Assembly: GCF_004319545.1 (NCBI RefSeq)
Contig: NZ_CP036313.1
Span: forward strand, 4,404,501 to 4,468,500
Direction: 5' to 3'
Source: Desulfobacter hydrogenophilus
GTDB taxonomy: Bacteria; Desulfobacterota; Desulfobacteria; Desulfobacterales; Desulfobacteraceae
Length of the DNA stretch: 64,000 bases
A program made the position numbers and the translations under genes. Below the pieces are notes generated by a model, which had not been told where the DNA came from, made no database searches, and worked only from the letters and a program-made list of their open reading frames with translations. Shown here in pieces: positions 1 to 64,000 of this stretch. The first letter of the stretch is position 1; every line of letters begins with the position of its first letter.

Positions 1-319
1 AGGGGATGCCGATAATAGTCAGACAAAGACTGACCCCGGCTATGATGTGTGAGATGGCCAGCCAGATACCCGCAAAGATGATCCACAAAATATTCGCTAG
101 CGTCGTACCGGTTATCACGTCTTCGCCCACAGCCCTGGCATCCACAAGTGTCTTGCCATAGGGAAAGGCGGCAAATCCTGCAATTCTGAACGCAGCCCAG
201 CCAAAGGGAATGCCCACAACCGTGAGCATCAGAATACAGCCGGTAAGAATCCATAAAAGGCCTGCAGCCCATCCCCCGCCAAGTACAAACCAGAGCAAAT
301 TCAATAAAAAAGTCATCAT
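1..319 (-). CDS. yccF: YccF-family (DUF307) inner membrane protein, 3' part cut off by window edge
   Basis: The reverse strand is open from the ATG pair at 314-319 to the window edge. It encodes a hydrophobic protein starting MMTFLLNLLWFVLGGGWAAG, followed by a GIPFGWAAFRIAGFAAFPYG segment and a second membrane stretch ending in LTIIGIP. Two related hydrophobic modules, each ending in a GIP motif, are typical of the YccF family, small inner-membrane proteins of unknown function. AGGAGG at 321-326 lies directly upstream; it is 1 nt from the first ATG and 4 nt from the second, so the start at 316 is equally possible. It begins 12 nt after the recB stop, suggesting it is the last visible gene of the recC-recB transcript. 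The C-terminus is outside the window. Confidence 0.75.
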   Translation of the reverse strand, partial: MMTFLLNLLWFVLGGGWAAGLLWILTGCILMLTVVGIPFGWAAFRIAGFAAFPYGKTLVDARAVGEDVITGTTLANILWIIFAGIWLAISHIIAGVSLCLTIIGIP

Positions 320-331
320 TCCTCCTGATAT

Positions 332-3300
332 TTACGATAAAATTGTTCTCAACTGCTTTATAACTTCATTGCCGGGCCTGTGAAAATAGATCCCGGTGTT
401 TTTGTCCCCAGCCATCCCCCGGATAAACAGGTAAAAGACGCCACCAAAATGGTCAGTATAATTATAATCTTTCAGGCGTAACCTTAAATACCTGTCCAGG
501 GCCGCAAGGTAAAGATAATATTGCAGGATATAATCATGGCTGATCATGGCAGCCGTTAGCGCTGCAGGATTATAATCACTGAAACAAGGTCCCAGGTAAT
601 TGGACTTGTAATCCAGGATATACCATTGGTTTTCATGGCAGACCACAAGATCGATAAATCCTTTTAAAAACCCTTTAAACCCGGATACCTGCATGGAGGA
701 AATCCTGGTGCTATAACCGGCAATTTTTTCATCTTTTTCAACCGTTTCAAACAACTTGCCAAGGGCTGGCGGGTTAAACCGGTCCAGGGTAATATTAAAC
801 TCCATCTCCACCAGCCGGTGGGCCGGCGTAATCTGATCCAGGGAAAAACATCGACCCTGCCCCGTATCAAGGGGGGCGGATAAAACACCCCTGACAGCAT
901 CGCAGATATCCGGAACAGCCTTTGGCATGGCAAATCCAAACCGTTCAAGGTTACTGACAACAGACGGTTCAATAGCGGCAGGATCGCAAAAATCAATTTC
1001 TTCAAACACCTTGTGGAAAAAATCGCCAGCTCCCGGGCCTTTGGGAAAAGTAGACAAGGGTACAATTTCCACGGCAGGGGCCGGGGCAGCATCTGTCAAA
1101 AAAATATCGGGATCTGGCTCCTGCCTCTCCTTTTGCCCGTCCTGCACGGGATCATAGGTGTGCCCTGCAGCAAGGGCGGAATAACTTGATATCCGCCAAG
1201 CGGGGGCAACCTTTCGGGTCATGGTTTTTGGGATAAAATCATTATCCTGAACCGTTTGAGCATCAAAAATGCCTTCGGGCAAAGTATCAGGTTTCAGTAT
1301 AATGGCTTCAATGCTTTTGTCTGACGCTTCACACAATTGTTCAAGGTCTGCAAACAGGGGCAGATCTTTGCCTGAACCACCAGGCTGCAAAAGGCGTCCC
1401 AGCGCCGAGCCTTCAATGCCTGCAAAATTACCCCAAAAGATCCTTACGCCGACCGAAGCCCGGGTCAGGGCCACGTAGAGCAAACGCATATCTTCAGCAG
1501 CGACTTCATTCCGATTCAGCTGCATGGCCCGTTCCCTGTCTTCCGAGCCCAAATCCAGCACCAGGGCATGATTGTCTTCCGGATCATGGAATAAAACAGG
1601 TGCATTGGTATCCTTGACGGTGCGGGCGTGCCACAAAAAAGGCAGAAACACAATGGGGTATTCAAGCCCCTTGCTTTTGTGGATGGTGACAATGGCCACG
1701 GCCCGGGCATCACTTTCCAGGCGCAGCTCATCGGCGGTTGCCTGCCGGGTCTGTTCAAACAGCTGTTTTCGAAACCATTCAATCAACAGGGCAATCTTAG
1801 ACGGAGTCTCTTTACCCAGGTTCATGGCGGCCTGGGCCAAAAGCTCCTTTAAATGAAACACATTGGTCAAGCCCCGTTCATCCATATGGGCACAAGGGCA
1901 AGGCTGGGCATCTTCCTGGTACAAAAGGGCGGTGATCATGGGAATAAAGCCTTTTTCCTCCCAGATCCGCCTGTAGCCTGCAAACCGGTCCTGCCAGGTA
2001 CCGGCAAGGATGTCGTCGGTATTCATACGCCTTAAAAACGCCTCATCAGCCTGGTATACCGAAGAGACCAAAGCCGCCTTGATCAGGCCCATGTCCCCGG
2101 GGCGATCCACTGCACAAAGGATGTCATAAAGCTCCTGGGCCTGGATGGAATCGAACACCGACCCGGTTTTGGATAAAAAGCAGGGGATACCACGTTTAAT
2201 AAGGGCTTTTTGCACTGCCTCGGCCTGGACATTGGTACGCACCAGCACGGCCATATCCCCCGGTGTCACAGGTGTTTCCCCACCGTTATCGCCCGGAGCG
2301 TCTTTATCCAGCAGACAGATATCGGAATTCTTTAAAATGGAAAGCATATCCTTTGCAAGGATGTCCAATATAAGATCCTGGGCATCGGACTTATTTATTA
2401 CACCGTTTTTGTTACTGGGTAACCCTTGTGTGTCCACAACCAGAAAGGTTGCCGGCGGGACAGGCATCTTGTTGCAGACCAGCCGGTCAAGAGCTGTTTC
2501 AGGTGTTCCCACGGGCAAAAAAGGAATAAGTTCGAATCCGAACGGATTTTTTTTTGATGAAAAAATGGTATTCACAGCCCGCACCATGGCCGGTGCGGAA
2601 CGGTAATTTTTTGTCAGGGTGAAGCTTTGGTCGCAGGCATTGGCTGCCGTCATATAGGTAAAAATATCACCGCCCCTGAAACCGTAGATAGCCTGTTTGG
2701 GATCTCCGATCATGAAAAAAGCCGTGCCCGGATCTGTGAACAGGATGGAAAAAATTTTATACTGGCCCGGGTCCGTGTCCTGAAACTCATCAATGAGGCA
2801 GGCATGGAACCGTTTTCTCACAGCCGTTTTCAACGCAGGACCGCTCGGCCCGTCCAAGGCCGTTGCAAGATCATTGATCAGATCATCAAAAAAACAGGCA
2901 CCCTGCCCCTGCTTCATGGCCGCCAGGGCGGCGGCATAATCATCAAGAAACAGATATTGTAACGCAATAAGATTTGCCGCCATGGATCGGGACAGTTCAA
3001 GCACGTGTTCACAAAAATCAAAAAAAATATGGATCGGCGGGGTATGACCGGCCTTTGTCTTTTCTGCCAGCCGGGTCCGGGTAAATTTATACAGGGCATC
3101 GCCCTTTTCGGTCATATCAAACAGCAGATCCGTGCCGGGGCTTTTTTCAAATTTCTTTTGACAGGCCCCCAGCCAGTTAGACAGATTTTTTTTATTATAA
3201 CTTCGTTTATCTATCCCGGCATGGTTCTGGATCAGGCTTCGGATGTCTTCCAGTTCCCCGTTTAAGATTTTTGCGGCTGATTTGACCGTATCTTTGTAAT

Positions 3301-3964
3301 CGTCACAGATTTCTTGAAATTGGTCCTTTTGAAACGCCAGAGGTTCCGGCACCACCCTGATTTCCGGCCGGGACGCGGCCTGGACAAGGCCTTTGGCAAA
3401 AGTATCCGGGGTAATATTGTTCTGGTCCAGAAAAGATAAAAACAATGGATCAAGATGATTGATACGGCCTGAAAAAAAATCCCGGACCACCTGGTCAACA
3501 AAAATCCGGTTATCTGCCATCAGTTCGATGTCAAAATGGGCATTACTTTCAAAGGCATTTTCCCTGAGCACGGAAAAGCAAAAAGAGTGGATGGTCATAA
3601 TGGCGGCCTGGTCAAAACAGGTCACCGCAAGACGAAGCAGGCGACGAATTTGATCCGCATCGTTTTGTTTTTGCAGAAAATCGGTAAGATCGTCCGCCGC
3701 GTATTCGTCACGTTCCTGACCGGAAAGAACCATCAGACAGTGGACCAGGCGTTTGCGGATTCTTAATTTCAACTCTGCGGCAGCCGCCTCGGTAAATGTC
3801 ACCACCAGGATGGATTCCACCTTATACCCCATGGCCACCAGCTGGACAAACAGGGTAGTGATGGTATATGTTTTTCCGGTTCCTGCACTGGCTTCGATCA
3901 GACTGATCTTTTCAAGATCCAGGGCAAAGGGGTCAAGGGGCAACGGCAAGGCAGGTTTGTTCAT
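332..3964 (-). CDS. recB: RecB, exodeoxyribonuclease V beta subunit (UvrD-type helicase plus RecB nuclease)
   Basis: This 1210-residue protein is close to the usual RecB length. Near the N-terminus is the Walker A motif ASAGTGKT of a superfamily 1A helicase. An IGDPKQAIYGFRGGD motif and TIHKSKGLEYPIVFLP follow (helicase motifs III and V region), then LLYVALTRA (motif VI). The C-terminal domain carries the RecB-type nuclease signature WYILDYKSN. In RecBCD the subunit is the 3'-5' motor and the nuclease that resects double-strand breaks until Chi. The start overlaps the recC stop by 4 nt (ATGA), so translation is probably coupled. No recD follows; the next gene is yccF. Confidence 0.96.
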   Translation of the reverse strand: MNKPALPLPLDPFALDLEKISLIEASAGTGKTYTITTLFVQLVAMGYKVESILVVTFTEAAAAELKLRIRKRLVHCLMVLSGQERDEYAADDLTDFLQKQNDADQIRRLLRLAVTCFDQAAIMTIHSFCFSVLRENAFESNAHFDIELMADNRIFVDQVVRDFFSGRINHLDPLFLSFLDQNNITPDTFAKGLVQAASRPEIRVVPEPLAFQKDQFQEICDDYKDTVKSAAKILNGELEDIRSLIQNHAGIDKRSYNKKNLSNWLGACQKKFEKSPGTDLLFDMTEKGDALYKFTRTRLAEKTKAGHTPPIHIFFDFCEHVLELSRSMAANLIALQYLFLDDYAAALAAMKQGQGACFFDDLINDLATALDGPSGPALKTAVRKRFHACLIDEFQDTDPGQYKIFSILFTDPGTAFFMIGDPKQAIYGFRGGDIFTYMTAANACDQSFTLTKNYRSAPAMVRAVNTIFSSKKNPFGFELIPFLPVGTPETALDRLVCNKMPVPPATFLVVDTQGLPSNKNGVINKSDAQDLILDILAKDMLSILKNSDICLLDKDAPGDNGGETPVTPGDMAVLVRTNVQAEAVQKALIKRGIPCFLSKTGSVFDSIQAQELYDILCAVDRPGDMGLIKAALVSSVYQADEAFLRRMNTDDILAGTWQDRFAGYRRIWEEKGFIPMITALLYQEDAQPCPCAHMDERGLTNVFHLKELLAQAAMNLGKETPSKIALLIEWFRKQLFEQTRQATADELRLESDARAVAIVTIHKSKGLEYPIVFLPFLWHARTVKDTNAPVLFHDPEDNHALVLDLGSEDRERAMQLNRNEVAAEDMRLLYVALTRASVGVRIFWGNFAGIEGSALGRLLQPGGSGKDLPLFADLEQLCEASDKSIEAIILKPDTLPEGIFDAQTVQDNDFIPKTMTRKVAPAWRISSYSALAAGHTYDPVQDGQKERQEPDPDIFLTDAAPAPAVEIVPLSTFPKGPGAGDFFHKVFEEIDFCDPAAIEPSVVSNLERFGFAMPKAVPDICDAVRGVLSAPLDTGQGRCFSLDQITPAHRLVEMEFNITLDRFNPPALGKLFETVEKDEKIAGYSTRISSMQVSGFKGFLKGFIDLVVCHENQWYILDYKSNYLGPCFSDYNPAALTAAMISHDYILQYYLYLAALDRYLRLRLKDYNYTDHFGGVFYLFIRGMAGDKNTGIYFHRPGNEVIKQLRTILS

Positions 3965-6900
3965 GATATTAAATGCTCCAGCATGGGCCTGTACACGGCA
4001 AGGCCTGCATCCAGCACCCCGGAATGTTCAAGGGCCAACGAATCTGAAAACGGGTTGTCCTGCCCGAAAACAAGGGTTGTGTAGCGATTAAAACTTTCCC
4101 CGGTTGAACTAAAATTGTTGCGCCACAAACCGGCACATTTATTTAAGGCCTTTGCCAGGGACGGTGCTGACAAGTCATAGTCCCGTGAGGATAGATCCAA
4201 AACCAGCTGGAAACAAAGATCGGCAAAAAAGGGAAAAGCCCTTACCCTTCCGGCCAGGTAATCTCCGGCCAGGTCCAGGAGCAACGCCTGGGCCCGGGTC
4301 TTTTCTTCAATAGCGGAAAATTCAAATTTCACCGCAGGCTTGCGGCCCTTGGGGTCCTGCCCCACCATTACGGTGGTTCCGGGGTGGTCTTCAACACACG
4401 AATACGCCAGGTGCATGATCCACTGGATCAGCAGACGGGACGGATTCAGTTTGCCAAAACCTGCCACGGCCCGGCCCTGGTCATACACATTAGTCACCCG
4501 GCCTGTGATGCAGCAGGAATCTGTTTGTAAACACAAGTCAAGTGTGCGTGGGTCCCCATCAGGGAGTTCCTTTTGGGCCAGATGTTTTACCGGTTCTGCC
4601 AGATCATTGATTCTGGCCCATTCCTGTTCTCCTTTTTTTCCAAAGGGCAGGCAGCCTTGGGCTTTTACTATGGGGTAAAGATCAAGTTTCTTACGATTTT
4701 CAACCGCCAGGGAACCCAGCTGGTAAAGGGACAGTCCGGACAACCTGAAGGGCTCACGTTCATCGGTCATCTGCCCCGGTTCCGGATAGATCACGCCCAG
4801 GATACCGGTGACATAATGTTTGACAGGATGTCTGAAAAACGCAATGAGATCGGCAAGTGCAATCATTGGTATCTCTTCTGACGCCTGTTTTTGCAGGGCC
4901 GTGTCACCGTCCGGGTCCCGGAAGTAAAAACAAGGTGTCCTGACGCTATCTCCATGTCCATTGTTTCGGGTACTCCGGCTGCTGCAGATCCGACACTGGG
5001 CATTTGAATAGGAAAAATAACCCGGCGCACTGGTATTTGAAAAATAAACCGGACTGAACGGGTGCAACGGATGGGTAAACTGCCATTGAAATCCCTGGGG
5101 AAAGACAAAGCTGTTTTCAACGGTATCAATCAGTTCCGCCACAGGGGAAGCAACGGGAACAGGAGAGTTGTCACTGATACGCATGCCGGTATAGGTAATG
5201 ATGAGCCGAAGACGTGCGCACAGCAACGCCTCCAGAAAAAGTTCACAATCCTCCAGGCGGTCCTGCTTGTCCCCGAGCCTGGGATTTTGACGAATCAGGT
5301 CAAAACCGGGGGAACTGCCTGTCCTGGGAAAACTTTGGGCATCCATTCCCATCAGGCAGACAAGCTTGAACGGAATGCTGCGCATGGGCATAAGATTACA
5401 GAACGTGATCCCCCCGGAAAGGAAACTGCCCTGGGAAATATTCACATCAAGCTTGGCCGTCAGGGCCAGGCGAACGGCGGCAAAAGAGATCTGTCTTTCA
5501 AATTTGGCCTGACCAGCCTCTTTTTCCATATCATCCAGGGCATTGAGCAGCACAGCCATATCCCCGTCATTACCAAGATCCTTTGCCAGCATGTCCGAAA
5601 TGATGGTCCGGAACCGGGTGGCCCACTCCTGAACCGTACCGGGGGAATCCATCAGTTCCATGGCCTTGAACAAAGAATGAATAAAATGAGTGCATTTTCC
5701 TAAAATCTCCCCTTCAAGCCCTTCAACCCCGTCACAGGGAAGCACATTATTGACAAACACGGTGCTTGCTTCGGGCAGAGCAAAGCCTGCCATGAGCCGA
5801 TTCAGACCAAAGGTCCAGGAGTTGTGTTCATAGGGCCGGCCCAAAATCTTTTGGCGATGGGCACCGTCCTTGCCCCACAAAATTCCGGCAGTGTCAAACA
5901 GGGCAGAAACAAGATCCTGGTCTCCCATGGTCAGGCCAAATTTATCTGCAATGACAGGGCTGGATAAAAGTCCCATGATCTTTGATTTTTCAAAACGTGT
6001 CTCTTTTATGTCAAGGATATTTAAAAAAGCCGAAAGGGTTAAGGATTCAGAACGACGGCGGCGGTCCGACACGGTAAAGGGTAATCTGGGCGACTGGGAG
6101 AATACGGCCTCCAAAAAAGGGGCATAGGCCTCAATGTCAGGCATCATCACCACCACATCATGGGGGCAAAGATCGGGATCATGGTTGAAGGCATCCAGGA
6201 TCAAATCCTTCAGCACCTGGGCTTCGCGCATGGGGGAGTGGCAGGCATGAACGGCCAGGGAATTATCGCCGGGAGAAACGGCCATGGGGGTGGCCGCCCT
6301 GCCCCTGCCCCGCCAGACAAGGTTCAGAATATCGGACTGGATCACCCGAAGCACGCCGGCAACACCCTGGTCATGGGTATACTTTTCAACCGGATCGGCA
6401 AACAGGTCGCCCATGGGCTCGTCATAGTCAAAATTTTCCAGAAGTCCCTGGGTCTCGCGACTGCTCTGGCCCAGGGCACCAAGCAAGGGATTTCCCTCTT
6501 CCGGCAGCTCTGAAAAGGCCTTATTTTTCAATGCTGCCTTTTCCTGTTGCTGGGGCGAAGGCAGATCAAAAAAGAACTGATAGGTTGGCGTGAGCAGAAA
6601 CAGAAAAACATCCATGTTCCGTCCCAACCGATTAAAAAGATCTAAAAAAAACGGGGGTATGGCAGAGATCCCGAAAAGGGATATGCGCCGGGGTAAAGCC
6701 ATTGCATTGACGGCACCGGATTCAAGTGCAGCAACACAGGCCTGCATCTGGTCGGGCAGGGACATGCCTTTTTGGGTCAAGCCCTGCCACAAAGAAGCCT
6801 GCCACAAGGCATGGGGATCTTCGAATTCTTGGTCTTCTCCCCTGCCCCAGGCCGCAAGCATATCCGGACGATATACCTGGTAATCATCCAGAACAATTGC

Positions 6901-7317
6901 GATCCTGCGGCTTAAGGCCATGGCCTTGATACCGGTGTCGTCATGTTCAAGGTATGTTTCAGGCCCCCAAAGGCTCTTGTCTGACCGGTCCGGTTCCGTT
7001 CCCTTGGTCATCAATGCGTCCAGAACAGCCCAAGCCATCATGTCCCGGTTCAACAAACCCAATTCTGTAAGGCCTGCTCCCTGGCTTTCGCAACTGTTCT
7101 CCCGGATATATTCAAGCATCTGCCGGGGAAACATAAAACGCACATTGGCGCATATCCCGAAGTGACGGGCGATCACCTGGGAGAGCCATTGTTTCATGCC
7201 CCGGGACTGGATACCGATGAATTCGCATGTTATGGGATTGCCAGGGCCCTTGCCGATCACGGTGCAAAGGGCTTGAGCCAAATTTTCCATGCGGTTGCTT
7301 TTGATCAGATTGAGCAT
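3961..7317 (-). CDS. recC: RecC, exodeoxyribonuclease V gamma subunit
   Basis: The 1118-residue product matches RecC in length and in its N-terminal pattern: LCTVIGKGPGNPITCEFIGI followed by GMKQWLSQVIARHFGICANV, then the RecC-type stretch MPDIEAYAPFLEAVF and LMPMRSIPFKLVCLMGMD. RecC is an inactivated helicase-like scaffold that recognises Chi and threads the strands to RecB and RecD. It is the first gene of a recC-recB cluster on the minus strand and overlaps recB by 4 nt. The order recC before recB is the usual one. The upstream lipoprotein gene ends 25 nt before its start and may share the transcript. Confidence 0.94.
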   Translation of the reverse strand: MLNLIKSNRMENLAQALCTVIGKGPGNPITCEFIGIQSRGMKQWLSQVIARHFGICANVRFMFPRQMLEYIRENSCESQGAGLTELGLLNRDMMAWAVLDALMTKGTEPDRSDKSLWGPETYLEHDDTGIKAMALSRRIAIVLDDYQVYRPDMLAAWGRGEDQEFEDPHALWQASLWQGLTQKGMSLPDQMQACVAALESGAVNAMALPRRISLFGISAIPPFFLDLFNRLGRNMDVFLFLLTPTYQFFFDLPSPQQQEKAALKNKAFSELPEEGNPLLGALGQSSRETQGLLENFDYDEPMGDLFADPVEKYTHDQGVAGVLRVIQSDILNLVWRGRGRAATPMAVSPGDNSLAVHACHSPMREAQVLKDLILDAFNHDPDLCPHDVVVMMPDIEAYAPFLEAVFSQSPRLPFTVSDRRRRSESLTLSAFLNILDIKETRFEKSKIMGLLSSPVIADKFGLTMGDQDLVSALFDTAGILWGKDGAHRQKILGRPYEHNSWTFGLNRLMAGFALPEASTVFVNNVLPCDGVEGLEGEILGKCTHFIHSLFKAMELMDSPGTVQEWATRFRTIISDMLAKDLGNDGDMAVLLNALDDMEKEAGQAKFERQISFAAVRLALTAKLDVNISQGSFLSGGITFCNLMPMRSIPFKLVCLMGMDAQSFPRTGSSPGFDLIRQNPRLGDKQDRLEDCELFLEALLCARLRLIITYTGMRISDNSPVPVASPVAELIDTVENSFVFPQGFQWQFTHPLHPFSPVYFSNTSAPGYFSYSNAQCRICSSRSTRNNGHGDSVRTPCFYFRDPDGDTALQKQASEEIPMIALADLIAFFRHPVKHYVTGILGVIYPEPGQMTDEREPFRLSGLSLYQLGSLAVENRKKLDLYPIVKAQGCLPFGKKGEQEWARINDLAEPVKHLAQKELPDGDPRTLDLCLQTDSCCITGRVTNVYDQGRAVAGFGKLNPSRLLIQWIMHLAYSCVEDHPGTTVMVGQDPKGRKPAVKFEFSAIEEKTRAQALLLDLAGDYLAGRVRAFPFFADLCFQLVLDLSSRDYDLSAPSLAKALNKCAGLWRNNFSSTGESFNRYTTLVFGQDNPFSDSLALEHSGVLDAGLAVYRPMLEHLIS

Positions 7318-7342
7318 GGCACTGTTCCCAAGCGTTTAATAT

Positions 7343-7816
7343 TCAAAAAAAAGAACGACTGACTTTAGGCTTGTAAGGGTTGAATACCTGAATCCTGTAA
7401 TTTGTATCATCCACAATGACACCCGTTGAATAATAAAAGGAGAACCACATACCTATGGTGTTGCCTGCCGGGCCAATAATGGTCCTGGCATACATTCTGT
7501 TCTGGCCGGATTCCAGATTACTTAAATGGTCGATCTTACGATAAAGCTCCGGCCCGGGTTCAATGGGAAACCAGAATTTTGTTTCAAACGTATAGGCCGG
7601 GTCAATGCCCACTACAGCATAGGGCAAATTTTCCCTGCCGCAGTAAAAATAGGAGAATTGTTTAGGAAGCAGCTTTTCCCGGTACTGTTCCATAACTACC
7701 GGACTGTGCTTCATATGTCCGGCCGTGTTAAGCCCGCATCCTGCCGGAATGAAGAAAAACACCAGGAATAGACAGGCGGTCACCTGTAAGATCAAATGAA
7801 TACGGTCATTTTTCAT
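7343..7816 (-). CDS. Small hypothetical lipoprotein
   Basis: A 157-residue protein with a lipoprotein-type N-terminus: a short basic start, a hydrophobic core (LILQVTACLFLVFFFIP) and a PAGC lipobox with the acylated Cys predicted at residue 27. The mature part mentions no known motif; it is rich in aromatic residues (FSYFYCG, FWFPIEPGPELYRKI) and ends with a predicted beta-rich segment. It is probably anchored in the inner or outer membrane. It stands 25 nt upstream of recC on the same strand. I do not recognise the family. Confidence 0.7.
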   Translation of the reverse strand: MKNDRIHLILQVTACLFLVFFFIPAGCGLNTAGHMKHSPVVMEQYREKLLPKQFSYFYCGRENLPYAVVGIDPAYTFETKFWFPIEPGPELYRKIDHLSNLESGQNRMYARTIIGPAGNTIGMWFSFYYSTGVIVDDTNYRIQVFNPYKPKVSRSFF

Positions 7817-7930
7817 GAATATACACCCCTTGGTCCTTTAGTTAGTGCCTGAACGCAAACCCGTTTTTGGGCACAAAGTTACCCAGATACAAGCCACAGA
7901 TGAGTGACTTTTCGTTCAAACACAATTTAA

Positions 7931-8452
7931 TTATTCTCCTTGAAACTCAGTGATACTAAACACAGGGCAATCCGGAATCTGATCCCGGCCCTTAAGATCA
8001 GGCAGTTCCACAACAAAGGCGCATTCCAGCAGATCAGCCCCAAGCTGCTTTACCAGCTTCACCGTGGCACCCACAGTGCCGCCGGTGGCAATGAGATCGT
8101 CTACAATGACCACTTTTTCGCCGGGAGAAACGGCATCCTCATGCATTTCAAGGGTATCTTCTCCATATTCAAGGGTGTAGCTCTGCTGAATGGTCTTATG
8201 GGGCAGTTTTCCTTTCTTGCGCACGGGGACAAAACCAATACCAAGGCGATAGGCCACCACAGCACCAAATACAAAGCCTCGGGCATCAATACCGACCATC
8301 TTGTCAAGATTCTTGTCTTTGTAGCGGTCGTAGAGAATATCACAAGAAAGTCTAAATGCTTCGGGGTTTTGCATCAATGTGGTCAAGTCCCTGAAAACAA
8401 CGCCTTTGATAGGCCAATCCGGAATACTTCTGATGTTCTGCTTTAAATCCAT
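7931..8452 (-). CDS. apt: Adenine phosphoribosyltransferase
   Basis: Apt converts adenine and PRPP to AMP in the cytoplasm. The 173-residue protein has the standard length. It begins with DLKQNIRSIPDWPIKGVVFR, the flexible Apt N-terminus, and contains the type I phosphoribosyltransferase PRPP-binding motif VVIVDDLIATGGT (about residues 113-125) and the VGIDARGFVFGA substrate loop. The gene lies about 100 nt downstream of mtnP on the same strand. The pairing makes metabolic sense: MtnP releases adenine from methylthioadenosine and Apt recycles it. Confidence 0.96.
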   Translation of the reverse strand: MDLKQNIRSIPDWPIKGVVFRDLTTLMQNPEAFRLSCDILYDRYKDKNLDKMVGIDARGFVFGAVVAYRLGIGFVPVRKKGKLPHKTIQQSYTLEYGEDTLEMHEDAVSPGEKVVIVDDLIATGGTVGATVKLVKQLGADLLECAFVVELPDLKGRDQIPDCPVFSITEFQGE

Positions 8453-8552
8453 TTTTTTGTTGTTTCTCCTCTATGTACATATAAGGATTGATATACAATC
8501 CCAATAAATTATTAAATCACCTGAATACTTTTTCGGGTTGATGAGGGCGTAA

Positions 8553-9323
8553 CTAGACCGGGTCAGCCATGGCCGTTATTTGTGAAATCGCCTTGATGAA
8601 CAATTGTTTGACATTATCGGCATTTTTTTTGAACACCGATAAAATTTCATCCCAGGTAACCGGGGCTTCATCCTGTTTCCAACAGTCATAATCGGTGGCC
8701 ATGGCCACGGCGGCATAAGGGATGCCCGCCTCATTGGCCAGCATGGCCTCTGGGGCCGTGGACATATTGATGACATCCGCGCCCCACACCCTGAACATTT
8801 TGGATTCAGCCACGGTTGAAAACCGAGGGCCTTCAATGGTCACCACGCATCCTTTGTCATGGGCATTCAGTCCCATATCTATGGCAGATCTGTACAGCAC
8901 ATTGCGTAGGGACTCATCAAAGGGATAAGCCATGGCCGTGTGAACCGCACCTTGTTCAAAAGAATCGGCAAAGGTATTTTTGCGAAACCGGGTAAAATCA
9001 ATGAACTGATCCAGGATCACAAAATGGCCCCGGTCGATTTCCGGATTCAGGCTGCCACAGGCGGTCGTGGCAAGGATATGAGTGGCACCGGCCTGTTTCA
9101 GGGCATCTATGTTTGCCCGGTTGTTCACCTGGGTGGGGCTGTATTGGTGATTGCGGCCGTGTCTTGCCAGACTCAATACCTGGGTATCGTTGATCAGACC
9201 GGCCATAATATCTGATGAAGGCGGACCATAGGGCGTATCCATCTCAATTTTTTCACAATTTTCTATAATATCAGGATCATCCAGTCCTGACCCGCCAATA
9301 ATCCCGACCCGTATCATCTTCAA
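8553..9323 (-). CDS. mtnP: S-methyl-5'-thioadenosine phosphorylase (purine nucleoside phosphorylase family)
   Basis: The 256-residue protein belongs to the MTAP/PNP-2 family: RVGIIGGSGLDDPDI at the N-terminus (phosphate-binding Gly-rich loop), LARHGRNHQYSPTQVNNRAN, ATTACGSLNPEIDRGHFVIL and the TIEGPRFST and NMSTAPEAMLANEAGI segments that bind purine and ribose. It phosphorolyses methylthioadenosine to adenine and methylthioribose-1-phosphate. The start at ATG 9323 (MKMIRVGIIGG) is preceded by an AAGGAGAATTGAAG-type ribosome binding site. Apt, which would use the adenine, is the next gene on the strand. Confidence 0.95.
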   Translation of the reverse strand: MKMIRVGIIGGSGLDDPDIIENCEKIEMDTPYGPPSSDIMAGLINDTQVLSLARHGRNHQYSPTQVNNRANIDALKQAGATHILATTACGSLNPEIDRGHFVILDQFIDFTRFRKNTFADSFEQGAVHTAMAYPFDESLRNVLYRSAIDMGLNAHDKGCVVTIEGPRFSTVAESKMFRVWGADVINMSTAPEAMLANEAGIPYAAVAMATDYDCWKQDEAPVTWDEILSVFKKNADNVKQLFIKAISQITAMADPV

Positions 9324-9460
9324 TTCTCCTTAAATAACAACCATAGGCTGATCTATCCGATCACCCCAGACTCACCCCACAATAAACCATGAAAGTAGTT
9401 TAACGACTTATTGTAAACTTTATATAAAAAAACCAATCTACAAGAGCTCTGCGCTATCAT

Positions 9461-9476
9461 ATATCTCATGAGATAT
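9461..9476. promoter_or_regulatory. 16-bp perfect palindrome upstream of mtnP
   Basis: ATATCTCATGAGATAT is a perfect 16-bp palindrome in the 180-nt gap between the thioredoxin-like gene stop (9505) and the mtnP start (9323). It lies about 140 nt upstream of the mtnP start and 29 nt past the thioredoxin-like stop. It has the size of a dimeric repressor operator. No T-run follows it, so it is not a factor-independent terminator. No regulator can be assigned. Confidence 0.3.
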
Positions 9477-9504
9477 TCAAGCAGTAATTTATCAGAAGAT
9501 TGGA

Positions 9505-10059
9505 TCAAGATTTTTTTTGTTGGACATATTCCTGGTAACTCATATTTTTGTAACTTTGGGTGTGAATATATTGCAAGATCGAAAGCAGCTGATCCGCATT
9601 AGCAAATCCAGGCAGACTATTGATTTTTGTTCCGTCAGGTTCCAGGAACCACAGGGTTGGAAGCCCCCGAACCCCCCATTGCCGGGCCAGCTTTTCACGT
9701 TTTTCCGTATCCACGCCAATGCTGACAAAATGGTCGTTCAGGTAGGCTTTAATCCGGTCATCCGTGAAGGTTTCCTTTTTTAATTTAGTACAGTATCCGC
9801 ACCAGGACGCATGGAAATAAAGAAAAATGTTTTTACCCTCTTCCCCGGCCAGTGCCATACCCGGGGTGTAATCATTCCAGGAAATATCGTTTGATGCCGC
9901 TGTGGATGAACTTTGCGGGGTTTGATGTTCTGCAACACGCGGCTCAATGTTTAACTGAGGTACCTGGATGCCCAAATCTGATGCAGATCGGTTGTATAAA
10001 TAGATCCCACCCAACACCATCACCACCAGTATCCCCACCAATATACTTTCTTTTCTCAT
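9505..10059 (-). CDS. Membrane-anchored thioredoxin-like protein
   Basis: A 184-residue protein with an N-terminal hydrophobic anchor or uncleaved signal (ILVGILVVMVLGGIYLYN), a short linker, and a thioredoxin-fold domain with the redox pair C87-G-Y-C90 in FHASWCGYCTKLK. The cis-Pro region is seen in WGVRGLPTLWFLEPDG. The topology places the active site on the periplasmic side. It resembles Thioredoxin_7 / DsbD gamma-like proteins that reduce or isomerise exported proteins. The likely function is thiol-disulfide exchange outside the cytoplasm; the partner is unknown. It is divergently oriented to cydAB. Confidence 0.85.
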   Translation of the reverse strand: MRKESILVGILVVMVLGGIYLYNRSASDLGIQVPQLNIEPRVAEHQTPQSSSTAASNDISWNDYTPGMALAGEEGKNIFLYFHASWCGYCTKLKKETFTDDRIKAYLNDHFVSIGVDTEKREKLARQWGVRGLPTLWFLEPDGTKINSLPGFANADQLLSILQYIHTQSYKNMSYQEYVQQKKS

Positions 10060-10438
10060 TTTCAGTCCTTTTTAACAAATTTTAAAACTATCTGATCTAA
10101 TGTTATTATATTTGCTTACATGCCACTCATCTTGATTACAGCATGACAGCAAAAAAGATACCGACATTGGTATTCGAAGACCGATGCATTCACCCCACCC
10201 CATGAACCAAATGTAAAAAGGTGAAAATAGCACAAAATCATTTGATAAAAAAGACGACAGATTTTATACAATAGGCAATCATACATGTAAATTCAGACAG
10301 CTTCCATGTCAGTTGAATTGCCAATGTACCATAAAAGCAATGGAAACAAACAAATCAATCTACAAGCGACTAACACAGGATACGTTAAGCGACTCGAACA
10401 CACATAATTAGTTGAATGACACGATTGTATCAAAGTAT

Positions 10439-10451
10439 CGAAACAGTTTCG
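10439..10451. promoter_or_regulatory. Palindrome, candidate upstream activator site for cydAB
   Basis: CGAAACAGTTTCG is a perfect 6-1-6 palindrome in the otherwise gene-free 687-nt stretch between the thioredoxin-like gene and cydA. It ends about 155 nt upstream of the -24 element of the sigma-54-type promoter, a typical distance for enhancer-binding protein sites. The assignment is inference from position and symmetry. Nothing else gene-like was accepted in 10060-10746. Confidence 0.35.
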
Positions 10452-10606
10452 TCTCAATTGAAATGTAACACATTCGGCATAGAGACAGATATCAAAAAAA
10501 TGATTTTTAAAGTCCCTGCCTCCACTTGAAAATCCGGAAACATTCCGGTATGCTGACAACACAATTCAAAAAGATCTTCGGTATCAATTCAACACAACCT
10601 GGAAAC

Positions 10607-10622
10607 TGGCATGTTATTTGCT
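10607..10622 (+). promoter_or_regulatory. Sigma-54 (-24/-12) promoter of cydAB
   Basis: TGGCATG-N4-TTGCT matches the sigma-54 consensus TGGCACG-N4-TTGCW with one substitution, and the invariant GG and GC are exactly 10 nt apart. Transcription would begin near 10633, leaving a leader of about 114 nt before cydA. The promoter type implies an enhancer-binding activator and ATP-dependent open-complex formation, so cytochrome bd would be made on a specific signal. Confidence 0.6.
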
Positions 10623-10746
10623 GAAAGCCTTAAAAAAGTAAACATATGCAACTTAATTTTTCAGGAGCAAGCAATAATAAATAATATTTTAAGTGCGATA
10701 ACTGTTAAAAAAACCTTTTTAATCAACTTCTAACCTGGAGGAAGTT

Positions 10747-12057
10747 ATGGATCCAGTTTTTCTGTCCAGACTGCAGTTTGCAGCAGCAACCATGTTCCAT
10801 TTTCTTTTTGTTCCCTTGACCTTAGGTTTGTCCATTTTGATCGCATATATGGAGACCAAATATGCCTGGTCAGGGGACAAAAATTATTTAAGGATGACCA
10901 AATTCTGGGGGAAATTATTTCTGATTAACTTTGCCCTAGGCGTTGTCACCGGTATCACTCTGGAATTTCAATTCGGCACCAACTGGTCCCGGTACAGCGA
11001 GTATGTGGGGGATGTCTTTGGTTCCCTCTTGGCCATAGAGGCATCAGCCGCCTTTTTCCTTGAATCCACTTTTATCGGCATCTGGATTTTCGGCTGGAAC
11101 AAGATTTCAGCCAAGGCCCATGCCGGTGTAATGTGGGTGGTGGCAATAGCCGGGAATTTCAGTGCAGTCTGGATTCTCATTGCCAACGGGTTCATGCAGC
11201 ATCCCGTGGGTTATGATATCAGAAACGGACGTGCGGAACTAACTGATTTTATGGCTGTGGTCACCAACAAACACGGGCTTTTGGAAATTATCCATGTGGT
11301 GCCGGCATCCCTGCTTTTAGGCGCCTTTTTTGTCATGGGCATCTCTGCCTACCACCTGCTAAAAAAACAGCATACTGAAATCTTTTTAAAATCTTTCAGA
11401 ATCGCTCTGGTTGTGGGCCTTGTCAGCTCACTAACTTTAGGGTTCACCGGGGATATGCATGGCGTTAATGTATCAAAACACCAGCCGGCCAAACTGGCAG
11501 CCATGGAATCCCATTGGGAAACCCGTACCCAGGCTCCCATAGTCATGTTTGCCATACCCGATGAAACCCAGGAAAAAAACAAAATCGAAATCGGCTCTAT
11601 TCCAGGCGTATTAAGTTTTCTAGGTTTTCATGATTTTAATGCCGAGGTTGTTGGATTACGAGACATTCCAAAAGAGGACCGGCCGCCAGTATTGCCGACA
11701 TTTGTCGGCTTCAGGACCATGGTGGGGCTTGGCACCCTGTTTATTCTTCTTATGATTTACGGCTGGATCCGACGCAACAAGCTGCTGGAAAGCCCCAATT
11801 TTCTAAAAATCATGTTATGGTCCATTCCTTTACCCTACATTGCCATGGAAATGGGATGGGTGGTTTCTGAAGTGGGACGCCAGCCCTGGATTGTTTACAA
11901 TCTAATGCGCACGTCAGATGCGGTTTCCCCCATTGCAGGCACCCAGGTTATGGTATCACTTACGGCATTTATCCTGGTCTACGGTCTGCTCGGGGCTGTG
12001 GGGTTTTACCTGATTGCCAAATCCGTTAAAGAAGGCCCTGAGGCCGTTACTGCATAA
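10747..12057 (+). CDS. cydA: Cytochrome bd-type quinol oxidase subunit I
   Basis: CydA carries haems b558, b595 and d and oxidises quinol while reducing O2 at the membrane. The 436-residue protein starts at ATG after GGAGGAAGTT. His18 in MFHFLFVP corresponds to the conserved haem ligand near the N-terminus. The GRYSE-like segment reads NWSRYSEYVGDVFG, another histidine lies in EIIHVVPAS, and GRQPWIVYNLMRT is the classic GRQPW motif. The quinol-site Lys and Glu are present in AKLAAMESHWETR. The protein is shorter than the E. coli enzyme, consistent with a short Q-loop form. In an anaerobe it probably serves O2 removal. cydB follows after 14 nt. Confidence 0.96.
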   Translation: MDPVFLSRLQFAAATMFHFLFVPLTLGLSILIAYMETKYAWSGDKNYLRMTKFWGKLFLINFALGVVTGITLEFQFGTNWSRYSEYVGDVFGSLLAIEASAAFFLESTFIGIWIFGWNKISAKAHAGVMWVVAIAGNFSAVWILIANGFMQHPVGYDIRNGRAELTDFMAVVTNKHGLLEIIHVVPASLLLGAFFVMGISAYHLLKKQHTEIFLKSFRIALVVGLVSSLTLGFTGDMHGVNVSKHQPAKLAAMESHWETRTQAPIVMFAIPDETQEKNKIEIGSIPGVLSFLGFHDFNAEVVGLRDIPKEDRPPVLPTFVGFRTMVGLGTLFILLMIYGWIRRNKLLESPNFLKIMLWSIPLPYIAMEMGWVVSEVGRQPWIVYNLMRTSDAVSPIAGTQVMVSLTAFILVYGLLGAVGFYLIAKSVKEGPEAVTA

Positions 12058-12071
12058 GGAGAATAGAACAA

Positions 12072-13100
12072 ATGGAACTTCAATCAATATGGTTTTTTCT
12101 ATGGGGACTTCTTTGGGCGATATTTTTCCTGACAGACGGATTTGATTTCGGCATCGGCATCCTCTATCCGTTTGCCGGAAAAACAGACCGGGACAAACGA
12201 GTCATGCTCAATGCCAAAGGACCTTTATGGGACGGCAATGAAGTGTGGCTGGTCACGGCCGGCGGCGTTACCTTTGCAGCCTTCCCTAAAGTCTACGCCA
12301 CCATGTTTTCATCCCTTTATACCCCGTTGATGCTCATTTTATTTGCATTGATATTCAGGGGCGTAGCCATGCACTTCAGAGGTAAAATTGAAAGCCCTGG
12401 CTGGAAAAAAACATGGGATACCCTGATTTTTCTGGGCTCTTTTCTGCCGGCCCTCTTGTTCGGGGTGGCTTTTGCCAATATTTTCGCAGGCATTCCCTTT
12501 GATAACCAGGGACTGTACCACGGTAACACCTTAAAGCTGCTTACCCCTTATGGCCTTTTAGGCGGCATATTGTTTGTTCTGATGTTTATGCTTCATGGGG
12601 CAAACTGGATGACCATCAAGGCCACAGGGGAACTGCAGGATCGCTTTGCCCGAATTGCTGCCAAAACATGGATGGTACTTGTGCCTGTGGCCGTGGTTTT
12701 TCTGATTGCCTCCTATTTTGCCACCAGTCTTTATGACAACTACATCAAGTCACCAGCCCTGTTCTTAGTTATTGTCATTGCTGTAGCGGCACTGTTATGT
12801 GCACGGTACTTCAACGCAAAGCAAGCATGGTTCAAAGCCTGGTTTGCATCGGCCCTGACGATCATGGGATGCATTTTTTTCGGTATCTGTGGCCTGTTTC
12901 CAGCCTTATTCCCCTCGAGTATGGACCCGGCCTGGGACCTGACTGCATTTAATGCATCATCAAGCCCCCTAACCCTTAAAATCATGCTGGGCGTTGTTTC
13001 AATTTCTATTCCCATTGTTATTGCATACCAGTCCTGGTCTTATAATTTGTTCAAGGATCCTATTTCCGACGAAGACCTGGACATGGACGAAGCTTATTAA
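12072..13100 (+). CDS. cydB: Cytochrome bd-type quinol oxidase subunit II
   Basis: The 342-residue multi-spanning protein has the CydB hallmarks FLTDGFDFGIGILYPF at the N-terminus and GPLWDGNEVWLVTAGGVTFA, followed by regularly spaced hydrophobic helices. CydB is the second core subunit of the bd oxidase and is needed for haem d assembly. It follows cydA by 14 nt with an AAGGAG ribosome binding site. The first rubredoxin gene starts 76 nt downstream with no terminator between, so cydAB and the rubredoxin may be cotranscribed. Confidence 0.95.
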   Translation: MELQSIWFFLWGLLWAIFFLTDGFDFGIGILYPFAGKTDRDKRVMLNAKGPLWDGNEVWLVTAGGVTFAAFPKVYATMFSSLYTPLMLILFALIFRGVAMHFRGKIESPGWKKTWDTLIFLGSFLPALLFGVAFANIFAGIPFDNQGLYHGNTLKLLTPYGLLGGILFVLMFMLHGANWMTIKATGELQDRFARIAAKTWMVLVPVAVVFLIASYFATSLYDNYIKSPALFLVIVIAVAALLCARYFNAKQAWFKAWFASALTIMGCIFFGICGLFPALFPSSMDPAWDLTAFNASSSPLTLKIMLGVVSISIPIVIAYQSWSYNLFKDPISDEDLDMDEAY

Positions 13101-13176
13101 GTATAATCAACTTGCAGGTTTAATATTGGATTAGGCCTGTGCTTATAAACCAACAAAAGTAAATAAGGAGAAAAAT

Positions 13177-13335
13177 ATGGACAAATATGTATGCGGCCCC
13201 TGTGGTTATGTGTATGACCCGGCAGAAGGTGATGCTGACGGCGGTATTGATCCCGGCACTGCCTTTAAAGATCTGCCCGAAGACTGGGTCTGCCCTGTAT
13301 GCGGCGCAGCCAAAGACGAATTTGAAAAAGAATAA
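13177..13335 (+). CDS. rub: Rubredoxin, canonical copy
   Basis: A 52-residue rubredoxin, too short for many gene callers: both knuckles are intact, C6-G-P-C9-G-Y near the N-terminus and C39-P-V-C42-G near the C-terminus, binding one Fe in a Cys4 site. The [18 protein letters not shown] stretch is the usual rubredoxin core. The start is supported by AAATAAGGAG 9 nt upstream. Rubredoxins pass electrons to oxygen- or superoxide-reducing proteins; here the gene follows cydAB, and desulfoferrodoxin is 3 kb away. It is the first of two tandem copies. Confidence 0.95.
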
Positions 13336-13399
13336 TAATGACCTGCCCCGGGCCTGTTCCAGTTCGTAGCCAAGTCCGGGAATAGCGTAAAACATTCGA

Positions 13400-13434
13400 C
13401 GCCGGTTGCCATTTATTGGTAACCGGCGTTTTTT
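13400..13434 (+). terminator. Factor-independent terminator after rubredoxin copy 1
   Basis: CGCCGGTTGCC (13400-13410) pairs with GGTAACCGGCG (13418-13428), an 11-bp stem with one G-T wobble and a 7-nt loop, followed directly by six T residues. It ends the cydAB-rubredoxin transcript 16 nt before the second rubredoxin gene, which would then depend on read-through. Confidence 0.85.
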
Positions 13435-13450
13435 CCTAAAGGAACAAAAT

Positions 13451-13672
13451 ATGGATAAATATGAATGCGGCCCCAATGGCTACGTGTATGACGATGCCCC
13501 AGGATGTGATGGAAGCCCGGGAGCATCCCGGCCCTGTGATTATGTGTATGACCCGGCACAAGGCGATCCCCACAACGGCATTGATCCCGGCACTGCCTTT
13601 GAAGACCTTCCCGAAGACTGGATCTGTCCTGTATGCGGCGAACCCAAAAGCGAATTTAAAAAAGAAGCGTAA
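13451..13672 (+). CDS. Rearranged rubredoxin with duplicated N-terminal knuckle
   Basis: A 73-residue rubredoxin relative; the start at 13451 ([10 protein letters not shown]) has AAAGGAAC upstream and aligns with the start of the canonical copy. The C-terminal knuckle C59-P-V-C62 and the [18 protein letters not shown] core are normal. The N-terminal knuckle region is present twice: first as C6-G-P-N9-G-Y, then as S26-R-P-C29-D-Y. The first repeat has lost its second Cys and the second repeat has lost its first, so a Cys4 site could only be formed by C6 with C29 plus the C-terminal pair; C19 is extra. It may have an altered metal site or be decaying. Codons and downstream sequence show it arose by tandem duplication of the preceding gene. 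Confidence 0.85.
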
Positions 13673-13722
13673 CACACTGCCCCGGACCTGTTTCGGATCA
13701 TAGGCAAGTCCTGGAATCGTGT

Positions 13723-13773
13723 AAAACATTTAATGCCGGTTGTACGTTATTGCCAACCGACATTAAATGTTTT
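13723..13773. terminator. Long hairpin terminator between rubredoxin copy 2 and convergent DHH gene
   Basis: The arm from 13723 to 13742 (AAAACATTTAATGCCGGTTG) pairs with 13754-13773 in 19 of 20 positions, with one C-A mismatch and an 11-nt loop. The arms are A-rich on the left and T-rich on the right, so it can work in both directions. It separates the rubredoxin gene from the DHH phosphoesterase gene, which ends at 13792 on the other strand. It descends from the same sequence as the 13400 terminator. Confidence 0.75.
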
Positions 13774-13791
13774 CCCTAAAGCCGATCCAGG

Positions 13792-14784
13792 CTATTCAAT
13801 TTTTTTCCCTGCGGTTTGGGTGATCCGTTCAACCACCCACTGGGTCAGCGCCTTTTGGTTTACCCGCTTGATCTCTTTGCGAATCAGGGAAATATCCAAT
13901 TCAGCCCTGGCCATGGTTTTATGTCCCCCGGCAGACCCGAATTTGGCAAATGCCTCTTGGGCAGTCTTCCCAGCACCTTTTCGCAGGCCATCGTTGCGCA
14001 GGATCACAATCAGCGTTTTATCCACTACCCCGGAGACCACGCTCCAGTTGACCCCGGCAATGGAGAGAAAAAAATCGGCAGCCACCACCAGCTCATCGGG
14101 TTTAGACATGGTTCCGGCATGATAAAAGGCCCGGTTATCCTGGACGATTCTGTGCCTTATTGCATTGCCCAGGAAATCCAAGTCAGATTCCGTCATATGG
14201 GCCCGTTCCACCTTCGTGACGATATTCATATTCGCATATTTGTATAAAAACTGAAAAGCCCTAATATCTTTGGACGATGCCTGACGAGTAAAATCGGCCG
14301 TATCCGTTTTTATCCCCAGCATCAGAGCCGAAGCCAGTTTAGCCGACGGCTTTATCTTCAGGCTGCGCAGATATTCGGTGAACATGGTTGAACAGGCCCC
14401 GTAATCCGGTCGTATATCCACAAAAGCACCATCACTGCAGGATATTGGATGGTGATCAATGATGGCGTTATATTCAATACCGGAAAAATTTTCATTATGG
14501 TTGGGCTGGGAATCCACCACCACAAATTTGTCAAACAACGATCTGTCCACATTAGCCATGGGGACGATTCCGGCTTCAGTATACTCAATCATGGCCAAAT
14601 TGTCCGGCCGGGTGATCCGATTAAAATAGGTAATCACAACCTCACTGACCCGCCGCCACAAAATACGCTTCACAGCCATGGCAGACGCAATGGCATCAGG
14701 GTCTGCATTGATGACTACAAGCACCTTGGATGTCCCTGAAAAATGTGACAAAAACAGTTTAATTCTTTCTCGGTTACTGATCAT
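13792..14784 (-). CDS. DHH-family phosphoesterase (NrnA-like)
   Basis: A 330-residue protein with the DHH domain motifs: VVINADPDAIASAMAVKRIL (motif I, with Asp metal ligands), VVVDSQP (motif II) and the signature IDHHP (motif III). The C-terminal DHHA1 domain has the substrate-binding GSAGGHKTMARAEL. Members hydrolyse short oligoribonucleotides, pAp or cyclic dinucleotide breakdown products. The exact substrate cannot be read from sequence. Its start overlaps the stop of the upstream membrane-protein gene by 11 nt, suggesting coupled translation. It converges on the rubredoxin genes. Confidence 0.88.
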   Translation of the reverse strand: MISNRERIKLFLSHFSGTSKVLVVINADPDAIASAMAVKRILWRRVSEVVITYFNRITRPDNLAMIEYTEAGIVPMANVDRSLFDKFVVVDSQPNHNENFSGIEYNAIIDHHPISCSDGAFVDIRPDYGACSTMFTEYLRSLKIKPSAKLASALMLGIKTDTADFTRQASSKDIRAFQFLYKYANMNIVTKVERAHMTESDLDFLGNAIRHRIVQDNRAFYHAGTMSKPDELVVAADFFLSIAGVNWSVVSGVVDKTLIVILRNDGLRKGAGKTAQEAFAKFGSAGGHKTMARAELDISLIRKEIKRVNQKALTQWVVERITQTAGKKIE

Positions 14785-15148
14785 AATTAATTTGTCCGTT
14801 TCCTGAAAAAAACAGGGTCAAGGTAATAAATGCATAGCCAGCTATGGCAAGTACCGCAAACCATCCCTGAAAAATACCAAGGGGAGCCAGCACTAATGCC
14901 GTAACCCAGTGTACCATGATCACGGTTGTCAAGTGAAGCCTTATGGGAAAATCGTCAAATCGACAGATCACTGCCAGACCGCACAGATTCCAGCCGTAAA
15001 GGGATGCAAACACATGAATGTGGCGCAGCCACTTGGTCTTCAGAAGATCATATCCATCCTGCATCTGTAAACAAATAGAGGCAATGCCCGTCACTGCCGT
15101 AGCAATGAGAAATCCAATGTCCGAAGTTAAAAACTTTTTCTGCTGCAT
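14774..15148 (-). CDS. Small multi-spanning membrane protein of unknown function
   Basis: A 124-residue protein with about four predicted membrane helices. One segment reads WLRHIHVFASLYGWNLCGL, with HxH-like histidines followed by LYGW, a pattern reminiscent of helix II of haem-copper oxidase and NO reductase catalytic subunits, although the protein is far too short to be one. A haem- or metal-binding role is speculation. The gene overlaps the DHH phosphoesterase start by 11 nt. No good ribosome binding site is seen before ATG 15148. Confidence 0.6.
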   Translation of the reverse strand: MQQKKFLTSDIGFLIATAVTGIASICLQMQDGYDLLKTKWLRHIHVFASLYGWNLCGLAVICRFDDFPIRLHLTTVIMVHWVTALVLAPLGIFQGWFAVLAIAGYAFITLTLFFSGNGQINYDQ

Positions 15149-15267
15149 GTTGTCCGCAGAGGGTGATAGAGCATAAAAACCATGACAACCGCTGTGAACA
15201 ATGCGGCAGTCACAAAAATTGGGGGCAAAAATTTTTCAAACACAATGAAAATAAAAAAAACAATCAC
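15127..15267 (-). CDS. Possible 46-residue membrane peptide
   Basis: A GTG-initiated frame encodes a peptide beginning MIVFFIFIVFEKFLPPIF with a second hydrophobic stretch VTAALFTAVVMVFML. Its GTG overlaps the TGA of the SDR fragment upstream (GTGA), and its end overlaps the start of the 124-residue membrane protein by 22 nt. The chain of overlaps suggests a former or active operon. It may equally be the tail of a decayed gene. Confidence 0.35.
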   Translation of the reverse strand: MIVFFIFIVFEKFLPPIFVTAALFTAVVMVFMLYHPLRTTCSRKSF

Positions 15268-15890
15268 CCTGGGGTGATCGTCCAAAAGCATAGCTCCATG
15301 ATAGATTTGCTTTGGGGATCTTCAATATCTATAATATTTTGGTACGGGTCCCAGAAGTGCACATCTTGTGAGCAATCATTGAAATCACATACCATGGGAT
15401 CTCGCACCAGACGGATCACCTCATGACCACAGATTTTTAAAAAAGCGACCAAAACCTTTCCAATGGCGCCGGATCCGCCTGAAATCAAAATCCGCTGCCT
15501 TCGTGCATATTCATAGAAGGGAAGGCTAAAAATACCAAAGGGGAGCCGGAATCTGACCTGATCCTCCATCACAGTTAAATCGATTTATTTTTCATGAAAC
15601 AGATAGCTGTGATCCCAGTCGGCAAAAAGGCCTTTAACCTGGCAGTCTCGGAACATTGCGTTTTTTTTGTAAGCAATATGCCGGGCCTTCCATTTCATGG
15701 GAATCTCACAATTTTTTTTTAAAACGTGACTTCGACGCCTTTATCAATGCCCCTCCTTCCTTGCCACCAAGGACAAAGGTGGCCATGGCGGCGTAAGGCG
15801 GTTGATGGCACCCTTTTTTGCATGCCAGGCAAAAACAGTGGAAACCGGGGCATGGATTGTGGTTTTTCGAATAAACATTTTTTTAGTCAT
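15264..15890 (-). pseudogene. Decayed SRPBCC-SDR (TIGR01777-like) gene
   Basis: Read on the minus strand, ATG 15890 opens an SRPBCC/cyclase-like N-terminus (TTIHAPVSTVFAWHAKKGAI, then RLTPPWPP). The frame breaks near 15750. After a frame change the typical PMKWKARH and FRDCQVKGLFADWDHSYLF segments follow, then an in-frame stop near 15590, and then MEDQVRFRLPFGIF leading into an NAD(P)-binding motif ILISGGSGAIGKVLVAFL and LVRDP...WDP. The SDR domain stops about 90 residues in, at 15264, so most of it is missing. An intact member would be roughly 450 residues. At least one frameshift, one stop and a 3' truncation are seen. Confidence 0.75.
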
Positions 15891-15908
15891 AACATTTAAG
15901 TTCTTGAA

Positions 15909-15990
15909 TTTTGGTTCATCTACAAGGCGCATTAAAGGTTGAATAGCAGGCCTATTGGGCCTTTGATGCAACGAAGTAGATGGGCCAAAA
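15909..15990. repeat. Structured intergenic repeat, copy A
   Basis: Fifteen positions at 15909-15923 (TTTTGGTTCATCTAC) pair fully with 15976-15990 (GTAGATGGGCCAAAA), including two G-T wobbles. The loop holds AAGGCG, a small hairpin AGGCC/GGCCT and GATGCAACGAA; GGCAA follows the stem. A second copy lies at 50683-50765 with the same layout, the same unpaired motifs and compensatory changes in the stem. It could be a structured RNA, a REP-like mobile repeat or both. Confidence 0.65.
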
Positions 15991-16020
15991 GGCAAGCTAT
16001 TTTGTTCAAGTTATTTAATC

Positions 16021-16324
16021 TGCGGGCCTTATCGTAAGGAAGTAAAGAATCCTGACCCAGAGGGCCAGGCTTTGGGTTAAGCCCAGAGGGCATGGTTTAC
16101 TGGCGCTGTTAAAAACCGATACGCAGAGACATATATGAATGTGGTCCAAGCTTTAAAGGCCTCTAAATGCAAACCCATTTGTGCGGTAACATTCATTACA
16201 AAAGGCCTGCGGCCTTTTGAATTATGGCAGAGCCACTCTTTGGGGGAACACTTCGCCAACGTTTGAAAGGCAAAGCCATTTTTCTCTGACCTGGCCCTGA
16301 GGGCCAGGGTTTATATACCGGACT
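16021..16324. other. Intergenic stretch with imperfect direct repeat and 19-bp palindrome
   Basis: No gene is supported here. CTGACCCAGAGGGCCAGG near 16050 recurs in altered form near 16287, where it has become the perfect palindrome CCTGGCCCTGAGGGCCAGG at 16290-16308. The two copies bracket about 235 nt. A 60-codon minus-strand frame inside (16077-16259) lacks a ribosome binding site. It may be an insertion remnant or repeat family, but the window holds no second full copy. Confidence 0.4.
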
Positions 16325-16368
16325 AAAAAAAAGGCCCGCCGTCTCCGAAACAAAGACAGCGGGCCTTT
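16325..16368 (-). terminator. Terminator of the desulfoferrodoxin gene
   Basis: AAAGGCCCGC (16330-16339) pairs with GCGGGCCTTT (16359-16368); after one mismatch, GTCT/AGAC extends the stem. On the minus strand the hairpin is followed by a run of T (A residues at 16325-16332 on the plus strand). It lies about 80 nt beyond the stop of the desulfoferrodoxin gene. Confidence 0.8.
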
Positions 16369-16446
16369 CATATTTGGAAAAACCAGCATATTCTATACTT
16401 ATAATTGCCGGTTTCTACCCCAAATAATGTTTAATTCTACATAATT

Positions 16447-16827
16447 TTAAGATTTCCACAGTCCGTGGAGATTGCAGTAGGCCATGGCCTCAACCTTGTC
16501 CTCGTCACATTTAAAAACCGCTTCGGGTGCCGCATCTGGGGCCATCATCATACGCTGAACATATGCACCGTTACAGGATACAAGTTCAATCCATTCTATC
16601 CAATGCTCTTTTGTCATGGGATGAGCAACGCTGCCCACAGACACTTTGTATCCACCTTCTATTTTTTCTACTACGGGGACATGCTTTTCTTTAGCGGCAT
16701 CAATCGTATTAGCCACCAGGCGATCCATGGGCTTTCCGCAGCAGGTTGCCGGCGGTTGTTCTCCATGAAGAACCTGAATAATGTTGCCGCATTTTTGACA
16801 CTTATAAATTCCCATTTTTTCAGCCAT
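16447..16827 (-). CDS. dfx: Desulfoferrodoxin (class II superoxide reductase)
   Basis: Reduces superoxide to H2O2 in the cytoplasm without making O2. The 126-residue protein has both iron centres. Center I (desulforedoxin-like) is C10-x2-C13 with the adjacent pair C29-C30. Center II ligands are H49, H69, H75, C118 and H121 (EKHVP, VAHPM, EHW, CNLHG), with the catalytic-loop Lys at 48. The start at ATG 16827 is preferred over an upstream GTG because AGGAG lies 8 nt upstream. A terminator follows at 16325-16368, so it is probably monocistronic. The neighbouring rubredoxins are its likely electron donors (known for the family). Confidence 0.97.
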   Translation of the reverse strand: MAEKMGIYKCQKCGNIIQVLHGEQPPATCCGKPMDRLVANTIDAAKEKHVPVVEKIEGGYKVSVGSVAHPMTKEHWIEWIELVSCNGAYVQRMMMAPDAAPEAVFKCDEDKVEAMAYCNLHGLWKS

Positions 16828-16896
16828 TGATAACACTCCTTTTGTTTTAAAAGTTTATTAAATGCTGTCTGTGAGAGTCAGTTTTTGACCCTGCCA

Positions 16897-17124
16897 TCAA
16901 TATAGGTTGTTGACAGACTTTTTTCCAGAGCGGTCCGCTTCTTTTGCCTTGAGCATCTGCTCAAGCATTTGCCCTGATAATTGTCTTCGGCCTTTGGTCG
17001 CCTCCCGGAATAAGGAGGCAATTTGAAAATAAAATTCATTTTCAGACTTAATCGCACCGTAAAAAGGAGCCCGTTTTTTTTTTGACCGGCTTTCAGCTTT
17101 TTGATATGCAATTACTTTAGTCAT
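16897..17124 (-). CDS. Small basic hypothetical protein
   Basis: A 75-residue basic protein starting MTKVIAYQKAESRSKKKRAP, followed by a helical segment (FYFQIASLFREATKGRRQLS) and a second helix with repeated Lys. The start is well supported by GAGGAGG 7 nt upstream. It reads on the minus strand ahead of desulfoferrodoxin, with about 70 nt between. No family is recognised; the composition could suit nucleic-acid binding, but this is a guess. An overlapping frame at 16878-17111 lacks a ribosome binding site. Confidence 0.55.
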   Translation of the reverse strand: MTKVIAYQKAESRSKKKRAPFYGAIKSENEFYFQIASLFREATKGRRQLSGQMLEQMLKAKEADRSGKKSVNNLY

Positions 17125-17541
17125 CTTCTTGCCTCCTCATTTTAACCGGGACTGATCAAAAACACCCAAACCCAATAATTAATCTAATGCAGAAATGTAG
17201 CAAAAACAATACCATCATTTATTTATTTACGATTTAGCACCAGTATATTAACGGTAATTATATTTATCCGGGAGAATCAGTTACCATGCTCGCCTTAAAA
17301 GGAAAGCGTTAACACACATATGTCTCATAAAAACGTATCATTGACGATACATAAGACAACTGGTTTATAAAATATTTTTTAGTAGTTTTTAATATTTGAT
17401 AATTATCGAAAGAATTTTTATGAATATACCAAAACAAAAAAATAAAAAGCAAGAAAAAAAAATTACTTTTTATATCCTTAAATCCATCTCTATCAAGAAC
17501 AAATATAAATATATACACAGCAGCAATCCCAATATTGCACG

Positions 17542-17571
17542 TTGACATTAAACTTTGAGCAGGCATAATAT
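17542..17571 (+). promoter_or_regulatory. Sigma-70-type promoter of the glutaredoxin-FTR operon
   Basis: A perfect -35 TTGACA at 17542-17547 is followed after 18 nt by TAATAT at 17566-17571. Transcription would start about 45 nt before the glutaredoxin ATG. The rest of the AT-rich gap 17125-17541 holds no supported gene. Confidence 0.55.
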
Positions 17572-17623
17572 ATGCTTTATTTTTGATGGTTAGAAAATTT
17601 AAATATTTAAGGAGAAAATTTAA

Positions 17624-17893
17624 ATGGACAATTGTGATTGTATCCCCAAGCTATACGCATTAAGCACCTGTAGCCATTGCAGGGCTACCAAAAAACTGTT
17701 AGATAAATATAATATTAAATATGATTACATACAGGTTGACGATTTTAAGGGAGATGAACGCGAGGCAATTATCAAGGCGATCAAAATATTGAACCCAAGG
17801 TGCTCTTTCCCCACGATTGAAATCAATAAAGAGACCGTAATTGTTGGAAATAAGCAAAATGATATTAAAAAAGCATTGGGAATAGACAAATGA
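17624..17893 (+). CDS. Glutaredoxin-like protein
   Basis: An 89-residue glutaredoxin-fold protein with the redox motif C16-S-H-C19 in LYALSTCSHCRATKKLL and the cis-Pro segment SFPTIEINKETVIVG. An AAGGAG ribosome binding site precedes the ATG. The stop overlaps the next gene by 4 nt (ATGA), so the protein is made together with the ferredoxin-thioredoxin reductase catalytic chain and is its likely partner or substrate. This is a small-molecule or thiol-relay redox protein of the cytoplasm; its specific target is not known. Confidence 0.88.
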   Translation: MDNCDCIPKLYALSTCSHCRATKKLLDKYNIKYDYIQVDDFKGDEREAIIKAIKILNPRCSFPTIEINKETVIVGNKQNDIKKALGIDK

Positions 17894-18219
17894 ACTTAGA
17901 ACAGCTTTATGACACATTGAAAAAATCACAGGAAAAAAAAGGAGCTTATTTTAACAAGGATAAGGACCTGGTATTTGAATTGCTGGAAAGCCTGCAGCTC
18001 AACAAAGAAAGATACGGCTACATGGCCTGTCCCTGCCGCCTGGCCAGCGGAGACCGGGAGCACGACAAGGACATTATCTGTCCCTGCGTGTACCGAGAAC
18101 CGGATATGGAGGAATTTGGGACCTGTTATTGCGGGCTTTATGTATCGGAAAAGGTAAAAAAACTTGAGATGGTACCTGAGTATGTCCCTGAAAGAAGACC
18201 TGCAGAAAAAATAGTATAA
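17890..18219 (+). CDS. Ferredoxin-thioredoxin reductase catalytic (beta) chain
   Basis: A 109-residue FtrB-family protein. The [4Fe-4S]-plus-disulfide active site is formed by the CxC/CxxC pattern MACPCRLASG, DIICPCVYRE and GTCYCGLYV. FTR takes electrons one at a time from ferredoxin and reduces the disulfide of a thioredoxin-like partner. No variable (alpha) subunit is encoded nearby, as is common outside phototrophs. The partner here is plausibly the glutaredoxin-like protein encoded immediately upstream with a 4-nt overlap. Confidence 0.93.
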   Translation: MNLEQLYDTLKKSQEKKGAYFNKDKDLVFELLESLQLNKERYGYMACPCRLASGDREHDKDIICPCVYREPDMEEFGTCYCGLYVSEKVKKLEMVPEYVPERRPAEKIV

Positions 18220-18222
18220 AGG

Positions 18223-18265
18223 AACGCTCCGTCCGGTACAAATTAATTGCACCGGACGGAGCGTT
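18223..18265. terminator. Bidirectional hairpin between FTR gene and xth
   Basis: AACGCTCCGTCCGGT (18223-18237) pairs perfectly with ACCGGACGGAGCGTT (18251-18265), a 15-bp stem with a 13-nt loop. It sits between two convergent genes (stops at 18219 and 18283). The T-runs are short on both sides, so it may need help or act as a 3'-end stabiliser. Confidence 0.7.
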
Positions 18266-18282
18266 TAAGTGAAAGGACACAC

Positions 18283-19074
18283 CTACACTGCAACCACTAA
18301 TCCGACCGGGCAGTGATCAGAACCAAAGATATCGTTATCAATAAATGCGGCTTTTATAATACCGTTTTCAATGAGATCACGGGTGACGAAAAAGTAGTCA
18401 ATGCGCCATCCTGCATTATTTTTTCTTGCATTAAAACGGTAAGACCACCACGAATATTTCACCTCTTCGGGGTAGAAATGGCGAAAGGTGTCCACATATC
18501 CCATATCCACCATTTTATCCAGCACATCCCGCTCAATCCTTAAGAAACCCGATCGTTTGGCATTAGGCGCCGGATTTTTCAAATCGATTTCATTGTGGGC
18601 CGTGTTAAAATCACCGGTGACGATGATTGATTTTCCCTCATCTCTTAATTTCTGAGTATAATCAAGAAACCAATCATAAAACGCTAATTTATAGGAAAGT
18701 CTTTCATCGTTCATCTGACCATTGGGAAAATAGATGTTAAACAAAACAAATGTTTCAAAATCCATTCTTATTATCCGGCCTTCACCGTCATACTCGGGCT
18801 TTCCAAACTCTGTGGTCACAGCATCCGGCGTAATCCGCGTGTATGAGACCACGCCGGAGTAACCCTTTTTAACGGTCGAATAATTCCAGAAACTTTCATA
18901 ATCACCAAACCGAATCATTTGGTCACTGCGCTGATTCTCCTGAAGCTTTGTCTCTTGAAGCATGAGAATATCCGGGTCCATGCCGGTTACCGAATCAAAA
19001 AAATCCTTTTTCAAAACCGCACGAAGCCCGTTTACATTCCATGAAATCAGTCTCACTTGTTTTTTTTCACTCAT
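18283..19074 (-). CDS. xth: Exodeoxyribonuclease III / AP endonuclease
   Basis: A 263-residue member of the exonuclease III (EEP) family that cuts abasic sites and removes 3' blocks. The motifs are in order: RLISWNVNGLRAVLKK (Asn ligand), DILMLQETKLQ (catalytic Glu), YSGVVSYTR, VTGDFNTAHNEIDL (Asp-Asn pair), WWSYRFNARKNNAGWRIDYF and the C-terminal GSDHCPVGL (Asp-His). Length and order fit the bacterial ExoA type. It repairs oxidative DNA damage, in keeping with its neighbours. The ATG at 19074 lacks a strong ribosome binding site. Confidence 0.96.
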   Translation of the reverse strand: MSEKKQVRLISWNVNGLRAVLKKDFFDSVTGMDPDILMLQETKLQENQRSDQMIRFGDYESFWNYSTVKKGYSGVVSYTRITPDAVTTEFGKPEYDGEGRIIRMDFETFVLFNIYFPNGQMNDERLSYKLAFYDWFLDYTQKLRDEGKSIIVTGDFNTAHNEIDLKNPAPNAKRSGFLRIERDVLDKMVDMGYVDTFRHFYPEEVKYSWWSYRFNARKNNAGWRIDYFFVTRDLIENGIIKAAFIDNDIFGSDHCPVGLVVAV

Positions 19075-19106
19075 AGTGCTCTTTAATTATGGATCAGGAT
19101 CTAAAA

Positions 19107-19568
19107 TTATCCGTCCATATCAGCCAGATAATCATCATACATGCTTTCCAGGCCAAGTTTATGCTTGGACTCTTCCTGCGCAAGGAGCAGAAACAGTTTT
19201 TTTGCATCGGAATTATCGGTCTGGTCCGCCAGAAGCTGATACAGCTTAACGGCTTTTTCCTCATTTTTCATGGCCAATTTCAAAACGTCGGGCATGGGCA
19301 TACCTTTTTCATAGACGGAATCCACCATGTAGTCGCTTATTTTAAGGTCAGGAATTTTCTTGAATTCATAGCTGTCAATCTTGGCCTTGTTTCCCGAAAT
19401 ATCGGAAAGCATCGCCGCATGTTTTTCTTCCTCTTTGGCAAAAGCAAGAAAGGTCTGTTTCAGTTCTTTGGAAGTCGCCTCCTGGGCACAAGATGTATAA
19501 AGAGCTACAGCTGCATTTTCTCTGTCAATGGCAAATTCCAGTATTTCATCCACGGATTTAAACTTCAT
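19107..19568 (-). CDS. Rubrerythrin-like ferritin-fold protein without rubredoxin domain
   Basis: A 153-residue four-helix ferritin-like protein. Carboxylate and His ligands are visible as two repeats: AIDRENAAVALY with FAKEEEKHAAML, and AMKNEEKAVKLY with LAQEESKHKLGL, the ExxH-type diiron pattern. It lacks the C-terminal Cys4 rubredoxin domain of classical rubrerythrin. Family members reduce peroxide or react with O2. GGAGG upstream supports the ATG at 19568. It probably belongs to the same oxygen-defence set as desulfoferrodoxin and the rubredoxins. Confidence 0.9.
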   Translation of the reverse strand: MKFKSVDEILEFAIDRENAAVALYTSCAQEATSKELKQTFLAFAKEEEKHAAMLSDISGNKAKIDSYEFKKIPDLKISDYMVDSVYEKGMPMPDVLKLAMKNEEKAVKLYQLLADQTDNSDAKKLFLLLAQEESKHKLGLESMYDDYLADMDG

Positions 19569-19849
19569 TTGATATTACCTCCTTTGCTGGTGTTATGCTT
19601 TAATTCAATATCCTATAAACCATTTTCACGTCGAATACTTACCCAAATTGTCAGCAAATTTTATACCATACAATTTGAGAAGATTAAATAATATCGTGCA
19701 CTGTATCACATTTGACAATGATAGCATAGAGTGCCGGATAAGCAGTATATTGAATTATGGTAAAAACATGTTTCACACAATTTTGTCTCGGGCAAAGTTG
19801 TGTCACTAAGTTAAGAATCTTGAATTGCCACTTCATTTATCTAAAATCG

Positions 19850-20707
19850 CTATTCGAATCGCCCGGTGATATAATCTTCTGTGAGCTGGTGCAGCGGATT
19901 TAAGAATATCTGGTCCGTGGACCCCACTTCAATGAGATCTCCCTGGTGAAAATAGGCAGTACGCTGGGAAATTCGGGATGCCTGCTGCATGGAGTGGGTT
20001 ACAATGGCAATAGTATAGTTCTGTTTAAGTTCATCAATAAGTTCTTCGATAATGGCCGTGGCAATGGGGTCCAGGGAGGAACAGGGTTCATCCATGAGAA
20101 TCACCTCCGGGTTCACAGCAATGGCCCTTGCAATACACAGACGCTGCTGCTGTCCGCCGGACAGGCTGGTGCCCGGCATTTCCAGCCGATCCTTGACTTC
20201 ACTCCAAAGACCTGCGTTTTTCAAAGCACCCTCAACCAGTTCATCGGTCTCGTCCCGGTTCTGGACAAAACCATGGATTCTTGCGCCATAGGCAATGTTG
20301 TTATAAATGGATTTGGGGAAGGGATTGGGTTTTTGAAAAACCATGCCCACCTGGGCCCTTAGCGGCACCACATCCACGTCGTTGTCATATATATTTTTTC
20401 CGTCCATGAAAATCTGTCCGGTCACAAGACACCCTTCTATGGTATCGTTCATCCGATTCAAACAGCGTATAAAGGTGGATTTACCGCATCCGGAAGGCCC
20501 AATCATGGCAATCACTTCGTTGTAACCAATATCCAGGGTAATATTGCTGATGGCTTTTTTGGAGTCGTAATAAACCGCCACATCTCGACAGCTCATCTTG
20601 GGATTTTCAACCGTAGTCTGCCCCACGGTTGTCCGCTCTGTCCGATCAACCAGCGGATGACGTCCAGGCCTTCGGAACGAACGACCAGTTGTTTGTTCTT
20701 GATTCAT
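19850..20707 (-). CDS. pstB: Phosphate ABC transporter ATPase
   Basis: PstB energises phosphate uptake by PstSCA. The 285-residue protein has Walker [10 protein letters not shown], the Q-loop region [20 protein letters not shown], signature LSGGQQQRL, Walker [14 protein letters not shown] and the H-loop [11 protein letters not shown]. The N-terminus has about 30 residues more than usual before [15 protein letters not shown], so an internal start is possible. It is the last gene of the cluster; no phoU follows within the window. Confidence 0.96.
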
Positions 20708-20725
20708 TTTTGTTTTTATTTAACC

Positions 20726-21790
20726 TTAATTAAGATCATCCAACGTTAAGGGGGTCAATTCTTCAACAACTTTTCTATAATGTCGCCGTTCCTCCCCAGG
20801 CATGGGAATCAACCCTTTAGTCGCCAGGTAACCCTCATCACCCCAGGTATTTTCACTGGTGAACTCAGCCAGATACTCCCTCATACCGGGGATGTTGTCG
20901 ACATGGGCCTTTTTAACATAAATATATAAAGAGCGGAATAAAGGATAGGACCCGTTGGAAATGGACTCAAATGTCGGCTGCACACCGTTAATAAAAGAAC
21001 CCTGTATCTTATCAGTGTTCTGGTCCAGAAACGAGAAACCCAAAACGCCTAAGGCCTCAGGGGCTTTGATCAATTTTTCCACAATCAAGTTATCATTTTC
21101 CCCGGCTCCAATATAGGCTCCGTCTTCTCGAAGAGTATTACAGATTACCTTGTATCTTTTTTTATCGGTTTTTTTCAATTTCGCTATCCATGTAAATGCA
21201 TTTGCACCACCTTCCATGGCCAGTTCCATAAACGCATCACGGGTTCCGGATGTAGGCGGCGGCCCAAGCACCTCAATTTTACTATCAGGAAGTGATGGAT
21301 TTATTTGCCTCCAGGTCTTATAAGGGTTTGGTTGCAAAGCACCCGTATCCCCCGCCACAGGAACCTGTTTTGCAAGGCTGAGAAACAGATCTTTTATAGT
21401 CAACCTGAACACCTGGGCCTGCCTGGAATTTGCCACAACAATGCCGTCATAGCCGATTTTCACCTCAACGACGTCTTTTACACCATTTTTAAAATCTTTT
21501 TTCAGCCGGCTTTTTGTGATCCGGGACGAAGAGTTGGTGATATCCGGGTACTTTACACCAACACCGGCGCCAAAAAGTTTATGTCCGCCGCCGGATCCTG
21601 TGGATTCAATTTTTGGAATTTTATAGCGGGTTTTTTTTCCAAAAGTTTCTGCAACAACAGTGGCAAAAGGATAGACAGTTGAGGATCCGACAATGGAAAT
21701 ATAGTCCCTTGCGGCATCGGCACCGGCCTGGACTATCCCCAAAATAAACAGATGAACCAGGGCAATCGAAGTGACAATAAATTTTTTCAT
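20726..21790 (-). CDS. pstS: Periplasmic phosphate-binding protein
   Basis: A 354-residue solute-binding protein. The start at 21790 (MKKFIVTSIALVHLF) is chosen over an upstream in-frame ATG because it gives a proper signal peptide (cleavage near VQAGADA) and has GGAG 6 nt upstream. Phosphate-contact motifs are seen in VGSSTVYPFA and GPPPTSGTRDAF. It is longer than E. coli PstS but in the range of delta-proteobacterial forms with the GGGHKLFGAG loop. It lies between pstA and pstB, an unusual position, and has its own 110-nt leader. Confidence 0.94.
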   Translation of the reverse strand: MKKFIVTSIALVHLFILGIVQAGADAARDYISIVGSSTVYPFATVVAETFGKKTRYKIPKIESTGSGGGHKLFGAGVGVKYPDITNSSSRITKSRLKKDFKNGVKDVVEVKIGYDGIVVANSRQAQVFRLTIKDLFLSLAKQVPVAGDTGALQPNPYKTWRQINPSLPDSKIEVLGPPPTSGTRDAFMELAMEGGANAFTWIAKLKKTDKKRYKVICNTLREDGAYIGAGENDNLIVEKLIKAPEALGVLGFSFLDQNTDKIQGSFINGVQPTFESISNGSYPLFRSLYIYVKKAHVDNIPGMREYLAEFTSENTWGDEGYLATKGLIPMPGEERRHYRKVVEELTPLTLDDLN

Positions 21791-21900
21791 GGGTAACTCC
21801 TGAAACATGCTTTCTACAATAACGGCCATAGGCCGGCCTGATCTATTAATACTCAGGCTCAACCCAAAACGAACGTTGAAAAATCTATGAACCTGACAAG

Positions 21901-23187
21901 TTACTGTCTTTTTTTAAATATTTTTCTCAACATAACAGCCATGCCGTTCATGACCATCAAAAAAATTAGAAGCACCATGATGGCAGCCGACGCTTTTTCT
22001 AAAAAGGCTTTTTCCGGACTGCCTGCCCACAGGAAAATCTGTACGGGCAGCACCGTGGAAGGATCTGTGAACCCGGCAGGGATATTTGCAATAAAGGCCA
22101 CCATACCAATCATCAAAAGCGGCGCAGTTTCCCCAAGAGCCCGGGCCATGGCGATAATGGTGCTGCTGAGCATGCCCGGCAGGGCCTGGGGCAAAACATG
22201 ATGTGCTACCATCTGGATTTTGGAGGCACCAATACCAAAACTTGCTTCACGAATGGAAGGCGGCACCTCCCTTAGTGAGGAACGGCCGCCGATAATAATG
22301 CTTGGCAGCGTAATCAAGGCTAAAACCAGCCCGCTGACAACCGGGGCGGATCTAGGAAGGCCCCAAAAATTTAAAAATACGGCCAGCCCCAGCAACCCGA
22401 ATACGATGGAAGGCACGGCTGCCAGATTATTGATGTTCACCTCAATAATTTGTGTCCATCTGTTTTTAGTTGCAAATTCTTCCAGATACACAGCCGCCGC
22501 CACCCCAATGGGAAAAGAGAGGGACAGCGTAATAACAATGGCGTAAAAGGAACCACAGACCGCTCCACGGATCCCGGCAAGTTCAGGCTCCCTGGAATCT
22601 CCTGCGGTGAAAAAAGTTTTATTAAATACCTTTTTGATCTGTCCCCGCTTAACCAGTTGATCCACCCAGGCAAGCTCCCGTTCATCGATCCGTCTTTGGG
22701 ATTCCGGCTTATCTAAATCAATATGCCCTTTCATCAGCATGTCCACATCAGCATCGGCCGGTACCCATATCTGAATGGTGGTTCCAATTTTATCCCGGTT
22801 TCTGGCCACAAAATCCTGGAGTATGTAAGCGGCGCTGATACTGACAAGCCCGTACAATTTACGTTTATCAGTATGTTTTGTCACATCGGGAGAAATGGAC
22901 AACAAAGCGTTATGAATCAATTTGGAATAATTTGCATCTGCAAGGTCATCCTTGTCTATAACGTCGGTATCCAGCAAGACATCCAGCCGGACCACGGTCT
23001 GCTGAAAAGCCGTATACCCGTTGAAAATAATAGAGATCAACAGCAGGGACAGAAAGCTTAAACTGATAAGAATGGCTGCACACCCGAAAAAACGAAACCT
23101 GCGTTCTTTACGGTGACGTCTGTTCAGCCCCTTTTTGACCATATCTATGGTCCCAACCCTGCTCTGTTCATCATTTAAATTATGCAT
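21901..23187 (-). CDS. pstA: Phosphate ABC transporter permease PstA
   Basis: The 428-residue protein has one N-terminal helix, a large extracytoplasmic insert (about residues 60-200) and the usual five-helix permease domain. The EAA-type loop is VPPSIREASFGIGASKIQMV, followed by PQALPGMLSSTIIAMARALGETAP. It forms the membrane channel with PstC. The start overlaps the pstC stop by 8 nt. The insert makes it about 130 residues longer than E. coli PstA. Confidence 0.94.
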   Translation of the reverse strand: MHNLNDEQSRVGTIDMVKKGLNRRHRKERRFRFFGCAAILISLSFLSLLLISIIFNGYTAFQQTVVRLDVLLDTDVIDKDDLADANYSKLIHNALLSISPDVTKHTDKRKLYGLVSISAAYILQDFVARNRDKIGTTIQIWVPADADVDMLMKGHIDLDKPESQRRIDERELAWVDQLVKRGQIKKVFNKTFFTAGDSREPELAGIRGAVCGSFYAIVITLSLSFPIGVAAAVYLEEFATKNRWTQIIEVNINNLAAVPSIVFGLLGLAVFLNFWGLPRSAPVVSGLVLALITLPSIIIGGRSSLREVPPSIREASFGIGASKIQMVAHHVLPQALPGMLSSTIIAMARALGETAPLLMIGMVAFIANIPAGFTDPSTVLPVQIFLWAGSPEKAFLEKASAAIMVLLIFLMVMNGMAVMLRKIFKKRQ

Positions 23188-24568
23188 AATGTGCCCTGTA
23201 CTTTCTGACCACCGTAAGGGCCACCACGTTTAAAATCAAGGTAGCAACAAACAATACAAGCCCCAGGGCAAAGGCAGCCAGGGTCTTGGCACTGTCAAAT
23301 TCCTGTTCCCCCACCAGCAGGGAGACAATCTGCACCGTAACCGTTGTAACTGCCTCGAAAGGATTTGCGGTCAGGTGTGCAGACAGGCCGGCTGCCATCA
23401 CAACAATCATGGTCTCCCCAATGGCTCGGGACACGGCCAGCAGCACCCCACCCACAATGCCGGGCAGGGCTGCGGGCAGCACAACATGTATAATGGTTTC
23501 ACTCCGTGTGGAACCAAGGCTTAGGGCGCCGTCCCGCAAGGACTGAGGAACCGCATTGATGGCATCATCAGATAAAGAGCCAACAAAAGGAATGAGCATA
23601 ATTCCCGTAACGACCCCGGCTGCCAAAGCACTCGCCGAAGATACGGAAAACCCCAGGATATCACCTGCCTCCTTGATGGCCGGGGCCACAACAAGGGCGG
23701 CAAAAAAACCGTAAACAACCGTAGGTATGCTGCCCAGAATACCTAAAAGCGGCTTGACAATACGTCGAAACTTTCCATTGGCATATTCAGATAGATAAAT
23801 GGCAGACATAATCCCTAACGGCACAGCCACACACATGGCAATGCCCGCAATGAGCATGGTACCAAAAATAATTGGAACCACCCCGAATGCACCGGAAGAA
23901 CCTATCTGCTCTGCATGAATAGCCATCTGGGGGCTCCATTCAAATCCGAACAAAAATTTATGTACCGGCACAATTTTGAAGAATCGAATTGACTCATAAA
24001 GTACGGAAAGGACAATACCGATGGTGGTAAAAACAGCTAAGACGGCGCAGGCAATAAGTAGAACCTCAACAATTTTTTCAACATGATTCCTGGCCCGAAG
24101 CGTGGGTGTTATTTTTAAACATATGCCGGCAATGGCAACCATAGTTATTGCCGTTATAATAACGCCTAACGCCGTATGGGCAGTCATCTCAAGGCTTTTG
24201 TAATGATCGGCTGCAGCCTGGATGGCAGGACTGATTTGAACGCTCACAGTATTACCGGACACAATATTTTTAATATCATTGACAACAAGATTAAGACGGG
24301 CGTCAGGCAGGGATCGGATCTGGTCAGGAAGATCGGCCATCACCATATCCATGATGATGGTGGATTGAAAAAAATGCCAGAACGAAAAAACAATCAAGGC
24401 CGGCACCGCACACCAAATGGAGGTTAGAATCCCGTAATAGAAGGGTCTGGAATGAAGCGCACTTGGACCGCCCTGGGCTGCGCAAACAGAAAAGGCCTTG
24501 CTGCGGCCTATAAAATAGCCTGCAACGGTCAGCATCCAAAGGGTTAAAAGCAAATGAATCGATGTCAT
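23180..24568 (-). CDS. pstC: Phosphate ABC transporter permease PstC
   Basis: A 462-residue permease and the first gene of pstC-pstA-pstS-pstB. It begins with a helix, then an extra domain that includes RSLPDARLNLVVNDIKNIVS, and ends with the standard permease core: FGVVPIIFGTMLIAGIAMCV, a LLGILGSIPTVVYGFFAAL motif and the EAA loop VPQSLRDGALSLGSTRSETI. It is longer than E. coli PstC because of the N-terminal domain, matching the long PstA next to it. No clear Pho box was found upstream. Confidence 0.93.
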   Translation of the reverse strand: MTSIHLLLTLWMLTVAGYFIGRSKAFSVCAAQGGPSALHSRPFYYGILTSIWCAVPALIVFSFWHFFQSTIIMDMVMADLPDQIRSLPDARLNLVVNDIKNIVSGNTVSVQISPAIQAAADHYKSLEMTAHTALGVIITAITMVAIAGICLKITPTLRARNHVEKIVEVLLIACAVLAVFTTIGIVLSVLYESIRFFKIVPVHKFLFGFEWSPQMAIHAEQIGSSGAFGVVPIIFGTMLIAGIAMCVAVPLGIMSAIYLSEYANGKFRRIVKPLLGILGSIPTVVYGFFAALVVAPAIKEAGDILGFSVSSASALAAGVVTGIMLIPFVGSLSDDAINAVPQSLRDGALSLGSTRSETIIHVVLPAALPGIVGGVLLAVSRAIGETMIVVMAAGLSAHLTANPFEAVTTVTVQIVSLLVGEQEFDSAKTLAAFALGLVLFVATLILNVVALTVVRKYRAHYA

Positions 24569-24930
24569 GCGTGTTCCTTAAAAATTTCGAATACTTTCAT
24601 TTTTATGCATTCAACGAAAATCTTGCTCAAGTTTATTAGATTCAGTTTAATATTATATTAGCGAAAAGTTAGAATTGTGTTTCGCCCCGCCGTTTTTTAA
24701 TTTGACCTCTTTCCATGCTGAATCCGACACAGATTCTATTCGTAATCCGTTTATTTGCCATAAAAATGAAAATTATATTAAATTTTGGTGGGAACTCAGA
24801 CCAGCGGAAAAGATTGAAAGGCAATAGAACACAAAAAGATGTGAATATAACAGCTATGGGCTGACCTGGCCGATCAAGACCCACAACAAAAATTTAAAAA
24901 TTCATATAGATTAAAAAGACTTTAATTATA
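24569..24930. other. AT-rich intergenic region upstream of pstC
   Basis: About 360 nt with no supported gene. It must hold the pstC promoter, reading to the left. I looked for CTGTCAT-like Pho-box repeats and saw none that are convincing. A 71-codon minus-strand frame (24669-24884) has no ribosome binding site or recognisable content. Confidence 0.5.
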
Positions 24931-24966
24931 AAAACATGCCGGCCCGTTAGAGCCCGGACCGGCATG
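24931..24966 (-). terminator. Terminator of the mlaC-like gene
   Basis: CATGCCGGCCCG (24935-24946) pairs with CGGACCGGCATG (24955-24966) with one mismatch and an 8-nt loop. On the minus strand it is followed by a T-run. It lies 30 nt beyond the stop of the MlaC-like gene. Confidence 0.75.
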
Positions 24967-24996
24967 CGTTTGAATGGGTCACTTTGCGTTTAAACA

Positions 24997-25626
24997 CTAT
25001 TGAGAACTATTTTTTTCATCAATATCGTTGAGAAGCTGTGAAAACGATTTTTGACTAAGGAATTCACCGAACTGGGAACGGTAATTATTAACCATACTAA
25101 CCCCTTCGATGTTAATATCAAAGACTAACCAGGGATCTTTACCCTGCCTGTACATCAGGTAGGCTATGGGAATTTCTGTACCATCGTCGGTAATAACCTG
25201 GGTCTGAATTTTTGCGTATTCTCGGTCTTTTTTCGTTTTACGCTGCTCATCAAAGTAGACCACCTTTTCATTGGTATAGGTTTCAAGCTTGGCGATATAT
25301 GTATTTTCAATCAGACGCTGGAACCGGAGCGTAAAATCCTGTTTTTCTTCCGGAGTTTTCCCTCTCCAGTGTTTCCCAAGACTGGACTGGGCCATACGGC
25401 CAAAATCAAAACCATGCAGGACGATGTCACGAATTTTTTGCCTGCGAACCTCTTTGTTCTCATCCCCTTCAAACTCCGGGTTTTTAAGCACATCAAGGAT
25501 AGCGTCAATCTTGACCTTAAGGGTTTGTGTGGCTGATAAGGCGTCTTCAGCCACGGCCTGTTGGGAAAAAACAGACATTGCAGAGAGCATGAATGCAAAG
25601 AAAACCAGTGTTCTGATTGTGTTCAT
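24997..25626 (-). CDS. mlaC: MlaC/Ttg2D-like periplasmic phospholipid-binding protein
   Basis: A 209-residue protein with a signal peptide (FFAFMLSAMSVFSQQAVAED) and the Tol_Tol_Ttg2 domain: KIRDIVLHGFDFGRMAQSSLG, HWRGKTPEEKQDFTLRFQRL and WLVFDINIEGVSMVNNYRSQ are typical. MlaC shuttles phospholipids between the outer-membrane lipoprotein and the MlaFEDB ABC transporter. No other mla gene is present in the window, so the transporter must lie elsewhere or the protein acts in a variant system. The hypothetical gene upstream ends 13 nt before its start and probably shares its transcript. Confidence 0.88.
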   Translation of the reverse strand: MNTIRTLVFFAFMLSAMSVFSQQAVAEDALSATQTLKVKIDAILDVLKNPEFEGDENKEVRRQKIRDIVLHGFDFGRMAQSSLGKHWRGKTPEEKQDFTLRFQRLIENTYIAKLETYTNEKVVYFDEQRKTKKDREYAKIQTQVITDDGTEIPIAYLMYRQGKDPWLVFDINIEGVSMVNNYRSQFGEFLSQKSFSQLLNDIDEKNSSQ

Positions 25627-25639
25627 CCGTTTCAGTCCT

Positions 25640-26203
25640 TCAAATATTGCCAGTCTTATTTAAAATGCCGTCAATTTCCTGGAAGGGAAAAGGTGTGGAT
25701 AAATTTTTTGCACCCTGACCTTTGGGGCCGGCTTTTGGTTTGTGACCTGAACCCGTAAACGAGGCTCTTTGACCGTCTTTGAATTCAATTTGGTAGTTGG
25801 GGCGAATACCTTTACCCGTAGTGCCGAAAAGAACTTTTGATTCGGAATCACCTGCCATGTTCTTCAGTACTTTTTCAAGAAAGGTTTTTGATAATTGTGC
25901 CACCCGGTCAATGTCCCATTCAATATTGTTTTTTACCCGGGAGCCCGAGCCGGATGATGCTGATCCCTTGGTTTTTAACTTGGAAATCCTGTCTTCCATG
26001 CCTTTGAGCTTCATTGCCAAATTCTTAACCGAGCGTTCCTGAATATCTCCTGAAGCCTTAGGCTTCAACTCGCCCAGTTGACCGAATGCCTGGTCAAAGC
26101 AAGCCCTTGACTCATCCACCTCCTTTTTTTCTATAAGCTGGTCCATTTGTTCACACAAACGGTTGATGGACAGTCTTGATTCACGGAATTTAGTGGGTTC
26201 CAT
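25640..26203 (-). CDS. Hypothetical protein upstream of mlaC-like gene
   Basis: A 187-residue soluble protein, start supported by AAGGAGG 4 nt upstream of ATG. The N-terminal half is predicted helical (LSINRLCEQMDQLIEKKEVD and NLAMKLKGMEDRISKLKTKG), followed by a Ser/Gly linker, another helix, and a basic Gly-rich tail (HKPKAGPKGQGAKN). No signal peptide or known domain is seen. It is closely coupled to the MlaC-like gene. I do not recognise it. Confidence 0.65.
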   Translation of the reverse strand: MEPTKFRESRLSINRLCEQMDQLIEKKEVDESRACFDQAFGQLGELKPKASGDIQERSVKNLAMKLKGMEDRISKLKTKGSASSGSGSRVKNNIEWDIDRVAQLSKTFLEKVLKNMAGDSESKVLFGTTGKGIRPNYQIEFKDGQRASFTGSGHKPKAGPKGQGAKNLSTPFPFQEIDGILNKTGNI

Positions 26204-26430
26204 TTTACCTCCTTACATGTTTAACGCAAACTGTTTAACCGCCTGTTTTGTCTGCCCGTCCCCTTGTTTTTTAAGGTTATGGAGCACCTGAAACCGACGG
26301 AAACATGCTGCAATTGATCCGTTATTGTTTCAATACTCTACACTGGCTGCATATTTATTTCAAGAAACAGCCCAAATTTGATACACAGATGTTTCTTTAC
26401 ATTGCTTTTCTTTGCCCTTATATTCTGCCC

Positions 26431-27150
26431 ATGAAATTCTACGCAGTGGCCAGGGGCCGAAAAACAGGAATATTCACATCATGGTCCGAGGCCGAGCGCC
26501 AGGTTAAAGGATTTGCAGGCGCCAGGTTCAAGAGTTTTAAAACAAAACAGGAGGCATTGGCTTTTCTGGAGGATCCGTCCTACATAAATTCTGCGTCTTC
26601 AACTAAAGATATTGATTGTGCCCCAAAAAAGAAAAAGACCACGCAGCACCAGACCGCCACTTATGAATACCCGGAAAATGCCGTGATGGTATATACGGAC
26701 GGCGGGGCCATCGGTAACCCCGGCCCAGGTGGCTATGGTGTGGTCTTTGAAACAGGTGAAACCTTTTCCGGTGGGTTTAATCTGACCACCAACAACCGTA
26801 TGGAACTTTTGGCTGTTATCGTGGCCCTTGAGGCCCTTGAAGGCGAGGCCCGCCCCATCTGCCTGCATTCGGATTCCCGATACGTTGTCAACGGTATTAC
26901 CAAAAATTGGGCAAAAACATGGAAAAAAAAGGGCTGGAAAAAAGCTGACGGCTCCCCGGCCATGAATCCGGATTTGTGGCAGCATCTTCTGGATTTGCTG
27001 CCAAGTCTTGATGTCCGGTTTATCTGGGTAAAAGGCCATGCCGGCAACCCCTTGAACGAAGCCTGCGATCATCTGGCCAATTCAACAGCACGTATGCCCG
27101 GGCTGCCCGACGACACAGGTTATCTTAAAAGCCGCATAGACAGCGATTAA
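26431..27150 (+). CDS. rnhA: Ribonuclease HI with N-terminal hybrid-binding (viroplasmin) domain
   Basis: A 239-residue protein. Residues 1-48 are a caulimovirus viroplasmin-type RNA:DNA hybrid-binding domain (MKFYAVARGRKTGIF and FKSFKTKQEALAFLED). After a Lys-rich linker, residues 85-220 are RNase HI with the metal ligands D90 (YTDGG), E125 (NRMELLA), D148 (HSDSR) and D213, and the catalytic His203 loop (VKGHAGNPLNEACDHLA). It cleaves RNA in hybrids. The start at 26431 is preferred because the domain begins MKFY; the frame is open 42 codons further up, and neither start has a strong ribosome binding site. It converges on the HDOD gene with 3 nt between stops. Confidence 0.94.
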   Translation: MKFYAVARGRKTGIFTSWSEAERQVKGFAGARFKSFKTKQEALAFLEDPSYINSASSTKDIDCAPKKKKTTQHQTATYEYPENAVMVYTDGGAIGNPGPGGYGVVFETGETFSGGFNLTTNNRMELLAVIVALEALEGEARPICLHSDSRYVVNGITKNWAKTWKKKGWKKADGSPAMNPDLWQHLLDLLPSLDVRFIWVKGHAGNPLNEACDHLANSTARMPGLPDDTGYLKSRIDSD

Positions 27151-27153
27151 ATG

Positions 27154-28245
27154 TCAATGAAACAGCGAACGTATCCAGCTGAAAAAACCGGTCTTAGACG
27201 AATTGCCTTGGGTTGGATTCAGTTTGGAGGACATTGAATTTTTTCCATTAGTAATATCCGAATGTTGAAAAACTGAATTTTCTGGCGCGGATACCGGTTC
27301 TTGTTTTTGGGGAACGATACCGATGACGCTTTCCGATTTTTCTTCCAGGGAAGCGTGGATCTCATTGACGACTGCTTCCTGAATTTCCTTTTTGGACAAC
27401 GGTAATCCCGATTGCCCGGCAATCCATGTGGATTCAAGGGAGGTGACACAGCCATCGCCGTTTTTTCCAATACCGGACATGGAGGCCACGGCATAGGCGA
27501 ACTCAAGCAATGCCGCGATCTTCCTATCTTTTTCCGGTGCCAATGCAGGATTCTGATAAAATTCAATCCCCGTACAAACCCGGGAAGGGATATGCCAGAT
27601 CCCCAACAATTTTGATGCGATATTGGTGTCCGTCGTTCCGAACTCATTCAGCTCCGCCATATGAACAGGTTCGTTTAGTTTCGCTGCTGTCTGAATGCAT
27701 TTTGTAAATTCAAAAGGATATTGAATTGCAAGAATTAATTTTCCAATACCATGAAGCAACCCTGCAATATAAAGCTCACCCGGGTTGACATTCATGCCTA
27801 TATTCGGATGCCCCAGACGTCTTGCCGCATTGGCGCAAGCCCAGGAAAAGGCCCAATATTCCTGGGTTTGAAATCCCTCTATTTCAGGAAGCTTTGGAAG
27901 CATACGCCGGAAAAAATACAGGTTGGCGGAATCGATGGTCTCTTGAAGTCCGATACGGGCAATGGCTGACCGTAAACTGTAAACCTCATCAATGCCTTTG
28001 AAATATGCGGAATTTGCCAATTGAAGAATCATGGATAAAAGCCCTGGATCTGAATCAATGATCTTTACAAAATCATCCACTTTTATATCATTAATTGATT
28101 TTCTAATCAGGGACATCAGTTTCGGCCCATTCGCCGGCATGGGAGGTATTTGGACTTTTGAATTTAAAATGTCCAATGCGATGGCGTTGGCAATGGTTTG
28201 CTCTCCCTGATTTTTTTCTTTAGCCGTCATATTTTTTCCTGTCAA
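27154..28245 (-). CDS. HDOD-domain protein
   Basis: A 363-residue protein with an HDOD domain at about residues 25-230: IPPMPANGPKLMSLI, IDSDPGLLSMILQLANSAYF, SLRSAIARIGLQETIDSANL and GELYIAGLLHGIGKLILAIQ (an HD-like motif in which the second metal residue is not conserved). HDOD proteins are regulatory and often act in signalling or stress control. The C-terminal 100 residues are low-complexity with Ser/Asn-rich stretches. Its target is unknown. Confidence 0.9.
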   Translation of the reverse strand: MTGKNMTAKEKNQGEQTIANAIALDILNSKVQIPPMPANGPKLMSLIRKSINDIKVDDFVKIIDSDPGLLSMILQLANSAYFKGIDEVYSLRSAIARIGLQETIDSANLYFFRRMLPKLPEIEGFQTQEYWAFSWACANAARRLGHPNIGMNVNPGELYIAGLLHGIGKLILAIQYPFEFTKCIQTAAKLNEPVHMAELNEFGTTDTNIASKLLGIWHIPSRVCTGIEFYQNPALAPEKDRKIAALLEFAYAVASMSGIGKNGDGCVTSLESTWIAGQSGLPLSKKEIQEAVVNEIHASLEEKSESVIGIVPQKQEPVSAPENSVFQHSDITNGKNSMSSKLNPTQGNSSKTGFFSWIRSLFH

Positions 28246-28375
28246 TTAAAGTCTTATCACTCAAAGATATGATTCCGAACAATTACCATGGGCTGGCTCG
28301 ATCTTTCATGATGTATATATACAACAAAACACACAACAACTTCAATTTCAAGACGTTAAAAATTCCTTTGGTGAT

Positions 28376-28669
28376 TTGCATTTAAAAAACAGGCAATGGG
28401 ACAATTTAAACATCTTTTGCTATATTGATCTGATGGTTGAATGGTGCAAACATTTCAATGTAAAAATCTGGAGTTACTACCTGATGCCCAATCATACCCA
28501 CCTGATTGCAGTTTCCGCAAGATCGGATGGACTTGTCTCCGGCATAGGCGAAGCCCATATACGATATGCAAGGATGGTGAATGTTCACGGCGGCTTCGCC
28601 GCCGTGAAACGCGGTGCTTATTTCGTCCATCACCGCGTTTATACACATAAATATCAGGAGAAATTATGA
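28376..28669 (+). pseudogene. Remnant of REP-associated tyrosine transposase (RAYT, Y1-type)
   Basis: The frame contains the HUH motif region of RAYT/Y1 transposases: VKIWSYYLMPNHTHLIAVSA followed by GLVSGIGEAHIRYARMVN. The N-terminal domain that should start with a YHVTxRG-type segment is missing. The catalytic part after ARMVN is replaced by sequence derived from the hairpins at 28584-28640. The gene is therefore truncated at both ends and cannot encode an active enzyme. It points to a former REP/RAYT system. Confidence 0.7.
28584..28640. repeat. Two adjoining REP-like hairpins beside the RAYT remnant
   Basis: TTCACGGCGGC (28584-28594) and GCCGCCGTGAA (28598-28608) form a perfect 11-bp stem with a 3-nt loop. 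Overlapping its end, AAACGCGGTG (28607-28616) pairs with CACCGCGTTT (28631-28640). Paired GC-rich hairpins next to a RAYT gene are the usual REP/BIME arrangement. They lie 26 nt before the aldo/keto reductase start and could also affect its mRNA. Confidence 0.65.
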
Positions 28670-29676
28670 TAAATCTTGCCGAACCAAATTCTTTTCAGAA
28701 TTCTAAAAAAAAGCTCACTCGGGTAGGTCTGGGTGGGGAAGGTATCCTTCGAACAACCGGACAAAAAGACCTGGCACATGCCGTTATTAAGGAAGCTTAT
28801 GAACAGGGTATTGGCTATTTTGATACAGCACGGGTATATCTGGACAGTGAAATCTATTACGGGAATTACTGGGGAAACAACCCAGATCATCGAGAATCCA
28901 TCTTCCATACCAGCAAATCTGCAGAGCGAACCCGAGAAGGGGCAATGGCAGATCTAACGCAGACTTTGACCCGGCTGAACACCTCATATCTTGACCTGTG
29001 GCAAATTCATGATGTCAGAGATGAAAGGGATCTTGACTTGATTTCCCGAAAAGGCGGTGCAATGGAAGCCTTTACAAAAGCTAAGGACCTGGGACTTGTA
29101 AAACATATTGGCGTTACAGGGCATCATGACCCTGATATATTAACACAGGCTGTAGAGAACTGGCCTGTAGATGCGGTCCTGATGCCTGTGAACCCGGTGG
29201 AGGAAATCATTGGCGGTTTTTTAACCCAAACGCTTGAATCTGCTAAAAGAAAAGGTATTGCCGTTATCGGAATGAAAGTTTTAGGCGGCAAACACTATAT
29301 TGCAAAAAATTCCGGTATCACAGCAGGATTACTGACCCGGTTTGCTCTTTCGTATGATATCACAACCGCCATTGTGGAATGCAGTAACCCTGACGAAGTA
29401 AAAGAACTGGCTGATGCAGGCCGGGTTCAAAGCGCATTATCGGATACTGAAAAAAAAGAGATCATCAAACTGTTTTTACCCCAGGCAAAAAGGCTGGCAT
29501 TCTACAGAGGAAGCGTTGTTACTCCCCATTCGCTTATTTTTTTTAGTGTTTTGTTAATTTTTACACACAATATATTGTGTTATAATACTCTTGCTCAGAA
29601 AAATTATGTCATATTTGGAATGCAAAATCATAATTTTTATATGCAAAAAACAAACCATATAAGAATTAAAAACTAA
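28666..29676 (+). CDS. Aldo/keto reductase with C-terminus altered by an inserted element
   Basis: The first 285 residues are a normal aldo/keto reductase: catalytic D53 and Y58 (YFDTARVYLD), K84 (HTSKSAE) and H115 (LWQIHD), followed by HIGVTGHHD and GIAVIGMKVLGG. The enzyme reduces carbonyls with NAD(P)H; the substrate is unknown. From codon 286 on, the frame runs into a MITE-like insertion (29522-29766) and gains 51 foreign residues (TPHSLIFFSVLLIF onward). Removing the element and one TTGTTA copy restores an end reading SVVNEP-stop, giving an ancestral protein of 288 residues. An AGGAG ribosome binding site precedes ATG 28666. The catalytic domain is intact, so it may still work. Confidence 0.88.
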   Translation: MINLAEPNSFQNSKKKLTRVGLGGEGILRTTGQKDLAHAVIKEAYEQGIGYFDTARVYLDSEIYYGNYWGNNPDHRESIFHTSKSAERTREGAMADLTQTLTRLNTSYLDLWQIHDVRDERDLDLISRKGGAMEAFTKAKDLGLVKHIGVTGHHDPDILTQAVENWPVDAVLMPVNPVEEIIGGFLTQTLESAKRKGIAVIGMKVLGGKHYIAKNSGITAGLLTRFALSYDITTAIVECSNPDEVKELADAGRVQSALSDTEKKEIIKLFLPQAKRLAFYRGSVVTPHSLIFFSVLLIFTHNILCYNTLAQKNYVIFGMQNHNFYMQKTNHIRIKN

Positions 29677-29766
29677 AATTATTCAGGATTGTCTTTTTTT
29701 AGGCAAATAATGACTCCCCATGATTATAAATTGGCTTTTCTGATTTCAAAATAAGCGAATGGGGAG
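29522..29766. mobile_element. MITE-like element, 245 bp
   Basis: Terminal inverted repeats CTCCCCATTCGCTTATTTT at 29522-29540 and its exact reverse complement at 29748-29766 bound a 245-bp A/T-rich element. A 6-bp direct repeat TTGTTA flanks it (29516-29521 and 29767-29772), as expected for a target-site duplication. It encodes no transposase, and an internal copy of ACTCCCCAT occurs near 29712. It is non-autonomous and disrupted the 3' end of the aldo/keto reductase gene. Confidence 0.85.
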
Positions 29767-29810
29767 TTGTTAATGAACCTTAAATCCGGTTTGTCTTTTA
29801 CTCGATGATC

Positions 29811-31483
29811 CAGTTTTTTTGAGGGAAGAACAGGTAATCAGTATTGAAAAATGCAAAGGCTGGTCAAGTCGATGCTATAATACCAATTTTCCAAACTGAT
29901 ATCTCACTCATCGGTTGGCCAGCCTTCAATGAGCAGAGTAAAATAAATGTTATTTGAATACAATAGTTCAATTGCAGTATAACACCTCATTTATGAAAAT
30001 AAGGAATGAGGCGGATGTGTTAATAAATAAGCTGTTGCCGTTTGTTGAAAAGTATACTGATTCACTGAATACTGAATTAACACAGTCATCCCCAGGAATG
30101 ACCTTAAGCAAATCACAAAAATTCTGGCTGGGTTTCTGCATCACTGGAATCATCTTGACCAGCAGCATCAATTGGGCTGCTTTTTCACGTATCAGTGTGG
30201 GATTGTATAAAACTACAGCTCTTTCCTGGATGTTTCGCCATTCTAAAATTGCTTGGGAGCATCTGTTTCATCTCAGCCTTAAAATTATTTTCAAAGTATA
30301 TTGCATTACCAAAGGTGTTATCAGTATTGATGATTCCGATAAAAAGCGCAGTAAATGCACAACAACAATTTTTGGAGTCCACAAAATAAAAGACAAATCA
30401 ACGGGTGGTTTTTGCATGGGGCAAGGCTTAGTATTTTTGGTGTTGATAACACCAAAACTCAGCTTTCCAATTGGCTACGCCTTTCATATTCCTGATCCAA
30501 AAATCAGCGAATGGACCAAGGAGGATAAAAAATTAAAAAAGGCTGGCGTGCCAAAATCAGAACGCCCAAAAAAACCGGTGCGCTCAGAAGAATATCCTAC
30601 CATTCCAATGATTGCCAAGGCTCTTTTAAAAATATTTGTAGAGAAACACCCGGAAATAAAAATAGAAGCGATTGTTGCAGATGCCTTATATGGGAATGCT
30701 GAGTTCATGGATGAAGCGTCTAAAATTGCAGGAAACGCCCAAGTTATCAGCCAAATAAGGTACAATCAAAATATTTTACTCAAGAGCGATAAAAAATCAG
30801 TTGAAACATATTTTAAAAATATTCAACCAATTCAAAAGACCATACATGTACGTGGAGGTAAAGAGGTTGTTGTACTCATTAAAAGTGCCAGAATACATGT
30901 GTGTGCTCATAAGAAAAAAAGATTTGTCATTGCAATAAAATACATTGGAGAAAAGGACTATCGGTATCTTGCCGCTTCGGATCTGACCTGGCGATATCCT
31001 GATATCATAGACGCATTTACACTCAGATGGTTAGTAGAGGTTTTTATTCAAGACCATAAGACGAATGAAGGCTGGGGAAATTTGACCAAACAACCTGATG
31101 AAGACGGGTCTTACAGAAGTTTGACCCTGAGTCTGTTGGTTGATCATTGTCTCCTGCTTCATCCTGACCAGGTGGCCTCGATAAATAACAAACTGCACGC
31201 AAGAACTGTTGGCAGCCTATGTGACACCGTCAAAGTTGACTGCATCTTATCCTTTGTCGAACAAATCATTCATAGTGATGACCCAGAATCCCATTTCAAG
31301 CAGATCTCGGTATTTTTAAAAGAGCATTTTGTAAAGGCAAACGATTCTCAAAAGCACATGAATCTAAATTCTTGGGGGAATTATCAATCCGCCCCATCAT
31401 TAAAATACAAAGCATTCTGTTAGCATGGGGATAATAACTGCCAGCGAGGTCTCATGTCAATTTTTAAAAACTGGATCATCGAG
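29811..31483. mobile_element. Complete insertion sequence with DDE transposase (IS4-like)
   Basis: The 18-bp inverted repeat CTCGATGATCCAGTTTTT begins at 29811 and its reverse complement ends at 31483. TTTTA flanks both sides (29806-29810 and 31484-31488), a 5-bp target duplication. The 1673-bp element holds one transposase gene. It inserted only 45 bp from the MITE. Intact ends and duplication point to a recent insertion. Confidence 0.88.
29954..31423 (+). CDS. DDE transposase of the 1673-bp IS
   Basis: A 489-residue transposase with probable DDE residues in GVISIDDSDKKRSK (first Asp), EAIVADALYGNAEF (second Asp) and LRWLVEVFIQDHKTNEGWG (Glu followed by a K-rich Y/W-like segment). The spacing with a long insertion before the Glu fits IS4-like transposases; a different assignment (ISNCY or IS701-like) cannot be excluded from sequence alone. 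No frameshift or stop is visible, so it is probably functional. The gene lies within the inverted repeats, 143 nt from the left end. Confidence 0.82.
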   Translation: MNTIVQLQYNTSFMKIRNEADVLINKLLPFVEKYTDSLNTELTQSSPGMTLSKSQKFWLGFCITGIILTSSINWAAFSRISVGLYKTTALSWMFRHSKIAWEHLFHLSLKIIFKVYCITKGVISIDDSDKKRSKCTTTIFGVHKIKDKSTGGFCMGQGLVFLVLITPKLSFPIGYAFHIPDPKISEWTKEDKKLKKAGVPKSERPKKPVRSEEYPTIPMIAKALLKIFVEKHPEIKIEAIVADALYGNAEFMDEASKIAGNAQVISQIRYNQNILLKSDKKSVETYFKNIQPIQKTIHVRGGKEVVVLIKSARIHVCAHKKKRFVIAIKYIGEKDYRYLAASDLTWRYPDIIDAFTLRWLVEVFIQDHKTNEGWGNLTKQPDEDGSYRSLTLSLLVDHCLLLHPDQVASINNKLHARTVGSLCDTVKVDCILSFVEQIIHSDDPESHFKQISVFLKEHFVKANDSQKHMNLNSWGNYQSAPSLKYKAFC

Positions 31484-31527
31484 TTTTAGGAACGGGTCTT
31501 AAATAATTTGCCCATTCTGCTATATCC

Positions 31528-31596
31528 GGGAGCGCGGGCGTATCGCCCGCATCTTTGCAATACTTTTGGATATGCGGGCGATACGCCCACGCTCCC
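31528..31596. repeat. Long imperfect palindrome with nested GGGCG/CGCCC palindromes
   Basis: Arms 31528-31552 and 31572-31596 are complementary in 24 of 25 positions with a 19-nt loop; each arm also contains the small palindrome GGGCG-TAT-CGCCC or its complement. GC content is far above the surroundings. It ends 2 nt before a transposase remnant and may have inserted into it. REP-like or transposon-end identity is possible. Confidence 0.7.
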
Positions 31597-31598
31597 AG

Positions 31599-31856
31599 TT
31601 TAATTTGCAACCAGCTAAAAAGCCAAAAGGCAAAACTTTAACTCTTGAGCAGAAAGTTGTAAATCGCGGTATTTCAAAAATAAGAATCAGAATAGAGCAT
31701 GTTATAAGCGGCATCAAAAGGTACAGAATTATTAAAGACCAATGCCCAAAATAACTCAAAGGCTTTGCTGATCTGGTTATGGTTATTGCCTGTGGATTGA
31801 ACAACTTGAGGCTGAGATTCCGCCCTTGGAAAGAAGTCTCGATCCAAGATATGTAA
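31599..31856 (+). pseudogene. C-terminal remnant of an IS5-like (DDE_4) transposase
   Basis: From 31599 the frame reads FNLQPAKKPKGKTLTLEQK, then ISKIRIRIEHVISGIKRYRI and, after an in-frame TAA at 31752-31754, LKGFADLVMVIACGLNNLRL and RFRPWKEVSIQDM. This is the C-terminal third of a DDE_4-type transposase with the final Glu in RIEHVISGIKR. The 5' part is missing and the frame is broken by a stop, so it is inactive. The homology begins directly after the palindrome. Confidence 0.75.
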
Positions 31857-32027
31857 AATCAATATATTGTCTATTGTCAAATATCAATTAAAACGCAATA
31901 ATAAAGCGCCTCAAAGTCATAGAAAAAAACAACGTTTAATCGCTCAAGATTTAAATATCAAAGTGTCGCTGTAATGTTAAACGAAAGCAAAAAATAAGAA
32001 ACCCCATCGCGAAAAATAGGAGACCCC

Positions 32028-33554
32028 ATGCTGAATAAACTGAACGATTTATCTTTACGGACAAAACTTTTCATCGGATTTGGATTATCCTGCGTTTTAT
32101 TTATCATCGCCGGGATAGTGGTGAACACTTTCAACAACAAAACCATTGACGAATTGACCACTACAGAAATAGAGATACTGCCTCATATGATCAACTTCAG
32201 TGAAATCAGAAGAGATGTCGAACAGATACAGTCTTGGTTGACGGACATTTCCGCTACCCGGGCCGTTCCGGGATACGATGACGGCTTTGCTGAGGCCCGG
32301 ACCTATTATGAGGATGCCGTGAAACGCCTTGATTTTGCCATTACCGAGCATGAAAAATATGGAGAAACAAAAATAGTCTCTTTTCTTGTGACCATGAAAA
32401 AAAGCCTGGATGATTATTATGAAATGGGCAAAAAAATGGCTCAGGCATATATTGACGGAGGACCTGAGGCAGGCAACCCCATGATGGAAAAATTCGACCC
32501 GTTTGCAGCCAAATTGTCTTCAATGAATGAAAAACTGGTGACCGAGCATGTGGATGATCTGGTGCAAGCATTTAAAGCCCTGAAGGAAGAAACCCGGACA
32601 ACCTCAAAGATGCTCTGGTTTGCTATCTTGACGGTTGTCATCCTTTCCGTTCTCACGACCCTGATTATCGCAAACCCCATTGTATCGACTTTAGTCAAAA
32701 TTGTGGGCAAGATCAAGGACATAGCATCAGGCGAAGGGGATTTGACCAGACGTCTTGACGTCATGTCAAAGGATGAATTCGGCAGGTTGGCAAAGTGGTT
32801 TAATGTGTTTATGGAAAAACTTCAGAAAATAATTTTGCAGATATCCGGCAACAGCGAAACCATCCGGGAATTTTCCAAGTTGGGGATCGTATCAAACAAG
32901 CAGATCAATAAACGGATGGATAAAATGTTGGACAGCTTTGGTATAATTTCAGCATCCTGTTTAAAGACGAACGAAAATATGAACTCTGTTGCCGCAGCAA
33001 TGGAGCAGGCTTCCAGCAGTGTTGACACTGTGGCGTCGGGCGCAGAGCAAATGAGCAGTTCTGTTGATGAAATTGCAAAGAATACGGCAAAAGCAAGAGA
33101 AACCACCGACGAAACCGTAAGGCTTGCCACTGCCATCTCCAAGGAAATTGACGAACTTGGGCGTGCCGCCATAGAGATAGACCAGGTCACGACAACGATT
33201 ACAGATATCTCCGCCCAAACCAATCTACTTGCCCTCAATGCAACCATTGAAGCGGCAAGGGCGGGGGAGGCCGGCAAGGGATTCGCTGTGGTGGCTTCTG
33301 AAATAAAAGGACTGGCCCAACAAACTGCAGAGGCTACATTGGAAATTCGCAAGAAGATTGAGGGAGTTCAAAAAGCAACAAATGTTACGGTGACAGGGAT
33401 AAACGAAGTGGTATCGGTTATCGGAGATTCAAGTGACGTGGTAAATTCCATTGCCTCAGCAGTGGAAGAACAGTCTGCGGCAACCCGGGAAATCGCATCA
33501 AGCGCCGCTCAAACGGCTTCGAGTATCCAGGATATTAGTCATGACCCCCAGTGA
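32028..33554 (+). pseudogene. Chemoreceptor gene with CZB domain, 5' part (split by IS200-type element)
   Basis: The frame encodes the first 505 residues of a methyl-accepting chemotaxis protein: an N-terminal helix ([19 protein letters not shown]), a helical-bundle ligand domain, a second helix near residue 200, HAMP ([20 protein letters not shown]) and the signalling domain with its conserved tip [20 protein letters not shown]. The coding sequence is interrupted after IQDISH by the IS, adding only DPQ-stop. The original gene continued into 34169-34681. The receptor can no longer be full length unless the IS is precisely excised. Confidence 0.9.
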
Positions 33555-33615
33555 AACTGGGGGCTTGATTGTTAACCGCTCAAAGCGGTCTTTTAAAAGC
33601 GCCTAAAGGCGCGGT

Positions 33616-34047
33616 TTAATCAAACAAGTTCATCTGTTCGCAACGTTGATCCTCTTTTTCTTGATGCCGGATATATGCTCGAACAATTTGTTCGTCGATT
33701 CCTACTGTTGATGCAAAATAACCTCTGGCCCAAAATTTTTCACCATTATAGTTCCTTTTTTTACCACAAAACTGACGTGCTATCTGAATAGCACTTTTCC
33801 CCTTGATGAACCCAACTACCTGAGCCACGGCAAATTTGGGTGGAATGGAGATCAGCATATGAACATGGTCTGTCATCAAATGTCCTTCTTCGATCTCGCA
33901 TTCTTTTTGTTTTGCCAAACCATGTAGTATTGACCCCAGTTCCCGACGTAATTGCCCGTAAATAACTTTCTTCCGATATTTTGGAATCCAAACCACATGA
34001 TACTTGCAATACCACTTTGAATGCTTTAAACTTTTATAATCTTTCAT
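33616..34047 (-). CDS. tnpA: IS200-type Y1 transposase TnpA
   Basis: A 143-residue HUH/Y1 transposase with the family pattern SKWYCKYHVVWIPKYRKKV at the N-terminus, the metal-binding HUH motif in TDHVHMLISIPP and the catalytic Tyr likely in FWARGYFASTVG. It nicks and rejoins single-stranded DNA at the hairpin ends. The length is complete. Its ribosome binding site AAGGAAGG sits inside a 12-bp hairpin (34048-34094), a translational brake known in IS200. Confidence 0.93.
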   Translation of the reverse strand: MKDYKSLKHSKWYCKYHVVWIPKYRKKVIYGQLRRELGSILHGLAKQKECEIEEGHLMTDHVHMLISIPPKFAVAQVVGFIKGKSAIQIARQFCGKKRNYNGEKFWARGYFASTVGIDEQIVRAYIRHQEKEDQRCEQMNLFD

Positions 34048-34094
34048 ACAACCTTCCTTTAATAGCTTTGAGCGGCTAACTTAAGGAAGGTTGT
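34048..34094 (-). promoter_or_regulatory. Leader hairpin sequestering the tnpA ribosome binding site
   Basis: ACAACCTTCCTT (34048-34059) and AAGGAAGGTTGT (34083-34094) are perfectly complementary. On the minus strand the second half of the stem contains the tnpA Shine-Dalgarno AAGGAAGG, 4 nt from ATG. Formation of the stem would block translation, as described for IS200 elements. Confidence 0.6.
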
Positions 34095-34168
34095 TTATTT
34101 TCAACTCCCGGAACTGTCAAACTTTTCGAGTCCTCCACCGGAGGTGGAGGTTTACCCAATAGAATTAT

Positions 34169-34681
34169 AATGTGGCTGAGTCCACCACCATGATCAAAAC
34201 TATTACCACGGCCGTGGATAAGGAACTTAAATCCGTTGCCGAGGTCTCTTTTTATGCAGTTGAGGCAGAGATCAACGCCGAAGGAATGAATGAATTGTCA
34301 GAGTCCCTGGAGGCCCTGTCACATCAATTTCATATCGGGGACAAAAAATTCCACATCGGCGAAGTAAAACTGGCTCACCTTGCATGGAGTACAAATTTGG
34401 AAGCTGTCATCCGTGGGGTAAAGGACATGAAGCCTGAAGACGTAACGCTCCACACTGAATGTGAACTTGGGAAATGGTATTTCGGTGAAGGAAAGACCTA
34501 CTCATCACTCGATGTTTACCAGGAGATGGGAATCTGGCATGAAAAAATCCATAACATAGCAAAAGAGGTCGTGACCTTGTGTGCCAATGGTGAAAAAGAA
34601 AAAGCCCTCCCCCTTTTGGAAGATTTTAAAGAGGCAAGAGTAAAATTATTCGCGACTATAGATTCTATTTATGTGGATTAA
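34169..34681 (+). pseudogene. Chemoreceptor gene, 3' part with CZB (zinc-binding) domain
   Basis: The sequence resumes the chemoreceptor frame as N-VAESTTMIKTITTAVDKEL and ends with a CZB domain at about residues 60-150 of this part: KLAHLAWSTNLEAVIRG, LHTECELGKWYFGEGKTY and MGIWHEKIHNIAKEV supply the conserved His and Cys zinc ligands. CZB domains sense zinc or hypochlorite in chemoreceptors. A GTG at 34172 could in principle start a soluble CZB protein, but there is no ribosome binding site; it is best read as the cut-off 3' end of the gene starting at 32028. Confidence 0.85.
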
Positions 34682-34705
34682 GGTGGGGGGGCAGGTGGCG
34701 ATGAA

Positions 34706-35827
34706 TCAATATCCGGTTAATTCAATATAGCCCAGTCCCTGGATTTTATCTCCTTTGAAACGAGCGGCCCCTTCCCAGTATGTAAATGAATGGGTGTGCT
34801 CCTGATTGGGGACCAGGGGCGTGGCATATAGCTCGATTCCCTTTTCAGGAAGGGTGATCAGCCACTTATGGGGATATTTTTTTTTCGTAACCTGACTTTC
34901 CCATTTGTTTAGCGGACGAATGGTGAAATCCTGTTCTTCAAGGATTTCATAACTGCCGTCCGGAAAAAAGAGACTACCGAATCCATACCCGTTTGCTTCC
35001 CCGTTCTTGTTCCGAATCCGGCAAACCATAAGATCCCGGCCGTCATCCAGATGAGCAGAAAACCAGTCCCAACCGGAAACATCTTTGCTCATGGCTGACG
35101 TACTCCATTCATGATCAAGCCATGTAAACCCTTCGATCTCAAAGGGTTGGGTTCCAATCGTGATCACTCCCCGGGTTTTGATACGGGGGATGGAATAATA
35201 ATAAGAGCTATTGGAAAGATTCGGCCCTTTTCGGCTCAATCCCTGATTTCCCTGGAAAATGGGTTGAGAAAAATGACTGAAGAAGAGATCAAGCGCCACC
35301 GGACTTTCAGAAGCGGATAACCGCATGGTATCACCTGTCTGGATTACTTTCCAATCATCAACCCAGACCTTAAACGGAACGGCTTGACTTCCGGCGATAC
35401 CGATGCTTTCACGATTCATCCGCTGCATGGAATAAAATTTGGCATTGCTGACATCTGTTAAACCCAGATGAGCGAAATAAAGCTGTCGGGTCCGCCATTT
35501 TGATCCTTTTTTTAACGGTTTACAGGAAAGCGCCCGCCGAAAAAAAGTGAGCTGAAAACCAAACAGCTGGTGGTTTTGGGTTCTCAAATTTCCTGTATAG
35601 TACCACCACTCGGTCTGAAACGCTTCATGGGCGCCGCTGTCTTCCGGAAGCCTTATGTTTGCCGGTTTTTGTGCAATACTGTAGCATCCTAAATCCGAAC
35701 CGGATGACAGGGCCTGGGCAATGTTGATCCGCTCAGGAGATTCCGAACTGTCGCATCCGGTTAGCAAGACTGCTGCCAGTCCGCTTAAAAAGATAAGAAA
35801 AAAATGGTATGTTTTGCATCTGTTCAT
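34706..35827 (-). CDS. AttH-like (lipocalin-type, CrtC-related) lipoprotein
   Basis: A 373-residue exported protein with a lipobox (LLTGC, Cys25) and the AttH/CrtC-like beta-barrel pattern: EAFQTEWWYYTGNLRTQNHQ, FFRRALS, GFTWLDHEWSTSAMSKDVSG and WDWFSAHLDDGRDLMVCRIR. In the Att-type export systems the H component is a secreted or anchored protein of unknown enzymatic role. It is the last gene of a three-gene operon with an FtsX-type permease and an ATPase; only 5 nt separate it from the permease. Confidence 0.85.
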   Translation of the reverse strand: MNRCKTYHFFLIFLSGLAAVLLTGCDSSESPERINIAQALSSGSDLGCYSIAQKPANIRLPEDSGAHEAFQTEWWYYTGNLRTQNHQLFGFQLTFFRRALSCKPLKKGSKWRTRQLYFAHLGLTDVSNAKFYSMQRMNRESIGIAGSQAVPFKVWVDDWKVIQTGDTMRLSASESPVALDLFFSHFSQPIFQGNQGLSRKGPNLSNSSYYYSIPRIKTRGVITIGTQPFEIEGFTWLDHEWSTSAMSKDVSGWDWFSAHLDDGRDLMVCRIRNKNGEANGYGFGSLFFPDGSYEILEEQDFTIRPLNKWESQVTKKKYPHKWLITLPEKGIELYATPLVPNQEHTHSFTYWEGAARFKGDKIQGLGYIELTGY

Positions 35828-35832
35828 CTTTA

Positions 35833-38358
35833 CTATTCCATGTGCAGCGCACGGCTGATATTGGTTTTACCGGCTTGAAAGGCCGGAATAATTCCGGCAA
35901 TGACAGCAGCGCCAACAGAAAGAAGCAGGGCCTGCAATAAAATACCCATTGACAGGACCATGTCATAGCTCCACCCAAAGGATCGCTGGTTGATGATATC
36001 AATCAGAACCCAGGCAAGGAATACACCAAGGGGCAGGGCCAGTACACCGGAAACAAAACCGTTTATTCCGCATTCCATAATCATCAGTCGTCTCACCTGA
36101 TCAGACTTTGCACCGCATGCCCGTAATATTCCCAACTCTTTTTTTCGTTCGATCAACAGAGCCATAACGGAATTCAGGATACCGGTAAAGGCAACAATTG
36201 CCGTCAGGATCTGAAGTGCCGTTGTTATCACAAACGTCTTGTCAAAAACGGAAAGGATACTTTGTTTAATGCTCAAGCCGGAGACCACTTTAACCATTTT
36301 GGTTTCAGGAATCATTTTTTTTATCATATGAATCGTTGGTTCGATCTCATCCGTTGAATTTAAGAAAACCTGAATGGATGTGATATCGTCAAGTCCCCAG
36401 TATTTTTTCATTACATTCCGGCTGACAACTGCCCGGCCGCCACCCATGAAAAAATCCCTGAACACACCAACGACCTTGAATCGAACAGGTCCTTGAATTG
36501 TTTCCAGCGTAACATGGTTTCCATTTTCCGGATTAAATGAATGTTTCCGGGCGAATATTTCAGAGACCAGTATCCATCCCTGTTCAAGAAAGGGTTCCAT
36601 CTTATCGGGCCGCTGTGCGGTCCATGTCCATTGCTTTTCGGAAAGATCCTTAATGTATGAGAATATATGGACTTCACCGGCGACCACGGAATAAATCCGG
36701 TGAATGTTATAGGCAGACAGATCCTTTACCTGGGGCAATTTGTGTATCTGGTCCAAAAGATCGAAATCAAGCCTCCTGTCCAGCTCATCTGTGGAAGAGA
36801 CATGGATATCTGCCCCTATATGCCCGTCTACCCATGTTTCAATAGATGCCCTGAAGCTTTTGGTCATGATTTCTATTCCAATAAATACTGAGACCACCAC
36901 CATCAGAGAGGCAATTAATACGCTGGTGCGGCTCAAGGATCTGACAATATTCCTGGCAGCCATTTTAAACAGGACTTTTCCGTATTTTTTCACCAGACCG
37001 GAACTGGCCCAGGAAATTAGAAGAACAAGCCCAGGGGCCAGGAACGAACTGCCCAGAAAGAGAATAAAAACCCCGATAAAATCATATGCCGGCGGCAGGG
37101 CGACTACTTTAAAAATCATAACCGCACAGGATATGAGTAACAAGCCTGTAAACATGAAGACGGGAATCTTATTTTGAATAGCGCGTTCAGACGCAGACCG
37201 CTGCATCAGGGTGATGGGAATGGCACGGGATGCCTTTAAAGCAGGAAAGATTGAAGCCAGGAACGAGGCTGTGATACCCGCCAGAACGCCTTTCAAAATG
37301 GTCATCGAACTGATATGGGCCTGGCTGACAGTGAGAACAAAATACATATCGGAAACCGTGCTGCAGACAGCATTAACTGCTCCTTTGCCAAATCCGACGC
37401 CAAGAAGGGCCCCAAGAATGGATCCGATAAGGGAAAACAAGAACACCTCCAGGATCACCATTAGAAATATCTGCCGGCCACTTGCGCCAAGGGCTTTCAG
37501 GGTTCCGTTGATGTGTCGTCGTCGGGCAACGGAAAAAGAGACGGTGTTATAAATCAAAAAGATCCCCATAAACAATGCCAGCATTGAAAATGCTGTCAAG
37601 CTGGTTTCAAATGACCGGGACAACCCGCGGACCACCTGGTTCTGTTTATTTGTTTCGACCAGAAAAACCCCTTTGGGAAGAATCTGCCGGACTTTATCAA
37701 TGTCATCCTTATGCAGTAAGAGATCAATTCGAGTAATATTGTCACCCAATTCCAGGAGTTCCTGAGCTGTTGCAATATCAGTTAAAATAACACCGTCGGC
37801 CGGATTTCTGCTATTTACATCTCCGGTATCAATAAATCCGGCAACAATGGCTTTGATCTCTTTATTTCCGAATCTAAGATAGATGGGACGATTTAATTTC
37901 ACATTGAACTGCCGGGCATTACGACGGGAAATAAGAACACCAGGTCTGCCGGAAGACAGGTCCATGGGCCTGGAATTAGTCCCTTTTATGGTTTCAAATG
38001 ACCGGAAGTAAATTTCAGAGAAGGGATCAATTCCCATCAGGGTAAAGGTTTTATTTCCCAGCTGATCTGTTTTTACATGTCTTGTTATCACGGGTGCACT
38101 GGCTTTGATACCTAATTGGGTGCGCAATTGTGTAAAAAGGTGCTGGGGAATCGTAAAATTACTTCCCACGATCTGGTGGGTACTGCGGGAAGTCAGGGCT
38201 GATGTGGAGAGTTCAAAGGATTTGGTAATGCTCGTTTTTGATATGTCTATGGCGATCACCCCTGCTACACCAATGGCTATGCCGATGGTCATGAGAGCGG
38301 TCCTTAAAGGATGGCGAAGGCTTAAACGAAAGCATATTTTGAACAAAACGCTTGTCAT
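35833..38358 (-). CDS. FtsX/MacB-type ABC permease with two FtsX domains
   Basis: An 841-residue protein with an N-terminal helix (FRLSLRHPLRTALMTIGIAI), a large extracytoplasmic domain, then three helices of an FtsX domain (LTAFSMLALFMGIFLIYNTV). The second half repeats the plan: RNIVRSLSRTSVLIASLMVV, an external domain and a C-terminal FtsX domain (QILTAIVAFTGILNSVMALL and RKKELGILRACGA). This corresponds to a fused AttF-AttG. It probably extracts or secretes a lipophilic substrate together with the ATPase. TAATG links it to the ATPase gene. Confidence 0.9.
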   Translation of the reverse strand: MTSVLFKICFRLSLRHPLRTALMTIGIAIGVAGVIAIDISKTSITKSFELSTSALTSRSTHQIVGSNFTIPQHLFTQLRTQLGIKASAPVITRHVKTDQLGNKTFTLMGIDPFSEIYFRSFETIKGTNSRPMDLSSGRPGVLISRRNARQFNVKLNRPIYLRFGNKEIKAIVAGFIDTGDVNSRNPADGVILTDIATAQELLELGDNITRIDLLLHKDDIDKVRQILPKGVFLVETNKQNQVVRGLSRSFETSLTAFSMLALFMGIFLIYNTVSFSVARRRHINGTLKALGASGRQIFLMVILEVFLFSLIGSILGALLGVGFGKGAVNAVCSTVSDMYFVLTVSQAHISSMTILKGVLAGITASFLASIFPALKASRAIPITLMQRSASERAIQNKIPVFMFTGLLLISCAVMIFKVVALPPAYDFIGVFILFLGSSFLAPGLVLLISWASSGLVKKYGKVLFKMAARNIVRSLSRTSVLIASLMVVVSVFIGIEIMTKSFRASIETWVDGHIGADIHVSSTDELDRRLDFDLLDQIHKLPQVKDLSAYNIHRIYSVVAGEVHIFSYIKDLSEKQWTWTAQRPDKMEPFLEQGWILVSEIFARKHSFNPENGNHVTLETIQGPVRFKVVGVFRDFFMGGGRAVVSRNVMKKYWGLDDITSIQVFLNSTDEIEPTIHMIKKMIPETKMVKVVSGLSIKQSILSVFDKTFVITTALQILTAIVAFTGILNSVMALLIERKKELGILRACGAKSDQVRRLMIMECGINGFVSGVLALPLGVFLAWVLIDIINQRSFGWSYDMVLSMGILLQALLLSVGAAVIAGIIPAFQAGKTNISRALHME

Positions 38359-39050
38359 TATAATACATTCAACCCGGATGCCTGTGGAACCAGCAACTGA
38401 TCTTTGACTGCATAAACGTGATCTGCAAACCCCATGGCTTCAGGGCTGTGGGTGACCATAATCAAGGTTTTATTATGAATTTTAACAAGATCAGTGATCA
38501 TTTCAAGGACAGCAAGTCCTGTTTCGCTGTCCAGATTTCCGGTGGGTTCGTCTGCCAGGATTATATCCGGGTCATTGGCCAGTGAGCGGACAATGGCTAC
38601 CCGCTGTTGTTCACCGCCTGAAAGGGTATCCGGGAAATCATTTTTTCTATCGGCAAGACCTACGGTTTCAAGCAACGCCATGACTCTGGGTAAAAATATA
38701 TCTTTGGGTGTATTGTCCAGTTCAGCAACAAGGGTAATGTTTTCAAGGACGGAAAGAACCGGTATCAGGTTGAAAAATTGATAAATAAAACCGATTCGGC
38801 GACGTCTGAATAGGGTTCTTTCCGAATCGTCAAAATCGGTGATACAAAGATCTCCGACATGTATCGTGCCGCTGTCCGGCAGATCTATACCGCTGATCAG
38901 GTTGAGCAGAGAACTTTTTCCAACGCCGCTCTTACCGACTATCACGGAAATTTTCCCGGCAACCAGAGTAGCGCTCATATCTTTAAAAATAACCCGTTTT
39001 GTTTTGCTGTCATCGTATGATTTATCGATATGGGATAGTTTAAGGTTCAC
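38358..39050 (-). CDS. LolD/MacB-type ABC ATPase of the Att-like system
   Basis: The 230-residue ATPase has Walker A VGKSGVGKSS, the Q-loop FIYQFFNLIPVLSVLENI, signature LSGGEQQRVAI, Walker B IILADEPTGNLD and the H-loop MVTHSPEA. It is the LolD/MacB class that drives FtsX-type permeases. The stop overlaps the permease ATG by 1 nt (TAATG). mutM ends 20 nt upstream of its start, so the two may share a transcript. Confidence 0.92.
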   Translation of the reverse strand: MNLKLSHIDKSYDDSKTKRVIFKDMSATLVAGKISVIVGKSGVGKSSLLNLISGIDLPDSGTIHVGDLCITDFDDSERTLFRRRRIGFIYQFFNLIPVLSVLENITLVAELDNTPKDIFLPRVMALLETVGLADRKNDFPDTLSGGEQQRVAIVRSLANDPDIILADEPTGNLDSETGLAVLEMITDLVKIHNKTLIMVTHSPEAMGFADHVYAVKDQLLVPQASGLNVL

Positions 39051-39070
39051 CCTTTGATTCCCTATATGTT

Positions 39071-39955
39071 TTAATGCATTACATTTGCCGATGGATCGTT
39101 GTTGACCAAGTCTGTGGATGAATGGGGTGGGGATTGACAGGTCTCACAGATATGGCTGCTTCGCTGGCCGACAATGATGCGTTTAATTTTATTCCGGCAT
39201 CTTGGGCAGGGCCGGTTTGTGCGTCGGAATACATTTAATTGAAGCTGGTTGCGCCCCTGTTTGTGGTCTGCTGAAATAAAATTGGTTTTACTGCCGCCCA
39301 AAGATGTTCCATTGTTTTGGATACCTTTGCGCAACACCTTTCGAATCGCCCGGTGGAGCATTTTGATTTCATGGTCGGCCAGGGTTGATGAGATGCGCAA
39401 GGGATGAATTTTGGATGCCCACAGGGCCTCATCCACATAAATGTTGCCCAAACCGGCAATAAAGGTTTGATCCAATAAAAGCGGCTTCAGGCAGCGGTCA
39501 CGAGACAGCAGCGCCTTTTGAAATTGCCTGGCAGTAAATTTGGGGGACAGGGGCTCTGGCCCCAATCTGTCAAGAATTGCGGCAGGACGCTTCGTGAGGT
39601 GCATGCGGCCGAATTTGCGGGTGTCATGAAAATGCAGACAGCGGTTGTCGCTAAGGTATAACACAACCTGTACATGTTTTGATATGGGTTCAGCATTGCT
39701 TGTCACCAGCATTCTCCCTGTCATACGCAAGTGAATCAACAAACTAAAAGGAGAGTCAAAATCGAAAATTATGTATTTTCCCCGTCGCCAGATAGAAGTG
39801 ACCGCTAGCCCTTTTATGCGACGGGTAAATGATTCCGGCGTTTGATCCGATATGGTTTTGGACCAATTCACCTTTACACCGACAATATGTCTGCCGATAA
39901 TTCCAGCATGACCAAGGGTGTCAACCACGGTCTGAACTTCCGGTAATTCGGGCAT
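39071..39955 (-). CDS. mutM: Formamidopyrimidine-DNA glycosylase
   Basis: MutM/Fpg removes 8-oxoguanine and formamidopyrimidines and cuts the abasic site. The start is set at 39955 because the mature protein must begin PELPEV, with Pro as catalytic nucleophile and Glu next; AGGAGG lies 11 nt upstream. The 294-residue protein also has KYIIFDFDSPFSLLIHLRMT, the DTRKFGRM segment, LLLDQTFIAGLGNIYVDEAL and a C-terminal zinc finger C-PR-C...C-ET-C. It guards against oxidative damage, like xth and the O2-defence genes. Confidence 0.95.
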   Translation of the reverse strand: MPELPEVQTVVDTLGHAGIIGRHIVGVKVNWSKTISDQTPESFTRRIKGLAVTSIWRRGKYIIFDFDSPFSLLIHLRMTGRMLVTSNAEPISKHVQVVLYLSDNRCLHFHDTRKFGRMHLTKRPAAILDRLGPEPLSPKFTARQFQKALLSRDRCLKPLLLDQTFIAGLGNIYVDEALWASKIHPLRISSTLADHEIKMLHRAIRKVLRKGIQNNGTSLGGSKTNFISADHKQGRNQLQLNVFRRTNRPCPRCRNKIKRIIVGQRSSHICETCQSPPHSSTDLVNNDPSANVMH

Positions 39956-40025
39956 GCTATGATCTGCCTCCTGTAAAACCAGATAAAATTCGCAACGATG
40001 ACGTCCCCCGGGACCAACCGAACAC

Positions 40026-40283
40026 TCAAGAGGATGAACCGGATCCATTTTCCATGAATCCGCTGGATTTATCCTGGACGAGAATCCCTTTGCTTTTCAA
40101 ATCAGCCAATATGTTTTTAAGCTGCATTTTTGAGCAATCATTAATATTATAAACATTTTGAACGTTATCTTTGAACAATAATACCAGGTGATCATTTTCA
40201 TTCAGGTACGCCATGTGAAGATACTCTTTTGAAAGCCAAGGTTTCATACTTTCCAAAAAGTCTGTGAGCATGCATGTTTTCAT
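40026..40283 (-). CDS. Small hypothetical protein upstream of mutM
   Basis: An 85-residue protein starting MKTCMLTDFLESMKPWLSKE, with GGGAGGAACA upstream of ATG 40283. It has a helix, a strand-rich middle (HLVLLFKDNVQNVYNI) and a second helix; the C-terminus is Ser/Gly rich. No signal or membrane segment is present and no family is recognised. It reads in the same direction as mutM, 70 nt upstream. Confidence 0.6.
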   Translation of the reverse strand: MKTCMLTDFLESMKPWLSKEYLHMAYLNENDHLVLLFKDNVQNVYNINDCSKMQLKNILADLKSKGILVQDKSSGFMENGSGSSS

Positions 40284-40539
40284 TGTTCCTCCCTCACTTT
40301 TTATGGTTAGCCGCTTTTGTTTGCGTAAAATCCATCTAATTAAAGATATGGCAGGGCAGCTCTAAATCAATCTGCAACATCGACAAACTTGATTCCATTA
40401 TTTTCATACTATTGTTATTTTGTATTTCTCCTCGTTTTTAAGCTCAATCTATAATATTAACAAATCCAGGTGTTTCCTCAATTTCATACAAAAAAAATCA
40501 GCAAATATTATGTAATATGATCCTGTCCCTGAGCTATGA

Positions 40540-41445
40540 TTATTTCTCAAGAATGGAATTAACGACTTTGAGCATCTCTTTTCTCAGCCATTTGTGTGGT
40601 TCGTCCTCCTGATAGGATTGATGCCAGATCATATTCATTTTTCCCGACGCAAATTGAAAAGGCAGTGAAGAAAAGGCAAAATCAGTCATCTCAGTAAGTT
40701 CCATCAAGGATGGCAGAGTTGCAAGCATATCTGTTCCTTTTAAATAAGTTGCAATACTGGAAAAATTGGGGGCAAAAATTTCAACTCTGCGACGTTGTCC
40801 CTGGGTACTCAAATAATCATCCACCCCGCCCTTAAAATTCTGTAGAAATGAGAGCCCTATATGTCCAGAATCTAAATAATCCTTCATATCTTTTGGTGCA
40901 TCCCTCACAGATGGGTCATAAAAAACTACAGTATGCATGGAGAAAAGTACTCGTTGCATTATATCTGGTACGTCGGGACTAAATCCAACAATGGCCAGAT
41001 CGCATTTCTTGTCACGCAGTAGTTCAGCCGAGGGCAAATGAGGTGAGATAACTTTAAGAGTGAAACGTTTCAATTTTTTTTTAACCTGTTTATAAAAAAG
41101 GGGCAGAAGCAAACTGTTCTGAAAATCGTTAGCAGCTATAACCAGGTCTATTTCGCTTTCAGCGGGTGAAAATAAGGAAATTTGTACAAGGCCTTTGAGT
41201 TCACCAAGAATCCGCTCTACCTTTTCAGCCATCTGTTCTGCATACACTGTCGGGGATATTGTTCTTCCTGCCCGGATAAAAAGGGGGTCTCCTAAAATCT
41301 CTCGTAGTTTCTCCACCGTATGGCTAACAGCAGATTGAGTAATACCGAGTTTGTCTGCAGCACCTGTGATCGTGCCGACTTCTATTACGGTGAGAAACAC
41401 ACGCAGGCTTTTTCCATCCAGAGACAACCAATCAATTTTATTCAT
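40540..41445 (-). CDS. LysR-family transcriptional regulator
   Basis: A 301-residue LysR-type regulator with an N-terminal winged helix: SLRVFLTVIEVGTITGAADK and LGITQSAVSHTVEKLREILG, followed by the co-inducer binding domain. The ATG at 41445 (MNKIDWLSLDGKSL) is chosen because it gives the usual distance to the helix-turn-helix; an in-frame ATG lies 16 codons further up, and neither has a clear ribosome binding site. It is divergent from a ferredoxin and an exported OsmC-like protein gene, which are its likely targets. Confidence 0.9.
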   Translation of the reverse strand: MNKIDWLSLDGKSLRVFLTVIEVGTITGAADKLGITQSAVSHTVEKLREILGDPLFIRAGRTISPTVYAEQMAEKVERILGELKGLVQISLFSPAESEIDLVIAANDFQNSLLLPLFYKQVKKKLKRFTLKVISPHLPSAELLRDKKCDLAIVGFSPDVPDIMQRVLFSMHTVVFYDPSVRDAPKDMKDYLDSGHIGLSFLQNFKGGVDDYLSTQGQRRRVEIFAPNFSSIATYLKGTDMLATLPSLMELTEMTDFAFSSLPFQFASGKMNMIWHQSYQEDEPHKWLRKEMLKVVNSILEK

Positions 41446-41450
41446 ATATA

Positions 41451-41493
41451 ATATGAAAACATATCTATTGTTTAGATGCAATAAAATTCGCAT
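41451..41493. promoter_or_regulatory. Dyad sequences in the LysR/ferredoxin divergent promoter region
   Basis: ATATGAAAACATAT (41451-41464) is a 5-4-5 palindrome next to the LysR start, and ATGC-N10-GCAT (41476-41493) is a second dyad. LysR regulators usually bind such dyads in the divergent promoter and control both directions. No inducer can be read from this. Confidence 0.35.
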
Positions 41494-41546
41494 AATTGGA
41501 TCAAAACGAACTGATATTTAATTTTTAAAAAAGAGGAGAATAAAAA

Positions 41547-41600
41547 ATGATTTTAAAGGAAATATATTCAGCCTTGGCAAATATCAATGTAACAGACTGA
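41547..41600 (+). CDS. Possible 17-residue leader peptide before the ferredoxin
   Basis: AAGAGGAG 8 nt upstream of ATG 41547 introduces a 17-codon frame (MILKEIYSALANINVTD) ending 30 nt before the ferredoxin ATG. The ribosome binding site is better than for many genes here. It could be a leader peptide, or the remnant of a longer gene. No known attenuator features are visible. Confidence 0.3.
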   Translation: MILKEIYSALANINVTD

Positions 41601-41630
41601 TAATTAATTGTAAAAGGAGCGTCAATTAAA

Positions 41631-41879
41631 ATGAATAAAACAATAAATATCAACATGAATAAATGCGACGGGGATGGCATTTGTTTAACCAATTGTCCAA
41701 ACCAAGTTTTTGAACTTAGAGAAATAACAACAGATGAGTATGATTCCCTTAACTTCCTGGGGAAATTCAAAACAAAGATCAAAGGACGTGTGAAATCCTT
41801 TGCGGTTAATTTCGAAAATTGTGTGGAATGCGGTCTGTGCATTGAAAAATGCCATGAACGAGCGATTCAATTCATTTAA
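41631..41879 (+). CDS. Small ferredoxin with one Cys of the first cluster motif replaced by Asp
   Basis: An 82-residue ferredoxin-like protein. The C-terminal motif is C64-VE-C67-GL-C70-IEK-C74, a standard [4Fe-4S] set. The N-terminal motif is C12-DG-D15-GI-C18-LTN-C22-P: the second ligand is Asp instead of Cys, as in some Asp-ligated or [3Fe-4S] ferredoxins. A spacer of about 40 residues separates the motifs, longer than in clostridial types. An AAAAGGAG ribosome binding site precedes the ATG. It lies between LysR and the OsmC-like gene and may be expressed with the latter. Confidence 0.88.
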   Translation: MNKTININMNKCDGDGICLTNCPNQVFELREITTDEYDSLNFLGKFKTKIKGRVKSFAVNFENCVECGLCIEKCHERAIQFI

Positions 41880-41934
41880 TTCTCCCCAAACAAATTATTT
41901 ATGAACAAGGGCCATGACCCTAAAAGGAAAAACA

Positions 41935-43227
41935 ATGAAAACTAAATTAAGTACACTATCAATAATAGCAGCACTCCTTATTTCAGTAAGTACGGCTTAT
42001 GCACAAAAGGATGTAAACCAAAGCCCAAAAGTTTATCAAGTTGAAACAAGGTTGGGTAACTATACACGTCCTACAACATTTACCCCGACAAAAGCAGTAC
42101 CTGTCAACGGGGCTATTTCTGAAAATGTTGCCGCGACTACTCAAAATATACTCAACAAAGAGGCTCCTTTTCTTAAAAAAGGGCTGGTAAAACTTATTGG
42201 TGAAGAACAATTCAGTGCATGGGAGCTTGTCAGTGACGAAGGTGGCTCAGCGCATCACCAAACTGCTCCAAATCCTTTGACCTATTATGCAGTTGGTGCT
42301 TCTTCAAGTTTATTGACGCAAGTTGAAAGATTTATACAAATTTTGGATTTAGACGTTGAAGATGTAAAAGTGGAATCAAAAATCTTTTTCAGATGGTCTG
42401 ATCCGATGAGCGGTCAATGGTCTGGTTATACTGATAGCGTTATCTCTAATATTCTCATCAAAAGTAGTGAATCGCCTGAAAAAATAAAAATGTTAAAAGA
42501 AAAAGCGCTTAAAGCTTGGGCAGTTGGTGAGGGATTAGCAAAGAAAACGACAATTGATGTAGGGATTCTCATCAATGCGGATGATTGGGGTGGATTACAT
42601 GCTCGTCCTGGTAAAGTAGAATCCCCAATCTCTGTCGATAATGGCCGCACGATCACCACTGTAGCACCGGATCTGAATCTGAAAACAGTAGAAGTAGAAA
42701 AAGATCTTACATTAGATATGCATAATTTCCCCAATCCATTTATATTTACTGAAATATCTTTAGCCGAATCGGCACATGATGCTTCTCGACCATACCTGCA
42801 TAAAATAAGAGCGAAATCATTGACTGAAAATTACCAAACATGGGAGCTCTATGCCGATGATAGTCGGGGATATGAGGGTCTCGATAACGCACCTACATCA
42901 AGAGACTATTTTACGATAGGCACTTCGTTTTGTTTGATGAGCCAGCTTACTGCCAATAGAATGTACTTTCAAAAACAGGGTATCAATATCGATGATTTTA
43001 GAGTTGAACACCAGTTTAACTACCAACAAGATAATTTTATGACACCAACAATGACAGGCCATCTGGATTATGTGATCACAAGAGTCATCGTAAAAAGTGC
43101 AGCAGCAAAAGAGGCATTAACAAATTATGCGAAACAAGCCCTTCGCATGTGTTTTGCCGGTGAGGGCGTTCAAAATGAGACAGAGATGAAATCAAACATC
43201 TACCTGAATGGAATGATCGTCAAATAG
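41935..43227 (+). CDS. Exported protein with two OsmC-like repeats
   Basis: A 430-residue protein; start at 41935 (AAGGAAAAACA upstream) gives a clear signal peptide (STLSIIAALLISVSTAYA). Two repeats align with each other: residues 93-215 (SAWELVSDEGG, YYAVGASSSLLTQVERF, KALKAWAVGEG) and 300-426 (QTWELYADDSRG, YFTIGTSFCLMSQLTANR, KQALRMCFAGEG). They look like the OsmC/Ohr fold. The positions of the two catalytic cysteines are C333 and C406 in repeat 2 but Ser and Ala in repeat 1; these are the only cysteines in the protein. OsmC/Ohr are normally cytoplasmic and unfused. A periplasmic thiol peroxidase-like role is inferred. Confidence 0.7.
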   Translation: MKTKLSTLSIIAALLISVSTAYAQKDVNQSPKVYQVETRLGNYTRPTTFTPTKAVPVNGAISENVAATTQNILNKEAPFLKKGLVKLIGEEQFSAWELVSDEGGSAHHQTAPNPLTYYAVGASSSLLTQVERFIQILDLDVEDVKVESKIFFRWSDPMSGQWSGYTDSVISNILIKSSESPEKIKMLKEKALKAWAVGEGLAKKTTIDVGILINADDWGGLHARPGKVESPISVDNGRTITTVAPDLNLKTVEVEKDLTLDMHNFPNPFIFTEISLAESAHDASRPYLHKIRAKSLTENYQTWELYADDSRGYEGLDNAPTSRDYFTIGTSFCLMSQLTANRMYFQKQGINIDDFRVEHQFNYQQDNFMTPTMTGHLDYVITRVIVKSAAAKEALTNYAKQALRMCFAGEGVQNETEMKSNIYLNGMIVK

Positions 43228-43277
43228 TTTAGGCCCCCCAATTTAATTGACTAAAACAAGGATCAAGACCGGATTGG

Positions 43278-44264
43278 TTATATTTCTACAACGACTTTAC
43301 CCACTCCCTGGCCGCCGGCAAGACGGTCATGGGCTTTCCCTACTTCATCAAGGGCAAATTTTTGTTCATCAAGCACCGGATATAAACCGCCGGCATCAAC
43401 AATCTGTGCAAGTTTACGAAGAATGGCCCCATGTTCTTCACGTTTATGGTCATGGATCATGGGGATTAACATGAAAATAACGTGCAAAGAGAGCCCCTTG
43501 AAATGCGCCAACGACAGATCCAGCTCAACCATTGCCACTGTGGATGCCACCTGGCCGTTGAGCGCCGCAGCCTCAAAGGAGTTTGCCAGATTCAACCCAC
43601 CGACCGAATCAAAGACAAGGTCAAAACCAGCCCCGTCTGTATGTTTATCAACATATCCGGCAACCGGTTCTGTCTTGTAATTGATGGCAGTGGCCCCAAG
43701 CTTCTCAATTAATGCCAGCTGTCTATCCCCTCCGCCAGTTGCAAAAACCTGCGCTTTAAAATGGCGTGCCAGTTGCAAGGCAATATGGCCGACCCCGCCG
43801 GAACCGCCATGGACCAGCACCTTTTGGCCCTGGGTAATACCTGCCCGTGTCAGCCCTTCATAGGCTGTAATGCCAACCAAAGGCAGGGCAGCAGCTTCCC
43901 TCATGGTCAGCTTTTCAGGTTTACGGGCAATCAGATTGGAATCGGCAACTATATATTCGGACAGCGTCCCGGGTAAATCACCTAATCCCCCGGCACAGCC
44001 ATATACTTCATCACCGGCAGCATATTCAGTTACCCCTTGGCCAACAGCTTCAACAATGCCGGCAAAGTCCATACCCAAGACAGCGGGAAGCTGTGGTGAA
44101 ATCGGCAGTTCTCTGCCCATCTGGCGAATCATGGTATCAACGGTATTAACACTGGTGGCCACAATTTTTACCAGCACATGGCCCGGTTTCACTTCCGGCT
44201 TGGCGATTTCAGCAGATTCAAATACGCTGGAATCCCCAAAATTCCGAATAATCATAGCTTTCAT
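43278..44264 (-). CDS. Zinc-independent medium-chain dehydrogenase (quinone oxidoreductase-like)
   Basis: A 328-residue MDR-family protein starting MKAMIIRNFGDSSVFESAEI, with the GroES-like domain (DTMIRQMGR, PAVLGMDFAGIVEAVG), VHGGSGGVGHIALQLARHF as the NADP-binding Rossmann motif, and a typical C-terminus ending GKAHDRLAGGQGVGKVVVEI. Catalytic zinc ligands are not present, so it is of the quinone oxidoreductase/enoyl reductase type. GGAG upstream supports ATG 44264. The substrate is unknown. Confidence 0.88.
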   Translation of the reverse strand: MKAMIIRNFGDSSVFESAEIAKPEVKPGHVLVKIVATSVNTVDTMIRQMGRELPISPQLPAVLGMDFAGIVEAVGQGVTEYAAGDEVYGCAGGLGDLPGTLSEYIVADSNLIARKPEKLTMREAAALPLVGITAYEGLTRAGITQGQKVLVHGGSGGVGHIALQLARHFKAQVFATGGGDRQLALIEKLGATAINYKTEPVAGYVDKHTDGAGFDLVFDSVGGLNLANSFEAAALNGQVASTVAMVELDLSLAHFKGLSLHVIFMLIPMIHDHKREEHGAILRKLAQIVDAGGLYPVLDEQKFALDEVGKAHDRLAGGQGVGKVVVEI

Positions 44265-44306
44265 TGGTCATTATCTCCTTAAAAATTTGTAATCAATAAA
44301 CATGGG

Positions 44307-45182
44307 CTACCATGCAAATGTTTTAAGCACCTCTTGCCTGGTTACCGGATGGGTGGCAATGGCATGGTCGATTTTTTCCAGAAAGGCTTCCCGGTGTTCC
44401 GGCAGCCGTCCCTTGGAAGAGACGATATTGTTGCCATGGTCTCCCCAGTAAAAGGTGTTGAAGTCCGTGAGGTTCTCAAGAAGATATTTTTCCTCCTCAA
44501 GGATCTGCAGCGGAGTAGCCTGAATGAATTCCCCGGCTACAATTTCTTTAGCCAATTCAGTCCCCGGCTGTACAGCCAGGGCCATAGGGGCCACCTCTTC
44601 GGGCTCCATCAGGTTGAGCAACCGGGTGGTTTCAGCAATATGCTCACAGGACCGCTCTTTTCCCCCCAGCCCGAAGATAAAGGAAAGCAGCACTTCGATT
44701 CCGGCAGCTTTCGCATGCTCCATCCCGATTAGGGCTTGTTCCGGTGTCAGCCCTTTTTTGACCCATTTAAGAATTTCAGGATGACCTGATTCCAGGCCGG
44801 AATAGGCCATGGTTAATCCAGCCTGTTTGAGTTCCGTAAGTTCCGAAACGGATTTGCGCCGAAAATCATTCAGTCCGGCGTAGAGGGAAATTTTTGAGCA
44901 TTCCCCAAAAGAGGACCTGATCTTTTCAATCACTTTCAAAAGAAATACGGTTTTCAAGGCCAGTACATTCCCGTCAATAAGAAAGATTGATCCCACATAG
45001 GGAAAAAGCTGCCTCGCCTCATCAATATCATTGAAAATATCTTCAAGCGTCCTGATTCCGAATCTCTTTTCCCTGAACATATCGCAGAATGTACATTTAT
45101 TATGGGTGCAGCCCAGGGTGGTTTGTATCAACAGGCTGTTGGCCTCAATCCAGGGGCGGTATATTTTCCCTTGGTAGTTCAT
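44307..45182 (-). CDS. Radical SAM protein
   Basis: A 291-residue radical SAM enzyme. The cluster motif is TLGCTHNKCTFCDMFREKRF, with a CxxxxCxxC spacing (four residues between the first two Cys) seen in a specific uncharacterised family. SAM-binding and barrel segments follow (SIFLIDGNVLALKT and GLTMAYSGLESGHPEILKWV). The C-terminal domain has no B12 or extra cluster motif. The reaction is unknown. It shares orientation with the MDR downstream and the SDR upstream. Confidence 0.88.
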   Translation of the reverse strand: MNYQGKIYRPWIEANSLLIQTTLGCTHNKCTFCDMFREKRFGIRTLEDIFNDIDEARQLFPYVGSIFLIDGNVLALKTVFLLKVIEKIRSSFGECSKISLYAGLNDFRRKSVSELTELKQAGLTMAYSGLESGHPEILKWVKKGLTPEQALIGMEHAKAAGIEVLLSFIFGLGGKERSCEHIAETTRLLNLMEPEEVAPMALAVQPGTELAKEIVAGEFIQATPLQILEEEKYLLENLTDFNTFYWGDHGNNIVSSKGRLPEHREAFLEKIDHAIATHPVTRQEVLKTFAW

Positions 45183-45218
45183 TTTACGATCCTCTTCCTT
45201 GTTCTGTTTTGCAATCTG

Positions 45219-46022
45219 TCATAATTCGTTCAACACAGCCTCAATAGTCCGGATGACTGCTTCACATTTTCGGTCATTGAGCGCATCAGCATGAGGAGAG
45301 GAAAATTTTCCTGAATCATTGTCAAAATAGCGCCCAGAGGCCGATGCAAATTCATCGGACAGGGCAGCCCGGCAGAGAATTTCAGCTCCGATACTAAGAT
45401 CTTTGCCGGCAACCCCGTATGCTTCTTTCACCATTTTGCTGCCCAAAAAGGAGGCAGGATTCACCGCAATGATCGCAGGATCTTTGTTCTTAAGGGCTCG
45501 ACCCATATGGCATGACCACATCGTCAGGGCCAATTTACTCTGGGCATATGCTTCACCGTCAGACAGCCTTGGCGGACCTGCCAGAATCGCAGTATCCACC
45601 GGCGCCTGGGCGGCCGAGGAGAGGTTAACGATTCGGCCCGAGCGGTTGAACAAGGGCAGCATTTTTTTCGTCAACATATAGGGGGCGATGGTATTAACGG
45701 CAAATCTCACATCAAGCCCGTCTCTGGTGACAGGATTCTGAACCTTGAAAACACCGGCATTATTTATCAATACATCAAGGCTGGTATGGTTCTCAGCAAC
45801 TTCAGCCCCAAGCCGTTGCACACCCTTGAGCTTCGATAGATCACATAGGTAGCTTGTCAACTTCCCGCCCGTGGACATTTCGGATAGTATTTTTTCCACA
45901 TCTGCAAGTTTGGCCGGGTTGCGCCCATGGATTATGAGGTTGTGTCCCTGGACGGCCAGCATCTTTGCGGCTTCCAATCCAATACCATCGGTTGCGCCTG
46001 TGATCAGAATATTTTTTTGCAT
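45219..46022 (-). CDS. Short-chain dehydrogenase/reductase
   Basis: A 267-residue SDR with the NAD(P)-binding motif ILITGATDGIGLEAAKML, the NNAG motif (DVLINNAGVF), a Ser in IVNLSSAAQA and the active-site YxxxK as AYAQSKLAL. It is most like WW-domain/retinol dehydrogenase-type SDRs. The substrate is unknown. GGGAGC lies just upstream of ATG 46022. Confidence 0.9.
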   Translation of the reverse strand: MQKNILITGATDGIGLEAAKMLAVQGHNLIIHGRNPAKLADVEKILSEMSTGGKLTSYLCDLSKLKGVQRLGAEVAENHTSLDVLINNAGVFKVQNPVTRDGLDVRFAVNTIAPYMLTKKMLPLFNRSGRIVNLSSAAQAPVDTAILAGPPRLSDGEAYAQSKLALTMWSCHMGRALKNKDPAIIAVNPASFLGSKMVKEAYGVAGKDLSIGAEILCRAALSDEFASASGRYFDNDSGKFSSPHADALNDRKCEAVIRTIEAVLNEL

Positions 46023-46121
46023 GATTCCTGCTCCCTTGTATCAATCAATTGTTCTATTCAATAATATAACCAATTAAAAATAATACAAATTAATAATTGT
46101 TATGCAATCCATAACTAAAAG

Positions 46122-46231
46122 CGTTTTATCATATAGTCCCGCCCACAGAAAAGGCACGACAATTAGATCCACCAAAATCTTTTGGTAATGCTGAACCGGT
46201 TGTTTCAACGAGCGGGATTATTGATAAAACG
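46122..46231. repeat. Imperfect inverted repeat beside the IS91-type element
   Basis: Arms 46122-46142 and 46212-46231 pair in 20 positions with one bulge and one G-T wobble (CGTTTTATCA...TCCCGC against GCGGGA...TGATAAAACG). The 69-nt loop has no gene. It lies within the 470-nt stretch 46023-46495 that otherwise holds only a 93-codon minus-strand frame (46218-46499, TTG start), which I do not accept. It may be an end of the IS91-type element or an unrelated hairpin. Confidence 0.5.
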
Positions 46232-46495
46232 TTGTTGAACAGAGCCGGTGGTCAGGGCCGGTAACGAGTGTTTTCACTATGGGGTTTATATCGATTGCTG
46301 GCAGACTGTGCAAGGATAATTTGGTGTGATTTTGATGGTAAATGCTCAACGATTCGGTTTTGAACTGCTGCATATATTCTGCTCTACGGATATAGGCGGT
46401 ACTTGTTTGTATTGTGCCGGGTTTTCGACGCACCTCATGGGTATGGCCTGAAGCCATTGCCTTTGCCACAAGTTGTTTTAGATCAAAGATTAGGG

Positions 46496-47734
46496 TCAAG
46501 AAGTATCCCAGGCAGCCACCTTTTTATTTGGGACAATATAGCCAATATATACCGGCAGCAACTCGTAAAGTCTTGTCAGGCGGCCTTTGCCACATTTGGG
46601 GCATGCTTTAATGTCAATGCCGGTCAGTCTGTGCATCATTTCTTCTACTGACTCATTTTCAGGATGTGCTGGCTCTTTGAACTTATCACCCGTCAATTTT
46701 CGGATCAGTTTTATGTTCACTGCTTTGTACCGGGGGGATAGAAAACCAAAGTGCCTGATTTTTTTAAACCCTCTGGGTAGCACATGAAGCAGGAACCGTC
46801 TGATGAACTCCACAGCATCAAGAGTCATCTCTTTTATGGCATCATTTTGAGCCCGGTCCTTCCAGGTGAACACAACTTTGCCGTCTTCAAAGGATTTGAT
46901 ACGGTAATTTGAAATGGCGACTCTATGGGTATACCTTCCTAAATATTCCAGGACTTTTTCAGGGCCGGAACAAGGGGCCTTGGCGTAACCGGACCATTTC
47001 TTTTTCCGGATAATTTTGATCAGGCGGTTGAAACCAGAACGGGTGCCGTACTTGGCCGTATTACCCGGGAACTTGAGATCCCCGTCCTGGTATAGTTGCT
47101 TGAGTCCTTTGATGTAGATGCCCTTGAACGCCTTTACTATGGAGGCTGTCTTGAATAGAAAATTCGTTTTGGATGGGGTCCATTGGGTTTTGTCTTCTGA
47201 CAGCACACCGCCGGGAACAAGGCAGTGCAGATGAAAATGGTCCAGGATGGTCTGGTTCCATGTATGCAATACGGCAATAAAGCCAGCCTGCCCCTGGAGT
47301 CTCCATTGGGGATCGGTAGCAAATTGTTTAATGGTCTGATTTACCGAGGAGAACAGCAGGTCCAGCAACGGCTTCATATTACAGAGGATGATAGGATTCA
47401 GGTTGTGGGGCAGTGTGAACACCAAATGATAATAGGTGGCAGGCAATAGTTCTGACACCCGTTTATCTAACCATTTTTCCTTGGTCATGGTCTGGCATTT
47501 GGGGCAGTGCCGGTTCCTGCAGGAGTTGTAGGAGTTCTTTTGGAAATCGCAGTCAGGGCAAGCGTCTATATGGCCTCCTAAAGCAGCTGTTCGGCAGGTA
47601 ATGATTTTATTCATGACCTTTATCTGTTCGTGTGAAGCTCCGAAAGTTTCCAAAAAGCGTTGCCCAGCGTGTCTGAAGATATCGGCAATGTCATGTTCGG
47701 GTCTGCTGCTTTTATTGCAGCATTCTCCGATCAT
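46496..47734 (-). CDS. IS91-family (HUH/Y2) transposase
   Basis: A 412-residue transposase. An N-terminal zinc-binding domain (HIDACPDCDFQKNSYNSCRN, then RHCPKCQTMTKEKW) is followed by the HUH core: YYHLVFTLPHNLNPI, LDHFHLHCLVPGGVL (HUH) and a catalytic Tyr region in YLGRYTHRVAISNYRI. A second zinc-ligand pair near the C-terminus reads KACPKCGKGRL. The family replicates as a rolling circle. No frameshift is visible. Its start overlaps the stop of the recombinase gene. Confidence 0.92.
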   Translation of the reverse strand: MIGECCNKSSRPEHDIADIFRHAGQRFLETFGASHEQIKVMNKIITCRTAALGGHIDACPDCDFQKNSYNSCRNRHCPKCQTMTKEKWLDKRVSELLPATYYHLVFTLPHNLNPIILCNMKPLLDLLFSSVNQTIKQFATDPQWRLQGQAGFIAVLHTWNQTILDHFHLHCLVPGGVLSEDKTQWTPSKTNFLFKTASIVKAFKGIYIKGLKQLYQDGDLKFPGNTAKYGTRSGFNRLIKIIRKKKWSGYAKAPCSGPEKVLEYLGRYTHRVAISNYRIKSFEDGKVVFTWKDRAQNDAIKEMTLDAVEFIRRFLLHVLPRGFKKIRHFGFLSPRYKAVNIKLIRKLTGDKFKEPAHPENESVEEMMHRLTGIDIKACPKCGKGRLTRLYELLPVYIGYIVPNKKVAAWDTS

Positions 47735-48564
47735 TAAAGCACCACGTCAGCCGGGCTGACAACTTGGGATATGGCCTCATTGCTGATGTGAAGATACTTT
47801 GCCGTGGTTCTGATGGATTTATGACCGAGCATCTGCTGAAGTACATGTGTCCGGGTTCCCTGTTCGAGAAGGTGAGTCGCAAAGCAGTGACGAAGGGTAT
47901 GTATGCCTTTGCCACGTTTTACACCGGCTTCTAACTTGGCCGTGTAATAAATTTTCTGAGCTGTCTCAACTGGCATCGGTTTTGATCTGGTTTTGCCGAA
48001 AAAGATCCATTCGTTCGGTTTAAAAAGCCGCCAGTAGTCTTCCAGAGTCTTTAGTAAGGTATCTGACAAGACTGTATACCGGTCTTTTCTGCCTTTACCT
48101 TGCTCTATCCGTATCATTTTGCGGGATCTTTCAATGTGTATCGGTTGGAGCTTTACAACTTCACTGACCCGCAATCCTGCGCTGTATGTGGCCAGAAGAA
48201 GGGCATAATGCTTGGGGTTGGTGCAGGCATTCAGTATTTGCGCCACTTCTTCCCGGCTCAGTGCCATGAAGATTTTCCTTTCCTGAGGCCGGGGCGGTAT
48301 GGAAATCTTGGGCTCCCGTTTTAATACATGCCTGTAAAATCTCTTTATCCCTGAGAACTGTACATTGCAGCTACTCCAGGCCAGTTGTCGGTCTGCAATA
48401 ATATAGTCGAGATAATCTTGGATCTGGGAATCGGTCAGTTGATCCGGTGCTTGCTTGTAGTGCGCGGCAAGCAATTTTACCGCATTCATATACGCCGCAT
48501 TTGTTTTTGGCGAAAGCCGGTGAAGAGTCATGTGTCGATCAAATTGTTGGCGAAGTTGTGTCAT
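47734..48564 (-). CDS. Tyrosine recombinase (XerC/D-like) of the IS91-type element
   Basis: A 276-residue phage-type integrase with an N-terminal SAM-like core-binding domain (MTLHRLSPKTNAAYMNAVKL) and the catalytic domain. The catalytic residues are Arg in YSAGLRVSEVVKL, Lys in IRIEQGKGRKDR, the HxxR set HTLRHCFATHLLE and the nucleophilic Tyr in LGHKSIRTTAKYLHIS. Many IS91-group elements carry such a companion gene. Stop and transposase ATG overlap as TAATG. Confidence 0.93.
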   Translation of the reverse strand: MTQLRQQFDRHMTLHRLSPKTNAAYMNAVKLLAAHYKQAPDQLTDSQIQDYLDYIIADRQLAWSSCNVQFSGIKRFYRHVLKREPKISIPPRPQERKIFMALSREEVAQILNACTNPKHYALLLATYSAGLRVSEVVKLQPIHIERSRKMIRIEQGKGRKDRYTVLSDTLLKTLEDYWRLFKPNEWIFFGKTRSKPMPVETAQKIYYTAKLEAGVKRGKGIHTLRHCFATHLLEQGTRTHVLQQMLGHKSIRTTAKYLHISNEAISQVVSPADVVL

Positions 48565-48733
48565 CTTTTCCTCCTGAATTATGGGTGGATACTCAGGAGA
48601 ATGATGGAATAAGACAGGGTAAATATAAAGGGATATTGTATAGTCGCGGCTGACTGGCCCATCAATGGGTAAGATGCCAGGTTGGCGTTTCTTTCCGCGG
48701 AGCGGTTTTGTTCAACAAGCTATTATGGCTCAC

Positions 48734-49606
48734 ATGATACCCATTGATCTGGACATAAACATGCTGCGTTGTTTTAAGGCGGTTGCCGAAACCGGAAGTT
48801 TTACCAAGGCTGGAAATAACATCGGCCTGACCCAGGCAGGCGTCAGTACAAAAATTCGCCGACTGGAAGAACGCCTGGATGCAAAGGTTTTCAACAGAAC
48901 AAGTAAAAAACTGTCCCTGACCCATGAGGGGGAAATCTTGCTGACCCATGCACAGCGGATTTTATCGGCCCATGACGAAGCTGTCAGCCAGTTGACGACA
49001 CCTAAAGCCTTCGGTCTCCTTCGTGTTGGACTGATTGATTATGTCTTGCCCGAACTATTGCCGGGAATCCTCAGCCAATTCAGAAAACGATATCCGAATA
49101 TTTCTCTTGAAGTTCAAATGGATTTGGGGACAGGACTTATTCCTGCCTTTGAAAAAGGAGATCTGGATCTGGTGGTTGCCGGAAAGGATCTATACCAGGG
49201 AAGCTGCCGGGTGCTTATCCAGGAACCATTAGTCTGGGCAACAGGGCAAGGTGCAGAATTTGATATGCATGAAACATTGCCTCTTATAGCACTGCCTTCA
49301 CCCTGTCATTTTAGAAAAATTGCCACCGAAGCTCTTGAACAAAAAAACCGAAAATGGAAAATTGGTTTCACAGTGACATCCATTTCAAGCGTTCAGACTG
49401 CGGTACAGGCAGGACTGGGGTTGTCCGTTCTACCCATAGGAGCATTAAAAGAAGGCTTAAACAAAGCGCCGTCCAAGCTGGAATTGCCTGAGCTGCCAAT
49501 GTTTTCCATCGCAATTTTTGCAGATGAGCAGAAAAAAAATAACGCCAGAGATGTTTTTATCAGTTACCTGGAAGCGGAAGTCGGTAAACAAAAAAGCTGC
49601 CGGTAA
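48734..49606 (+). CDS. LysR-family transcriptional regulator
   Basis: The 290-residue protein has a LysR helix-turn-helix (LRCFKAVAETGSFTKAGNNI, LTQAGVSTKIRRLEERLDAK, VFNRTSKKLSLTHEGEILLT) and a PBP2-type effector domain. The start at 48734 (MIPIDLDINMLRCF) sets the usual N-terminus; the frame is open upstream into the edge of the IS91-type region, where additional starts exist. No clear ribosome binding site is visible. The target is unknown; the neighbouring IS may have separated it from its original partners. Confidence 0.86.
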   Translation: MIPIDLDINMLRCFKAVAETGSFTKAGNNIGLTQAGVSTKIRRLEERLDAKVFNRTSKKLSLTHEGEILLTHAQRILSAHDEAVSQLTTPKAFGLLRVGLIDYVLPELLPGILSQFRKRYPNISLEVQMDLGTGLIPAFEKGDLDLVVAGKDLYQGSCRVLIQEPLVWATGQGAEFDMHETLPLIALPSPCHFRKIATEALEQKNRKWKIGFTVTSISSVQTAVQAGLGLSVLPIGALKEGLNKAPSKLELPELPMFSIAIFADEQKKNNARDVFISYLEAEVGKQKSCR

Positions 49607-49619
49607 AAATCCCGGCAGC
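49590..49619 (-). terminator. Terminator of the flavodoxin-TPR operon
   Basis: GCTGCCGG (49596-49603) pairs with CCGGCAGC (49612-49619). On the minus strand six T residues follow the stem (A run at 49590-49595 on the plus strand). It overlaps the last codons of the convergent LysR gene and lies 28 nt after the TPR gene stop. Confidence 0.75.
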
Positions 49620-49646
49620 AAGAGAGAGAAGAGAGATATGCCGATG

Positions 49647-49994
49647 TCAGGCGGCGGCGATGTCCAATGTTAAAAGATACACCAAATTTTTTTGAAGGGT
49701 TTTATAAAGAATATTGTCGGTACCGTAATGCTCGGTCACAATAGACATGGACTGTTCATAGGACAGCAGCGCTTTATCCCATTCCCCGGACATGGTGTAT
49801 AAATTGCCCTGGTTATTTAAAAGCTTTGCTACCAAGCACACTTTATTCAACTCACGAGTTAAAGAGAGCGCCTTATTCATATTTTTAAATGCTATATCAA
49901 ATTTTCCGGCATTTCCGGCTGCCATGGCTGTACGGTTCATAAAACCGATGTCCTTGAGCATGGATCGCAGACATTTTTTTTGTTTATGCGGCAT
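49647..49994 (-). CDS. Small TPR-repeat protein
   Basis: A 115-residue all-helical protein with two to three TPR-like repeats: NAGKFDIAFKNMNKALSLTR, LLNNQGNLYTMSGEWDKALL and SYEQSMSIVTEHYG. TPR repeats mediate protein contacts. It overlaps the flavodoxin gene upstream by 11 nt, so the two are cotranscribed. The function is unknown. Confidence 0.75.
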   Translation of the reverse strand: MPHKQKKCLRSMLKDIGFMNRTAMAAGNAGKFDIAFKNMNKALSLTRELNKVCLVAKLLNNQGNLYTMSGEWDKALLSYEQSMSIVTEHYGTDNILYKTLQKNLVYLLTLDIAAA

Positions 49995-50427
49995 TGATCA
50001 CATCCTGTGTCCATTCATTGATTTCTGATTCTTCTGGCTCTCCGTCAATCCTAAGCGACTCGCACACCAGGGTCGCACCAAGCTTTGCCAGCCTTTCTTC
50101 AAGGGCATCCACAGCCCCGCAGAAATGTTCATAAGATGAATCTCCACACCCGAACACGGCAAATTTCTTACCTGACAAATTTAAATCGCCATTCATATTT
50201 TCATAAAAAGGTGCAAAATCTTCCTGGAATTCGATCTCATCTTCTCCCCAGGTGGAACTGCCAAGCAGGTATAAATCAAATGCCTCATTTAGAATATCCA
50301 CACCAACATCAGACACATTGATTTTCTTAATAGTGTAATTAGCGTTGGATAAATCTGTTGAAATGGTATCAGCAACAGATTCAGTATTTCCGGTGGTTGA
50401 TCCGTAAACAATCAGTGCGTTACTCAT
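49984..50427 (-). CDS. Flavodoxin
   Basis: A 147-residue flavodoxin: the FMN phosphate loop is IVYGSTTGNTESVADTI, the aromatic loop is LGSSTWGEDEIE and the second loop is AVFGCGDSSYEHFCGAVDAL. Flavodoxins are one-electron carriers that replace ferredoxin, typical in sulfate reducers of the Desulfovibrio type. The start at 50427 (MSNALIV) is chosen over an upstream TTG and has GGGGGAG just upstream. The TPR gene follows with an 11-nt overlap. Confidence 0.95.
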   Translation of the reverse strand: MSNALIVYGSTTGNTESVADTISTDLSNANYTIKKINVSDVGVDILNEAFDLYLLGSSTWGEDEIEFQEDFAPFYENMNGDLNLSGKKFAVFGCGDSSYEHFCGAVDALEERLAKLGATLVCESLRIDGEPEESEINEWTQDVINAA

Positions 50428-50682
50428 AAGCTCCCCCAAAATTAATAATTAAGATAATTTATTTTTAGGTACAACTAACAATAAAAGCTAACAAATTTCA
50501 TGTCAAGTTTTTTTTTTAGCCGAGGGTAATTTTTATGATGTGAATTTATGCGCAACGCTTGTAACCTAAATATTACACGCACCCTTTGGCCGGATTGGCA
50601 AGACTTCGGGCATGCAGTATTGGGGTGTAAATTAAGCTACGGCTCATGATCGGAATAAAAAATTCCAAAATGTGGTTTAGAA

Positions 50683-50765
50683 TTTTCGTTCGTATTCAAG
50701 GCGTATCAATAAGGAGCATATTAAATATATGCTCCCATTGACACAACGAAGAAGACGGATGAAAA
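50683..50765. repeat. Structured intergenic repeat, copy B
   Basis: In the 410-nt gap between flavodoxin and gpsA. TTTTCGTTCGTATTC (50683-50697) pairs with GAAGACGGATGAAAA (50751-50765) in 14 of 15 positions, with two G-T wobbles. Its interior holds AAGGCG, a small hairpin GGAGCATA/TATGCTCC and GACACAACGAA; GGCAA follows the stem. The plan is the same as in copy A at 15909-15990, and the stems differ by compensatory changes. Confidence 0.65.
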
Positions 50766-50837
50766 GGCAAACCATATGGAAAGTTTGATTTTGAACTTGG
50801 GCCTAAGCTGACCGGAACAAGCGATCAGCTATGAAAA

Positions 50838-51854
50838 TTAAATCACGCCTGCCAGTTCATGCTTTAGGGATCGCCCCATAAGCCTTTCCACGGTTCTTTC
50901 CACAGGGCTGTTCTCAAACAAAACAGAATAAACTTCAGCGCAGATGGGCAAATCAACATTCAGCTTTTTTGACATGTTATAAACGGAGCGGGTGGTTTTA
51001 ACACCTTCGGCCACCATGCGCATTTCCGAGATAATATCATCCAGGCACTTGCCCTGCCCGATCTGTTTGCCGACAGTGTAATTTCTGCTGAGAAACCCTG
51101 TGCACGTCAAAAACAAATCACCGACACCGGCCAGCCCGGAAAGAGTTAGGGGATCTGCACCCAGGCGGGTGCCCAAGCGGTTCATTTCCGTCAGCCCCCG
51201 GGTGATCAGGGCGGCCCTGGGATTAAGCCCCATATTCATACCGTCACAGGCTCCTGCAGCAATGGCGATAACGTTTTTCATGGCCCCGCCGATCTGGGTG
51301 CCGACAATATCATGGTTAACGTAGACCCGGAAATTAGGTGTAGAAAATACGTTCTGGATGAATTCAGCCACCTCATTTTTCAGCGCTGCCGCTGCCACCA
51401 CAGTTGGTACTCCGGCAGCCACTTCCTTGGCAAAACTTGGGCCTGACAGCACGCCGAAATTGTGGTCAGGCAGAAAATCAATAATTTCGGACAGGATATC
51501 GGTCATGATCATGTGGGTTTTATTTTCAATCCCCTTGGACGCACTGACCAGAATGGTGCCCGGGGAAACAAACGGTTTCATCTGTGTGGCCACAGCGCGC
51601 ATACAATGGGAAGGCACCACCATGAGCACAAGATCTTTTCCGGACACTGCTTTTTCAATGTCATTGGTGGTTACAAGCTCCGGAGGCAGGCTGAACCCGG
51701 GCAGAAAACTTCTATTTTCCCGATAAAGGGTAATTTCCTCTTTTACCTCGGGTTCAAAAACCCAGTGATCCAAGGTAAACCCTTTATCCGCAAGTAGTTT
51801 GGCAAGTGCTGTTCCCCAGGCACCTGCCCCGACAACGCCGATTTTTGTATTCAT
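50838..51854 (-). CDS. gpsA: Glycerol-3-phosphate dehydrogenase [NAD(P)+]
   Basis: GpsA reduces dihydroxyacetone phosphate to sn-glycerol-3-phosphate, the first step of phospholipid synthesis. The 338-residue protein starts MNTKIGVVGAGAWGTALAKL; the frame continues 20 codons further upstream, but this start gives the normal N-terminus. Motifs are LVMVVPSHCMRAV, LSGPSFAKEVAAGVPTVVAA, the catalytic Lys in GTQIGGAMKNVIAIAAGACD, and LNPRAALITRGLTEM. It is followed by the Bat operon on the same strand. Confidence 0.95.
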   Translation of the reverse strand: MNTKIGVVGAGAWGTALAKLLADKGFTLDHWVFEPEVKEEITLYRENRSFLPGFSLPPELVTTNDIEKAVSGKDLVLMVVPSHCMRAVATQMKPFVSPGTILVSASKGIENKTHMIMTDILSEIIDFLPDHNFGVLSGPSFAKEVAAGVPTVVAAAALKNEVAEFIQNVFSTPNFRVYVNHDIVGTQIGGAMKNVIAIAAGACDGMNMGLNPRAALITRGLTEMNRLGTRLGADPLTLSGLAGVGDLFLTCTGFLSRNYTVGKQIGQGKCLDDIISEMRMVAEGVKTTRSVYNMSKKLNVDLPICAEVYSVLFENSPVERTVERLMGRSLKHELAGVI

Positions 51855-51987
51855 GATATCCATAGACGGTTTTATTCCTGCCCGTCCCGGCAAAATTTTG
51901 TCCGGGCGGATCATTGATTTGTTAAAAATTAGTTAGCTTTTATATATTAATTTGCCAAGAGATTCAACGTCAGTTTATATATCCTTT

Positions 51988-54579
51988 CTATATTATTTCT
52001 GCGTTTTTGCATGCCACCCACCCCACCTTATCTTTGGCAAAACGAATTTTCATGTAGTTGTCTTTTTTTTCCAGCACCCGCACCTGGGTTCCGGCATGCA
52101 GGTCAAACAAAAGTGTTGCATTCTCCATGGTTCCGGAACGTACACCGGCCTGTTCAGCAAGAATAACGGCCTTTACATCCGAGTTAATTCGGTTGTATTC
52201 AAGACCGGCCGCCAGGGTTATTCCTGCAAAAATCAGAAAAATAAAAATGCCGATACCTGAAAAAATCTGTCTGCTCCTCGCCTTTTGAGCCGTTGCCCAG
52301 ATAAAAAAACAAAAAGAGAGTGTAATCGAGGCACACTGAAGCCATTTCAAAGACACCAGGCCCTGCCAGAAATAGAGGATACCAGAGAGGGAAAATTTAG
52401 GTTCTTTTTTATCTTTTACAAGGCTTTGGGCATGGGCCAGATTAAATTTTAAATCCGGATCCGACGGTGCAAGTTTTATTGCCCGCTCATACCAGAGGAT
52501 GGCCCGGCCTAAATCCTTAGCTTTCAAATATGCATTACCTATATTGTAGAAAAGATCCGGATTGTTCACGCGTGTGTTGGCAATGGACTCAAACTGTGCC
52601 GCAGCAGCAGCATAATCCCCTGCATTATACGCGCGAACCGCATCCACAAACACACCAGCCGTGTCTTTTACAGCGTAAACTTGGTTTGGAACGATGGTGT
52701 TGGCAGTATCCTGGGCAGCCATGCCCGTACCCCGGAATATGAAAAGAGATAGTCCCACACAGGCCACAACCATGAGCGTACGGATCAGAGATGAAACCTG
52801 ATCCAGACAGCTTCGTGCTGTGTTCTCGTCCATGGGCTTTCCCCCGAAACGGGCCGCGTCCATGGTATCCATCAGTTGAGTAACTTTGTTTACGGTTTCC
52901 TGGTCCCGGCCGCTGTGGGATAGAATCTGCCGGGCCTCGTCCCGGGTCAGGCTTTCTCCCCCCTTGTCACCCCGGGCCAGGACGGCATAGGTAAGCGCTG
53001 AAGACAGACCCGGTAGAAACCCGGGATCGTCAGGTGCAGTTTTACGCGATTTTTTAAGATACCCCCATGCTTTTTCACGGTATTGCTCTTTCAGGGATTT
53101 TTCCCTGGCACCAAACCGCATGGCCGTACTTGCCGCCCCAAACCCTAAAGCTGGCAGACAGACCAGAAAAACAAACCAGAACATGGACAGGCAGGGGCGT
53201 GAATGGATACTTGCAATATCTTCTTTTAAATCCAGAATATCCCTGTTCTGCAGCTTAACCTCGGATTTTTTGATCTTGGATGAAACCAGCGTCCCTGCAC
53301 CCGTATTTGCGGCAGGGGTTCCATCCACAACGGTCACAGGACCGCCCGGCTGTACGTCAAGGGTTAAAGGGGTTGTGGTAATGGTTTTATATGTTTTTGA
53401 ATCCGTATCAAAAAAAACCAAAAAAAGCCCTGGAATAACGGCCTTTCCGGGTACAGAGGCGACAAGGGCCTGCTTGAACACTTTGTGTCCCTCAAATCCC
53501 TGTTCGGTGACCTGTACATCTTGGGCCGGGGTGTCTTCATACACCTTGAATTTTGTCGTATCCAGGTTCAGGGTAGGCAAAGCCGCATCTATAATATTTC
53601 CCGTTCCCTTGATAATAACGGTCAATGTGGCGGATTCGCCTGTTTTCACCGTGTTTTTGTCCAATGCACTTGATATGGAAAATTTGCCCACAAGGCCTGA
53701 AAAGGGCTGATCGCCAATATATTCCGGCAAAGGAGAGACCGTCAGATGCACAGCATTGGACACCACGCGCACGGGCTTTGCCGGTGTGGTATCAAAAAAG
53801 GAATCCCGGAAAAACGAATCGTTAAATACGGAATTAAATTGATCACGTTGTCTGGTCCGCTGCATGGGCACCTGGGCCACAAAAACAGCCGGTGAAATGG
53901 TAAACTGCCCGGGTGCGTCCGCCTGGACCAGATATTTTGTCTCATTTACCATAAAAGCCCGGCCGTTGATGGTCCGGGTGTACTTGGACCAGTCCGTCAA
54001 TTGCTTAGCCGTCAGGCCTTTAAACTGGGGGGCATCAAAGGAGGCGCCCTTGATCCGTTTTGCCGCGCACAGTTTCAGGGTATACACGGCCTGCTGTCCC
54101 GGCACGATGCCGTCGCTGCTCAGGGATGCTTCGGCAAAAAAATCGCCCTTGGCATCACCGGCCTGGGCTGAGGGTTCTTTCACCAGGATTTTTATCTCCC
54201 TGGTCAATACGGATTCACCGTCCTGGACACAGGTAATGGGTGGAATCGTCAGCACGCCGGTTTTTAAAGGAATCAGCATGTACCGGTATATGACTTTATG
54301 GCTCCATGTACCATTGACATAACTTCTGCTGGACTGGGTACCGGCGGGATTGACCTGGAACCCGGTTATGGAAGATGTATCCACGTCGGCCTCACCACCG
54401 TCCACAATCACCTGCAATGACACAACATCCTGGGGTGTAATACGGGTCTGGTCCACCTGGGCCGTGGCGGTAAAGGCAAGGGCCATGCAGGGCAGACAAA
54501 AGAGCAGAACTGCAATTGCCCAGACGGCCATATGGATATGCGTTCGGTTCATAATAGTAAAACTACCAATCCTTATCAT
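51988..54579 (-). CDS. BatD-BatE fusion (aerotolerance operon)
   Basis: An 863-residue exported protein. After a signal peptide (IAVLLFCLPCMALAFTATAQ), residues 40-480 are BatD-type beta domains (GFQVNPAGTQSSRSYVNGTW and MLIPLKTGVLTIPPI). A membrane helix near 485-510 is followed by a linker and a second helix (MVVACVGLSLFIFRGTGM). TPR repeats (YNAGDYAAAAAQFESIAN, NPDLFYNIGNAYLKAKDLG) follow, and the end is an SH3-like domain (GVRSGTMENATLLFDLHAGT). This is BatD joined to BatE, normally separate. It overlaps the preceding gene by 17 nt and closes the operon. Confidence 0.82.
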   Translation of the reverse strand: MIRIGSFTIMNRTHIHMAVWAIAVLLFCLPCMALAFTATAQVDQTRITPQDVVSLQVIVDGGEADVDTSSITGFQVNPAGTQSSRSYVNGTWSHKVIYRYMLIPLKTGVLTIPPITCVQDGESVLTREIKILVKEPSAQAGDAKGDFFAEASLSSDGIVPGQQAVYTLKLCAAKRIKGASFDAPQFKGLTAKQLTDWSKYTRTINGRAFMVNETKYLVQADAPGQFTISPAVFVAQVPMQRTRQRDQFNSVFNDSFFRDSFFDTTPAKPVRVVSNAVHLTVSPLPEYIGDQPFSGLVGKFSISSALDKNTVKTGESATLTVIIKGTGNIIDAALPTLNLDTTKFKVYEDTPAQDVQVTEQGFEGHKVFKQALVASVPGKAVIPGLFLVFFDTDSKTYKTITTTPLTLDVQPGGPVTVVDGTPAANTGAGTLVSSKIKKSEVKLQNRDILDLKEDIASIHSRPCLSMFWFVFLVCLPALGFGAASTAMRFGAREKSLKEQYREKAWGYLKKSRKTAPDDPGFLPGLSSALTYAVLARGDKGGESLTRDEARQILSHSGRDQETVNKVTQLMDTMDAARFGGKPMDENTARSCLDQVSSLIRTLMVVACVGLSLFIFRGTGMAAQDTANTIVPNQVYAVKDTAGVFVDAVRAYNAGDYAAAAAQFESIANTRVNNPDLFYNIGNAYLKAKDLGRAILWYERAIKLAPSDPDLKFNLAHAQSLVKDKKEPKFSLSGILYFWQGLVSLKWLQCASITLSFCFFIWATAQKARSRQIFSGIGIFIFLIFAGITLAAGLEYNRINSDVKAVILAEQAGVRSGTMENATLLFDLHAGTQVRVLEKKDNYMKIRFAKDKVGWVACKNAEII

Positions 54580-56476
54580 TGTCTCGTACTCCGGTTTGGG
54601 GAATCAGGGCCATGCCGGGTTTATCTTCCAGGCGGTTGAGACGGTTTTCAAGCATTTTTGACTGTGCTTGCTGCATGTTATCCTGTCCTTTTTGCCCTTT
54701 CTCAGTTTTTTCTGCCTGGGCGGCCTGGGTTTGGGAATCCTTTGCTGACTGGTCCTGAGGCTGATCCGTTTTGGCCTGGTCCGTTTGGGGCTGGGTGTTT
54801 TTTTCAGATTTATTTTGCTGATTTTTATCGCCCTGATTTTTCTGATCCTGTTTAGGGTCCTGCCCCTGGTTCTGTTCTTGGGATTGGCCTTTTTGATCCT
54901 GGTTGTTCTGCTGATTATGATCTTGGTCCTTCTGGTTTTGATCTCCCTGATCCTTGTTGGGCTTGTCTTTATTCTGGTTCTCCTGATCTTTCCGGTCTTT
55001 ATTCTGCTGATCTTGCTGCTGCTGTTTTTTCTCCTCAAGCTTTTTCTTTACAACCTCAAGATTTTCTTTGGCCTGGGTATCATCGGGAAACTCCTTGAGC
55101 AGGTTCTGATAGTCCTCAATGGCCTTATCCAGTTGATTTTTACGGTAATGGGTGTTGGCAAGGTTATACAGGGCATTGTGTTTAAGTTCCCTGTCCTTTG
55201 CATTCATAGCCTGGGCAAAGTTGGATTCAGCCAGGTCATATTCACCGGCTGCATAGGCAGCAGCCCCAATATTATAATAAAGACGAGGGTCATCCGGGTT
55301 TTCAAGCTGGGCGTCAATAAAATGTTTTTTTGCCTGCTGGAATTGCTTGTTGTCCCAGGCCTGTATGCCCTGCTTAACCGGAGAAGTCCATAACCCGGCC
55401 CGGGCAAGCCCCGGTGCCATAAGCCCCATGGCAATGGCCAGACAAATTAATGAACGCCCGCCTTTAACACTGTGTTTCCAGCCAGATCCCTGGGGAAAAA
55501 AAGTTTCAGCAAGCAGCAGCAGTACGCAGGGAAGCAAGACCCACTGAAACCGTTTTTCCCAGACCTTTTTGCGGCCCTGGGTCAGTTCCTTTCGCTCCAT
55601 GGTGCCCAGAATATCACCGGAATAGATCTGTTCAAGGTCCATGTCCCCGGCCACAGACCGTACATACCGGCCCTGGGTCATGGCAGTAATTTTTTTAAGC
55701 ATGGTTTCGTCCACTTTTGACAAAATAATATTGCCTGTACTATCTTTTTTGAACCCTCCGCCCTTAGCCGGAATCGGGGCACCGGCCGGGTCCCCTACCC
55801 CGATGGCGAAAATACGGATTTTCTCCTTGGCAAATTTTTCCACCACATTGGTCAAGGCGGCTTCATCACCGGCGGTATCCTCACCGTCCGTGATGAGAAT
55901 GATGACTTTTCCCGCAGTGGATGAAGGATCTAATCCGTTGTAACAGGCGTCCAGGGCTGCGGTCAAATCCGTGCCCCCCACAGGCAGATAATCCGGGTCC
56001 AGGGCATCAAGGAAAATCCCGAATGCGTTGTAATCAAGGGTTAATGGGCATTGCAGCACAGCAGCCCCGGAAAAGGCCACAAGCCCGGCCCGATCCGAAT
56101 GCATTAACCGGGTCAGATCAATGATTTCACGCTTGGCCCGGGTCAGCCGTGTGGGGGAAACATCCTGGGCCAGCATGCTGCGGGAACAGTCCAAAGCAAT
56201 CATGATATCCACCCCTTTTTGGGTGGTTTTTTCCCAGCGGTACCCGGCCAGAGGGCCTGCCAGTGCCACCACGGCAAATCCCGTGGCAAGTAAGGCCAAA
56301 ACCGCTTTTACCCATTTGGGGCCATGGGAAAAGCCAGGCAGGATATGATCAAACATAGACGCTTTCGCATACCGGGCAAGGATCTTTTTGTGCCGGAAAA
56401 TGCCGTACACCAGCAATCCTGCCAAAGGCACAAGTCCCCACAGAAAAAACAGAATATGTGGGTGGTCAAATTTCAT
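54563..56476 (-). CDS. BatB-BatC fusion: vWA domain plus TPR and Q/K/D-rich tail
   Basis: A 637-residue protein. Two N-terminal helices anchor a von Willebrand A domain with a complete MIDAS site (IALDCSRSMLAQD, GGTDLTAA, LITDGEDTAGD). A third helix near residues 310-330 is followed by TPR repeats (LYYNIGAAAYAAGEYDLAES and KHNALYNLANTHYRKNQLDK), then about 150 residues rich in Gln, Lys, Asp and Asn, and a C-terminal RLEDKPGMALIP motif typical of BatC. The fusion of BatB and BatC is known in some groups. The low-complexity part has caused many spurious frames on the other strand. Confidence 0.85.
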   Translation of the reverse strand: MKFDHPHILFFLWGLVPLAGLLVYGIFRHKKILARYAKASMFDHILPGFSHGPKWVKAVLALLATGFAVVALAGPLAGYRWEKTTQKGVDIMIALDCSRSMLAQDVSPTRLTRAKREIIDLTRLMHSDRAGLVAFSGAAVLQCPLTLDYNAFGIFLDALDPDYLPVGGTDLTAALDACYNGLDPSSTAGKVIILITDGEDTAGDEAALTNVVEKFAKEKIRIFAIGVGDPAGAPIPAKGGGFKKDSTGNIILSKVDETMLKKITAMTQGRYVRSVAGDMDLEQIYSGDILGTMERKELTQGRKKVWEKRFQWVLLPCVLLLLAETFFPQGSGWKHSVKGGRSLICLAIAMGLMAPGLARAGLWTSPVKQGIQAWDNKQFQQAKKHFIDAQLENPDDPRLYYNIGAAAYAAGEYDLAESNFAQAMNAKDRELKHNALYNLANTHYRKNQLDKAIEDYQNLLKEFPDDTQAKENLEVVKKKLEEKKQQQQDQQNKDRKDQENQNKDKPNKDQGDQNQKDQDHNQQNNQDQKGQSQEQNQGQDPKQDQKNQGDKNQQNKSEKNTQPQTDQAKTDQPQDQSAKDSQTQAAQAEKTEKGQKGQDNMQQAQSKMLENRLNRLEDKPGMALIPQTGVRDNDKDW

Positions 56477-56496
56477 ATGTACATCCTTTTACTCAC

Positions 56497-57528
56497 TTAA
56501 GGCAACTCCAGAAGCCTTGTGCTGCCAAGGCACAGGCATGAAAGGTAAAGCAGCAGTCCCGGGATCAGGAACAGGGTATAAAGCTCCTTGTAATCCACCC
56601 ATTTGTCCACCTTGACCTTTGTCTTTTCCATTGAATCAATCATCTTATAAATGGATGCAAGGCTGTCGGTATCCTTGGCTTTAAAAAAGGTGCCCCCGGT
56701 CTGTTTGGCAATTGAATCCAGGGCATCCCAGTCCATATCCACCTGGCGATACACATACTGCTTGCCAAAGAGCCCGTCCACAAGGAAAGGGACCTTGCCC
56801 CTGGAGCCCACGCCAATGGTGTGAATTTTAATCTTTCTTTGGGCGGAGATCTTAGCGGCCTCCTGCCAGGACAGTTCACCAGCATTGCTCTTACCGTCGG
56901 TGAGCAGAATAATAATATTCGACTTGGCCGGTATATCTTCCAGGCGCTTTAGTGAAATGCCCAAGGCATCGCCAATGGCGGTACTGGGTCCGGCAGCCCC
57001 GATCTTCAAATGATCGAGCATGAATGCAATGGTGTTGTAGTCCCGGGTCAACGGGACCTGGGTAAAGGCATGGGTGCCAAACACCACAAGGCCGATGCGA
57101 TCCCCTTCCCGCTTCATGATAAAATCGGAAACCACCCCCTTGACCGCGTCAAGACGGGTGACAATCTTGCCGTCGTGTTTAAAATCAAGGGCTTTCATGG
57201 ACCCGGACAGGTCAAGGGCCAAAACAATATTCACCCCTTCGGTCTCCACATTGATCTTGCGCTCTCCGGCCTGGGGCCGGGCAAGGGCAATGATCATCAG
57301 GCTTAAGCCCAACACCTTTACCAAGGGCATGAAACGGGCCGCCAAAACAGCGAAACTGAAAGGCACCCGGGAAGTACCGGTCAAACTTGACACCCGGAGA
57401 CTGTGGTCCGAAGACTTGGGAATCCATTTGAATGAAAACCGTCTGGTATTTTTGGCCGTGTGAATCAGCAGCCAGATCCAGGGCAGGATAAGCAACAGCA
57501 GAAACCAAGGGGAGGCAAATCGAAACAT
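56497..57528 (-). CDS. BatA-type vWA membrane protein
   Basis: A 343-residue protein with N-terminal helices (PWFLLLLILPWIWLLIH and LVKVLGLSLMIIALARPQAG), a von Willebrand A domain with MIDAS residues in VLALDLSGSMKALD, PSTAIGDALG and LLTDGKSNAGE, and a C-terminal helix (LYTLFLIPGLLLYLSCLCLG). BatA and BatB are paralogues that sit in the inner membrane and may form a complex with MoxR. The start overlaps the DUF4381 stop as TGATG. Confidence 0.88.
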   Translation of the reverse strand: MFRFASPWFLLLLILPWIWLLIHTAKNTRRFSFKWIPKSSDHSLRVSSLTGTSRVPFSFAVLAARFMPLVKVLGLSLMIIALARPQAGERKINVETEGVNIVLALDLSGSMKALDFKHDGKIVTRLDAVKGVVSDFIMKREGDRIGLVVFGTHAFTQVPLTRDYNTIAFMLDHLKIGAAGPSTAIGDALGISLKRLEDIPAKSNIIILLTDGKSNAGELSWQEAAKISAQRKIKIHTIGVGSRGKVPFLVDGLFGKQYVYRQVDMDWDALDSIAKQTGGTFFKAKDTDSLASIYKMIDSMEKTKVKVDKWVDYKELYTLFLIPGLLLYLSCLCLGSTRLLELP

Positions 57529-58091
57529 CAGGCACCCTCCGCATCTTCTTTAGCTGTTGCATCTGCGATCATCTGTTCAATCCGGGCTACAAGACTGCCG
57601 GCAAGGGCCAGATCCTGCTGCATGCGCCCGGCATCCAGAGTCCCCTGGGCATCCAAGGGCATGTAACGGATGGGATCACACTGGTCCTGGAACTGAATCA
57701 ATTCCGTTTTAAGCCCGATATCCAAATACTTGAGATTTTTTACAGCCCTGGCCATCTCCTGGGAGGTCATCTCGGAACAACTGATTTGGAACGTGCCTGA
57801 AACATAAGCCTTTAGAATACGGCTCAGTTCAAAATAAAAAATTTTGGCATCGTGGCCAAAGCCGGCCATGCACTGTTCCAGATCCCGCACCGCTGTCTCA
57901 TATGGAGTGAATAAAGGAAGGGCATGGGCCACCTGTCTCTTTTTCTTTCTTTTTTTAAGCCAATACCGGATGATCAGGGCAATCAGCGCACAAAGCACCA
58001 TTGCCCCTGCACCCCAAAGAAGCCCCCGGACCAGTCCCGGATCCATGCCTGTCATCACCGGCGGCCGTATGTCATGAATATCTTCAATCAT
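57528..58091 (-). CDS. DUF4381-family membrane protein of the Bat operon
   Basis: A 187-residue protein with a single helix near residues 25-45 (LLWGAGAMVLCALIALIIRY) after a short N-terminus with IHDIRPPV, followed by a basic KKRKKKRQ stop-transfer segment and a helical cytoplasmic domain (YFELSRILKAYVSGTF, EMTSQEMARAVKNL). The pattern fits DUF4381, found in MoxR/Bat operons. Function unknown. It is joined to DUF58 and batA by 1-nt overlaps. Confidence 0.8.
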   Translation of the reverse strand: MIEDIHDIRPPVMTGMDPGLVRGLLWGAGAMVLCALIALIIRYWLKKRKKKRQVAHALPLFTPYETAVRDLEQCMAGFGHDAKIFYFELSRILKAYVSGTFQISCSEMTSQEMARAVKNLKYLDIGLKTELIQFQDQCDPIRYMPLDAQGTLDAGRMQQDLALAGSLVARIEQMIADATAKEDAEGA

Positions 58092-58966
58092 CAGCGTCTA
58101 CTCTCCCGGAGCATAAAATACCGGGTCAACACGTCGGATACACTATCTGCCGTGGTGACATCCACAAGATCCACCCGGGATTTGCTAAACACCGATTCCG
58201 TCAGGGTATGGATTTTCTGCCGTTGATCCGTATACCATTGCCTTATTTTTTTGCTGCCCGCATCCATGAGCGTTTCTTCCCCGGTTTCAAAATCCTTTAC
58301 CCGCACAATACCGGCAGAGGGTAGGTGAAAAGCCCCGTCATCAAACACACGCATACCCACTACCTCATGCCGCCGGTTTAAAAGCCGCAAGCTTTTTTCG
58401 TATTCCGGAGAGAGATAATCGGAAATAACAAAGGCAAAACTGCGCTTTTTACTGATTTTTGCCATGAAATCCAGGACACACGCGATATCCGTGCCCACGC
58501 CCTCGGGCGCAAAGGTAAAAATCTCCTTGATCACCCGCCAGACATGGGCAGAACCCTTTTTAGGCGGGATATACTTTTCCACCTGGTCCGTGAAAAAAAT
58601 AACCCCCACCTTGTCATTATTTTTAATGGCGTTGAATGCCAGAACCGATGCCAGTTCCGCCACTTTCTCAAGTTTGCTGCCCGAATGGGTCCCGAAATTT
58701 AAAGACGCGCTCATGTCAATGAGCAGCATGACAATGGATTCACGCTCTTCCCTGAAAAGTTTGACAAATACCTTGCCCGTACGCGCCGAAACATTCCAGT
58801 CAATGGACTTGACATCATCGCCCGGGGCGTACTCGCGCACCTCTTCAAATTCAATACCCGAGCCTTTGAACACAGACCGGTACTGCCCTGCCATCAAGGT
58901 ATTGACGGTTTTGCGGGACTTTATATGAATTTGCTTAATTTTTCTTATGATATGGGCAGGAATCAT
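58091..58966 (-). CDS. DUF58-family protein of the Bat operon
   Basis: A 291-residue cytoplasmic protein with the DUF58 signature SGIEFEEVREYAPGDDVKSI-DWNVSARTG, then a vWA-like fold with LLIDMSASLNFG. DUF58 proteins accompany MoxR ATPases and are thought to be their effectors or adaptors. The start at 58966 follows a 114-nt gap after moxR. It is the second gene of the operon. Confidence 0.9.
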   Translation of the reverse strand: MIPAHIIRKIKQIHIKSRKTVNTLMAGQYRSVFKGSGIEFEEVREYAPGDDVKSIDWNVSARTGKVFVKLFREERESIVMLLIDMSASLNFGTHSGSKLEKVAELASVLAFNAIKNNDKVGVIFFTDQVEKYIPPKKGSAHVWRVIKEIFTFAPEGVGTDIACVLDFMAKISKKRSFAFVISDYLSPEYEKSLRLLNRRHEVVGMRVFDDGAFHLPSAGIVRVKDFETGEETLMDAGSKKIRQWYTDQRQKIHTLTESVFSKSRVDLVDVTTADSVSDVLTRYFMLRESRR

Positions 58967-59080
58967 TGCATGATCACCTGTAACTTAATTTGTAAGAAAA
59001 TATTTATAACCTATACAAATCTTTAAGTTTTTATTGTGTGTTGACCCCTGTAGAAAAACCAGGTCAGCCCGTGGCTGTTT

Positions 59081-60055
59081 TTATGGTACTTCTACGGAAT
59101 CGAACAAATCCGCCACCACCTGCTCGGTTGAAATCTCTTCGGCCTCGGCCTCAAAGGAGAGCAAAATTCTGTGGCGCAGCACATCAGGTCCGGCAAGTTT
59201 TATGTCCTGGGGCGTAACATATGCCCTGCCTGCAAGAAAAGCAGCAACCCTTGCGGCCTTGGCCAGGAAAATGGTTGCCCTGGGCGATGCCCCGAATTCG
59301 ATGTAATGGCCGGTCTGCATTTTGCTGGATTCCGGATTTCGTGTGGCAAAGATCAGGCTAACAATATACTCTTTGAGTTTTTCATCCATATACACCTGAT
59401 CCACCAGACTTTTTAATTCGGCAAGATCCTCACATGAAACAACGGGCGAGATCTCTTCTACTGCGGCAAAGCTTGTTTTTTTAAGAATTTCAAGCTCCTG
59501 GGCTCGGCTGGGATATTCCACCAGCACTTTGAGCATGAAGCGGTCCACCTGGGCCTCGGGCAACGGATAGGTGCCCTCCTGCTCAATGGGGTTCTGGGTG
59601 GCCAGCACCAGAAAGGGTGCGGGCAGGGTATAGGTGGCGTCGCCGATGGTCACCTGTTTTTCCTCCATGGCTTCCAGAAGTGCAGACTGCACCTTGGAAG
59701 GGGCCCGGTTGATTTCATCGGCCAAAATAATATTGTTGAATAACGGGCCTTTCCGGGTGATAAAATCCGTGGTTTTGGGCCGGTAAATCTCGGTACCGGT
59801 CAAATCCGCAGGCAAAAGATCCGGCGTAAACTGAATGCGTTTGAAATCTGCCTGGATAGCGGCGGCCAAGGCCTTAACTGCCGAGGTTTTTGCAAGCCCC
59901 GGCACCCCTTCAATGAGGACATGCCCGCCGGTGAGAAGGCCTGTCAGCAGGCCATCAACCAGTTTTTCCTGACCCACCAGGGTTTTGCCCACCTCGCTGC
60001 GGATACGGTTCACCAGAAGGTGGGCTTTTTCAATCTGCTTTGTGATTTCTTCCAT
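59081..60055 (-). CDS. MoxR-family AAA+ ATPase
   Basis: The 324-residue ATPase of the operon: Walker A in LIEGVPGLAKTSAVKAL, PDLLPADLTGTEIY, Walker B and neighbours in NIILADEINRAPSKVQSALL, sensor 1 in LATQNPIEQEGTYPLPEAQ and an Arg-finger region in DRFMLKVLVEYPS. MoxR proteins act as chaperones for vWA partners, here BatA and BatB. It is the first gene of the Bat operon and is divergent from perR across a 415-nt gap. Confidence 0.93.
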   Translation of the reverse strand: MEEITKQIEKAHLLVNRIRSEVGKTLVGQEKLVDGLLTGLLTGGHVLIEGVPGLAKTSAVKALAAAIQADFKRIQFTPDLLPADLTGTEIYRPKTTDFITRKGPLFNNIILADEINRAPSKVQSALLEAMEEKQVTIGDATYTLPAPFLVLATQNPIEQEGTYPLPEAQVDRFMLKVLVEYPSRAQELEILKKTSFAAVEEISPVVSCEDLAELKSLVDQVYMDEKLKEYIVSLIFATRNPESSKMQTGHYIEFGASPRATIFLAKAARVAAFLAGRAYVTPQDIKLAGPDVLRHRILLSFEAEAEEISTEQVVADLFDSVEVP

Positions 60056-60424
60056 AATTTGTTAATCCTTGTGTTCTGGCCTATTCCTGACCTTTACTTT
60101 TGACTTTTATTTTGAGTAGCCCCAGAAAAGGCCCGGACCTGAATGAACAAAATTTTCTTTTTTAATATAGTGCGCACAAATGTCGTGTCAAATGACAAAA
60201 AGATTATGTTCAGGATCAAGGCAATCACATGTAAACAACATACGCATCCCCAAGGTTGACACGATTCAACCCCTTTGTGCTATTTGATGGCAACCCCTTA
60301 ATTTTTGGCTATGTTCCCTTTAATTATTGAGACCGAATGCCCGACAAAGACAAAATCGCTGTAATAAGGCTTAAAATCTGCTTTGATAGCCGCTGAAATC
60401 CTAAAATAGAAAAAAGACTTGACC

Positions 60425-60459
60425 ATTATGATAATTAAAGTTAATTAATAATCATTATC
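60425..60459. promoter_or_regulatory. PerR/Fur-type operator upstream of perR
   Basis: Two palindromic units lie 24-58 nt before the perR GTG: ATTAT-G-ATAAT (60425-60435) and TAATAATCATTATC (60446-60459). The second, read on the minus strand, is GATAATGATTATTA, matching the element in front of katG in 13 of 14 positions. Both resemble the PerR box TTATAATNATTATAA. Autoregulation of perR is likely. The remaining moxR-perR gap (60056-60420) shows no gene. Confidence 0.65.
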
Positions 60460-60482
60460 GTTAATTATTGATGAGGCCAAGT

Positions 60483-60926
60483 GTGAAATCCCAAAAAACA
60501 AGATTTGAAATTATTATCCAAAAATTAAGGGATAATGGTCATAAGATAACACCCCAAAGGATTGCTATTGTGAAAATTATTGCTAAAAGTATAGGCCATC
60601 CAAGTGTTGAAGATATATATGATCAAATCAAAATCGATTTCCCCACGATGAGCCTTGCAACAGTATACAGAAATTTAGTATTAATTAAATCGTTTGGTGA
60701 AGTTCTTGAACTTGGTTTCCCAGATGGGAGCAACCGGTATGATGGGAATAAGCCTTACCCCCATCCCCATGTCATTTGTCTGAAGTGTAAAAAAATTGTC
60801 GATCCGAACCTGGACAGTCTGGATAATCTGACAAAAGAAGTAACAAAAAAAACAAATTTTAAAATTTTAAATCACCGGTTAGACTTTTTTGGTATCTGCA
60901 GTAATTGTTTGTCGAAAAAAGTTTAA
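60483..60926 (+). CDS. perR: PerR-type peroxide-responsive regulator (Fur family)
   Basis: A 147-residue Fur-family repressor: winged helix with ITPQRIAIVKIIAKSIGHPS and SLATVYRNLVLIKSFGEVLE, metal site in NRYDGNKPYPHPHVICLKC, and the structural zinc Cys4 site made of C-LKC and C-SNC. The arrangement with Cys4 zinc fits PerR. The GTG at 60483 is preferred as it has GAGG 6 nt upstream; an ATG at 60471 in the same frame has no ribosome binding site. katG lies 76 nt downstream and carries the same operator motif. PerR senses H2O2 through metal-catalysed His oxidation. Confidence 0.88.
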   Translation: MKSQKTRFEIIIQKLRDNGHKITPQRIAIVKIIAKSIGHPSVEDIYDQIKIDFPTMSLATVYRNLVLIKSFGEVLELGFPDGSNRYDGNKPYPHPHVICLKCKKIVDPNLDSLDNLTKEVTKKTNFKILNHRLDFFGICSNCLSKKV

Positions 60927-60947
60927 TATATTTTTTTATTATTGGTT

Positions 60948-60961
60948 GATAACGATTATTA
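60948..60961 (+). promoter_or_regulatory. PerR-type operator upstream of katG
   Basis: GATAACGATTATTA differs by one base from the reverse complement of the element in front of perR. It lies 42-55 nt upstream of the katG ATG, in the promoter region. It supports repression of katG by the neighbouring PerR and release under peroxide. Confidence 0.6.
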
Positions 60962-60987
60962 GCTAATATTTCTTATCAATACTATAA

Positions 60988-63165
<2,178 letters not shown>

Positions 63166-63516
63166 TTTTAATACAAAGGGAGCCGATGAATTTTAAGAAT
63201 TCACTGAACGGCTAAATGATTGATCGGCAAACGAAAATGGTATTTGATTAAAACTATTAACTACTTTGTTTTTTTTTGGGGAGGGCATCCTACAACTGAT
63301 TCTTCAGTAAGGTTACCCCTTAAACAAAATACCATCAATGCCGAATTTAAAAGCCAGGACCATTATTGATAGTTATGATGATTAAACTGTGTTCAGTATA
63401 AGAAAGGAGTTCAGCCCGCCTAAATCTTCTGAGCCGGAATATTTTATTGATTTTTTTGCACGAATAAGATTACTCTTTAATCAATTGAACGTCAAACAAA
63501 ACATAAGGAACACGCA
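63166..63516. other. Intergenic region between katG and the methyltransferase gene
   Basis: About 350 nt without a supported gene. ATGGTATTT near 63237 and AAATACCAT near 63327 are inverted repeats some 90 nt apart. A T-run near 63270 follows no strong hairpin. A promoter for the following gene must lie here, but no element stands out. Confidence 0.4.
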
Positions 63517-64000
63517 ATGGCATCGGGGAAAGTGACGATTATGGACGGTGGCATTGGCAGGGAGCTGGAACGGCAGGGCGCACCGTTCAGGCAGCCGGAG
63601 TGGTCAGCACTGGCCATTATGGAGGCCCCTTCGGTTGTCAAGGCGGTCCATAAATCATTTATTGAAAGCGGCGCATCTGTTATAACAACCAACAGCTATG
63701 CCCTGGTCCCTTTTCATATTGGCGAAGAAAAATTTAAAAAACAGAGCAGGACGCTGGCAACTATCGCCGGAAAAACGGCTCGGGCAGCCGTCAATGAAAC
63801 CCGAACCGAAACCCGGACCCGCATATGTGTTGCAGGTTCCATCCCTCCATTGTTTGGCTCCTACCGTGCCGATCTGTACCGGCCGGAGCGGGTGGTTGAA
63901 ATTGCAACCCCTTTAGTAGAGGGGCTTTCTCCGTATATAGATTTATGGCTATGTGAAACCCAGAGTCTGATTGATGAACCGCTCAGGATCAAGTCCTTGA
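63517..64000 (+). CDS. Homocysteine S-methyltransferase family protein, 3' end outside window
   Basis: The first 161 residues are seen: MASGKVTIMDGGIGRELERQ, then ASVITTNSYALVPFHIGEE, VAGSIPPLFGSYRADLYRP and LWLCETQSL. These are N-terminal features of the Pfam S-methyl_trans family, in which three C-terminal Cys bind zinc (outside the window). The enzyme transfers a methyl group to homocysteine or acts on a related substrate. AAGGAA 6 nt upstream of ATG 63517 sets the start. It is cut off by the window edge. Confidence 0.85.
   Translation, partial: MASGKVTIMDGGIGRELERQGAPFRQPEWSALAIMEAPSVVKAVHKSFIESGASVITTNSYALVPFHIGEEKFKKQSRTLATIAGKTARAAVNETRTETRTRICVAGSIPPLFGSYRADLYRPERVVEIATPLVEGLSPYIDLWLCETQSLIDEPLRIKSL

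Follow-up and report, generated by a model that had tools for sequence, protein, structure and literature searches.

Rubredoxin is the textbook minimal metal site, with two fixed knuckles, and its classical form (PF00301) is the closest described relative of the gene considered here, which we call rd2. The gene lies in a 64,000-nt window of the Desulfobacter hydrogenophilus genome (contig NZ_CP036313.1), the whole stretch of DNA that was analyzed, and all positions are those of the window. The protein resembles classical rubredoxins in residues 28-70, where the best PDB matches are 1rdv and 1rb9, the alignment to residues 8-50 of 1rdv is free of gaps, and the second knuckle (CPxCG) is present as CPVCG in all 14 orthologues. 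In contrast, it differs from them by a split first knuckle, with 22 residues between candidate ligands 1 and 2, and by a conserved insert and a fifth invariant cysteine. In particular, the contiguous first knuckle CxxC(G) is absent from rd2, and C6GPN9 and S26RPC29 are found instead. Rubredoxins of the CX4C type, exemplified by rubredoxin-2 of Desulfovibrio desulfuricans 27774, likewise have extra residues within the first knuckle, between its two ligands; however, they have two extra residues where rd2 has twenty, and they have neither a knuckle duplication nor an additional conserved cysteine. Among the papers listed by the literature searches, no title or start of abstract concerns a split-knuckle rubredoxin, which is weak evidence of absence.

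A second comparison was considered. The CDGSH iron-sulfur domain of mitoNEET has the motif CxC...PxCDGSH, and the PGCDGSP of rd2 (PGCDGS at 13499-13516) resembles its PxCDGSH portion. However, the His ligand is replaced by Pro in rd2, which contains no CxC and no His anywhere in its sequence. The Pfam CDGSH profile did not match rd2 (E up to 1), its first 35 residues or the 20-residue piece from G10 to C29 (E up to 10 for both), and kinship with this domain, for which there is no Pfam support, was rejected.

The locus contains two tandem rubredoxin genes behind cydAB (Table 1). The first, rd1, is intact and ends 115 nt upstream of the second, rd2, whose 73-codon reading frame begins with an ATG preceded by AAAGGA. 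The PF00301 match of rd1 spans the full profile, while that of rd2 (cut-off 23) covers profile positions 7-47 of 47; the NCBIfam rubredoxin equivalog NF045768 (RubredRD) scores rd2 at 88.8 bits, just below its cut-off of 90. An initial annotation, made from the window alone, had the boundaries of rd2 and its residues C6, N9, C19, S26, C29, C59 and C62 right, and made no mention of the tandem partner rd1.

Table 1. Features of the cydAB-rubredoxin locus in the window.
Feature	Position	Strand	Evidence or remark
cydA (presumed), cytochrome bd oxidase subunit I, 436 aa	10747..12057	+	ORF; same position 5' of rd1 in relatives
cydB (presumed), cytochrome bd oxidase subunit II, 342 aa	12072..13100	+	ORF; same position 5' of rd1 in relatives
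Promoter-like site before rd1, TGGACA-18-TATAAT, 11/12	13078..13107	+	Consensus scan
rd1, ordinary rubredoxin, 52 aa, CGPCG...CPVCG	13177..13335	+	PF00301 83.5 bits; NCBIfam RubredRD 97.5 bits, cut-off 90
Intrinsic-terminator-like hairpin between rd1 and rd2	13398..13430	+	Scan: 1 found vs mean 1.4 in shuffles
rd2, split-knuckle rubredoxin, 73 aa	13451..13672	+	ORF; PF00301 78.3 bits, residues 29-69 only; orthologues
Knuckle copy 1, codons 6-14, CGPNGYVYD	13466..13492	+	C6 kept, second Cys replaced by N9
Insert string CDGSPG, C19-G24	13505..13522	+	Identical in 14/14 orthologues
Knuckle copy 2, codons 26-34, SRPCDYVYD	13526..13552	+	First Cys replaced by S26, C29 kept
C-terminal knuckle CPVC, C59-C62	13625..13636	+	C59 and C62 invariant in 14/14
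Inverted repeat after rd2	13723..13773	+	20-nt arms, 95% complementary; overlaps second copy of 240-nt repeat

The initial annotation had described a knuckle segment CGPxGYVYD that occurs twice in rd2; the repeat is real, also at the DNA level, but the string that both copies share is xxPxxYVYD, as copy 2 reads SRPCDYVYD. A 240-nt stretch that takes in most of rd1 and the DNA downstream of it recurs over rd2 (13525-13764, 80% identity), and a 54-nt stretch at the start of rd1 recurs at 13439-13492 (85% identity). Both repeats contain the rd1 knuckle, so that its stretch at 13191-13218 is matched twice within rd2. The sequence comparison indicates that rd2 originated by a tandem gene duplication and an internal 60-nt expansion. 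Over the first 30 nt of the knuckle unit, counted from codon 6, copy 1 is identical to rd1 at 23 positions and copy 2 at 26, and the two copies are identical to each other at 19. For insert codons 15-26, DNA similarity is not significant either with the rd1 loop (332 of 2000 shuffles were as good) or with the rd2 core (1181 of 2000), and an origin of all 60 nt from the rd1 loop is thus unsupported beyond the knuckle.

Further, one genome (G010) has an rd1-rd2 interval of 297 nt, against 111-124 nt in nine others (each length counts the start codon). By eye, the rd1 leader recurs in this interval, together with a segment resembling the end of the gene downstream of rd2, which we take to be DHH-type, and the extra sequence is likely a remnant of the original duplication. 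In a tree of the 129-nt cores of 14 rd2 genes and 19 other rubredoxin genes, the rd2 genes fall nearly together; the rd1 of G018 is placed among them, weakly supported, and 24% of bootstrap trees have a branch that separates rd2 from the rest. A single origin with one apparent absence is the reading adopted here, though it is not proven.

The distribution of rd2 was determined using a profile of its N-terminal 35 columns. An intact rd2 is found in 14 of 19 Desulfobacter genomes, the present one included; among the matches listed for the other 67 of the 86 family genomes, none is full-length and the partial ones end by position 18. At E 1e-8, with the best 20 or 19 candidates per genome scored, rd2 is found in 14 of 389 genomes of an order sample, all from Desulfobacter, and in 1 of 395 of a phylum sample, which is the present genome; the two samples may overlap. 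The five Desulfobacter genomes without rd2 gave no full-length match when searched again at E 1, and one of them (G003) is 56% complete. The initial annotation held that absence of the gene from close relatives would speak against its reading; the gene is missing only from four genomes outside the rd2 clade and this incomplete one. As 14 genomes agree, an assembly or frameshift artefact is ruled out. To judge from these sequences, rd2 is a real rubredoxin variant under selection, restricted to the genus as far as searched.

In a cydA tree of 18 genomes, a clade supported at 100/100 unites the 13 rd2-bearing genomes with the incomplete G003; the tree is rooted on the four complete genomes without rd2, a root chosen by us, and leaves out G001, which has no cydA match. 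Because of G003, the presence of rd2 requires two changes on this tree rather than one. In 10 of the 14 genomes, rd2 is flanked by rd1 and the DHH-type gene, and 9 of these 10 have cydAB 5' of rd1; in the other four (G002, G004, G012 and G018), it lies away from the cydAB-rd1 locus. Moreover, in G001, which is 99% complete and carries rd1-rd2, a genome-wide search at E 1e-20 found no cydA, and the 3 kb before rd1 gave no match to cydB. Because of G001 and the four relocated copies, the tie of rd2 to cydAB is not strict. The stretches fetched from outgroup genomes G005, G007, G008 and G009 contain cydAB and rd1 without rd2.

Among at least 80 related loci, 68 gave an ordinary rubredoxin ORF, and the rest were duplicates or were not resolved (L047 and L072 included); the only split rubredoxin noticed there was L006, from a Desulfobacter postgatei MAG, whose protein is identical to that of G004. 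Several rubredoxins of these genomes and loci have a C-P-C first knuckle, a CXC one residue short of CxxC: the rd1 of G001 (L144 3072-3224) and of G015 (L153 7691-7843), L008, L022, L032 and L108, and the second rubredoxins of G007, G008 and G009. The present genome contains a weaker rubredoxin match of 46.5 bits with two internal stops, possibly a remnant (G000:C1:3081092-3081223, L005). In G018 (L156 7895-9913), an upstream permease, presumably of SulP type, and the split rubredoxin share one open frame of 672 residues, in which AAGGAG is still present before the rubredoxin Met; in G012, the split rubredoxin lies just upstream of an 84% identical relative of this permease. A tblastn search with the whole of rd2 matched 125 plasmid records; among the best 20 of the 125, 16 begin at residue 27-29 and four at residue 10, and the one of these four that was inspected (H1) is an ordinary rubredoxin. 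Six plasmid records have matches covering at least 80% of rd2, four of them among the best 20 of the 125. A phage search with the N-terminal 35 residues found no match at E 1.

Five cysteines (C6, C19, C29, C59 and C62) are invariant in the 14 rd2 proteins, as are C6-G7-P8 and the residues D20, G21, S22, P23 and G24, whose codons vary while the residues do not. The codon is always TGC for C6 and always TGT for C19, and these two positions therefore show no silent change. At position 9, where the second cysteine of copy 1 would stand, Asn is found in 12 proteins, Ser in one and Gly in one. Position 26 is Ser in 8 proteins, Cys in 4 and Gly in 2 (codons TCC 6, TGC 4, TCT 1, AGC 1, GGT 1 and GGC 1). 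A single step separates TGC from each of TCC, AGC and GGC, but TCC and AGC differ from one another by two, so that Cys26 would be ancestral and would have been lost more than once. The initial annotation had inferred a reciprocal loss of cysteines between the two copies; the second Cys of copy 1 is indeed gone in all 14 proteins, but four of them retain the first Cys of copy 2, and simple reciprocal complementation as a conserved design is rejected on this ground. It had also listed C19 as an additional cysteine; the residue is present, but its invariance makes it part of the design. Across these sequences, the conserved features of rd2 are C6, C19 and C29 rather than reciprocal loss.

Selection was quantified as pN/pS using pairwise, uncorrected proportions across the 14 rd2 genes. 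The overall value is 0.220; codons 2-6 give 0.510, codons 7-28 give 0.156, codons 7-24 give 0.080 and codons 29-71 give 0.249. The difference between codons 7-24 and 29-71 has a one-sided permutation p of 0.018, with bootstrap intervals of 0.02-0.17 for the former and 0.04-0.30 for the difference; the boundary 7-24 was picked after the alignment was seen, and the low 0.08 depends on where it is placed. Counts of invariant residues do not differ between insert (12/18) and core (23/43; p 0.40). In the same 10 species, pN/pS is 0.099 for rd1 and 0.184 for rd2, with an rd1 set that omits the outgroup, the two genes whose knuckle is CXC and the three genomes from which no rd1 was extracted. On these ratios, selection maintains rd2, though under weaker constraint than rd1, and the greater part of its insert is not a loose loop. 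The claim of the initial annotation that selection rather than decay shaped the gene holds on this evidence and on its intact presence across the genus; rd2 is probably a working variant, not a decaying gene.

Two AlphaFold2 models of rd2 were calculated, one from an alignment whose ordinary rubredoxins were cut to start at the second knuckle cysteine, which was meant to leave the N-terminus unsteered (model 1), and one with whole rubredoxins (model 2). Their mean pLDDT is 81.6 and 82.8, and their pTM 0.64 and 0.69, respectively. By 10-residue block from residue 1, the mean pLDDT is 83, 60, 66, 91, 91, 91, 89 and 82 in model 1, and 85, 58, 66, 94, 94, 93, 90 and 85 in model 2. Both models thus place residues 1-10 and the core with good confidence (residues 31-70 have a mean pLDDT of 89-94) and residues 11-30 poorly. 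The predicted strands are 4-5, 11-13, 26-28, 32-33 and 70-71 in model 1, and 4-5, 11-12, 27-28, 32-33 and 70-71 in model 2; with the pairing read from the strand string, the layout would be strand 1, C6, an inserted hairpin, C29 and strand 2. In a MAFFT alignment of rd2 and L006 with 31 ordinary rubredoxins, C6 falls on ligand 1 and C29 on ligand 2, a column match that is a matter of gap placement and not proof. When the N-terminal 35-column profile was compared to PDB chains, no match was better than E 0.29 and none extended over more than 18 positions.

The reading we favor, as somewhat the likelier outcome, is that rd2 is a functional rubredoxin paralogue with a putative Fe(C6,C29,C59,C62) site of the form CX22C...CX2C, in which C19 is an additional conserved thiol. 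What the sequences show is the gene itself, its conservation, distribution and selection, and the duplicated knuckle; the models predict, with confidence, an N-terminal strand beside an ordinary rubredoxin core and leave the insert uncertain. We infer the ligand set, that the metal is iron and not zinc, a redox partner and a separate role for C19, as a thiol or in partner contact. Because position 26 is Ser, Cys or Gly while five cysteines are invariant, a ligand there cannot be essential, and a site of four cysteines must draw on another one. Further, ligand spacing is already variable in this organism, because its genome contains two CX4C rubredoxins (L003 and L004) beside the CX2C and CX22C types. 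According to the proposed mechanism, the rubredoxin gene behind cydAB would have been duplicated in tandem, with an in-frame 60-nt expansion that duplicated the first metal knuckle. Copy 1 would supply the first strand and the first ligand (KYEC6), copy 2 would supply the second ligand and all that follows from C29 onwards, and the 22 residues between them would loop out as the insert. One iron held by the four cysteines would then act as a one-electron shuttle, as in ordinary rubredoxins, most likely in the setting of oxygen or superoxide defence. The idea of a metal site joining the two half-knuckles, advanced in the initial annotation, is plausible, though the evidence for it differs from the reason given. 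Several observations weigh against the favored reading: C19 is equally invariant and could be the ligand; C6 need not be one in the four species with a complete C26-x-x-C29; pN/pS is high in the codons just before and including C6 (2-6); invariant-residue counts do not set the insert apart from the core; rd2 is under weaker constraint than rd1; and its NCBIfam score stays just below the cut-off.

In the best of the alternatives, iron sits on C26, C29, C59 and C62 (with Ser, water or nothing at the first position in proteins that have Ser or Gly there), while C6 pairs with C19 on the N-terminal hairpin as a disulfide or thiol switch distinct from the iron site. Both C6 and C19 are kept even where C26-x-x-C29 is complete, which suits a job of their own, and copy 2 keeps its x-x-P-C spacing in 13 of the 14 proteins (G012 has S for P). 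However, the site would be without its fourth cysteine in 10 of 14 species, with Gly in two of them, the PGA before position 26 is unlike strand 1 (KYEC), and residues 1-10 are well placed in both models; we regard such an arrangement as unlikely.

Somewhat less likely again is a site of C19, C29, C59 and C62 (CX9C...CX2C), in which C19 replaces the lost ligand and C6 is spare. The invariant C19 is closer to C29 along the chain, and rd1 has nothing equivalent to it, but C6 is invariant as well and comes after the strand that also precedes ligand 1 in the 31 aligned rubredoxins, and C19 is located in the block with the lowest mean pLDDT of both models. At a marginally lower likelihood, rd2 could be an oxygen-tuned rubredoxin, where C6 is an iron ligand in the reduced state and a C6-C19 disulfide, formed under oxygen, opens or retunes the site; if so, an electron carrier would have become a thiol-redox switch through the doubling of half a knuckle, in most species beside cytochrome bd.

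It is improbable that rd2 has a zinc or structural site, or is a docking variant that uses the insert as a recognition hairpin, with redox activity secondary. Codons 7-24 are more constrained than the core, and the invariant C6-G7-P8, together with Y11, Y13 and CDGSPG, would suit a partner surface; however, residues 28-70 are ordinary rubredoxin sequence and the best PDB matches are chains named rubredoxin. Last, a decaying duplicate that binds no metal, which the broken canonical CxxC knuckle, the position behind a terminator-like hairpin and the weaker constraint compared to rd1 would fit, is very unlikely given the open frame in all 14 genomes, the overall pN/pS and the five invariant cysteines.

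The surroundings of rd2 bear on its expression and role. A consensus promoter scan of 13000-13900 found 2 sites, compared to a mean of 1.6 in shuffles. The hairpin between rd1 and rd2 ends 20 nt 5' of the rd2 start, and the inverted repeat downstream of rd1 has a counterpart in 9 other aligned genomes, with a T-run that varies; its retention suggests that rd2 may be expressed by read-through or under other conditions. The inverted repeat after rd2, where the terminator scan made no call, is probably the duplicated counterpart of the rd1 hairpin. From their sequences, we take the two reading frames upstream of rd1 to be cydA and cydB, and the ORF at 16447-16836 to be desulfoferrodoxin-like. Because of the cytochrome bd genes upstream and this nearby ORF, the gene neighborhood suggests a role of rd2 in oxygen or superoxide defence. 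For sulfate reducers, PMC11451228 describes superoxide reductase or desulfoferrodoxin, rubredoxin as its electron carrier, and the oxygen reductase CydAB.

Overall, a natural lineage in which a knuckle has been duplicated and dismantled under selection would show the rebuilding of a metal site in evolution. Moreover, the Ser, Cys and Gly found at position 26 of related species are ready variants for probing which cysteines carry the iron.
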